A stretch of DNA of 41,850 nt, from positions 1-41,850 of the forward strand of contig CALREZ010000005.1 in assembly GCA_943356445.1 (NCBI GenBank), given 5' to 3'. The notes below the pieces were generated by a model, which was not told where the DNA came from, made no database searches, and saw only the letters and a program-made list of their open reading frames with translations. How positions within the stretch are numbered: the stretch's first letter is position 1; every line of letters begins with the position of its first letter. Positions 1 through 41,850 of the stretch are shown piece by piece. A program made the position numbers and the translations under genes. This DNA comes from Candidatus Nomurabacteria bacterium. GTDB taxonomy: Bacteria; Patescibacteriota; Minisyncoccia; Phycocordibacterales; CAIJYI01.

Positions 1-52
1 ATCCTTTTTTCTCGGTTTTTCAATAAAGACGTCTCTGTGATACAATTTATGA

Positions 53-1222
53 ATGGAAACATCACCGACCCCCGAAAAAAGACCGGACTTTCTTAAAATG
101 TATGAGATTCCCGGCCAAGAAAAAATATCGGAGCATTCTTTTGAACGATATTTAAGAGACAAAGAAAATCTCCCGAAAGAAGAAATAGCGCGAGAAGCTG
201 CTGTTTTTTTGTCATTTCAAAAACATTCAAGAAAATCTTCGCAAAACAGAGAAATCGCCCGAGAAAAAACAAAAAGGCTTCACGTAGAAGAATTCCCATC
301 CTATGTAGAGAATGGTTTAAAGAGCGATGATCCCGAAACGCAGAAAATAGCGATAGAAGCCATAGGAGGAGCCCGCAGCGAGATAAGATCGGAACTTCTG
401 CGAAAAGCATTTGAGATACAAAACGAAGAAACGGAGTTGGCTTGCGTTAAAGCGATAAGCAACATACCGGAAGAAGAAAGAATCGGTTTTATACGAATCG
501 GACTCTCAAAGGAAAGTTTCGCAATCAAAAAAGCGTCCGTTAAAATGATTCAATACGCGCCCCAGGAACTTCGCGCAAAACTTATAAAGCAAGGACTCTC
601 GGGAGAAGATGTTGATCTCCGAAAGGAATATGCCAAAGCGATCCATTCAGCGCCGACAGAAAAAGAAAGAAAGGAATTACTGAATCTGGCGAAAAAAAAT
701 CTTGGAAATGCCCTCGTAGAACCGCCTCTCTATAACAATACTCAAATTTCTTCCGGCCATTTTTCCAGAGAAGAATTTGCCAAAACAGGCTCGGGAACAA
801 CCCTTGTCGGAGGAGAACTGAAAGACAAAGCGATATTCCGCCATATTGCCCCCGAAGCTTTTTCCTCTTGGAAAGAAGCCTACGAGAACCACGAGGTATG
901 GAAAAGCGCCGGTTTCAATTATGTCCCCATCGAACCGATACTTTCCTTTCATCAAAACAAAAACGGATTGATTGACGTCGCGAGCGGAATATTGGACATT
1001 TCTTTCAAAAGTTGGGAAAAGATGTCCGGCGATTTTTCACAGGAACTGGATAAAGAAAAAAAGAAAATAATAACAATACTCAACGAATCGGGAATAGTCC
1101 ATGGTCATCCTCATGACGGAAATTTCTGCCTTCGTTTTTTTCGAAAAGAAAACGGGGATGTTGATTTCTCAAAAAAGCCGAGAATTTATCTGATTGACTT
1201 TGACCGCGCGGTGTCTCCGTAG
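53..1222 (+). CDS. HEAT-like repeat protein with C-terminal kinase-like (APH/lipopolysaccharide-kinase-like) motif
   Basis: Repeated helical units in the N-terminal half; C-terminal HGHPHDGNF...IYLIDFDRA resembles a kinase catalytic loop plus DFD motif. Confidence 0.6.
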   Translation: METSPTPEKRPDFLKMYEIPGQEKISEHSFERYLRDKENLPKEEIAREAAVFLSFQKHSRKSSQNREIAREKTKRLHVEEFPSYVENGLKSDDPETQKIAIEAIGGARSEIRSELLRKAFEIQNEETELACVKAISNIPEEERIGFIRIGLSKESFAIKKASVKMIQYAPQELRAKLIKQGLSGEDVDLRKEYAKAIHSAPTEKERKELLNLAKKNLGNALVEPPLYNNTQISSGHFSREEFAKTGSGTTLVGGELKDKAIFRHIAPEAFSSWKEAYENHEVWKSAGFNYVPIEPILSFHQNKNGLIDVASGILDISFKSWEKMSGDFSQELDKEKKKIITILNESGIVHGHPHDGNFCLRFFRKENGDVDFSKKPRIYLIDFDRAVSP

Positions 1223-1228
1223 TAAAAA

Positions 1229-1270
1229 TAAATCTCCCCAAAAGCGTCATGCTTTTTGAGGAGATTTTTA
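1229..1270. terminator. Bidirectional Rho-independent terminator
   Basis: aatctccccaaaagc-gtcat-gctttttgaggagattttt, between convergent genes. Confidence 0.7.
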
Positions 1271-1471
1271 CTGATCGCGAATCGTCATAAAAATGGCTGT
1301 TTGAATGGCAATCAGGAAAGCGATAAAAAGAGAAAGAGCGGTAATAGCTGGCCAACTGATCCTTACAAAGGCCAAAAGATAGATTAACATGGTAAGGAAT
1401 AAAATGAGAGCCAAAGAGATCCGATCAAGCATATTTTTTAGCATGCGGATCGTTCCTTTGCGAAGCACCAT
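1268..1471 (-). CDS. Small two-TM membrane protein
   Basis: 67 aa with two hydrophobic segments. Confidence 0.5.
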   Translation of the reverse strand: MVLRKGTIRMLKNMLDRISLALILFLTMLIYLLAFVRISWPAITALSLFIAFLIAIQTAIFMTIRDQ

Positions 1472-1530
1472 AAAAATACCTCCCGTAAAAGCACCTGTCC
1501 TCAGAGTATCAGAATCCCTGTTTTTTTCAA

Positions 1531-2526
1531 CTATTTAAGATACTTCTGTTTGTTTCTCACATGCTCGTCAAAAGTTTTCGCATAGTGCATCTTCCCCGTT
1601 TTATCGGAAAGATAATACAAATAAGAAGTCTTTGTCGGCTCAATCGCCGCAAGAATCGTATCAAGTCCGGGATTGCAAATCGGACCCGGGGGAAGCCCTT
1701 TGTTGGTATAGGTATTGTAAGGAGAATCGGCTTTCAAATCTTCCGCGGTTAAGTCATGAGTAGTCTTTCCGTTTACGTAATCAAATACGGCATCAACCTG
1801 CAGAGGCATGCCAAGCTTTATTCTTTTCCATAAAATTCCCGAAACGATGCGGCGATCGGCAGGAGTTACGGTTTCCCTTTCAATAATGGAAGCCATGGTT
1901 ATAATCTCAGAAAGCGGGTGTCCGGACGCTGATATTTTATTTTGGAGGGGTTGTATTTTCTCGTCAAAATTTTTCCGCATCGCGAGAATCACTTCTTCGG
2001 GTTTGACGATAGAGAAAAAGAAATACGTGTCGGGAAAAAGATACCCCTCGTTTTGTTTTGCCAATGAAAGGAATTTCACCCCTTCAAAAGAAGGAACTGA
2101 CGACACAACCGCCTTTTGCGCGTCTTCAGCATCAAATCCTTCCGGAATGAGTATTTTTACCTTGCTGACGCGGTACTCTCCCGAGACGATACGATCGGCA
2201 ATTTCATACAAGGGCTCTGTTTCGGAAAGCAGGTAAAATCCCGAAATAACCGGCCGATCGTTTTTTACTATCGCGATATAAGCGCGCAGAAAAAACGCCG
2301 AACGGACGACCCCTTTGTTTTCCAAAGCAAAAGCGGTTTCGGAAAGAGTGGAACCTTTCGGTATTTCAAACATCTTTTCTTTGGGAACAGAAAGTCCGGG
2401 AACAAAAATAAAAAACGAAACATAGGCGCACGACAAAAAAAGCGCAACGGTCAAGATCCATCTCAACCGCCGCCGAAATAAATTCCTCTTTTTTATTTCC
2501 TCCAATATATTTTGAAATTCACTCAT
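1531..2526 (-). CDS. mltG: Endolytic murein transglycosylase MltG (YceG-like)
   Basis: N-terminal TM; ITMASIIERET, DSPYNTYTNKGLPPGPICNPG motifs. Confidence 0.93.
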   Translation of the reverse strand: MSEFQNILEEIKKRNLFRRRLRWILTVALFLSCAYVSFFIFVPGLSVPKEKMFEIPKGSTLSETAFALENKGVVRSAFFLRAYIAIVKNDRPVISGFYLLSETEPLYEIADRIVSGEYRVSKVKILIPEGFDAEDAQKAVVSSVPSFEGVKFLSLAKQNEGYLFPDTYFFFSIVKPEEVILAMRKNFDEKIQPLQNKISASGHPLSEIITMASIIERETVTPADRRIVSGILWKRIKLGMPLQVDAVFDYVNGKTTHDLTAEDLKADSPYNTYTNKGLPPGPICNPGLDTILAAIEPTKTSYLYYLSDKTGKMHYAKTFDEHVRNKQKYLK

Positions 2527-2529
2527 CTT

Positions 2530-3723
2530 TTACACGGGCAAGTTTGCCGGCGGTTCGGCTTTATGCGAGCTTAACGTAATAAATCCTGGGGTTTCTTCCA
2601 TTCCTCCCGGGAAGTGATATATCGTAGCCAGTTCTTCGGTATTCAGAATGAACGGCTTCTTTTTGAACGGAAGGTAGAAATACCCGCGCGCTTTAAAAGC
2701 ATTGAACATGTGTTTCTTCTGATCCGAGACTTTATTCCATAAAATTCCCTGCCACGGATAATCAACGCCGGTAGGATCTTTCATTTTAAACCCATTCAAG
2801 ACATCGGAACTATAATGTTTCATCATGCCGATGAGTCCCGGTATATTGAGAGGCGTCCAGGAACCTTTCTCCCCGAGATAGACCACGCGAATGCCGCAGT
2901 CAAAACCGAATTTTGAAACTTCGCGTTCAATCGCCGAGATAGCTTCAGAATCGGCTTTGCTCATTTTTTCTCCAGCCTTGCTCTGAATCTTCTTCACCAA
3001 ATTTTTTGCCTCCGCTTTCCAGTCTTGTTTTTCAAAAAACTTACCGGGTTTTCTAAACCTCTTTCCGGTCGCGCGTACCAATATCTGGATACAGATCTGT
3101 TCTTTCTTTCCGATAGAGCCCATGAATTCCACTGCGGGAGACAAAGGATCGGTTCTTCCTCCCGCTTCTTCTTCTTTCTTGATAGCCGTATCCAATTTGT
3201 AATCAACGTAGGTTTTTATCGGATAGGCATCTTCTTTGGTCAGTTTGAATTCCGTCGCCCACATTTCCCATTCAGAACCGAAACCTTTGAGATCCATCAT
3301 TTCGGTATAGTCTTCCGCTTCGTACAATTCTATTCCCGGGAATTGCGAATATAATTGCGCCTCAATAAAATTCTTAAATTGAGCGCTGGTTCGTATAAAG
3401 AAATGGATATCTCCTCCAATGGAAGCAATCTCCAGAGAGAACGTCGGTTTGAGTTTTCCCAGCCACGTTTTCTCATACCAGTTTCCTTCCGAGGTTTGAT
3501 GCAAGGCCGAAAGCACCAGCTCCATGGAGAGCGGCGTCTTCATAATGTTTTTCGGCAAACGTATTCCGATCATCACCCACTTGATCTTCGCCAAATGCTG
3601 CATCTGCACGTACTGCATCCAAAGGTTCCAAAAGATGATTCCGAAAAATACCGGCGCCCAATACGGAGCGAAGGACAAAGCGAAACCAAATATGGTAAAG
3701 ATGAGATCAAAAGGCCCGAACAT
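2530..3723 (-). CDS. Conserved membrane-anchored protein of unknown function (CPR-type)
   Basis: N-terminal TM (FGPFDLIFTIFGFALSFAPYW) and long soluble domain; start placed at MFGPFDL. Confidence 0.7.
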   Translation of the reverse strand: MFGPFDLIFTIFGFALSFAPYWAPVFFGIIFWNLWMQYVQMQHLAKIKWVMIGIRLPKNIMKTPLSMELVLSALHQTSEGNWYEKTWLGKLKPTFSLEIASIGGDIHFFIRTSAQFKNFIEAQLYSQFPGIELYEAEDYTEMMDLKGFGSEWEMWATEFKLTKEDAYPIKTYVDYKLDTAIKKEEEAGGRTDPLSPAVEFMGSIGKKEQICIQILVRATGKRFRKPGKFFEKQDWKAEAKNLVKKIQSKAGEKMSKADSEAISAIEREVSKFGFDCGIRVVYLGEKGSWTPLNIPGLIGMMKHYSSDVLNGFKMKDPTGVDYPWQGILWNKVSDQKKHMFNAFKARGYFYLPFKKKPFILNTEELATIYHFPGGMEETPGFITLSSHKAEPPANLPV

Positions 3724-3779
3724 AGTACTTCTATAATACAACAAAGCCGGCAAAGGATAAAGGTAAAAGTGTTCATAAA

Positions 3780-3806
3780 AATCCCGGCTCGCAAAGAGCC
3801 GGGATA
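3780..3806 (-). terminator. Hairpin between purF and the downstream gene
   Basis: atcccggctc-gcaaa-gagccgggat stem. Confidence 0.5.
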
Positions 3807-3809
3807 AAA

Positions 3810-5165
3810 TTACAGAACGGGATATTTCCCCGTAAAACAAGCGTTGCAGAAACGGCTGCATTCCGGGAACTTCTCTTCTCCGAGAGCGGCATGCAGTCCT
3901 TCCAAAGAAATAAAAGCGAGCGAATCGGCATTCAGATATTTTCGCATTTCTTCAATGCTCATGTTTGAAGCCAAAAGTTCGTCATCGGAGGGCGTATCAA
4001 TGCCGTAAATGCAGTGATGTCTGAAAGGCGGGCTCGCGATACGAATATGAACCTCTGTCGCGCCGGCTTCCTTCGCCATTTGCACCAACAAGCGAAAGGT
4101 TGTCCCTCTGACGATAGAGTCATCAACAAAAACCACCCTTTTTCCCGAAAGAACTCCGGGGTCCGGACAATACTTCCGGCGAGCGCCGTCTTCGCGAAGC
4201 GCTTCCGAAGGCTGGATAAAAGTCCGAGCATTATAACTCCGCTTCCGAATCAACCCGCGTTTCAACCGAAGACCGGAAACTTTTGCAAACCCTTCCGCTG
4301 AAGCTACTCCAGATTCCGGAACAGGCGAAACAAAATCGGCTGAAACCGGCGCTTCCTTCGCGAGAATTTTCCCGATGCGATACCGGGAAGAAGAAACGAG
4401 CAAATCATCTATCAAACTGTCGGGACGGGCAAAATAGACTTGTTCAAAAATGCAGTTCGCGTGTTTTTCTTTTTTAAAGGGAAACGAACTTTCAACGGCA
4501 TCAGCGGAAACAAACACCATTTCTCCCGGCTGTATTTCTCGGACAAACTCCGCGCCCATCTCGTTCCACGCGCAGGTTTCCGAAGCGAGCAGAAAACAAC
4601 CGTCTTTTTTTGCCAGAGAAAGAGGGCGAAATCCGCGAGGATCGCGAACTCCGATAATGTTTCCTTCTTCGGTAAGGATGACCAGCGAATACGCCCCCTT
4701 CACTTTTTGAAGCGCATCCGTCAGACATTCTTTGAACGTTTCTTTTTTGCTCTGAGACAAGAGATGAAGAAATACCTCCGTATCGCTCGTAGACTGGTAA
4801 ATGCTTCCGCCCTGCAAATGAAAATCCCGTATCTCTTCCGTATTGATTAAATTTCCATTGTGAGCGATACCAATCCCTCCGAACCGCGTTTCTCCGAAGA
4901 ATGGCTGGGCATTGCGAAGATTATTTCCTCCGGATGTTCCGTAGCGAACGTGTCCGATCGCAATGTTCCCTTTCAGTCGCGATAAAGTTTCGGCATCAGA
5001 CTCGACAAAACCGCGAGCGCGATGAGAATGGAATCTTTCCCCGTCTTTTCCCTCATACGACAAAATACCCCAAGATTCCTGCCCGCGATGTTGCAAAGCG
5101 ATAAGCCCCGATATCACCAGCTCCGCGGCGTCTTTTTTAGAAAATGCGCCAATAATTCCGCACAT
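3810..5165 (-). CDS. purF: Amidophosphoribosyltransferase
   Basis: MCGIIGAF N-terminal Cys nucleophile, HRGQES, GHVRYGTSG, VFVDDSIVRGTT PRPP motif. Confidence 0.95.
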   Translation of the reverse strand: MCGIIGAFSKKDAAELVISGLIALQHRGQESWGILSYEGKDGERFHSHRARGFVESDAETLSRLKGNIAIGHVRYGTSGGNNLRNAQPFFGETRFGGIGIAHNGNLINTEEIRDFHLQGGSIYQSTSDTEVFLHLLSQSKKETFKECLTDALQKVKGAYSLVILTEEGNIIGVRDPRGFRPLSLAKKDGCFLLASETCAWNEMGAEFVREIQPGEMVFVSADAVESSFPFKKEKHANCIFEQVYFARPDSLIDDLLVSSSRYRIGKILAKEAPVSADFVSPVPESGVASAEGFAKVSGLRLKRGLIRKRSYNARTFIQPSEALREDGARRKYCPDPGVLSGKRVVFVDDSIVRGTTFRLLVQMAKEAGATEVHIRIASPPFRHHCIYGIDTPSDDELLASNMSIEEMRKYLNADSLAFISLEGLHAALGEEKFPECSRFCNACFTGKYPVL

Positions 5166-5249
5166 ATGTATACTCCTCAAACAACAAAACTGTTTTTCAG
5201 AATACCACAAACGAACAAAATTTCAAAAGATACATGCCATACCAAGAAG

Positions 5250-5395
5250 CACCAAATTCAAAAATTATAAGTTCCAAATAAAACTCAATTTTCAAATTCA
5301 AAAAATAAAACAGAAACGTCGTGTTTATAATTTTGATATTGCTTTTTGTGATTTATTTGGAACTTGAGATTTTAATTTTGTGATTTTATTTTTCT
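5250..5395. repeat. AT-rich MITE-like inverted-repeat element
   Basis: gttccaaataaa (5271-5282) inverted as tttatttggaac (5352-5363); flanked by caccaaattcaaaaattataa / gagattttaattttgtgattt. Confidence 0.5.
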
Positions 5396-5446
5396 CTTTC
5401 TTTGCAAAAAAAAGGCCTCCTTTCGGAACAGCCTTTTTTAATTTGC

Positions 5447-6475
5447 TTACGCAATATGATATTTCCCTTCTTTGTCTTTCTTGAAGTATTTTGCGTTCTG
5501 GAGATTGACCAAGATGGTGTTTTCTTTGACGTATCTTTCTTTCATAACCTTCTCAACGATTTCTTGTTTCGTGAGCGGGCCGTTCTTTTCAAGAACATGG
5601 CGGATGACGTCTTTGACGACACCTCCGGTGTAGCCCCATTCGGAGAGAACGTAGAGTCCGCGTCCGACGAGAACAAAACGATCGTCTTTAATGAGTTCAT
5701 TGTGGCAGGTAGCGACGTGAGCTTTCTTTCCGAATGTTTCTGAGATTTTCTTTGCGACTTCCGTGAAGTGCATCGGAGAACCATGTCGGCGGATAACCAA
5801 GAAAGAATAATCTCTTATGCCTCTGGCGCTAATGTTCGGAGAGGAAGCGACACCCCAGTCGCCGAGAGTATTTTTTCCGAGAACTTTGGAAATACCAAGC
5901 CATCTTTTGGCGGTCTCTTCATTTTTCTGTTTTCCTTCCACCTTTACGCGATCCAGGAATTTTTCAAGGATTTCTTTTTCGGGAATCAAATCATTTTCGG
6001 AAACATCTCCATGAAGATCGCGGAGAGCGGCATGCACCTCGTCAGCAATATCGTCGTTGACAGACCAGCGGTGTTTGAAGTTATTATCCTCTTTGTGTTT
6101 CGTGAATTCGTCGGACAAGACCAAATACAAGGTGATGTGGTTCTGAACAACTTTATCGTTAGAAAGATATTCAAGGAAGTCTTCCTCGCTCATGATGCCT
6201 CCGAGAGTTTCAAGAGTCTTTCTGAGTTCTTCAAAAACAGCGGAAGATTTCGTAAACGCCTCGGACTTCTTCAAAGAAGCGATGGCGAAGTTTTCTATCT
6301 GACGAACGCGCTCTCTCGTAATGCCATAGGTATTACCGATAGCTTCAAGCGTCTTTCTTTCCGGTATTTCGTCCAAACCAAAACGGCCGACGATAACATC
6401 GCGCGCCCTCGGGGGTATCGTAGAAAGCAAGCTCTTCGTTACCTGTTTTGGTCTAAATGTAATAACTGATGACAT
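5447..6475 (-). CDS. Sigma-70 region 4 plus HARE-HTH winged-helix protein (no region 2)
   Basis: RFGLDEIPERKTLEAIGNTYGITRERVRQIENFAIASLKK is a canonical sigma region 4; C-terminal HARE-HTH-like FTEVAKKISETFGKKAHVATCHNELIKDDRFVLVGRGLYVLSEWGY. Confidence 0.85.
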   Translation of the reverse strand: MSSVITFRPKQVTKSLLSTIPPRARDVIVGRFGLDEIPERKTLEAIGNTYGITRERVRQIENFAIASLKKSEAFTKSSAVFEELRKTLETLGGIMSEEDFLEYLSNDKVVQNHITLYLVLSDEFTKHKEDNNFKHRWSVNDDIADEVHAALRDLHGDVSENDLIPEKEILEKFLDRVKVEGKQKNEETAKRWLGISKVLGKNTLGDWGVASSPNISARGIRDYSFLVIRRHGSPMHFTEVAKKISETFGKKAHVATCHNELIKDDRFVLVGRGLYVLSEWGYTGGVVKDVIRHVLEKNGPLTKQEIVEKVMKERYVKENTILVNLQNAKYFKKDKEGKYHIA

Positions 6476-6586
6476 ACAAAATGAATTATTTGAATAATTT
6501 TTTTTAACTTTAACGTAACGAATTCCTCGCGAATTTTGTTTCGTTTATTTTGGCGACTTGCCAGGCCTATAAATCTTTACGTTTTA

Positions 6587-6615
6587 ATATAACATCTTAT
6601 TATCATATATGTCAA
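6587..6615 (-). promoter_or_regulatory. Sigma70-type promoter for the sigma4/HARE-HTH gene
   Basis: Minus strand TTGACA-17 nt-TTATAT; implies about a 105-nt 5' UTR. Confidence 0.55.
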
Positions 6616-6708
6616 ACAATTGCAAGCGTTTTTCAAGTGGATCTCTTAAAATGAGAAAATATGGCTTTAAATAAAGATATTTTATCATTCAAAAATAATT
6701 TTCTTCTC

Positions 6709-9153
6709 CTATAAAACCACGCTCACCAGCTTCTCTTTGACGTAAATCACTTTTTTTGGTTCATTTTCTCCCACCCACTTCCGAACTTCGGGAATCGCCA
6801 AGGCAGCCGACTTCACTTCCTCTTCTCCCGCCCCTCGGCCAATCTCAAACATCGCCCGCATCTTCCCGTTTACCTGAACGACAATAGACATAACGTCGCT
6901 GATAATCTTTGTCTGATCAAACGCCGGCCACGGTTCGTTGTAAATGAATGTATCATTTCCAAGCTCATGCCACAACTCCTCGGTTATGTGCGGAGCGAAC
7001 GGAGTCAGAAGCTTCAAAAATCCTTCGTACATTTCTTTGCTTGCGAATTCGGCTTTTTCCAACTCATTCAAGAAAATCATCATGCCGGAAATAGCCGTAT
7101 TGAATTTGAAGTCTTCTATATTCTCAGAAACTCTTTTAATGGTTTGATGATACAAAGTTTCCAGTTTTCCGTTTTCCGTCGTGCTTTTTTCTTTTTCCTT
7201 TTTTCTTTTTGCTCGTTCTGCAAGCTTCCAAACTTTTTCCAAAAATCTGCGCGGGCCGATAATGCTTTCCGTACTCCACGCCGAAGACTGGTCAAAAGGC
7301 CCCATGAACATTTCATACACGCGCAGCGTGTCGGCGCCATAGGTTTCCACGATATCATCGGGATTGATGACATTCCCCCATCGCTTGCTCATTTTTCTTC
7401 CGTCCTCCGCCATAATGAGTCCCACGTTCTGCAACCGGTTGAACGGTTCAAGATAATTCACCGCGCCGATATCGTAGAGGAATTTATGCCAAAAACGCGC
7501 GTAGATCAGATGTCTCGTTGCGTGCTCAGCTCCCCCGACATAAAGGTCAACCGGCGACCAGTATTGTTCTTTTTCTTTGGAAACCAGCGCGTCTTGATTG
7601 CGAGGGTCAATATATCGCAGATAGTACCACGAAGAACCCGCCCATTGAGGCATCGTATTCGTTTCGCGTTTGGCATCGCCTCGGCAGACCGGACATTTCA
7701 CATTCACCCAATCATGAATGTTCACGAGCGGAGATTCTCCCGTTCCGGACGGTTCATAAAATTCCACTTCCGGCAGTTTTACCGGCAAATCTTTTTCGGG
7801 CACGGGAACGACACCGCATCGTTCGCAATGAATAACGGGAATCGGTTCGCCCCAATATCGCTGGCGGGAAAACACCCACTCGCGAAGTTTGTACGTCGTC
7901 TTCAATTTTCCGCCGACAAATTCCGTAACCGCTTTTTTCGCTTCCGCAACCGGCATGCCGGAAAAATTCCCGGAATTCACAAGCTCGCCATCGCCCGTAT
8001 ACGCTTCTTCGGAAATATCTCCTCCGCTGATAACTTCTTTTATCGGCAATTCAAATTTCTTTGCGAAGGCGTAGTCGCGCGTGTCATGGGCCGGAACCGC
8101 CATAATGGCGCCCGTGCCGTATTGAGCCAAAACATAATCTGCGATAAAAACGGGGAGTTCCTCTCCGTTCGCCGGATTCTTCGCGGTAATTCCCAAGAGC
8201 TTTACTCCAGTCTTCTCCTTCCCTTCCGCCGTTCGTTCAATTTCCGTCTTCTTCTTCATCTCCTCGCGATATGTTTCTACCTCGTTCCAATTTTCAATCA
8301 AGTCTTTCCATTCATCCAAAAGTTTATGTTCCGGCGCCATGACGCAATAGGTAGAGCCAAAGAGAGTATCCGGCCTGGTCGTAAAAACTTCCAGTTCGTC
8401 GTTCTCCCTTTTTTCTTTTTGCCTGTTGCTTTTTATTCTAAACCGTATCAGCGATCCCTCTGATCTTCCTATCCAATTCCTCTGCGCCTCTTTAATGGAC
8501 TCCGGCCAGTTCAAAGTATCCAGATCCGCCAAAAGACGATCGGCATAGTCCGTGATCCGAAGCATCCATTGCCTCATCGGCTTTTTCTCCACAAGACTTC
8601 CGCATCGTTCGCAATTATTTCCGTCAAGATCTTCATTGGAAAGTCCGGTCTGACAGCCGGGGCACCAATTGATAGGCTCATATGATTCATACGCCAACCC
8701 TTTTTCCAAAAGTTTCAAGAAAATCCATTGCGTCCATTTATAGTACTTGGTATCCGTCGTGTTTATTTCTCTTTCCCAATCATAGTTAAGCCCGAGGAGA
8801 GAAAGCTGTTCTTTAAAACGAGCGACATTTTTCTCCACCGCTTTCTGCGGCTGGATTTTATTTTTGATGGCGTATTGTTCCGCGGGCAAACCGAAGGCGT
8901 CCCATCCCATCGGATGAAGAATGTTAAACCCGCTCATTTTTTTAAAACGAGAATATGCGTCCGTGGCGATATATCCTTTCGGATGCCCGACATGGAGTCC
9001 CTCCCCCGAAGGATACGGGAACATATCAAGAACGTAACACTTTGACTTGCCCTGCGAAGCCTCTGGCGAAGCAGGGGTTTTATAGATCTCCGCCTTCTCC
9101 CACTCTCTCTGCCATTTACTTTCTACTTTTTTATGGTCATAGCTCTTTGTCAT
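6709..9153 (-). CDS. leuS: Leucyl-tRNA synthetase
   Basis: FPYPSGEGLHVGHPKGY (HIGH), KMSKRWGNV (KMSKS), editing-domain TTRPDTLFG. Confidence 0.97.
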   Translation of the reverse strand: MTKSYDHKKVESKWQREWEKAEIYKTPASPEASQGKSKCYVLDMFPYPSGEGLHVGHPKGYIATDAYSRFKKMSGFNILHPMGWDAFGLPAEQYAIKNKIQPQKAVEKNVARFKEQLSLLGLNYDWEREINTTDTKYYKWTQWIFLKLLEKGLAYESYEPINWCPGCQTGLSNEDLDGNNCERCGSLVEKKPMRQWMLRITDYADRLLADLDTLNWPESIKEAQRNWIGRSEGSLIRFRIKSNRQKEKRENDELEVFTTRPDTLFGSTYCVMAPEHKLLDEWKDLIENWNEVETYREEMKKKTEIERTAEGKEKTGVKLLGITAKNPANGEELPVFIADYVLAQYGTGAIMAVPAHDTRDYAFAKKFELPIKEVISGGDISEEAYTGDGELVNSGNFSGMPVAEAKKAVTEFVGGKLKTTYKLREWVFSRQRYWGEPIPVIHCERCGVVPVPEKDLPVKLPEVEFYEPSGTGESPLVNIHDWVNVKCPVCRGDAKRETNTMPQWAGSSWYYLRYIDPRNQDALVSKEKEQYWSPVDLYVGGAEHATRHLIYARFWHKFLYDIGAVNYLEPFNRLQNVGLIMAEDGRKMSKRWGNVINPDDIVETYGADTLRVYEMFMGPFDQSSAWSTESIIGPRRFLEKVWKLAERAKRKKEKEKSTTENGKLETLYHQTIKRVSENIEDFKFNTAISGMMIFLNELEKAEFASKEMYEGFLKLLTPFAPHITEELWHELGNDTFIYNEPWPAFDQTKIISDVMSIVVQVNGKMRAMFEIGRGAGEEEVKSAALAIPEVRKWVGENEPKKVIYVKEKLVSVVL

Positions 9154-9210
9154 ATCCTTGCAGTATAACCTTTTCGTGTCCTAATTTCAATGACATTTTT
9201 CTTTTTGCTT

Positions 9211-9561
9211 TTATGTCGCGTATTGATCGCGTCCGGCGACCAAATGCGCGAAATTGGAAGCGGTCATTATCTTGTCTCCGCTCGTCTTATCGTATTCCGT
9301 ACCGAAAAGCATCTTGCATAATTCATTGTGAAATTCCCTCCTTGCTCTCCCCGAAGCAAACCCTTCGCCGCTTTTTCCGGTAACGTCGGAGTGCACCGCA
9401 TTGGAATACTTTTTGCATAATCCGAAAAGCCGAATATATGCTTCCGTTCCTTTTGGCGGGAGCTTCACTTTTAACCCGGAATCTATCGCCGCCTCGGTAA
9501 AAAGATCAAATTCCAAACCCGCTTCTTTTTTGTTCTCTTCTACGGGAAATTGTTCATTCAT
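9211..9561 (-). CDS. Hypothetical protein
   Basis: 116 aa ORF upstream of leuS on the same strand. Confidence 0.5.
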   Translation of the reverse strand: MNEQFPVEENKKEAGLEFDLFTEAAIDSGLKVKLPPKGTEAYIRLFGLCKKYSNAVHSDVTGKSGEGFASGRARREFHNELCKMLFGTEYDKTSGDKIMTASNFAHLVAGRDQYAT

Positions 9562-9623
9562 AAAAAAATAATTTTTAATTCATATTTATTATACCGTTCT
9601 GGCGTCAAAAAAACAAAAATAAC

Positions 9624-9652
9624 TTGACAAAACTCATTTTTTGTAATACAAC
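9624..9652 (+). promoter_or_regulatory. Candidate ppdK promoter
   Basis: TTGACA-17 nt-TACAAC; aggaggcaac SD before ATG 9710. Confidence 0.5.
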
Positions 9653-9709
9653 AATAACAGCGAAAAACGCTATTTGAAATAAAACAACTGCAAAAATAGG
9701 AGGCAACAA

Positions 9710-12355
9710 ATGGCTAAAAGTGTATTTAGCTTTTACGAAGGCGACGGCAAGAACAAAATGCTTCTTGGAGGCAAGGGCGCAAATCTCTGCGAAATGACGC
9801 AGATTGGGCTCAATATCCCTCCGGGATTTGTCATCTCAACGGAAGCATGCTCGAACTATTTGGAGGATGAAACAGCCAAATTGCCGCACACTCTCAAATC
9901 AGAAATCGCCGTCCACATTAAAGAGTTGGAACGGCAAACGGGAAAACAATTCGGCGGGGCCCTCAATCCCCTCCTCGTTTCCGTCCGTTCCGGCTCGGCG
10001 ATGTCTATGCCGGGAATGATGGATACCATCTTAAACCTGGGATTGAATGAAACCACGGTCATCGGACTGATTGAACGCACGGGGAACCCTCGCTTTGCTT
10101 GGGACGCCTATCGCCGTTTCGTACAGCTTTTCGGAAAGGTTGCGTTGGGCGTTCCCGATGAAAAATTTGATGATGTCTTTGATGAAATCAAAGAACGAGC
10201 CGGCGTCGAAAAAGACGTTGACCTTACGACTGAAAATTTAACAGAAGCGACGTATCGTTTCTTGGAAGTCGTAAAATCGCATACCGGCAAGCCTTTTCCT
10301 CGCGACCCCCGCGAACAATTGGAAATTGCCATACTCGCCGTGTTTCGTTCTTGGAACGGAAAACGTGCGCGTGATTATCGCCGTCAATTTAAAATTACCA
10401 AAGATATGGCAAACGGCACGGCCGTCAATGTCGTAACAATGGTTTTTGGAAACATGGGCGATGACTCGGCGACCGGCGTCGGCTTTACGCGCGACCCGGG
10501 AACAGGCAGCAATGAAATGTACGGTGAATATCTCGTCAACGCGCAAGGAGAAGACGTTGTCGCCGGCACTCGCACGCCAAAACCTGTCAAAGAAATGGCA
10601 ACCGAAATGCCCGACATATATCGCCAACTAGTAGAGCTTCGCAATAAATTGGAAGCGCATTACCACGAAGTGCAGGATTATGAGTACACTATAGAAAAAG
10701 GCGTTCTCTACTGTCTCCAAACCCGCAACGGCAAAATGAATACCGTCGCGCAAGTTCGCACTTCGGTTGAAATGGCAAAAGAAGGTTTGATTACCAAAAA
10801 ACAAGCGGTCCTTCGCATCAAACCCGATGACCTCACCCAACTCTTAAGTCCCCAATTGGACAAAAGATATGAAGGAATTCCCATTGCAACAGGACTTTCC
10901 GCTTCGCCGGGCGCATCATCAGGACAAATTGTCTTTGATGCCGATGAAGCCGAAAAATGGCGCGACATGGGTCGCAAAGTCATTCTGGTTCGGGAAGAAA
11001 CAAAACCGGAAGACATTCATGGATTCTTCGCAGCGGTGGGAATTCTCACTTCACGCGGAGGCAAAACTTCTCATGCGGCCGTTGTCGCGAGAGGAATGGG
11101 CAAACCGTGCGTCGCGGGAGCCGAAGGCATCAAAGTTGATGTCCGAGGAAAAACAGCTGACGTCGGAGAATACAAACTGTACGAAGGAGACGTGATTACG
11201 ATTGACGGCGGAACCGGGAAAGTATATCTGGGAGAAATTCCCGTCGTGCCTCCCGAATTTTCCGAGGATCTGAAAACTCTGCTTTCGTGGGCCGACCGAT
11301 TTGCTACGCTCAAAGTGCGCGCGAATGCGGACACCCCGGACGGCGCGAAGAAAGCCCGCGAGTACGGAGCGACCGGTATCGGTTTGGTTCGTACGGAACG
11401 GATGTTCAACGACACCGACCGCTTGCCCATCATGGTGGATATGATTGTTTCCGATTCTCCGAAAAAAAGAACGGAAGCCCTTCGCAAACTTGCGGATATG
11501 CAACGGAAAGATTTCAGACAAATTTTTCTTGCCATGGCTCCGCTTCCCGTTACCGTCCGATTGCTTGATCCTCCGCTCCATGAATTCTTACCGGGAGAAC
11601 TTGATCTCCTTGATAAGATTCGCGAAACAGAAGGAACGGAAGAAGGCGAACGCAACAAAAAATTGCTTTCCGCCGTACGAGCGCTTCGGGAAACCAACCC
11701 GATGCTCGGACATCGCGGAGTTCGTCTTGGTCTGACCAATCCTGAAATCTATAATATGCAGCTGCGCGCGATTCTTGAAGCCGCGGCCGACTGCGAAGAA
11801 GAAGGAACGACCATTGTCCCTGAAATTATGATTCCGCAAGTTATTTCCGCGCAAGAAATCAAGCCGATGCTTGTTTCAGCAAAAGAGATAGCCGAAGAGA
11901 TTGAGGAAAAACGGAACATCTCCGTCGCTTTCTCGTTCGGAACCATGATGGAAACCGTACGCGCTTGCTTGCGCGCCGATGAGCTGGCAAAAACAGCGGA
12001 ATTTTTCTCATTCGGAACAAATGATTTGTCTCAAGCGACTTTCTCATTTTCAAGAGAAGACGCTGAAAATAAATTCTTGCCGTTCTATAACGAGCATGAA
12101 ATTCTGCTGGATAATCCGTTTGAGATATTGGATGTAAACGGCGTCGGAAAATTGATGCGCATGGCGATAGAAGACGGACGCAAAACGCGACCCGAACTCA
12201 AGGTTGGCATATGCGGAGAACATGGGGGAGAACCGAGGTCAATCGCATTCTGTCACTCCATCGGACTCTCATATGTTTCCTGCTCGCCGATGAGAATTCC
12301 CGTCGCGCGACTGGCCGCCGCTCACGCAGCAATCAACAGCAAAAAAACAAAGTAG
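9710..12355 (+). CDS. ppdK: Pyruvate, phosphate dikinase
   Basis: GGKGANLCEMT, RSGSAMSMPGMMDTILNLG, GGKTSHAAVVARGMGKPCVAG phosphohistidine motif, C-terminal TIM barrel. Confidence 0.97.
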   Translation: MAKSVFSFYEGDGKNKMLLGGKGANLCEMTQIGLNIPPGFVISTEACSNYLEDETAKLPHTLKSEIAVHIKELERQTGKQFGGALNPLLVSVRSGSAMSMPGMMDTILNLGLNETTVIGLIERTGNPRFAWDAYRRFVQLFGKVALGVPDEKFDDVFDEIKERAGVEKDVDLTTENLTEATYRFLEVVKSHTGKPFPRDPREQLEIAILAVFRSWNGKRARDYRRQFKITKDMANGTAVNVVTMVFGNMGDDSATGVGFTRDPGTGSNEMYGEYLVNAQGEDVVAGTRTPKPVKEMATEMPDIYRQLVELRNKLEAHYHEVQDYEYTIEKGVLYCLQTRNGKMNTVAQVRTSVEMAKEGLITKKQAVLRIKPDDLTQLLSPQLDKRYEGIPIATGLSASPGASSGQIVFDADEAEKWRDMGRKVILVREETKPEDIHGFFAAVGILTSRGGKTSHAAVVARGMGKPCVAGAEGIKVDVRGKTADVGEYKLYEGDVITIDGGTGKVYLGEIPVVPPEFSEDLKTLLSWADRFATLKVRANADTPDGAKKAREYGATGIGLVRTERMFNDTDRLPIMVDMIVSDSPKKRTEALRKLADMQRKDFRQIFLAMAPLPVTVRLLDPPLHEFLPGELDLLDKIRETEGTEEGERNKKLLSAVRALRETNPMLGHRGVRLGLTNPEIYNMQLRAILEAAADCEEEGTTIVPEIMIPQVISAQEIKPMLVSAKEIAEEIEEKRNISVAFSFGTMMETVRACLRADELAKTAEFFSFGTNDLSQATFSFSREDAENKFLPFYNEHEILLDNPFEILDVNGVGKLMRMAIEDGRKTRPELKVGICGEHGGEPRSIAFCHSIGLSYVSCSPMRIPVARLAAAHAAINSKKTK

Positions 12356-12368
12356 TTCTTTTTTAACG

Positions 12369-12400
12369 CAAAACCCGAGACGCAATGTCTCGGGTTTTTT
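12369..12400 (+). terminator. Rho-independent terminator after ppdK
   Basis: acccgagacgcaatgtctcgggtttttt. Confidence 0.85.
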
Positions 12401-12401
12401 A

Positions 12402-13508
12402 TTAAATCCTAAACTCTATAACATCCCCATCCTGCACGATATATTCTTTTCCTTCCGTTCGCACCCAGCCTTTTTCTTTTGCCAAAGAATACGCGCCCGA
12501 TTCCAAAAGTTTGTCGCAATGAATCACCTCCGCGCGAATGAATTTTTCTTTGAAATCCGTATGTATTGCCATGCCCGCTTCGGGAGCCGTTGAATTTTTC
12601 TTGATCGTCCACGCCCTCGTTTCGTCTTCTCCGGTGGTGAAGTAGGTCATAAGTCCGAGAATGTCATAGCTCATGCGTATCAGACTGTTGACGCCGTCAT
12701 CTTTTGAAGCGCCCAATTCCGCGCGGAACACCTCTCTTTCTTCTCCGGAAAAATCTTTCAATTCCGATTCTATTTTGGCGTCAACGATAACATGCCCCGC
12801 CCCGCTCTCTTTGAAAAAAGCGATGAGTTCCTGATAGCGCCCGTCATTCAATTCGTCCAAATTTTTATTTCCGGAGCCCGAGCGTTTATTCAATATATAG
12901 AGTATCGGCTTCATGGAAAGCAGGTGCATCGTTTTCACGATTGCCAATTCTTTCTCATCCAAAGAAACCGTACGAGCGAGTTTCCCCGCCTCCAGCGCCG
13001 GCAGCACTTTTGAAAGCGCGTCTTTTTCGCGAACCGCGTCCTTGTCTCCGCGCTTCACATCGCGTTCAATGTTCTGCAAGCGTTTCGTTACCGTCTGCAT
13101 GTCCGCCAAGATGAGTTCAAGATTAATGACGCCGATATCATCCATCGGATTTATTTTCCCGGACACATGAATGATGTTGTCATCCTCAAAAATACGCACG
13201 ACTTCCGCAATGGCGTCCGTCTCTCGGATGTGCGCAAGAAATTTATTTCCCAACCCCGCGCCCTCCGCCGCTCCCGCAACCAGTCCGGCGATATCCACGA
13301 ATTCAATCGCCGCCGGAATTTTTTTCCGAGAATGAGAAAAGTGGTTTAATTTTTCCAGCCGTTCATCCGGCACCGCCACGATTCCGACCGACGGGTCAAT
13401 CGTGCAAAACGGATAGTTCTCCGCCGGAACGGATTTCTCCGTCAAAGCATTAAACAACGTAGATTTCCCCACATTCGGCAACCCGACGATTCCTATAGAT
13501 AATGACAT
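12402..13508 (-). CDS. ychF: Redox-regulated ATPase YchF (Obg-like)
   Basis: [44 protein letters not shown]-terminal TGS domain. Confidence 0.96.
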
Positions 13509-13574
13509 AAAATTGATTGACTTTTTTATTAATTTCGCGTATACTTGCAAGTACAAATGGCCTCACGGCTCGCA

Positions 13575-13600
13575 CCCGCTTCGCAAGAAGCGGGTGCAAA
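13575..13600. repeat. Perfect 11-bp palindromic hairpin, intergenic
   Basis: gcacccgcttc-gcaa-gaagcgggtgc. Confidence 0.7.
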
Positions 13601-13604
13601 CTTT

Positions 13605-13994
13605 TTAAAGCAATTCTTTGACCTCTTTTCTTATTTTTTGAAAAACAACCCCCTCCAACTTTCCCATTTTATCTTTCAGTCTTCTCGTATCAAAAAGACG
13701 AATCTGCGATAATAAAGCGGTACTTTCGTTTTCTAAAAAACAAAATTTGAAATAATACCTCCCTTCTTTCTTCGTAGTAGAAAGGGGTATCCCGACAAAA
13801 ACATTTTTGCTGAACTTTTTTAAAATCAAAACAGGACGTGTAAAGTATTCGTTTTTTCCATCTTCCTCAAAACCGATATTAACACCGAGGGAAACCCACC
13901 AAATTTCCCGCTCATGAAAATAAAGCGCCTCTGGCGTTTTATGAAGGCTTTTCTTTTTGTCGTTCCAAACATCAAAATCTTTCTCCTTTTCCAT
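13605..13994 (-). CDS. PemK/MazF-family toxin-like protein
   Basis: REIWWVSLGVNIGFEEDGKNEYFTRPVLILKKFS...LLSQIRLFDTRRL; start placed at MEKEKDFDVWNDKKK. Confidence 0.7.
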   Translation of the reverse strand: MEKEKDFDVWNDKKKSLHKTPEALYFHEREIWWVSLGVNIGFEEDGKNEYFTRPVLILKKFSKNVFVGIPLSTTKKEGRYYFKFCFLENESTALLSQIRLFDTRRLKDKMGKLEGVVFQKIRKEVKELL

Positions 13995-14057
13995 AATCAC
14001 CACTATACCCGAATCCGGGTGAAAAATCCATGTATTCGCGAGCGATTTTAAAAAAAC

Positions 14058-14093
14058 AAACCTCGCGGAAATTTCCGCGAGGTTTGTTTTTTT
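14058..14093. terminator. Hairpin terminator
   Basis: aaacctcgcggaaatttccgcgaggtttgttttttt. Confidence 0.75.
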
Positions 14094-14103
14094 GTGAAAG
14101 ATA

Positions 14104-14280
14104 TTATTCTTCCGGAGCTGCGTCAACGACGATTGCTTCACCTTCTTCTTCAGCGGCGACTTCGTCAGCCAAATCTTGAACGGCTTCTTCTGCGATTTCA
14201 ACCGCTTCGTTGGCAGTTTCAACTGCTTCTACGGCTTCTTCCACCGCTTCAACCGCGGCATCAATTTTGTTCTCTTCCAT
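14104..14280 (-). CDS. Small, highly acidic Ala/Val/Glu-repeat protein (58 aa, not in ORF track)
   Basis: Minus-strand translation MEENKIDAAVEAVEEAVEAVETANEAVEIAEEAVQDLADEVAAEEEGEAIVVDAAPEE*, directly followed by a terminator hairpin. Confidence 0.65.
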   Translation of the reverse strand: MEENKIDAAVEAVEEAVEAVETANEAVEIAEEAVQDLADEVAAEEEGEAIVVDAAPEE

Positions 14281-14416
14281 GAATGTAATTCGGTTACTTA
14301 ATATGTTTTTATGATATCATATTTTTATAATTCTGTCAATCATTTTACGGGTTTGAGAAGTTTTCCCCATTCGGCGTCCATATCACCCTTCATATTTTTT
14401 TGTTATGATAATAAAC

Positions 14417-14812
14417 ATGAAAGCATATAATTGGTATTCGCAATTGATCAAACCGTCGTGGGCGCCGCCCTCATGGGTATTCGGCCCGGTGTGGACATTT
14501 CTTTATATCCTCATCGCCGTTTCTTACGGAAAAGTTTTTCTGATGGCGTGGCAAAAAGAAATTCCCTTCGCGGTCGCCTTGCCATTTATTCTCAATCTTC
14601 TTTTCAACTTTGCTTTTACTCCTCTGCAATTCGGACTGCAAAATAATCTCTTGGCGGCGATTGATATTCTTTTTATTCTCAGTACTCTTATCTGGGCCAT
14701 TATCGCCATTTTTCCTTATGTCCAATGGGCCGCCTTTATGCAGATTCCTTATTTGCTCTGGGTTTCCTTTGCAACCATCTTGCAACTGACGATTACCTAT
14801 TTGAATAAATAA
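14417..14812 (+). CDS. TspO/MBR family protein
   Basis: WYSQLIKPSWAPPSWVFGPVWTFLYILIAVSYG and multiple TM segments. Confidence 0.9.
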   Translation: MKAYNWYSQLIKPSWAPPSWVFGPVWTFLYILIAVSYGKVFLMAWQKEIPFAVALPFILNLLFNFAFTPLQFGLQNNLLAAIDILFILSTLIWAIIAIFPYVQWAAFMQIPYLLWVSFATILQLTITYLNK

Positions 14813-14878
14813 AACAAAGGAACAAGTAAAAAGTTACTTGTCTTTCAAATATCACGAGTGCGTGGTATTATTCGTTTT

Positions 14879-15088
14879 ATGAAAACAGATTTTAATCGAT
14901 GGTATAACACTTTATCGTGTAAAGCGATCAGGGAGATCATTGATAAAAGGAAAACGCAAGAACTCTCTTCCAGAGAATTATACGCGACATTTGAACATTC
15001 CATGAGATGTTCGGAGTGCAGAGACATCAATATGGCTGTTCTTGATATGCAAATAGAAAAAGCGATGAAAGGAATAGAAGAAAAATAA
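14879..15088 (+). CDS. Small protein with HxxxCxxC putative zinc motif
   Basis: FEHSMRCSECRDIN. Confidence 0.55.
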   Translation: MKTDFNRWYNTLSCKAIREIIDKRKTQELSSRELYATFEHSMRCSECRDINMAVLDMQIEKAMKGIEEK

Positions 15089-15097
15089 CAATTATCC

Positions 15098-15952
15098 ATG
15101 CAAAATCATTATGATACGCTCGGAGTAAAAAGCTATACGTCAACAGAAGGAATCAATAGAGCATGCAATAGGCTTGCGCATAAGTACAAAGAGGATACAA
15201 CAGGAAGTTCCGAAACAAAATTAAAAGAAATGGAAGAAGCTTGTCAAATACTTACCAATCACAAAAAACGAGCGGAATACAATTCCTTTTTAAACAACAG
15301 AGAAACCCAGTCAGAGTTACCATCCAAAGACGCCAAAATAGCGACTGAGCCCATTCCCCGCAATGTAAAACAAAAGCCATTTGACGATACTATCCAATTT
15401 TTAAAGACCCGCTTTTTCTCTTTAAGCGAGTTTTTTGCGCAAGGAATCCTTGGTTTTGCTGCTGCCAAAATAATCACGTATTTTATCAGAAGCGAATTAC
15501 CATTGCTAACTTTTTTTACGGAAAATTTTCTCGGTTTTGTTATTCTTTTTTCCGCATTCATTGCCATATTAAAACTCGGACAGTATTTTCTGGAACTGGA
15601 TCATTTCAAAGCTGTTTGCTACTGGGTTGGAGTAGCCTGCTTTGTTTTTTTCATGTCAGATATTATTCCTGGAAATATTTTCCTCAACGGAGTTTCTTCA
15701 CCATCAGACGAGAAAATTCTTCCCTACCCTGAAAACTTTCATTTTATGGAACAAACTCTCAACCGCAACGAAATACTTCAACTTCAAAGTGTTCTTGCAA
15801 AAGATGCCGATGTCTACCCAGAAGGATTCGTTACGGGGGTTTACGGAGAGCTCACGCACCGAGCGCTTATTCGTTATCAAAAAAAACACGGGCTTCCGGC
15901 AAAAGGATATTATGGGGAACAAACAAAGGCCCTCATAATGCACTCGCAATAA
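15098..15952 (+). CDS. J-domain-like / multi-TM / peptidoglycan-binding-domain fusion
   Basis: N-terminal HYDTLGVKS...AHKYKED...EACQILTNHKKRAEYN; central TM segments; C-terminal LQSVLAKDADVYPEGFVTGVYGELTHRALIRYQKKHGLPAKGYYGEQTKALI (PG_binding_1-like). Confidence 0.7.
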   Translation: MQNHYDTLGVKSYTSTEGINRACNRLAHKYKEDTTGSSETKLKEMEEACQILTNHKKRAEYNSFLNNRETQSELPSKDAKIATEPIPRNVKQKPFDDTIQFLKTRFFSLSEFFAQGILGFAAAKIITYFIRSELPLLTFFTENFLGFVILFSAFIAILKLGQYFLELDHFKAVCYWVGVACFVFFMSDIIPGNIFLNGVSSPSDEKILPYPENFHFMEQTLNRNEILQLQSVLAKDADVYPEGFVTGVYGELTHRALIRYQKKHGLPAKGYYGEQTKALIMHSQ

Positions 15953-16017
15953 AAATTGAATTTATTTGCCTATTATATATAATTCAAGGAGTATTTATAA
16001 ATTAAAAAAGATAAATT

Positions 16018-16200
16018 ATGTCAGATCTTAAAGTCGTCGAAACATTATATAGCAATCATAATAAGTTTGAGATCTTAAAAAGAGAAGGCGGGTTCATTGT
16101 AGATGTTGCCTATTATCTGCATAAAAACGGAAAACCACACCGCTCTTTTAAAACTCTTCGAGACGCCATAGATGCAGCAAAAGAAGAAGGAGCATCATAA
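16018..16200 (+). CDS. Hypothetical small protein
   Basis: 60 aa ORF between two co-oriented genes. Confidence 0.45.
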   Translation: MSDLKVVETLYSNHNKFEILKREGGFIVDVAYYLHKNGKPHRSFKTLRDAIDAAKEEGAS

Positions 16201-16247
16201 AATTGATGTTTCTTTAAACATCCTTTTATTCTTAACAAATAATACTC

Positions 16248-17336
16248 ATGAGCGAAGCCGAAAAAGAGCACGTACAGAAATTAACAGACCAAGCTTTTGC
16301 CCTCATTGAGCTGGAAGAAAATGAAAAGATTATTGAAACTTGTGATGAGATATTAAACATTGAACCCGAAAATTCTCTCATTCTCCGAATGAGATCCATT
16401 GCTTTGTGCAATCTTGATAAATTCCAAGAAACCCTTGAGGCTTGCGACGAAGCTCTGACGGTTGAACCTCAAAATATAAACACAATGCTCCGAAGAGCTT
16501 GGGCTCTCTATCATCTTGAGGAATACCTTTTAACGATTGAAGAGTGCGATGAGGTATTAGCTCTTGACCCAAAGAATATGGAAGCATTCGCAAAGAAAGC
16601 GGGAGCTTTATGTCACTTAAACCTACACGAGGAAGCATTTAAGGTGTGCGAAACAGCTCTTTCCATTGACCCAAAAGATACAGCTATACTTTTTTTAAAA
16701 GCTCAAATTTTTCAAATCCTCAAAAAAGAACGAGAAGCGATTGAAATATATGAAAAGATACTGGACATTGATCCATCAGATGTAGACGCTCTTCAAGCAA
16801 AAGCCTGGATGCTTGAAGAACTAAATCGACACCAGGAAGCAATTGAAACATGCAACGAAGCATTATCTCTTGATGCTGAAAATATCCCCATTCTTACCAT
16901 AAAAATCTTCGCTTTGTTTGAGTTGGAAAAATATGAAGACGCCATCAAAACCTGCGAAGATATCTTGACTACTGAACCCAACAATATCCGCGCTCTCATA
17001 GTCAAGACAAAAGCTCTCTACCGCCTGGAAAAATATGAAGAAGGACTTCAAACAAGCAAAAAAATATTACCCCTCCAACAGAAAGATATTGATGTCCTTG
17101 ACCTTCATGCCCATTTGCTTCAACAGCTTGGAAAGTATGAGGAATCTCTCCAAATTTGTGATGAAATTCTATCATTTGAACCGAACGATATAAACACAAT
17201 AGGAACGAAAGCTTGGAACTTCGGTTTTCTCGGACAGCGTAACGAAGCAATCCGCTGTTGCGAAGAAATACTGAAGATAGATCCCAAGAATATAGATGCC
17301 CTGCGATTAAGAGTTACTATTTTTGAAAACTGTTAA
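16248..17336 (+). CDS. Tetratricopeptide-repeat protein
   Basis: Tandem ~34-aa units such as EALTVEPQNINTMLRRAWALYHLEEYLLTIEECDEVLALDPKN. Confidence 0.9.
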   Translation: MSEAEKEHVQKLTDQAFALIELEENEKIIETCDEILNIEPENSLILRMRSIALCNLDKFQETLEACDEALTVEPQNINTMLRRAWALYHLEEYLLTIEECDEVLALDPKNMEAFAKKAGALCHLNLHEEAFKVCETALSIDPKDTAILFLKAQIFQILKKEREAIEIYEKILDIDPSDVDALQAKAWMLEELNRHQEAIETCNEALSLDAENIPILTIKIFALFELEKYEDAIKTCEDILTTEPNNIRALIVKTKALYRLEKYEEGLQTSKKILPLQQKDIDVLDLHAHLLQQLGKYEESLQICDEILSFEPNDINTIGTKAWNFGFLGQRNEAIRCCEEILKIDPKNIDALRLRVTIFENC

Positions 17337-17366
17337 AAAAAACGAGCCTCGGCTCGTTTTTTTAAC
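17337..17366. terminator. Bidirectional terminator
   Basis: aaaaaaacgagcctcggctcgttttttt. Confidence 0.8.
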
Positions 17367-17373
17367 AGTGTTT

Positions 17374-17874
17374 TTATCTCCTTCCTTTTCTGTTCCACAT
17401 ATTTTTCAAACCTTCCTGCATATCATCAAAAATTTTCAAAAATGGACTAAAAATATCATTTATCGTTTCGTTAGATTCGCACGCAAATTTAAGTATTCCG
17501 CCGAGAACGAACACGAATAAGATAATTCCAACAATCAATCCAATAATCAACATTGCCGCGTAAGCGACAAGAACCGCCATTCCGCAAAAAACGAGGGAGA
17601 CAAGACCGAGAAGAACTGCGCTCCTCCAGTGTACATCCTTAATATATTTTTTTGAAATTGTAGCTAAACCAACACCAACCATAACGAATGAATGTTGAAG
17701 ATAATGCTGCCATTTCTTATCTTGACGTTCCTTTTCTCTATGTTCGTGTTTTTTCTTATGCGCCCATGCTTCAAATTTCAAAGCCCATCGTTCAACAAAC
17801 GGCCATTTGAGATAACCCGCAAGAACAACAAGAATAAATGGAATTGCCAAAATGATAAAATTTAAATATGCCAT
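17374..17874 (-). CDS. Membrane protein of unknown function
   Basis: N-terminal TM, basic loop, two central TM segments. Confidence 0.6.
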   Translation of the reverse strand: MAYLNFIILAIPFILVVLAGYLKWPFVERWALKFEAWAHKKKHEHREKERQDKKWQHYLQHSFVMVGVGLATISKKYIKDVHWRSAVLLGLVSLVFCGMAVLVAYAAMLIIGLIVGIILFVFVLGGILKFACESNETINDIFSPFLKIFDDMQEGLKNMWNRKGRR

Positions 17875-18010
17875 AAAAGTTTTTATTTTATAGAGTTTAA
17901 TTTAAAAAGAGAGATTATTCCGCAATAAAAATAAGAATACTATAACCCCCAATAAAAGTAAATCTTTCAAAAACAAATATAAAAAAACGGTAAATTTACA
18001 AATTTGCTTT

Positions 18011-18039
18011 ACTGTCAAAAAATGTGCTATTATGACAGT
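18011..18039. promoter_or_regulatory. Operator-like inverted repeat overlapping a candidate promoter
   Basis: ACTGTCA-15 nt-TGACAGT surrounding TATTAT (18028-18033). Confidence 0.5.
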
Positions 18040-18040
18040 T

Positions 18041-19177
18041 ATGGTAAATTTCTATACATATAAATTTTCGATGTTTAATAGCTTCTCCGAGTGGCGACTT
18101 TTTAGACGAGGTAAATATGAGGGACGTAATGGATTTTCTTTGGGGATAAACGGCGGGTCCCGAGAGGATTCAATTCGCAAACTGGGAAAGAAAAACTTGG
18201 GACTTCACCAGCAGGAGTGGGTCAAAAGAGATACCCCTCTCATGAAACAGCACCGAAAATTAAGAGAGAAGGTGTTTAAAACAAAAAAAGAAGCAGATAT
18301 ACAGGAAAAAGATTACAAAACAAAAAAAGAAATTTTTGATAGTAAAGAAAGAGCCATTCCAAGCGAAGTTCCCCGTTCTTACGGCTACTATCTGCTTCTA
18401 TTTATCGCCGCAATAGGAGAATTCCCCTTCAACCTCGTCGCTTTCCGCGCAATCAATGAAGCAGAAATCCTCATCTGGTTTATCTCTTTAATTGCCAGTA
18501 TTATCTTTGCTGTCTGTCTGCATCAAATTGCCGTGGCGGTTGCGGAAGGAGCGTTCAAAAAGGGTTTCCGAAACGCCTACAAGACTCACCCTGTCCCGAT
18601 GGCCATGATGACAGTGCTTGGGTTGCTGATTATCGCTTTTGGTATTTTAAGAAAGGGATTCATCCAAGGAACAGACGCTGAGTTGGCATCTTCGGGTATT
18701 CAAACATACACCAGTTCAACTATCGTTGCGATATCCCTCGGGATTTTTGTGCTGCTGGTCTCGCTTGTTGCCATAAGCCAAGGAATGAGGGAGGAAGAAT
18801 CAAATGGAACAAAAGATAAAAAAGCATACAGAGAAGCAAAAGAAGCATATCTGAGAGCCAAGGAAAATTTAGCGCAGATTGAAAAAAAATATGAACGAAC
18901 AAAAACCACATTGGAAGAATCCAGAGATAAACTCATAGAAATTGAAACGGAACGAAAGCAAATGCTCGCAATTTACCGAAGCGAAGAGGACGCTTATCGC
19001 GATATCGTCGATATAATGATAAGCAGTTACAGAAATGGATATACGCAGGCCTATCAAAAAAAGAATCCAGGAAAATCGCCGATATTCATAACGGAACGTT
19101 TCAAAGACATGGATTCAAAACTGGAAGAAAAACTTCCCCTCCTAGAAGAAGTAGATGAGAAATCTAAAACATTGTAA
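18041..19177 (+). CDS. Multi-TM membrane protein with coiled-coil on both sides
   Basis: Charged helical N-terminus, about four TM segments, long C-terminal coiled coil; start at 18041 suggested by promoter position. Confidence 0.6.
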   Translation: MVNFYTYKFSMFNSFSEWRLFRRGKYEGRNGFSLGINGGSREDSIRKLGKKNLGLHQQEWVKRDTPLMKQHRKLREKVFKTKKEADIQEKDYKTKKEIFDSKERAIPSEVPRSYGYYLLLFIAAIGEFPFNLVAFRAINEAEILIWFISLIASIIFAVCLHQIAVAVAEGAFKKGFRNAYKTHPVPMAMMTVLGLLIIAFGILRKGFIQGTDAELASSGIQTYTSSTIVAISLGIFVLLVSLVAISQGMREEESNGTKDKKAYREAKEAYLRAKENLAQIEKKYERTKTTLEESRDKLIEIETERKQMLAIYRSEEDAYRDIVDIMISSYRNGYTQAYQKKNPGKSPIFITERFKDMDSKLEEKLPLLEEVDEKSKTL

Positions 19178-19181
19178 TCAC

Positions 19182-19943
19182 ATGAGAAGAACTATAACTC
19201 TTACTCTTATCGCCCTCATGGCTGGAGGTTATTTTATAACGAAGCACGGAGAAGAAATGATGGAATCTTTTTTTCCCAGGCAGCGAATCGTTACCGTTCT
19301 TTTTGACACGTCAGGAAGTACAGACCCTATGAAAAAGAGCTACCTTAGTTCCTTTGATAAAATTCTAAAGGGTTTAAAAGCGGGAGATCGTATCGTCGTT
19401 GATAAAATATCAGGAAACTCCCTCGCAGAAGCGACCTATCCGGTCAATGAAGAATTGCCAGAGTACCGTTTTTGGGACAAACGAAGCAGTCCTAACTTCA
19501 AAAAGAAAAATGAACAAGAGTTAGAAAAGACACGGGAAGATATTCGAAATAGAGTTCATTCTTTCGTGAACGAATCGGAAAAATCTCAAACCACGGCGAT
19601 AATGGATTCAATTTTGCTGGCTGAAAAAGTATTCACCACCTACAGCGACAAAAAACCGACACTGGTCATTTTTTCCGACATGATGGAAGTTTCAGGACGC
19701 GCAAACTTTTTAAAAGAGATCCCTTCTACCAGCAATATCAACCAATATATACAGAACAAAAGCAATGGAGAAAGGATTGATTTACGTAAAGCAACCATTT
19801 ATGCCATTGGGGCATCGGCGGGAGGCGGATATGTATCGGGAGATGCTTATCAGAGACTACAGAATTTCTGGATACAATATTTTGATAAAGCAAATGCCAG
19901 TCTCAGCGAAAAAGATTTCGGTGCAGCACTACTTACTTTCTAA
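19182..19943 (+). CDS. VWA-domain protein with MIDAS motif
   Basis: N-terminal TM/signal; TVLFDTSGST (DxSxS), SQTTAIMDS, LVIFSDMMEVSG. Confidence 0.75.
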   Translation: MRRTITLTLIALMAGGYFITKHGEEMMESFFPRQRIVTVLFDTSGSTDPMKKSYLSSFDKILKGLKAGDRIVVDKISGNSLAEATYPVNEELPEYRFWDKRSSPNFKKKNEQELEKTREDIRNRVHSFVNESEKSQTTAIMDSILLAEKVFTTYSDKKPTLVIFSDMMEVSGRANFLKEIPSTSNINQYIQNKSNGERIDLRKATIYAIGASAGGGYVSGDAYQRLQNFWIQYFDKANASLSEKDFGAALLTF

Positions 19944-19967
19944 AAACCTTCAATGTAACAAAAAAAA

Positions 19968-19987
19968 CGCCGTATGGCGTTTTTTTG
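19968..19987 (+). terminator. Terminator after VWA gene
   Basis: aaaacgccgtatggcgttttttt. Confidence 0.7.
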
Positions 19988-20002
19988 TTCATATCATGTT
20001 AT

Positions 20003-20122
20003 TTAATCTTTGTTTCGGCAATCTCTACACAAAGATTCGGATGTTTCAGAAGCAAAGTGCGCCCCACAATCCATGCACACTCTCTCCAGACTATTTTCCG
20101 GGCCTCGTTCAAATGAACTCAT
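20003..20122 (-). CDS. 39-aa zinc-ribbon mini-protein (not in ORF track)
   Basis: Minus-strand MSSFERGPENSLERVCMDCGAHFASETSESLCRDCRNKD*: CxxC-x12-CxxC. Confidence 0.6.
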   Translation of the reverse strand: MSSFERGPENSLERVCMDCGAHFASETSESLCRDCRNKD

Positions 20123-20205
20123 TGTATGTATTTATATTACTTTTAATTCAATAAAGTTGAGTCTTTATCATAGCACAAAAAATAACTTCATCAAGAAAAA
20201 TAACC

Positions 20206-21567
20206 TCAAAAAGTTCTTCTTGACAACAAACGGATTGTCCACGCAGTAGGGACAAATACGCTTGTACGCACAGTTTCTCGCACCGTCTCATGCAAGGAGA
20301 GATAGTTGGCAACGGATTGACCCTTTTCGTAATATTCTCCAGTAAACCATAACCCTGCGATATTCTTCTTAAGTACATCGTCTCTGAAATCGCGCATAGT
20401 AGCAAGATCCTCCCCTTCCGTGGCCCCATATGCCGCCTCAGCCATGCAATTCTTCTCAATATCACGCTTTATCTTATTTTCCAAATTCACCGCCATCTCA
20501 TTTAATTTTCTTTCTATACTCCGTTGTATTGAATTAATGATATTCTGAGGGATTTGTTTTATTTTATTTTCGGTATTCAAAATAGAATTTTCTATATTTT
20601 TTTGGGTCCTCTCTATGATATTCGGTTTTTTTATGTGCTCGTTTTTTGTTTCATCTTTACTGTTTTTTTCTTTTAGCGCTTCATTAAGCGCTTCTTTCAT
20701 TACTTCGTTTACAGCACCACGGCTTTCTTTTCTGAAATTAAAGGTCGTCCCCGTTTCAAAACCGGGATATATTCCTCCGTTTGTTCCAGTACCAATCCTT
20801 CCAGCGTGCGCGTAAGTCTTCCATAAACTGCAGAAAAAATCTTTAGTAATTCCATAATCTTTTTTCTCCACTCCCGCAGTTTCCAATAAAAGATCTATTT
20901 TTTCCGGCTCAACACATCCTTCGGTTTTTTGATTAAGGAAATAGGCATTGCCAGCAACAAAGAAATTAACATTATCCAAATAAGAGAGCGAAAAAAGATT
21001 ATTTTCAAAATTCAAAACAGAGCTACCAAGATCAAGTATTATATCGGAACCTGGAAGGGACGCTTTAATCATATTTTTTACTACGCCAAGAGCAATACTC
21101 AACTCAGAGCAGGAAGAACTGCTGCAAATTCTATCTTTTAGAACCTCGTTATAAATTTCATAAGAAGGATACGCCTTAAAAATATCATTCACCAAATTTT
21201 CTTCATCAATAACAGAAAGAACATATCCTTTGTAGGTAAAAGTATTGGTTCCCTTTATCTGTTTATTCAATTCTCGAGCAAAATCAGATACGCTAATATC
21301 GGATGCTGTAGGATTGTTCACGTCAATCCAGTCGGTTATTTTTTCTTCGGTTGTCTTCCCTAAACATAATGTTCCCTTTACTCCATCATCTTTGTAAATC
21401 GGTTCACAGTACCAAGTAAACATTTTCTGTAGATCCTTCCAATCTTGGGAACCTACGTCTTTTGGGGGACGATTTTCCCAAGGCCAATCCCATGCAAATG
21501 CAGTAAACGGTAAGAAAGAAAAAGAGGCGACAAGAGCGAACATTACCACAAATAATTTCTTTTTCAT
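20206..21567 (-). CDS. Secreted protein with CFI-box-like C-terminal region
   Basis: Signal peptide MKKKLFVVMFALVASFSFLPFTAFA; C-terminus CMAEAAYGATEGEDLATMRDFRDDVLKKNIAGLWFTGEYYEKGQSVANYLSLHETVRETVRTSVFVPTAW. Confidence 0.65.
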   Translation of the reverse strand: MKKKLFVVMFALVASFSFLPFTAFAWDWPWENRPPKDVGSQDWKDLQKMFTWYCEPIYKDDGVKGTLCLGKTTEEKITDWIDVNNPTASDISVSDFARELNKQIKGTNTFTYKGYVLSVIDEENLVNDIFKAYPSYEIYNEVLKDRICSSSSCSELSIALGVVKNMIKASLPGSDIILDLGSSVLNFENNLFSLSYLDNVNFFVAGNAYFLNQKTEGCVEPEKIDLLLETAGVEKKDYGITKDFFCSLWKTYAHAGRIGTGTNGGIYPGFETGTTFNFRKESRGAVNEVMKEALNEALKEKNSKDETKNEHIKKPNIIERTQKNIENSILNTENKIKQIPQNIINSIQRSIERKLNEMAVNLENKIKRDIEKNCMAEAAYGATEGEDLATMRDFRDDVLKKNIAGLWFTGEYYEKGQSVANYLSLHETVRETVRTSVFVPTAWTIRLLSRRTF

Positions 21568-21684
21568 TTATTTTATTTTATTAGAAAAGTAATGTTCCTT
21601 CCATAAAAGTATTTTCTCCATCACATACTATACTCGAAAATGCAATAAAAATCCATTTCTTTTTTCTTCCGTGAAATTTATTGT

Positions 21685-21713
21685 TTGACACTCTCTATTT
21701 TATTCATTAGTAT
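21685..21713 (+). promoter_or_regulatory. tkt promoter
   Basis: TTGACA-17 nt-TAGTAT. Confidence 0.6.
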
Positions 21714-21760
21714 ACAGGCAACAGAAGTTCTTTGAAACCAACAACCAAAAGGAGGTTGCG

Positions 21761-24028
21761 ATGGCGTGTGTTTGTAAATACCCCAATGCGAGAGCGTTTG
21801 ACCTGAAGAAATTTTACGAAAACGACTGCCCTGATTGGCGCCGTACTCAAACCGTTACGGCGGAAAAATATATCAACTTATGCGGGTTGGAACTTCCGAC
21901 CCTGCCGGACATTGATGAAGAAAAAATTGCCAAACTCTGCAATACTCTACGAGGTCTCGTCTTCTCTACGGTTGACGCTTCAAAATCCGGACATCCCGGC
22001 GGCTCTTCTTCCAAAGTGGAACAACTCGTAACGCTTCTCTGCTCCGGAACTTTTCGTTTTGACGCAAAAGATCCGAAAAACCCCGGCCGCGACCGTCTCG
22101 TATGGTCGGCCGGACACTGCTCTCCCCTCGCCCACTCTTTGAACGCGCTCGTATACGAAACGCTCCGAAAATGCGAAGTCGTTCTTCCTGATGAAGCAAA
22201 AAAATATGCGATCTACCCCGAAGATCTGCCGCGATTCCGTTCATTCGGAGGCCCGAGCGGTCATGTGGAATCGCATTATGCGCTGCAGGATACTTCCAGC
22301 GGTTCATCCGGCCACGGACTTTCCGCCGGCCTCGGACTCGCCGTTCTTCACAAATCTTGCGGACTTCCCACGAAAGCATTTGTCATTATGGGGGATGCGG
22401 AAACAGAAGAAGGCATGAGCTACGAAGCCCGCAACATCGCTTCCAATCTCGGTATGTCAAACTTAATCGTCCTTTTGGACTACAACGGTTACGGTATTGA
22501 TGGGCCGATAGGCGAAGCGGTAAGCTCTCCGATGATAAATCATTGGAGGACGTTAGGATGGAATGTCGTTGAAGTAAACGGGCACAACATCCGCGAACTG
22601 GCCTATGCCTATAAAATCGCAGAACAAGGTTTTCCGAACGAAAAACCGACGGTCATTATTTCACACACCACCAAGGGAAAGCATTACGGCAAATTGGAAG
22701 ATACTTCCGATTCTCACGGCACGCCTTTATCTCACGGCGAATATCTTGAAGCGATGAAAGAACTCGGATTCGCTTCAGGAGCTGAAATAGGCATGAGCGA
22801 AGTACTGGCGTCTTGCGGAAACGGCGAGATGAAATATCTCAAACAGTGTCTCTGTAAAGCGAGAAGAAAAATTCTTCCTGAAAATGAACTTAGCCGAATG
22901 ATGGACGAAGCGCTTCCGGAAAGACCGGTGGCCGACCATACTGCTATCAGTCGCCCGGACGAATTGCCTCCGGAACTCGTCTTTAAAGAAGGCGTTCCGA
23001 AAGCAACGCGATTCGCGACCGAAGCATGGTTTGAATGGATGATGAAAAACACCGGGTATTTTTATGTAGGAACCGGCGACCTTTCAAAATCAATTCTGAC
23101 CAGAAAAGCCGAAGATACCTACGGAATCATTACGCCGGAAAATCCGCTCGGACGAGGCATTCGCTTCGGCATCGCGGAACAAAACATGGCCATGATGATG
23201 GTCACCATGTCGCAAGACATCTTGCCTGGCGGTTTCCGCCCCATGACGGCATTCGGTTCTTACGGCGTGTTCACTTCCATGATGGCGAACTCCGTCCGCA
23301 TGGGACTGGTGAACAATGCGATGAATCCGGATGCAAAAAGTTTCTTCATCATGCTCGCGGCCCACGACGGACCGGAAACGGGCGAAGACGGTCCGACCCA
23401 CCACGGACTTTTCTGGATGTCGCTTTTCATGGCGTATCCCGGAATCAAAGTGTACAAACCGCTGGACGCAAACGAAGCGATAGAAATGCTTTTCTACGCC
23501 TGCGAACGCGATGAACCGGTAGCATTCTCCGTCGCGCGTCCCAATACTCCGGTATTTGAACGCAACGAAACAACGGGAATTCCTCCCGCGAGAGAAGCCT
23601 GCAAAGGCGCGTATATTTTCAAAAAATATGCGAATAACGGAAAACGAAAACTTCCGATCGCGGTAGCCGGCGGCGGTTTAATGGCAAACCTTTTGAAAGC
23701 GCTTCCTGAAATAGAAAGATCGTTTGACGTAAAGATCATCGCGGTTACTTCTCCGGAATTGTTTGACGAACTCCGCAAAAAAAACCGGAAAGCCGCCGAA
23801 GCGATACTCTCCGATAGAGAACGCGAATGGGTAATCGCCCTCCACAACGGTTGGCCCGGTTTCCTCTATCCGGTCGTTATGAAGGATGAAGAAAAAGAAC
23901 GCGTGCACGGGATTGAAAAATTCCTGCAATCCGGCAGACCGGAAGAGATTTATCTCCAAGCCGGTTTTAATCCGAAGACTATTGCCGAAACGGTTCTAAA
24001 GTATTCTCCTTTGATCTGGAATAAGTAA
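21761..24028 (+). CDS. tkt: Transketolase
   Basis: STVDASKSGHPGGSSSKVE, ThDP motif GDAETEEGMSYEA...LDYNGYGIDG; SD aggaggt. Confidence 0.93.
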   Translation: MACVCKYPNARAFDLKKFYENDCPDWRRTQTVTAEKYINLCGLELPTLPDIDEEKIAKLCNTLRGLVFSTVDASKSGHPGGSSSKVEQLVTLLCSGTFRFDAKDPKNPGRDRLVWSAGHCSPLAHSLNALVYETLRKCEVVLPDEAKKYAIYPEDLPRFRSFGGPSGHVESHYALQDTSSGSSGHGLSAGLGLAVLHKSCGLPTKAFVIMGDAETEEGMSYEARNIASNLGMSNLIVLLDYNGYGIDGPIGEAVSSPMINHWRTLGWNVVEVNGHNIRELAYAYKIAEQGFPNEKPTVIISHTTKGKHYGKLEDTSDSHGTPLSHGEYLEAMKELGFASGAEIGMSEVLASCGNGEMKYLKQCLCKARRKILPENELSRMMDEALPERPVADHTAISRPDELPPELVFKEGVPKATRFATEAWFEWMMKNTGYFYVGTGDLSKSILTRKAEDTYGIITPENPLGRGIRFGIAEQNMAMMMVTMSQDILPGGFRPMTAFGSYGVFTSMMANSVRMGLVNNAMNPDAKSFFIMLAAHDGPETGEDGPTHHGLFWMSLFMAYPGIKVYKPLDANEAIEMLFYACERDEPVAFSVARPNTPVFERNETTGIPPAREACKGAYIFKKYANNGKRKLPIAVAGGGLMANLLKALPEIERSFDVKIIAVTSPELFDELRKKNRKAAEAILSDREREWVIALHNGWPGFLYPVVMKDEEKERVHGIEKFLQSGRPEEIYLQAGFNPKTIAETVLKYSPLIWNK

Positions 24029-24034
24029 AACACA

Positions 24035-24066
24035 AAGGGCTCCGTTCTCACGGAGCCCTTTTTTTG
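24035..24066 (+). terminator. Terminator after tkt
   Basis: aagggctccgttctcacggagccctttttttg. Confidence 0.85.
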
Positions 24067-24098
24067 TCGCCTCGTCGCCCGCGTCCGGCGACAGAAAA

Positions 24099-24386
24099 TT
24101 ATTTTTTATTCTTCTGAGAATTCAAAACCGCTTTTTGTATTTCCCCCTGATACTTTCTCATCACCTCCATGGAAGCGGCCGTCTCGCCTTTCCCTTCTTT
24201 TATTTTTTGCTGAATCTCTTTTCCTATCTTCTCAAACAATTCCGGATTTTCGGTCACCAAAGCAATAATCATTTCCTGCTGTTCTTCCGGAACGCCTTTC
24301 AATTTTGACTGGATAAGCTTTTTAACAAAAAAATCTTTTACGCCCATAGAAATTGTGATTACCTTATAGTTTTCCCATTGTACCAA
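24099..24386 (-). CDS. Hypothetical protein
   Basis: 95 aa ORF, charged helical composition. Confidence 0.5.
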   Translation of the reverse strand: MVQWENYKVITISMGVKDFFVKKLIQSKLKGVPEEQQEMIIALVTENPELFEKIGKEIQQKIKEGKGETAASMEVMRKYQGEIQKAVLNSQKNKK

Positions 24387-24443
24387 AACTAACTTTTTTT
24401 ACAAATGAACAAGCCTGTACTCGGGAAAAAATAGTGATACTAT

Positions 24444-25670
24444 GTGAATATGGAAAACTCCTCAAACATATCTTCTCCTCTGGCAGACCGAATGCGTCCC
24501 GCAAATCTGAGCGAATTTCTGGGTCAAACCGCGCTTATCGGCGAAGGAACTTTTCTGCAAAAGGCCATAAAAAACGATGCGGTACCATCTCTTCTTTTTT
24601 GGGGCCCGCCCGGTACGGGAAAAACCACGCTCGCCCGGATCATTGCCGGAGAAACGCAATCATGTTTTTTGGAGCTCTCGGGCGTTGGAAGCGGACTGAA
24701 AGACCTGCGCGCGATTATTGAAAAATCGGAAGAAAATCGCGCGAACGGGAAAAAGACAATTCTCTTCATTGACGAAATTCATCGTTGGACGAAAACGCAG
24801 CAAGACGCGCTTCTTCCGCATGTAGAACGCGGAACCGTTACCTTGATCGGAGCAACGACGGAAAATCCGAGCTTTGAAGTTATTTCCGCTCTTCTTTCCC
24901 GTTCTCGCGTTTTCACGCTCTCTTCTCTTTCAGAGGAAAACATAGCGGAACTTATCCGACGAGCGCTTTCAGACAACGAACGGGGTCTCGGCAAGAAAAA
25001 AATAAAAATAAAAGATGATGCTCTCGCCATAATGGCCGGATTTTCGGGCGGCGACGCGCGAGTAGCATTGAACACGTTGGAAGCCTGCGCGGGAAGCGCC
25101 AAAATCATCACCAAAGCGCTCGTCAAAGAAGTGCTCCAAACCTCCCGAAAACTTTACGATAAAACCGGAGAAGAACACTACAATATCATTTCCGCTCTCC
25201 ACAAATCCATGCGCGGAGGAGATGCGAATGCGGCGCTTTACTGGCTTGGCCGCATGCTGGAATCGGGAGAAGAACCGCTCTACATCGCGCGCCGGCTTAT
25301 CCGTTTTGCGAGTGAAGATATCGGCATCGCGAATTCTCTTGCCCTTCCTCAAGCCATTGCCGCGTATCAGGCTTGCCACTTTATCGGTATACCCGAATGC
25401 AATGTAAACCTCGCGCAGGCGGTGGTGTATATGGCAAAATCCAAGAAGAGCAACGCGCTCTATGCCGCCTATCAAAACGTGCAAAATGACATCCGAAACT
25501 TCCCCAATGATCCCGTCCCTCTGCATATCAGAAATGCCTCAACCAAGCTCATGAAAGAACTCGGCTACGGCGACGGATACAAATACACCCCGGATTTCAA
25601 AAACCAAGAAGAAGCAAAACAAGATTATCTGCCGGACAGAATGAAAGGCAAAAAATATCTTGAGGAGTAA
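24444..25670 (+). CDS. rarA: Replication-associated recombination protein A (RarA/MgsA AAA+ ATPase)
   Basis: LADRMRPANLSEFLGQ, LFWGPPGTGKTTLARI, FIDEIHRW, ATTENPSFEV. Confidence 0.96.
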   Translation: MNMENSSNISSPLADRMRPANLSEFLGQTALIGEGTFLQKAIKNDAVPSLLFWGPPGTGKTTLARIIAGETQSCFLELSGVGSGLKDLRAIIEKSEENRANGKKTILFIDEIHRWTKTQQDALLPHVERGTVTLIGATTENPSFEVISALLSRSRVFTLSSLSEENIAELIRRALSDNERGLGKKKIKIKDDALAIMAGFSGGDARVALNTLEACAGSAKIITKALVKEVLQTSRKLYDKTGEEHYNIISALHKSMRGGDANAALYWLGRMLESGEEPLYIARRLIRFASEDIGIANSLALPQAIAAYQACHFIGIPECNVNLAQAVVYMAKSKKSNALYAAYQNVQNDIRNFPNDPVPLHIRNASTKLMKELGYGDGYKYTPDFKNQEEAKQDYLPDRMKGKKYLEE

Positions 25671-25676
25671 GAAATA

Positions 25677-25715
25677 ACCCGCTTTGCAAAAATACAAAGC
25701 GGGTTATTTTTTATT
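25677..25715. terminator. Bidirectional terminator
   Basis: aacccgctttgcaaaaatacaaagcgggtta followed by ttttttatttttt. Confidence 0.8.
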
Positions 25716-28404
25716 TTTTCAGCGCTTTTCTCAAGTATTTTCCCGTGTGAGATTTCGGATTGTTCGCCACTTCTTCCGGAGTTCCCTGCGCGACGATCTG
25801 TCCGCCGCCGATGCCTCCTTCGGGGCCGATGTCTATCACGTGATCCGCGCTTTTTATAATATCCATATTGTGTTCAATCAGCATGACCGTATGGCCTTTT
25901 CGCACGAGCTCCTGTAAGATCTCAATCAATTTTTTCACGTCTTCATAATGCAGTCCGATGGTCGGCTCGTCTAAAAGGTAGATCGTTTTCTGAATATCCA
26001 CGCGGAACATTTCGGAAGAAATTTTCACGCGCTGACTTTCGCCTCCGGAAAGCGTCGTGGCGGATTGTCCGAGTTCCAAGTAGCCAAGACCTACATCGTT
26101 CAGCGTTTTCAAACGATCGGAGATGGCCGGAATGTCTTCAAAGAAAACGCACGCTTCTTCCACGGTCATCCGAAGTACGTCATAGATGGATTTGTTTTTG
26201 TATTTCACTTCCAACGTTTCTTTCATAAATCGCTTCCCTTGGCAGACATCGCACGGCACATAGACCGTCGGCAAGAAGTGCATTTCAACCGCGATTTCTC
26301 CATTCCCCTGGCAGGTTTCGCATCGTCCGCCTTTCACATTGAAAGAAAAACGGCTGGATTTCCATCCGCGAACGCGCGCTTCCGCGGTTGCCGCGAACAT
26401 ATCGCGGATATGGGTAAATGCGCCCGTATAGGTCGCGGGATTGGAACGGGGGGTTCTTCCGATCGGAGACTGGTCTACCATGACGACGCGACCCAAAGCT
26501 TCCGTAACGGAGAACTCCGAACAGTTGAAGGTTTCCGCGGAACGGTAGCGACGCTCAAAACGAGCCTGAAGGTTTTTATGAAGAATTTCGTACAAGAACG
26601 ATGATTTCCCGGAACCGGAAACGCCGGACACCACAATGAATTTTCCGAGCGGGATATCCGCGTTCATGTTTTTGATATTGAAAATGTTGGCGTTGCGAAT
26701 CTTTATGGAACCTTTGTCTTTCGTCCGTCTTTCTTCCGGAACCTCTATCTTTTTATCTCCGCGCAGATAATCAAGCGTGACGGAACCGGAAGTATTTTTC
26801 TTCGCCGTCAACAGCTCTTCCAGATCTCCCGCAACGACGACATGGCCGCCGTGCACGCCGGCGCCGGGGCCGATGTCCACGATATAATCGGAAGCATAGA
26901 TGGTATCTTCATCGTGTTCCACCACGATAATGGTATTTCCAATGTCGCGAAGACTGATAAGCGTTTTTATCAAACGATCATTATCGCGAGAGTGAAGACC
27001 GATGGTCGGCTCGTCCAAAACATACAAAGCTCCGACCAACCGGCTTCCCAATTGAGAGGCAAGACGAATGCGCTGAGCCTCCCCTCCGGAAAGAGTATTC
27101 GCGCGGCGATCAAGCGTCAGATATTCAATGCCGACGTTCATCATAAATTCCAAACGGGAAATAATTTCACGGAGAAGTATTTCCGAAATTTTCGCATCGC
27201 GTTCGGAAAGTTCCAGGTGAGTAAAAAAGTAATGCGCATCAGCAATGGAAAGTCCCGCTACCTGAACGATATTTTTCCGCACCTCGGCAACATTGTCATC
27301 AACAACCTTTTTCGCCATCTTTTTTGACTTGGCGGTTTCACCGCCAAGTGAATTTGAAACAGGAAGCGCTCCGTGGATATAGACGTTGAGCGCTTCCGGG
27401 CGAAGACGCGCGCCTTGGCAGTGATCGCAGGGTTCCGTGCCAAAAAGATGTTTCGTTCCCAGTCCATTGCAAGCGGCGCACGCTCCGTACGGGGAGTTAA
27501 AAGAGAAAAGTCTCGGCTCTATTTCCGGATAAGAAAATCCGTCGCGAGGACAAGAGAATTTTGAAGAGGTAAGGAATTCCTCGGTAGGATTTTCCGGATC
27601 GCCGAAAGAAACCACGACCAGTCCGTCTGATTCGGCAAGAGCCTTTTCAATGGACTCGGACATGCGTTCAATAAAATCTTTTTTATTGGATTGCATCTCT
27701 GCCATATCCAAGCGGTCAACCAAAACGTCAATGTCATGCTTTTTGGTTTTCGTGAGCAATATCTGTTCGCGAAGTTTCTTCATTTTTCCATCCACGCGCG
27801 CTTCCGCATATCCTTTTCCGAGAAGATCGTAGAGAAGCTGATAGTATTCTCCTTTTCGTCCGCGAATGATCGGAGCAAAAATGGAAACGCGGAAGGTATT
27901 GACCTTCACGTCAAACACCGTTCTCTCATGAGAAGAAGTATCTATTTTGTCCAAACGTTCCATGACCAGATTAAGGATCTCTTCATTGGAAAGTTTGGTG
28001 ATAATGTCGCCGCAAATAAGGCAGTGCGGTTTTCCGATGCGGGCATAGAGCACGCGGAGGTAGTCGTAAATTTCCGTAATGGTCGCAACGGTTGAACGCG
28101 GATTATTGGAACGGCTTTTTTGGTCAATGGAGATGGCGGGAGAGAGTCCGGTGATCTCGTCAACGTCCGGCTTCTGAAATTGGCGCAAAAACTGTCTCGC
28201 GTAAGAAGAAAGAGACTCAACATACCGCCTCTGACCTTCGGCAAAAATAGTGTCAAAGGCCAGCGAAGATTTGCCCGAACCGGAAAGGCCGGTGAAGACC
28301 ACCATTTTGTTGCGAGGCATTTCAAGGCTAATATCCTTGAGATTATGCGTTCTCGCCCCGCGTATTACTATCTTATCCAGCTGTGAGCCGTCTTTTTTTA
28401 TCAT
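25711..28404 (-). CDS. uvrA: Excinuclease ABC subunit A
   Basis: [48 protein letters not shown], zinc motif [29 protein letters not shown]. Confidence 0.97.
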
Positions 28405-28489
28405 AATTTTGAAGTGCCCCATTATATCACAGATATCTGCCATTGAAAAGGGCTCTGGGGAGGCATCTCTGGACAATCTCTCAAAACAC

Positions 28490-28518
28490 TTGCATTATTT
28501 TGAGAAGTATGCTATAGT
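28490..28518 (+). promoter_or_regulatory. Promoter of microprotein unit
   Basis: TTGCAT-17 nt-TATAGT; overlapped by palindrome CTCAAAA-11-TTTTGAG (28480-28504). Confidence 0.6.
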
Positions 28519-28567
28519 AATACCAGTTCTTAACCGGCTGTTATCAGCCAATACCCAGGAGTAGGTC

Positions 28568-28672
28568 ATGTTAAAAGTTCTTAAAACAATCGTCGGATAT
28601 TTAGGTGTCTTCGTGAAATATACAGGGCTTGCAATTGCAGACGTCCTTACAATGTTTCGCCGCACCAAATAA
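28568..28672 (+). CDS. 34-aa hydrophobic/cationic microprotein (not in ORF track)
   Basis: MLKVLKTIVGYLGVFVKYTGLAIADVLTMFRRTK*; SD aggag 7 nt upstream; promoter and terminator flank it. Confidence 0.6.
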   Translation: MLKVLKTIVGYLGVFVKYTGLAIADVLTMFRRTK

Positions 28673-28700
28673 ATAAATGCGGCAACGCATAAAAAAATAA

Positions 28701-28735
28701 AAGGCCGTCCTTACCCAAGGACGGCCTTATTTTTT
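28701..28735. terminator. Strong 12-bp terminator
   Basis: aaggccgtcctt-accc-aaggacggcctt-attttttatt. Confidence 0.9.
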
Positions 28736-29201
28736 ATTCAATAGGAGAGAGCATCACCCGCGTTTTTTCTTTTCTTAAAAGAATATGATTCACTTTTTCA
28801 TCATAAAGCGCGCTTCTCTTCCCTTCTTGTTCTCGGCAGATTCGTTTATCGCGAACCACGGCAAAAAAACAAAAAGAAGCAAACAGTATCAGCAGAGAGA
28901 CGACAAAGAACCAGTCGTAAGCAGTATGAAGATACATAAATTCCAAAAGAAAGAGCCAGAACATCGCGCCGACGAGCATATTCATATTCTCGCGAGTGAA
29001 CTTTGTCAGCCACCGTTCCTTTTCAAATTCTTTTTCAATTTCTTCCATAAGGACCGGGCAAAATTTTTCATCCTCGCCGTGCCCTTCTCCGCAGACCTCG
29101 CATTTTTTTAAAAAGATTCTTCCGCAGACATGACAGAAGGTTGCGATTTTGGCAACAGACTGACCGCAGCTTGGGCAACTTTTTTGTTCATAGGTTTTCA
29201 T
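28734..29201 (-). CDS. Zinc-ribbon membrane protein
   Basis: CPSCGQSVAKIATFCHVCGRIFLKKCEVCGEGHGEDEKFCPV and two TM segments; SD gaggaagct. Confidence 0.75.
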   Translation of the reverse strand: MKTYEQKSCPSCGQSVAKIATFCHVCGRIFLKKCEVCGEGHGEDEKFCPVLMEEIEKEFEKERWLTKFTRENMNMLVGAMFWLFLLEFMYLHTAYDWFFVVSLLILFASFCFFAVVRDKRICREQEGKRSALYDEKVNHILLRKEKTRVMLSPIE

Positions 29202-29314
29202 AGCTTCCTCGCTTTTTTGTGTTGGAAAACAACCAGCCCTTTTCAAGGCTATCACGCACCGACCATTCCGTCAATTTTGCAAGAGACATTCCTCTGCTGT
29301 ATGATAATGGCATT

Positions 29315-30010
29315 ATGCAACGAACATTCAAAGAACTGGCGAAAGAACAGGTACCACCGCAGGTAATCATTACGGCGGCTTTTGTTGTTATGCTGACGAT
29401 CGGCTATGGCGTTTGGTCGGAAGAAACGAGCGGGAACATTACCGTCGCTTCAACTTTATACGGAACGGAAGTTTTTGTAGATAACGGAAGAGCCGGAATC
29501 ATAAAAACGGCGGGAGAAAAAGAAACATATAATTACCCGGCAGGCAAACACACCGTCGTGGTCGCGAGAGGCGGATATTGGCCATGGAAAAAAGATTTGA
29601 ATATCTCTCCAAAACAAACCATCACGATAAATCCCTTTCTTGTCCGACAAGAAATCAAGCCGGAAGTCATTCCGCAATTTTCCGTCGCTGATGGGGTCGC
29701 AACGGAAAGCGAAGAATACCTGAACACCCTCGCTCTCTTTGACGGAATTTCCATTCCCTCGGATATTGCCCCGATTATCTCCGCCATCTCTCTCAAAGAT
29801 GTCCGCGCCGCTGACTATTATCCGGGAAGAAAAGACGTCTTGCTGGTAGCTGTGCAAAATGGAATTTTTGCAATAGATGCGGTTCAAAACGACCCGAGAA
29901 ATTTCCAGCCGATCTATGAAGGAACATCTCCGATATTCGTAAAAACAGCCAACGACGTACTCTTTATAAAAGACGGAAATTCCCTTTTTAGGATCTCCGG
30001 AATAAATTAA
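29315..30010 (+). CDS. PEGA-domain-like membrane-anchored protein
   Basis: TM then GNITVASTLYGTEVFVDNGRAGIIKTAGEKETYNYPAGKHTVVVARGGYWPWKK. Confidence 0.65.
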   Translation: MQRTFKELAKEQVPPQVIITAAFVVMLTIGYGVWSEETSGNITVASTLYGTEVFVDNGRAGIIKTAGEKETYNYPAGKHTVVVARGGYWPWKKDLNISPKQTITINPFLVRQEIKPEVIPQFSVADGVATESEEYLNTLALFDGISIPSDIAPIISAISLKDVRAADYYPGRKDVLLVAVQNGIFAIDAVQNDPRNFQPIYEGTSPIFVKTANDVLFIKDGNSLFRISGIN

Positions 30011-31941
30011 TGAAGATTGTAAATGTCATACCAATAACGCAAGGCGTTCTCAAGGAAGTTCTTACCTATTACACGTCAAAAGACGCCGAAAAAAATTCTC
30101 TGGTCATGGTGCCTTTGCGAGGCAAATCGGTTCCCGGACTCGTGGTATCGGCAGAGGATGCCAACGAAGCGAAGACGCGGCTCCGAACTTCTCGCTTTAC
30201 CCTCAAACGCGTTGAGAGAGTGGCGGAAAGAAATTTTCTGCTTCCGGAATTCATCAATGCGGCGGAAGAAACGGCAAAGTATTTCGCTTGCACGCCGGGA
30301 GGGATCATCGCCGATCTTGTTCCCTCGCGCATCTTTGAAGAATATCTCAAATTCAAAGGAGCCCTCTCACCCCTACTCTTAAAAGAAAATATCGGGAAGA
30401 CAAAAGTTCCCCAGCCGGAAAATCTCAAGAATGTTGATAAATATGCCGTCCAAGCGAACGACGAAGACCGTTTTTCCGTTTATCGCGGAATTATTCGCGA
30501 GGAATTCGCAAAAAGTTCGTCGGTATTCATCGCTTGTCCGACCACCATCAGCGTTGAAACGGTTTTTCACGAGCTCGGCAGAGGAATAGAACAATATACT
30601 TTTTTCCTTCACGGAAAAATGACGCCGACTGAAATGCTCGCGAAGTGGAAAATAATCCTTGAAACGGCGCACCCGGTACTCATTATCGCGACACCGTCTT
30701 TTTCTTCAATCCCCAGAGCGGACTTCGGCGCTTTTATTATAGAACAGGAAAGCCGCGATGCTTACCACGCCATTTCCCGACCGTTTTTTGATTTCCGATT
30801 TTTTCTGGAACGATATTCCGAAAAAATGAACGCGCGTTTCATCGTAGGCGATTTTTTTCTCCGCGTTGAAACGCTTCGCCAGCATGAGCTTCGCAACTTC
30901 TCCGCCATCATTCCGCTTCGTTTCCGATTGCTTTCAACATTGGAACAATCGGTCATTGACATGAAGAAAGAAAAAGCGGACGGCCCGAAAGAAAACGGCT
31001 TCCGCGTTATCAGCGAAAAACTGGCAAAAGCGATTGATTCAACCCTGTCTTCCGGCGGAAATGTATTTTTATTCGGCGTCCGCAGAGGTCTTGCTCCGAT
31101 TACCGCCTGCCGAGATTGCGGAAACGTCCTCTCTTGCTCCCGATGCAAAATCCCCTATGTGCTTCACCGTGAAGGAAAAAGAAATATCTTTATCTGCCAC
31201 AAATGCGAGGAAAGAAAAAAAACGGAGATTATGTGTCCGATATGCGGAGGGTGGAGACTGCACGCGCTCGGAGGAGGAGTAGAACTTACCGCGGAAGAAG
31301 CGCGCGCGATGTTCCCTCATGCGACCGTATACGAACTTCATTCCGATATCGCCAAAACAGACAAAAAATGCGCGGAGATTGCCAACGCGTTCAACAACTC
31401 CCGCGGTTCCATTCTCGTTGGGACCGAATTTGCTCTTCCTTACGTTGAAAAAGTTTCCCTTTCCGCCGTTATTTCCATAGACACGCTTTTCTCTCTTCCC
31501 GATTTCCGCATACAAGAAAAAATACTCCGCAAACTTATGGAAGCGAAATCAAAAGCGGAAAAAACGTTTATAGTTCAGACGAGATACGCGAATGAAAAGA
31601 TATTCCAATCCATTATACAGGGCAATCTCCTTGAGTTTTACAAAAACGAAATAACGGAAAGGAACCGATTCTTCTATCCTCCTTTTTCCGTTATCATCAA
31701 GATCCGTTTTGAAGGGACGGACGAAGACGTGGCAAATAAGGCCGAAGGTCTTGAAAAAACTTTCTCAAAATACAGCATTAAGATATTTCCCGCTTTCATT
31801 CCAAAGATAAGGGAAAAATATCAAGTCAATGCCATCATAAAAATTCCGGCCGACAAATGGCCCGACGCTGAATTGTTTGAAAAAGTGCTCGCTCTTCCGC
31901 CATGTTTCCGAGTAAAGGTGGATCCGGAAGACCTGCTGTAA
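30010..31941 (+). CDS. priA: PriA-like primosomal protein N', degenerate helicase motifs
   Basis: Eight-Cys zinc module CRDCGNVLSCSRCKIPYVLH...FICHKCEERKKTEIMCPICGG; N-terminal 3'BD-like VPLRGKSVPGLVV; overlaps upstream stop (TAATG). Confidence 0.8.
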   Translation: MKIVNVIPITQGVLKEVLTYYTSKDAEKNSLVMVPLRGKSVPGLVVSAEDANEAKTRLRTSRFTLKRVERVAERNFLLPEFINAAEETAKYFACTPGGIIADLVPSRIFEEYLKFKGALSPLLLKENIGKTKVPQPENLKNVDKYAVQANDEDRFSVYRGIIREEFAKSSSVFIACPTTISVETVFHELGRGIEQYTFFLHGKMTPTEMLAKWKIILETAHPVLIIATPSFSSIPRADFGAFIIEQESRDAYHAISRPFFDFRFFLERYSEKMNARFIVGDFFLRVETLRQHELRNFSAIIPLRFRLLSTLEQSVIDMKKEKADGPKENGFRVISEKLAKAIDSTLSSGGNVFLFGVRRGLAPITACRDCGNVLSCSRCKIPYVLHREGKRNIFICHKCEERKKTEIMCPICGGWRLHALGGGVELTAEEARAMFPHATVYELHSDIAKTDKKCAEIANAFNNSRGSILVGTEFALPYVEKVSLSAVISIDTLFSLPDFRIQEKILRKLMEAKSKAEKTFIVQTRYANEKIFQSIIQGNLLEFYKNEITERNRFFYPPFSVIIKIRFEGTDEDVANKAEGLEKTFSKYSIKIFPAFIPKIREKYQVNAIIKIPADKWPDAELFEKVLALPPCFRVKVDPEDLL

Positions 31942-31955
31942 GCAACAAGAAAAAA

Positions 31956-32008
31956 GGAAAAAGCAAAAAAGGAGGCCGCGCGACAGCAATTCCGTTTTTG
32001 CTTTTTCC
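31956..32008. repeat. 14-bp A/T-rich perfect inverted repeat between priA and def
   Basis: ggaaaaagcaaaaa ... tttttgctttttcc. Confidence 0.7.
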
Positions 32009-32035
32009 GGTTATTTGTTGTACTCTTGGTATATT

Positions 32036-32569
32036 ATGACAGACATCGTACAAAAAGACGATCCGGTGCTTCGCAAAAAAACAAAGGAAGTGCCTGTCAA
32101 AGAAATAACATCGCCGAAGATTAAAAAGGTCGTTGACGATATGAAAAAGGCTCTCGCCTCGCAAGACGACGGGGTGGCTATTGCCGCACCGCAAATAGCG
32201 GTTCCTTTGAGCATTTTTGTCGTGTCAGGAAAAGCGTTTTTGTATGAAAATACAAAAGAAGGAGAGGAAATGCAGCAAAAAACCATACCTCCCGATATGG
32301 TCTTCATAAATCCGGAAATCATAAAGATATCCAAAAAGAGAGTGGTCGTCCCGGAAGGATGTCTTTCCGTTCGGTGGCTCTACGGAAAAACCGTCCGCGC
32401 GGAAAAAGTAAAAGTGCGCGCCTATAATGAAGACGGAAAACTTTTTGAATACGGAGGAAGCGGGCTCGTGGCGCAGATATTCCAGCACGAAACCGATCAC
32501 CTGAAAGGAATTCTCTTCATAGATCACGCAACCGATATCCAAGATATGCCCCCGGAAGAACAGCATTAA
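32036..32569 (+). CDS. def: Peptide deformylase
   Basis: DDGVAIAAPQIAV, EGCLS, QHETDHLKGILFID. Confidence 0.93.
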   Translation: MTDIVQKDDPVLRKKTKEVPVKEITSPKIKKVVDDMKKALASQDDGVAIAAPQIAVPLSIFVVSGKAFLYENTKEGEEMQQKTIPPDMVFINPEIIKISKKRVVVPEGCLSVRWLYGKTVRAEKVKVRAYNEDGKLFEYGGSGLVAQIFQHETDHLKGILFIDHATDIQDMPPEEQH

Positions 32570-32575
32570 AAAAAC

Positions 32576-32606
32576 AACGCCCCGAAATAAATCGGGGCGT
32601 TTTTTG
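32576..32606 (+). terminator. Terminator after def
   Basis: acgccccgaaataaatcggggcgttttttg. Confidence 0.85.
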
Positions 32607-32607
32607 C

Positions 32608-33021
32608 TTAATAGCGAAGCACTTCGCGAGAGTACTGGAGCAGGCTCTTTTTGTCGGGAGCTTTGTACAATACGGCGTGGGTATAATTTCTGTTTTTCAA
32701 AAGATAAAATGTTTCCCCCGCGACTCTTTCCAGGGCTTCTTTCATCGTTTCGTTCTTCACTTCAAACGAAAAGATATTTGAAAGCGAAGAACTTTTGAGC
32801 TCATTCAGTTCGCCCAGATACTCGCCGTTTTGTCCCAGCAGCCACACGACCTCCATATGAAGGTAACAATCCGTTCGTTTCAAGAAGAAACTGTAATCCG
32901 GATCTCCTACGGTTTGAAGCTCTTCCAGCATTTCTCTTCTCAGGTGCTGCGCGAGCCACGGGTGTTCGGCGAAGGCGGCTTCTATCTCCTTTTGTCTGTT
33001 TTCTTGTTTACAATGAGACAT
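32608..33021 (-). CDS. Hypothetical protein
   Basis: 137 aa, co-oriented 11 nt downstream of the TonB-like gene. Confidence 0.55.
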   Translation of the reverse strand: MSHCKQENRQKEIEAAFAEHPWLAQHLRREMLEELQTVGDPDYSFFLKRTDCYLHMEVVWLLGQNGEYLGELNELKSSSLSNIFSFEVKNETMKEALERVAGETFYLLKNRNYTHAVLYKAPDKKSLLQYSREVLRY

Positions 33022-33032
33022 AGTTTATCCTC

Positions 33033-33731
33033 TCAGTCGGTAATAAAATGAAATGGTACGGTAATTTTTATGATTTCTTGCGGAAGTTCTCTCGGGAACG
33101 GATGGAAAGGAGCGGCATCGTCTATGACTTGAGTCGCAGCATTTTTAAGATTCAGAGAAACGGAAGAATCCGCGTATCGCGCGATGACTTCGCCGTTTCT
33201 TCCAATGACGATATGCATGGAGACCTCGCCGTTCTCATCCGCTTTGTTGTTTGAGTTTCCGATCATCATCAGTTTTTCACGACAATCGTCAACGTACCGA
33301 CGATAAGCCGATGCCGAAAGAACTTCGGATTTTGAAAAAGCATTATCCTCGTGATTGTCAAAAGCGATGTTCTCGGCAACATATTGCATGTCTTTTTTCA
33401 AACTTTCGCCATCCAAATGAGAAACGGTTTTTTCCGGAACGAACGATACGGAAGAAACAAAAATTGACCCGTGTTTCTTTTCTTTCGCATTTTTTACGAG
33501 AGAAGGTTCGGATGAACTCTTTCTTGCCATTCCCGTTATTTCTTTCCCTTGGGTTTTCGGGATTTCAATAAGCGTCGCCTGCATGACAGAAACTTCTTTT
33601 TTCAAATAAGCTCCGTGAGACACGGGAAAAATGAATAATCCGGCAAGAAGAAACGAGTGGAGAAAAAACGACAAAACAAAACAGAGATACCATTGCCTTG
33701 CCGTTCTTGTTGTTTTTTTCAAAAAACTCAT
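33033..33731 (-). CDS. TonB C-terminal-domain-like protein
   Basis: N-terminal TM; GEVSMHIVIGRNGEVIARYADSSVSLNLKNAATQVIDDAAPFHPFPRELPQEIIKITVPFHF. Confidence 0.75.
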   Translation of the reverse strand: MSFLKKTTRTARQWYLCFVLSFFLHSFLLAGLFIFPVSHGAYLKKEVSVMQATLIEIPKTQGKEITGMARKSSSEPSLVKNAKEKKHGSIFVSSVSFVPEKTVSHLDGESLKKDMQYVAENIAFDNHEDNAFSKSEVLSASAYRRYVDDCREKLMMIGNSNNKADENGEVSMHIVIGRNGEVIARYADSSVSLNLKNAATQVIDDAAPFHPFPRELPQEIIKITVPFHFITD

Positions 33732-33844
33732 AACGGCGCCTCTTTTTCGCGTTAAAAATTCAAAGTATTCTGAAATAGAGAATATCACAACTATTATCGT
33801 TTGTCAAAATGTTGTTTCTCTGCAAACAAGGTAAAATAAAACAT

Positions 33845-34372
33845 ATGAGAAAACGTCTGTTACCCCTCTGTTTTTTGTTCGGAATTTTATACGGAGCTTT
33901 TTTTTATGAAAAGACTGTTCCCTTTCCTTCACAGGGCGAAACAGAACAAAAAATCCAACGTGGAAACGTTGTTCGCGTAGTTGACGGCGATACTCTTGTC
34001 GTTCGCATAGACGGTGATGAAGAAAAAATTCGCCTCATCGGTCTGGATACGACGGAAGTGGTTGATCCGAGAAAAACCGTGGAGTGTTTCGGAAAGGAAG
34101 CGTCCGATGAAGCAAAAAGAATCCTCACCGGAAAATCCGTTCGCATAGAAACCGATCCGTCTCAAGGTCTCTACGACAAATACGGAAGAATGCTTGCCTA
34201 CGTTTTTCTTTCCGACGGAACGAATTTCAACCGGCGCATGATAGAAAATGGGTACGGATATGAATACACCTATCGCCTGCCGTACAAATATCAAAAAGAA
34301 TTCAAACAAGCCGAAAAATACGCGAGAGAAAACAAAAAAGGATTGTGGGCGGACGGAGTTTGCGAAAATTAA
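33845..34372 (+). CDS. Thermonuclease (staphylococcal nuclease-like), signal-anchored
   Basis: VVRVVDGDTLVVRIDGDEEKIRLIGLDTTE...GKEASDEAKRIL...YDKYGRMLAYVF. Confidence 0.93.
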   Translation: MRKRLLPLCFLFGILYGAFFYEKTVPFPSQGETEQKIQRGNVVRVVDGDTLVVRIDGDEEKIRLIGLDTTEVVDPRKTVECFGKEASDEAKRILTGKSVRIETDPSQGLYDKYGRMLAYVFLSDGTNFNRRMIENGYGYEYTYRLPYKYQKEFKQAEKYARENKKGLWADGVCEN

Positions 34373-34373
34373 A

Positions 34374-34400
34374 AAAGCCGACGATAAACGCCGGCTTTAA
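34374..34400. terminator. Hairpin terminator
   Basis: aaagccgacgataaacgccggcttt. Confidence 0.65.
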
Positions 34401-34412
34401 AATTATCTCGAT

Positions 34413-34703
34413 CTATTCGCACAAATCATCAAAAGAGGCGTAGAGAGAAACGATTTCCTTATCAATTCTTTCTTTTTCCTTTTCTTTTTGTTTAATAAGG
34501 AAAAGAATGACGGTCTTTTTTTCTTCCTCTGTCATTTCAGTATAAATTTTTTCATAAAGAGAAGTCATTGCTTCTATAAACGGTTCCAGCTGACTCTCTG
34601 CTATTTTCTGAGCACTCACTATTGCTCGGCAAGGTTTGGTTGTCCACTGATTATGAATCTGTGCAATGGTTATTCTCCAATTTCGTTCTAATTCTGTACC
34701 CAT
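34413..34703 (-). CDS. Hypothetical helical protein
   Basis: 96 aa ORF. Confidence 0.5.
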   Translation of the reverse strand: MGTELERNWRITIAQIHNQWTTKPCRAIVSAQKIAESQLEPFIEAMTSLYEKIYTEMTEEEKKTVILFLIKQKEKEKERIDKEIVSLYASFDDLCE

Positions 34704-34767
34704 TTTTCAATCCTCAATAAGAAGAACTTTCCTGAATCAATGTACCACAAATTTATTTTTTCAGCAA

Positions 34768-34801
34768 AAAACAACCGGCCTTTCGGTCGGTTGTTTTTTA
34801 A
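34768..34801. terminator. Hairpin terminator
   Basis: aaacaaccggcctttcggtcggttgtttttt. Confidence 0.8.
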
Positions 34802-34808
34802 TCGGAAT

Positions 34809-35156
34809 TTACATTCCTCTTTTTTGTCTGTGGCAATCGCGGCAAAGCAATTGTCCGAGACGGCTCTGATCGGGTTCAAAAGGAAGTTCATTGATTGAAT
34901 TTCCACAGCCTGAACATGACCAGTTTCCTTGGTGCATGACGCGAGGGCCTCTGTCTCCGCCCCTGCTGTCACGGCCTCCGCGGTTATCTCTGTCTCCGCG
35001 CTTTTGCTTGTGGCAATCGCGGCAGAGCAGCTGTCCCAATCGGTCTTGATCCGGCTGGAACGGGAGTTCGGTAATGGATGCTCCGCAACCGGAACAATTC
35101 CAATTACCTTGGTACATCTGACGGGTAAATCCCCTGTCGTTGTTATCGTACGCCAT
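34809..35156 (-). CDS. Tandem zinc-ribbon protein with RGG-rich linker
   Basis: Two copies of (Q)GNW(N/S)CSGCG.SI.ELPF.PDQ.RLGQLLCRDCH.QKRG joined by DRDNRGGRDSRGGDRGPR. Confidence 0.85.
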   Translation of the reverse strand: MAYDNNDRGFTRQMYQGNWNCSGCGASITELPFQPDQDRLGQLLCRDCHKQKRGDRDNRGGRDSRGGDRGPRVMHQGNWSCSGCGNSINELPFEPDQSRLGQLLCRDCHRQKRGM

Positions 35157-35365
35157 TTGAAATGTTTTATTTAATTCTCGACCTTATCGTGTAGGACAAG
35201 ATGGCTTCTTCACGAGCGCAACGCTGGATGAAATCTACCTTCTTTATCGCCAAAAACACTATGGGACTATTATAGTCAAAAGGCATAGGTAAAGTCAAAC
35301 CGTAAAATTCTGCGCTATTTACTTTACGTATTGTAAAGATTACTATTCTATATGTCAAACAAAAA

Positions 35366-35437
35366 CCCTCCATCGTTCAATGGATAGGACATAAGTTTCC
35401 GGAACTTAAAATGTAGGTTCGATTCCTACTGGGGGGA
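35366..35437 (+). tRNA. tRNA-Arg (anticodon CCG), no encoded CCA
   Basis: Acceptor CCCTCCA/TGGGGGG, D-stem GTTC/GGAC, anticodon arm TAAGT-TTCCGGA-ACTTA, T-arm GTAGG-TTCGATT-CCTAC, discriminator A. Confidence 0.95.
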
Positions 35438-35506
35438 CTAAAGCGAAGAAAAAAGTTGAAAGAAAAAAGCAAAAAGAGAACACATAACAAATTCAAACCA
35501 CAAAAG

Positions 35507-35667
35507 CCCCCCAAGCGAGTGAGATGCTCCTCACTCGCGGGTAGGAATTACCCCTCCGGAGTATAAACTACGCCCGATTGAGATATTTTATGATCCGCCG
35601 GCTGGCGGAGAAATAAAATATCCAATTGGTGTACTGCGCCTGTAAGGCGAGATATCCTACTGGGGGA
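35507..35667 (+). ncRNA. Candidate structured tRNA-like RNA/DNA element
   Basis: Outer pairing CCCCCA/TGGGGG and GTAGGA/TCCTAC, 9-bp hairpin GCGAGTGAG/CTCACTCGC, long hairpin 35574-35629; strand and transcription unknown. Confidence 0.45.
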
Positions 35668-35731
35668 CTGGGGAAAAGAAAAATGAAAAGAGCAAAAAGA
35701 AAAAAATAAATAAATTACCATTTTTAATTTT

Positions 35732-36748
35732 ATGGCATTTGAATCACTCCATACTCACACCACCCTTTCCGACGGGAAGCTTTCACATAAAGAGATGTTT
35801 GAACTTGCGGAATCGCTCGGTATTTCCGTTATTGCTTTTACCGATCATGATGCGGTTTTAAACGACGAAGCGCTTGCTTATCTGGAAAGCGTCCGTTCTT
35901 CGGAGATGAAATGGGCCTCGGGCATTGAAATAAGTTCAGCTCCTCCGAAAGAAATTGAAGGACTGGGAAAAGGCGGGCTCCACGTTATCGGACTTTTTGT
36001 TGATCCGAAAAACCAAGCATTAAAAGAGCATTGTCAAAAAGCGCAAGCCGCGCGAATAGAACGCATGCAAAAAATCGTTTCCAATCTTCAATCTCTCGGA
36101 TTTATCATTTCCGAAGAAGATTGTCTGAAAGCATCGGGAGGAGAAACGGTCGGGCGTCCTCACATTGTTGAAGCCGTCAATTCGCATCCGGAAAATGAAA
36201 ATACCGTCAGAGAACTCGTCGCAAAAATGGAGAAAGATTCTCTTACCGACGAAACAATAAAAGCCAAATACGAGGCGATGATGAATGGCGGTTCTCACCA
36301 AATTCCCTATTCTCTTTTTCTTTCGCAAGACGCCTATCTTCCCACCTATGTTGACGTTTCCTATGCGCCCGACTTGGACGAAACCGTCACACTTATCAGA
36401 AATGCCGGAGGAATCGCTATGATTGCCCACTACTTTACCGTCAAGAAAAAAATGCCTTTCTCTTTTATAGAGAAACTCCTCGCAGAAAAAAGAATAGACG
36501 GAATGGAAACCATATATGGACTATGGCATGTCGGAAAAAATGACGAACAAGAATTGGAAACGGAAAAAATGGAGATACGAAACCTCCTGAAAAAATATAT
36601 GGCCTTGGAATCCGGCGGTCCCGATGCTCATAATGAAGAAGATATGCGCCGATACGCCGAGGAACCGGATTTTGCAACGCCTTCCATCGGAATGACTGAA
36701 AAAATTCTCTTCTCGGGAAAAGCAGATAAAAAGCAATCGACTCTTTAG
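35732..36748 (+). CDS. PHP-domain metal-dependent phosphoesterase
   Basis: MAFESLHTHTTLSDGKLS, ISVIAFTDHDAV, IAMIAHYF, GGPDAHN. Confidence 0.88.
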   Translation: MAFESLHTHTTLSDGKLSHKEMFELAESLGISVIAFTDHDAVLNDEALAYLESVRSSEMKWASGIEISSAPPKEIEGLGKGGLHVIGLFVDPKNQALKEHCQKAQAARIERMQKIVSNLQSLGFIISEEDCLKASGGETVGRPHIVEAVNSHPENENTVRELVAKMEKDSLTDETIKAKYEAMMNGGSHQIPYSLFLSQDAYLPTYVDVSYAPDLDETVTLIRNAGGIAMIAHYFTVKKKMPFSFIEKLLAEKRIDGMETIYGLWHVGKNDEQELETEKMEIRNLLKKYMALESGGPDAHNEEDMRRYAEEPDFATPSIGMTEKILFSGKADKKQSTL

Positions 36749-36752
36749 TTTT

Positions 36753-36786
36753 AAAAACCAACGCAATAAAAAGCGTCGGTTTTTTG
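36753..36786 (+). terminator. Terminator after PHP gene
   Basis: aaaaccaacgcaataaaaagcgtcggttttttg. Confidence 0.75.
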
Positions 36787-36895
36787 ACATATGGCGCTTT
36801 CTCCAAACATGATATAATTCTTCCAGAAGCGGATCAAAGAGGGTTTCTTCTTTTTTTCTATCACATATACGGCATGACAAAGGAGGGATTTCCTC

Positions 36896-38323
36896 ATGAA
36901 TACGCACTTTGAAAAATATATAATAGCCAAGATATTTGCCATCTTCTTTTTCATACTGCTCGCCTCTTGCGCGGGAACAACGACAAAAACAGACACGGAA
37001 AATTCTCCGTATGCATTTCCGATGGTTCAAGCGACTTCGGCAAAAATTCTTTTATCCAATCCGAACGACATATCCTACGCATGTCCGGATTCTCTGCAAA
37101 AATTATGCGGAGCGTACGGTACGATTCAAAACAGATATATCACGCGGATCCCCGACGAAGAACTGACGATGATGTTTATAAACGGCATCGCCAAAGAACT
37201 TGGCGAGGTACCGATAAAAGATATTCATCCCGCGCCTTTTGTTTGCGCGCCGCATACTCAAAAATTATGCGATGCGTATAATACAATACAAAATCGCGGA
37301 AGCAAACGGATACCCGATGCCAAACTCACGGAAATGTTTATTCAAGGAGTCGTCAAAGAAATAAGCGCGAGTGACCCCTATTCAAGATATATTCCCTTAG
37401 GAGGTGTTGATCCTCACTTTTCACGCTATTCCGGTGTCGGACTAGCTACCGATAAAAACGAAAACTTCCCTTCCGATCTCATCGTTCGCCGGGCAATAGA
37501 AGGCGCGCCAGCCAGCCGGGCGGGAATCAAACGAGGGGATAAGATCACTCGAATAAACGGAATATCTGTCGCCAACAAAACGCAAAAAGAATCAACTGCG
37601 CTTATACGCGGCAAAGCCGGAACATCGGTCAAACTTATCATAAAACAAGGATGTTCGGAAAAACCGCGAACGATCTCTCTCCGAAGAGAAGATATCCGCG
37701 ATACGACTTCCGGAAAAATTAAACTCATTGACGGACGCTATGCGTATGTTCAAGTGTCAGACTTTATGGGAAACCCGGCAGAAAGAGTACGGTCTTCTCT
37801 CGCGCAAGCCACAGCGGGCCATAGCGATATCAGTGGGCTCATTATAGATCTTCGCGACAATCCGGGCGGGAGCGTTATGCAGTCCGTAAAATTCGTCAGC
37901 CTCTTTGTGGAAAAAGGCGACGCGTTGTATGAAAAAAATCAGGACGGAAAATACATTGCGTGGCAGATACCTCAAGGAAGCAAGGATATCATTCCGGGAA
38001 AACATATTGTTGTTCTGATCAACGGCGATTCCGCTTCGGCGTCAGAATTGTTTTCCGGAGCCATGAAAGATTTTGGCCGAGCAACAATTGTGGGAACGAC
38101 TACCTACGGAAAAGGAGTCATGCAAACGACTTTATTCCTCAAAGATAAGTCTCAACTTATTTTAACGATAGCGTATACGTTCACGCCGAACAAAACCGCT
38201 ATTCATAAGGTCGGCATATCCCCCGATGTGTACGTAAAAGAAGGAACCAACGAATCCTGCACCGGCGACGAACAGCTTGCCGCCGCCATAAAAATTCTCC
38301 AAGAAGGAGGACTGAAAAAATGA
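36896..38323 (+). CDS. S41-family C-terminal processing protease, lipoprotein
   Basis: Lipobox LLASC; PDZ ASRAGIKRGDKITRINGI; LIIDLRDNPGGSV; GDSASASELFSGAM; TTYGKGVMQT; SD aaaggaggg. Confidence 0.93.
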   Translation: MNTHFEKYIIAKIFAIFFFILLASCAGTTTKTDTENSPYAFPMVQATSAKILLSNPNDISYACPDSLQKLCGAYGTIQNRYITRIPDEELTMMFINGIAKELGEVPIKDIHPAPFVCAPHTQKLCDAYNTIQNRGSKRIPDAKLTEMFIQGVVKEISASDPYSRYIPLGGVDPHFSRYSGVGLATDKNENFPSDLIVRRAIEGAPASRAGIKRGDKITRINGISVANKTQKESTALIRGKAGTSVKLIIKQGCSEKPRTISLRREDIRDTTSGKIKLIDGRYAYVQVSDFMGNPAERVRSSLAQATAGHSDISGLIIDLRDNPGGSVMQSVKFVSLFVEKGDALYEKNQDGKYIAWQIPQGSKDIIPGKHIVVLINGDSASASELFSGAMKDFGRATIVGTTTYGKGVMQTTLFLKDKSQLILTIAYTFTPNKTAIHKVGISPDVYVKEGTNESCTGDEQLAAAIKILQEGGLKK

Positions 38324-38327
38324 TAAA

Positions 38328-38369
38328 AAAGGAACCCCGCCCGACTGGAAACAGCCGGGCGTTTTTTTA
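38328..38369 (+). terminator. Terminator after S41 protease
   Basis: gcccgactggaaacagccgggcgttttttt. Confidence 0.8.
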
Positions 38370-38375
38370 AACAAT

Positions 38376-38404
38376 TTGACACGCGAGACAATGTAAGCTA
38401 CTAT
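38376..38404 (+). promoter_or_regulatory. Consensus promoter, leaderless microprotein unit
   Basis: TTGACA-17 nt-TACTAT; ATG 7 nt after the -10. Confidence 0.6.
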
Positions 38405-38410
38405 ATATTC

Positions 38411-38533
38411 ATGGTAAAGAAATGCCAAATTATGAATATCCGCGCCAATACGGGAAAAATCTCCCCCGTACTTTTTGCCGTTCACGAAACCGGCGTTTAT
38501 ATTCAACCATGGCATTTTAATGCGAACTCATAA
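38411..38533 (+). CDS. 40-aa microprotein (not in ORF track)
   Basis: MVKKCQIMNIRANTGKISPVLFAVHETGVYIQPWHFNANS*, between consensus promoter and terminator. Confidence 0.45.
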   Translation: MVKKCQIMNIRANTGKISPVLFAVHETGVYIQPWHFNANS

Positions 38534-38554
38534 ACCGAGTTTTCCTCTTTTGAA

Positions 38555-38590
38555 ACCCCATGGCTGAATACAAGCCATGGGGTTTTATAT
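38555..38590 (+). terminator. Strong terminator
   Basis: aaaccccatggct-gaataca-agccatggggtttta. Confidence 0.8.
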
Positions 38591-38639
38591 TCGGTACGAC
38601 GTTGTTCTTTTAAAATAAACCCAAAAAAGGAGAAGTATC

Positions 38640-39215
38640 ATGAGTGAAATAATCATATCATTAGCGCACCCAAAACTGGAAAAAGTCTATTTGCGTCCTC
38701 TTGAAAAAAGCGACGCGAGCAGATGCTGTCGCTGGATAAATGATGCCGAAATACGACAATTTATCTCCAACCAAAATCTGCTTTCTTTTTCTCAAGAAGA
38801 AAAATGGATAGAATCGGCAAATAACGGAAAAGAAGGAATTAACTTGGCCATTATAACCAAAGAAAAAAATATCCACATCGGCAATCTCGGAATTTGCGAT
38901 ATTGATTGGATCAACCGCCGAGGAACCACCGGGGCTCTTATCGGAGAAAAAGATTACTGGGGAAAAGGATACGGAACAGAAGCAAAACTTCTTCTCTTAA
39001 AACATGTTTTTGACAGTCTCGGCCTTGAAAAAATTTGTTCAACCGTACTAAGCACGAATCCGAGAAGCAAAGCGTATCTTGAAAAAACCGGATACCAAGA
39101 GGAAGGGTGTTTAAGGAGACATCAACTGGTAAATGGAATAAAAGCAGATCTGTTCGTCATGGCTCTTTTCCGCGAAGATTTTTATCCGATCTGGAAAAAA
39201 TATACCGGGGAGTAA
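38640..39215 (+). CDS. GNAT acetyltransferase (RimJ/RimL-like)
   Basis: VYLRPLEKSDASRCCRWINDAEIRQF, GNLGICDIDWINRRGTTGALIGEKDYWGKGYGTEAKLLLLKHVFDSLGLEKI. Confidence 0.9.
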   Translation: MSEIIISLAHPKLEKVYLRPLEKSDASRCCRWINDAEIRQFISNQNLLSFSQEEKWIESANNGKEGINLAIITKEKNIHIGNLGICDIDWINRRGTTGALIGEKDYWGKGYGTEAKLLLLKHVFDSLGLEKICSTVLSTNPRSKAYLEKTGYQEEGCLRRHQLVNGIKADLFVMALFREDFYPIWKKYTGE

Positions 39216-39230
39216 GCATCTCTCTACATC

Positions 39231-39259
39231 GCGCCCCGCTTATTGGGGCGCTTTTTTCT
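39231..39259 (+). terminator. Terminator after GNAT gene
   Basis: gcgccccgcttattggggcgcttttttc. Confidence 0.85.
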
Positions 39260-39337
39260 TGACAAACTTTTTATAAGTGGTATATTAGAAACAGATTTGA
39301 AGTATGTTTTTACTTGTTTGAAATTGGGAGGTTCCAA

Positions 39338-39997
39338 ATGAACACCGTTTATATCGTCTTTCAGCTTCTTGCTGCAGGCTTTGCGGTATATACGGTCTTC
39401 TCCGAATTATATCGCAACAAAGAAAATCTGAGCTTTATCTGGAGCATATGGAAGCGTTTTCGCTTCGGGATGCTTCTGCAGGTACTTGTTCTCATTGTGA
39501 TAGTAATTATTACGGCGACCTTTCTGAATCAAAATGTTCCCTATCTTCATTACGGGTGGTTGAATCTTATCCTCAAGAACGGAGGAAACATTATTATCGC
39601 TCCGGTCGTAGCCGGTACGCAATCTCAATATGTTTTCGTCCGAGTCCTGCCGCCGATATTTCTTTTTGCCCTCATCCTCGCCGTTCCTTTTATGGCAAAC
39701 TTTGAAGAAAGAATTTTCCGAAAAGGATACCATACGTGGGGAAAAATGATACAGCATTCGGTATATTTCGGACTCATGCACTTGGCGGCAGGCATATCGC
39801 TGGCAGTCGCCGTAACTCTCATTATTCCCGGATTATTTTTTGCTCACAAATATCGGCGAACATATCTCCGACTTTTGCCGTCAGTAGAAAAAAAGGAAGC
39901 GGTGAAGGAAGCGGTTTTGGTGACCACTGCCTATCACACGATGACGAACACCATCTTGATTACTTACCTCATGATACTCACCATTTTGTGCATTTAA
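39338..39997 (+). CDS. Multi-TM membrane protein
   Basis: Five or six hydrophobic segments; SD gggagg; TTGACA/TATATT-like promoter at about 39262. Confidence 0.6.
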   Translation: MNTVYIVFQLLAAGFAVYTVFSELYRNKENLSFIWSIWKRFRFGMLLQVLVLIVIVIITATFLNQNVPYLHYGWLNLILKNGGNIIIAPVVAGTQSQYVFVRVLPPIFLFALILAVPFMANFEERIFRKGYHTWGKMIQHSVYFGLMHLAAGISLAVAVTLIIPGLFFAHKYRRTYLRLLPSVEKKEAVKEAVLVTTAYHTMTNTILITYLMILTILCI

Positions 39998-40068
39998 ATC
40001 GTTCCGACGCCGTCGGAACGATTTTTCTTTAAAAAAAGGGCGGCTATAAAAAGCCGCCCTTTGCGTGT
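39998..40068. terminator. Two back-to-back hairpin terminators of convergent genes
   Basis: atcgttccgacgccgtcggaacgattttt and agggcggctataaaaagccgccct. Confidence 0.8.
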
Positions 40069-40077
40069 AACTAAAAC

Positions 40078-41784
40078 TTACGAATACATTTTTTCTTTGT
40101 ATTCTTCCATCATCCTTTCCGCATTCCATTTTCTCTCAGCGTCAAACTTTCCGCGAAGAGCCATTTTGTACCACTCTTCGGAATTACCGTAATAGAGATC
40201 AAGCGCCCGATCCATAACGACCGTCAATCCGTTTTTATCGTCATTCGCGTCATACATATCCATATTTGATGTCGGAAATTGCGTACCGAACGAAAAGAAA
40301 TCATTGGGGTCTTCTTCGCACATCCATCCGTCAATGGTAGACATGTTGATCGCTCCATTGGAGGCCGCGCTTTGCCCTGAAGTACCGCAGGCTTCCATTC
40401 CGACACGAGGAGTATTGAGCCACACGTCAGCGCCGAGCTTGAGGATCTTGCTGATATGCATATCGTAGTTCGGTACCATGACCAGGTTTGGATACTCTTT
40501 GCTGAGTCGCAGCAAGTTCGTCCACGCGATAATCATCTCATGATCATCGGGATGAGGTTTTCCGGCAATGACAAACTGAAATCGTTTGTTCCCCAGCCGT
40601 TCTTTGAGCCAATCGCGAGAATACTTCAAAAGCAAGTCAGGACGCTTATACTGCGCAAACCGGCGAGCCCACAAGACAACGGGAAGTTCCGTATCAATCG
40701 CCTTTCCTTGTCCGCGCAGATATTCATTGAGAATTTTCTTCCCATAAATTTTGGCGCGTTCAAGTTCTTTTCCGGTACGCGCGTGGATGAACATCGGCTC
40801 TTGGAAAAAATCGCGCAACAGGCTTCCGTTCGTAATGGAAACGATCGGAGCGCCATCGGTAATGGAAGCAAACATCGCCTGCGTTACTTCCAAATGTTTT
40901 TTAGACACGGCATTCGCGCGTTTTGAAAGACGCAAACTGGCCGCCCCCATATTGAATCCGGGAGGCGAACGAAAGTCGTCGCCGAGTTTTGCAAGAACGT
41001 CATACGGTAATCCGCGATACATTTTTGCAAACATATCAAGACCGTAGCGGGCATTGCCTGCCGGGTCCGGAGTATGGTTGGTATACAGAGCATGCTCTTT
41101 TACATGAGCAATCGCCGTATCAATCATTTTGCTTCGCGTGTCTTTCGGCAAAGAATACATCATGATGGGCGACGGCAATTGTTTTTCCAAAAGGTATAAG
41201 CCGGTAGGAGCCGTATGACTTTCGTTCATGTGCCATAAATCTATTTTGAGGCCGAGTCTTTCCGCAATCTTTACCGAGCCGACGCCGAGAATAATATCCT
41301 GAGCGATCTGCCGTTCAAAATTTCCTCCGACGCACGTCGGGCCGCTATACAAATAACGGGTATTCATACGGCCAAGTTCGTCGTTTATTTCAATATCCGT
41401 ATCCAACAAATAGACGTCAACCGTGCCGTACGCTTTGCCGGGAATTTTCCAAGCTTTTACGAAGTTTTTTTCTCCGCAAATATCAACAGGGACAACAGCG
41501 CCGGTGTCTTCCAGAATATCGGAATACTCGCGGCGTATAAAATTTACCCCCATATGTTGCGTTCCATCTTTTTCATAAATGCTTTGGTCGTAATATCCGT
41601 ACCGAGCAAGAATAGAAAAGACCGTCAGAGGAACATTAAGTTTTCGCGCAGAGCGAGCAATCGCTCCCGCGAGTGTTCCCAATCCTCCGCTGTACGTATA
41701 TATTTGCGGCAATTCAACTCCATTCGGGCCGAGGCCCATCATCGCAATTTCATGCGTTACATATCCAACTGATTTTACGTTCAT
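40078..41784 (-). CDS. Alpha-glucan phosphorylase-family (GT35-like, short form) protein
   Basis: YSGGLGTLAGAIARSARKLNVPLTVFSILARYGYYDQ, HMNESHTA, RRFAQYKRPDLLLKY, CGTSGQSAASNGAINMSTIDGW; SD aaggaggt. Confidence 0.85.
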   Translation of the reverse strand: MNVKSVGYVTHEIAMMGLGPNGVELPQIYTYSGGLGTLAGAIARSARKLNVPLTVFSILARYGYYDQSIYEKDGTQHMGVNFIRREYSDILEDTGAVVPVDICGEKNFVKAWKIPGKAYGTVDVYLLDTDIEINDELGRMNTRYLYSGPTCVGGNFERQIAQDIILGVGSVKIAERLGLKIDLWHMNESHTAPTGLYLLEKQLPSPIMMYSLPKDTRSKMIDTAIAHVKEHALYTNHTPDPAGNARYGLDMFAKMYRGLPYDVLAKLGDDFRSPPGFNMGAASLRLSKRANAVSKKHLEVTQAMFASITDGAPIVSITNGSLLRDFFQEPMFIHARTGKELERAKIYGKKILNEYLRGQGKAIDTELPVVLWARRFAQYKRPDLLLKYSRDWLKERLGNKRFQFVIAGKPHPDDHEMIIAWTNLLRLSKEYPNLVMVPNYDMHISKILKLGADVWLNTPRVGMEACGTSGQSAASNGAINMSTIDGWMCEEDPNDFFSFGTQFPTSNMDMYDANDDKNGLTVVMDRALDLYYGNSEEWYKMALRGKFDAERKWNAERMMEEYKEKMYS

Positions 41785-41850
41785 TTTACACCTCCTTAAG
41801 GTGAAAAGTATCAAGGTTCAAAGTAAAAACCTGTCCTGAACAGTAGCATT

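What the first reader, a model, noticed from the sequence alone, without database searches (positions are those of the whole stretch)
35366..35667. tRNA-like, multi-hairpin element downstream of tRNA-Arg(CCG) that repeats the tRNA 3' end
The 12-mer TCCTACTGGGGG of the tRNA T-arm/acceptor (35424-35435) recurs exactly at 35655-35666, again followed by (G)ACT. In the second copy it can pair with CCCCCA (35508-35513) plus GTAGGA (35541-35546), so acceptor-stem and T-stem pairings are both kept. A perfect 9-bp hairpin (35515-35538) replaces the D/anticodon arms. The T-loop position is expanded to about 108 nt, containing a hairpin of about 23 bp (CCGATTG.GATATTTTAT..TCCGCC-GGCT-GGCGGA...ATAAAATATC CAATTGG, 35574-35629) and CGCC-TGTAA-GGCG. 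It has no ORF. It could be a novel structured ncRNA, a tRNA copy invaded by palindromic DNA, or a tiny tRNA-targeting mobile element with an att-like repeat.
Basis: partly seen in the sequence, partly recalled or inferred. Interest (0 to 1): 0.8.

Follow-up and report, generated by a model that had tools for sequence, protein, structure and literature searches.

The report
Tiny hairpin mobile element beside tRNA
Next to a tRNA gene of a tiny-genome bacterium lies one copy of an apparently undescribed family of roughly 90-letter, protein-less mobile DNA elements that fold into three hairpins, have spread in many copies through one bacterial order, often land in tRNA genes, and sit between partial copies of the tRNA they hit.

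Summary
In detail: the tRNA-Arg(CCG) 3' end (TCCTACTGGGGG, 35424) recurs at 35655 and nowhere else in the genome, around a strongly folding 190-nt stretch. It is one copy of a dispersed family, not a unique RNA. A covariance model built from relatives scores 35540-35649 at 52.9 bits. It hits 79/148 genomes of the same Patescibacteria order (up to ~20 copies each) and none of the ~360 sampled genomes of other orders or classes of the phylum. The core, GGTGAG-hairpin B-CGCAAGACC-hairpin C-GGTGTACTG-hairpin D, shows strong compensatory change. Two filled/empty pairs and near-identical cores at unrelated sites show that the core alone (~85-100 nt, ends (G)TGAG...TGTAA) moves, with 0-2 bp target duplication. 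Hairpin D is an exact 4-bp match between the element's last bases and its own right flank (129/137 perfect), and differs between otherwise identical copies. 40% of copies lie within 300 nt of a tRNA, 67/74 in tRNA sense; about 30% sit between direct copies of the neighbouring gene. The window copy is the 3' type: core followed by a second tRNA-Arg end starting in the T-loop. Enzyme unknown; Y1 transposases are the best but weakly supported candidate.

The parts
35366..35438 (+). tRNA-Arg(CCG), intact; source of the duplicated end
   Evidence: ARAGORN, Rfam tRNA 59 bits
35424..35439 (+). R: tRNA T-stem/acceptor 3' strand TCCTACTGGGGGGACT, the sequence that recurs
35506..35513 (+). GCCCCCCA: inverted copy (perfect complement) of the acceptor 3' strand
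   Evidence: same arrangement at tRNA-Lys in L006 and tRNA-Thr in L034
35514..35540 (+). hairpin A (AGCGAGTGAGATGCTCCTCACTCGCGG) between the two inverted tRNA pieces; the same hairpin sequence survives in sister genome G001 without the core
35541..35548 (+). GTAGGAAT: inverted copy of T-stem and start of T-loop
35540..35649 (+). core of the mobile element (divergent, tRNA-type copy): covariance model R1 match over all 99 positions, 52.9 bits, E 2.2e-10
   Evidence: own-genome copies in L004, L005, L006, L109, L110
35575..35629 (+). hairpin C (CCGATTGAGATATTTTATGA...GAAATAAAATATCCAATTGG)
35594..35609 (+). palindrome TCCGCCGGCTGGCGGA at the tip of hairpin C, also at the tip in own-genome copies L004 and L005
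35629..35636 (+). GTGTACTG, conserved block between hairpins C and D
35637..35649 (+). hairpin D: element arm CGCC, loop TGTAA (element end), right-flank arm GGCG
35655..35669 (+). second, partial copy of the tRNA 3' end (TCCTACTGGGGGACT), beginning at the T-stem/T-loop

Best explanation
35540-35649 is a copy of a non-autonomous mobile element family of one Patescibacteria order. SHOWN: the unit that moves is the ~85-100-nt core with ends (G)TGAG and TGTAA, no ORF, three conserved hairpins (B, C, D) kept by compensatory change, insertion at G/GG with at most 2 bp duplicated, many copies per genome, enriched at tRNAs in tRNA sense, and frequent direct or inverted partial copies of the neighbouring tRNA or gene start abutting one end of the core, always beside an intact tRNA. 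SHOWN: the last four element bases before TGTAA are complementary to the first four bases of the right flank in nearly every copy, and this 4-mer differs between copies whose bodies are otherwise identical. INFERRED: the element moves as a folded single strand (read on the minus strand: flank CTCC|TTACA-GGAG-CAGTAC-hairpin C), acted on in trans by an enzyme that uses a short internal tetranucleotide paired with the cleavage site, as in IS200/IS605 and REP/TnpA_REP; highly transcribed tRNA genes, whose arms fold and whose non-template strand is exposed, are favoured targets; cells survive because the hit tRNA is locally duplicated, so the element ends up at the junction of an intact and a broken tRNA copy. 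In the window the broken copy is the 3' end of tRNA-Arg, from the T-loop on.
For: Family and distribution: 79/148 genomes of the order; 47 exact-pattern hits whose named records are Kaiser-, Taylor-, Nomura-, Vogel-, Lloyd-, Yonathbacteria and other Parcubacteria/Patescibacteria MAGs; 0 of ~363 genomes outside the order. Structure: 96.5% of cells paired vs 86.6% in shuffles and 43-65% when slid; 12 pairs with double changes vs 3.9; hairpin B, first four pairs 87-98% paired vs 43-61% expected, up to four pair types each; hairpin D exactly 4 bp, no pairing beyond. Mobility of the core alone: L117 vs L118, two clean filled/empty sites; L028/L184, L028/L183: 97.6-100% identical bodies, unrelated flanks. 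Location-specific 4-mer: CTCC/GGAG vs AACC/GGTT in 100% identical bodies; 129/137 perfect. tRNA association: 74/186 within 300 nt, 67 sense; 30% vs 10% within 150 nt for random places in the same loci; upstream-type copies start at about tRNA nucleotide 1; downstream-type copies start at the T-loop; direct flank repeats 31% vs 1% in mismatched flanks, inverted 12% vs 0%. Insertion history at this locus: G002 has the tRNA without the element, G001 only hairpin A and a remnant. Guide/cleavage-site logic of IS608 and REP: PMC5934647, PMC8266576.
Against: No enzyme is tied to the family: Y1_Tnp is in only 58 of 79 carrier genomes and absent from 13 of 50 rich ones; cores lie near Y1 genes no more than chance. 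The Y1 genes examined carry palindromes of their own. Canonical IS608 keeps one fixed guide, so a 4-mer that changes from site to site is not explained by it. The window copy is divergent in the hairpin-B part, so its exact left end is not defined. No sequence-identical empty site exists for the window copy itself.
Confidence: 0.62

Rival explanations
1. Structured non-coding RNA with a cellular role, processed from the tRNA transcript; copies spread by duplication but are kept for function.
For: Strong compensatory change, tRNA-sense orientation, placement in tRNA transcription units; excess of G-U over A-C in hairpin B (25 vs 5).
Against: Copy number up to ~20 varying between sister genomes, nested insertions of one copy in another (L118), scattered absence in half of the genomes of the order; G-U pairs almost absent in hairpins C and D and no consistent strand asymmetry; 60% of copies not at tRNAs; sister genome G002 lacks it at this tRNA.
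Confidence: 0.12
2. RNA-mediated retro-element: the core RNA is joined to (mature) tRNA and copied back by reverse transcriptase, giving core-tRNA chimeras.
For: Upstream-type copies start at or within 1-3 nt of the mature tRNA 5' end in most cases while leaders are unrelated; three downstream-type copies (L025, L107, L222) carry CCA where the intact gene lacks it; sense bias.
Against: CCA in 3 of about 25 is weak, and the CCA copy could be the original gene end; chimeras sit beside the parental tRNA, not elsewhere; several copies extend into trailer or leader; reverse transcriptase (PF00078) is missing in carriers G000, G002, G013, G014, G017.
Confidence: 0.13
3. Palindromic DNA shaped mainly by replication template-switching: hairpins seed inverted and tandem copies of neighbouring tRNA ends and force the two arms of hairpin D to match.
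For: Inverted copies extending terminator palindromes into the tRNA end (L006, L034, L103); arms of hairpin D match at each site although bodies are identical; wobble pairs rare.
Against: Pairing in hairpin D stops exactly after 4 bp, whereas palindrome correction should run on variably; it does not explain precise insertion of a conserved core with fixed ends in dozens of genera.
Confidence: 0.1
4. Remnant of a tyrosine-integrase island at the tRNA (att repeat on both sides).
For: tRNA 3' end repeated from the T-loop on either side, as in integrase islands.
Against: Only 230 nt lie between the repeats, no integrase, the same core occurs without any tRNA repeat, and the unit that moves ends before the repeat.
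Confidence: 0.02

Closest known systems
REP / BIME / REPIN elements mobilised by TnpA_REP (RAYT)
   Same: Short, ORF-less, hairpin-forming, many copies per genome, tetranucleotide next to a hairpin, C|T at an end (minus strand), presumed mobilisation in trans (PMC8266576).
   Different: ~90 nt with three distinct hairpins in fixed order, GTAC instead of GTAG, strong preference for tRNA genes in sense, matched 4-mer to the flank; no linked RAYT gene found; several rich genomes have no Y1_Tnp.
IS200/IS605 single-strand transposons (IS608) and their non-autonomous derivatives
   Same: Insertion with little or no target duplication; a tetranucleotide in the element pairs with the flanking target (PMC5934647).
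   Different: In IS608 guide and target are fixed for the element; here the paired 4-mer differs between otherwise identical copies. No transposase inside.
Rickettsia palindromic elements
   Same: ~100-150 nt palindromic, structured repeats of one lineage of reduced genomes (own knowledge; mentioned in PMC5799277).
   Different: No sequence or structural relation tested; RPEs are known for in-frame insertion in protein genes, here tRNA genes dominate.
Mitochondrial GC clusters / double-hairpin elements
   Same: Tiny hairpin mobile DNA with ~2-bp direct repeats (AG in yeast GC42, PMC4478555) and no known enzyme.
   Different: 42 nt, organellar, no tRNA fragments at the ends.
IS110 bridge-RNA elements
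   Same: Loop-encoded short guides that match the insertion site; some target structured sites (own knowledge).
   Different: IS110 transposase (PF02371) is in only 10 of 148 genomes of the order and not in the home genome; the element is shorter than a bridge RNA.

Membership tests
Non-autonomous mobile element (generic) | Discrete unit with fixed ends found at unrelated sites, with empty sites | tested here: met
   L117/L118 filled/empty pairs; L028/L184 identical bodies, unrelated flanks
Non-autonomous mobile element (generic) | No coding capacity of its own | tested here: met
   75-116 nt units; no ORF-bearing version among the loci
REP/REPtron | GTAG tetranucleotide directly 5' of the palindrome | tested here: not met
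   Conserved block is GTAC next to hairpin C
REP/REPtron | Carrier genomes encode a RAYT/Y1 transposase | tested here: inconclusive
   58/79 carriers vs 31/69 non-carriers, odds ratio 3.4, not corrected for kinship; 13 rich genomes without
REP/REPtron | Repeats clustered around the transposase gene | tested here: not met
   1 strong and 1 weak core within ~2.5 kb of 20 Y1 genes; none at 30 others
IS200/IS605-type single-strand transposon | No target duplication and element tetranucleotide paired with the flanking cleavage site | tested here: met
   (0-2 bp ambiguity at G runs)
IS200/IS605-type single-strand transposon | Guide constant in the family and inherited with the element | tested here: not met
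IS200/IS605-type single-strand transposon | Cleavage and joining by a HUH Y1 enzyme on single-stranded DNA | not testable with these tools
   needs biochemistry
Integrase island at tRNA | Integrase gene and att repeats as the ends of the moving unit | tested here: not met
   unit ends at TGTAA, no integrase
tRNA intron | Removal restores a functional single-copy tRNA | tested here: not met
   joined flanks never give a tRNA (weak test because broken copies are truncated); an intact tRNA stands beside the broken copy in every tRNA case examined
Known Rfam family | Score above a gathering cut-off | tested here: not met

The most novel reading that the evidence does not exclude
A mobile element whose terminal 4-base 'guide' is written anew from the target at each insertion (or matched to it by the insertion machinery), so that the element is never committed to one target sequence, and which copies fragments of mature tRNAs next to their genes as it inserts; a mode of transposition not described for any known family.
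Probability: 0.15. Interest if true: 0.9.

Novelty: new variant of a known kind. Interest (0 to 1): 0.64.

Why it matters
It adds an abundant, apparently undescribed structured mobile element to the very small genomes of Patescibacteria, where few non-coding repeats have been characterised. It affects tRNA genes directly (broken and duplicated tRNA copies, false tRNA annotations), gives insertion markers for comparing strains, and offers a natural system in which the pairing between an element and its target can be read from hundreds of copies. If the site-specific 4-mer is set at insertion, it would be a new way of targeting.

Tried and rejected
Rfam at gathering and at permissive thresholds: only the tRNA; the sR10 and RNase P hits are far below cut-off. 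Integrase-island reading: moving unit excludes the repeat. tRNA intron: no single-copy interrupted tRNA. Reverse transcriptase as universal driver: absent from rich carriers. IS110: too rare. GIY-YIG: in 146/148 genomes, uninformative. A linked gene next to copies: 597 neighbouring ORFs give only housekeeping and scattered families. ORF inside a longer version of the element: none found. Viral origin: exact core pattern absent from IMG/VR. Empty site of the L110 copy in G002: gene end not alignable. RNA versus DNA strand from wobble counts: inconsistent between hairpins. Papers: no description of such an element in Patescibacteria in the open-access library.

Full report
Check. The window is contig 5 of a 1.05-Mb, complete genome (G000). 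tRNA-Arg(CCG) lies at 35366-35438. The repeated 12-mer occurs nowhere else in the genome. The stretch 35495-35685 folds far better than shuffles on both strands, z = -6.9 and -6.0. Rfam knows only the tRNA.

A family. A DNA search of the home genome with the stretch found further copies of its central part, one of them (L006) downstream of tRNA-Lys with the same anatomy: tRNA end, inverted copy split by a hairpin, core, direct copy of the tRNA end. Searching 98 relatives with that copy hit 42 genomes. An alignment of 24 cores (A1) gave a covariance model (R1). R1 matches 79 of 148 genomes of the order, up to about 20 copies in one genome. In a draw of 380 genomes over the phylum, all nine genomes with matches are in the same order. 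Named records with an exact core pattern are Kaiser-, Taylor-, Nomura-, Vogel-, Lloyd- and Yonathbacteria and other Parcubacteria/Patescibacteria MAGs; IMG/VR has none. The window copy matches R1 over its full length with 52.9 bits. It belongs to a divergent type in which the hairpin-B part is replaced by the inverted tRNA end; the same type lies beside other tRNAs in L119 and L111.

Structure. Consensus: (G)GTGAG-hairpin B-CGCAAGACC-hairpin C-GGTGTAC(T/A)G-hairpin D. On the MAFFT alignment, 96.5% of cells of hairpins C and D pair, against 86.6% in shuffles and 43-65% when partners are slid; 12 of 19 pairs have changes on both sides. Hairpin B, anchored by its conserved borders, pairs in 87-98% of copies at its first four positions against 43-61% expected. 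Hairpin D pairs at exactly four positions (98-100%) around TGTAA and not beyond.

What moves. In genome G104 two otherwise identical repeats (L117, L118) differ by two core-only insertions: GGGGTCGG|GAAACGGGAG became GGGGTCGG[GTGAG...TGTAA]GAAACGGGAG, and CCGTGG|GTTTCTAAAG became CCGTGG[GTGAG...TGTAAG]GTTTCTAAAG. In G014, L028 and L184 have identical 82-nt bodies at unrelated sites that share only the G's at the borders. So the mobile unit is the core itself; target duplication is 0-2 bp within G runs.

The matched 4-mer. The element's last four bases before TGTAA are the perfect complement of the first four flank bases in 129 of 137 copies. In L028 and L184 the only difference is this 4-mer, CTCC against AACC, each matching its own flank (GGAG, GGTT). 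Most other close pairs at unrelated sites also differ there; few of these comparisons are independent. In both empty sites of G104 the flank 4-mer (GAAA, GGTT) was already present. In copies inside tRNA pieces, however, the flank 4-mer often departs from the tRNA sequence at its last two positions, so both arms can change together after insertion. Whether the element arm is rewritten on insertion, selected from variants, or corrected later is open.

tRNA link. Of 186 distinct copies 74 lie within 300 nt of a tRNA and 67 of these read in tRNA sense (p = 2e-13 if independent, which they are not fully). Two arrangements recur. Upstream type: a copy of the tRNA 5' part, starting at about nucleotide 1 and cut at a variable internal point (22-60), abuts the core, then a short spacer, then the intact tRNA (L059, L127, L174, L171, L104). 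Downstream type: intact tRNA, spacer, core, then a copy of the tRNA from the T-loop to its end or a little beyond; the window is of this type. Protein genes are hit in the same way at their 5' ends (tmk-like in L011, uvrD-like in L021; gene names from the translated starts only). Direct repeats across the element occur in 31% of copies against 1% for mismatched flanks, inverted ones in 12% against 0%. Inverted copies of tRNA ends that extend terminator palindromes (L006, L034, L103) show that template switching at hairpins has also been at work.

Age at this locus. G002 of the same genus has tRNA-Arg and the downstream gene without the element; G001 keeps only hairpin A, identical, and a piece like hairpin C. 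The insertion is thus likely to predate the G000/G001 split and to have been lost by imprecise deletion in G001.

Enzyme. Y1 transposases are in 58 of 79 carriers and 31 of 69 non-carriers, and missing from 13 of 50 rich carriers; cores do not cluster at Y1 genes. Reverse transcriptase and IS110 transposase are not general; GIY-YIG is everywhere; no gene family is linked to copies. The inference of a folded single strand with guide-like pairing rests on the 4-mer, on the small target duplication and on the parallel with IS608 and REP (PMC5934647, PMC8266576). I hold the mobile-element statement as nearly certain, the single-strand mechanism as a working model.

Verdict. Real, not a unique RNA, and not an att-flanked island: a member of an apparently undescribed family of three-hairpin mobile elements with a taste for tRNA genes. 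'Apparently undescribed' rests on no Rfam match and no paper in the open library; subscription papers were not searchable.

Noticed in passing
L112 (G083:C4:1-450): A tRNA-Leu copy with the core in its T-loop, and a complete tRNA-Leu lying inside the loop of hairpin C, followed by two further half cores each with a tRNA 3' end: a small tRNA/element array.
   Followed up: partly
L104 (G042:C7:118900-119300): Two tandem broken tRNA-Ala copies, each with a core between anticodon arm and T arm, upstream of the intact gene.
   Followed up: partly
L101, L103 (G041): In this genome the core sits inside a larger conserved frame: left TCGAA-AGACGGAGCAGCGGGTCCC...GAGGCGG, right GCACTTAGT...ACTTAGTGACTCGTGACC, again between inverted and direct tRNA ends; possibly a second, nested element family.
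   Followed up: no
L230, L232, L233, L235 (Y1 genes of G014, G017, G010): Y1 transposase genes carry short palindromes of their own on both sides (e.g. TTGGACATCGGATGTCCAA), unlike the core.
   Followed up: no
window 35440-35500 and 35670-35715; L007, L008: A-rich stretches (AAGAAAAAAGTTGAAAGAAAAAAGCAAAAAG), in several places paired with a T-rich inverse, recur many times in the home genome, probably as terminators.
   Followed up: no
L025, L107, L222: Downstream tRNA copies carry CCA after the discriminator base although the intact neighbouring gene does not encode it.
   Followed up: partly
window 34413-34703 and 34809-35156 (minus strand): Small ORFs upstream of the tRNA; the second has two near-identical Cys-rich (CSGCG...CRDCH) repeats, suggesting a zinc-binding protein that is kept in G001 and G002.
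   Followed up: no
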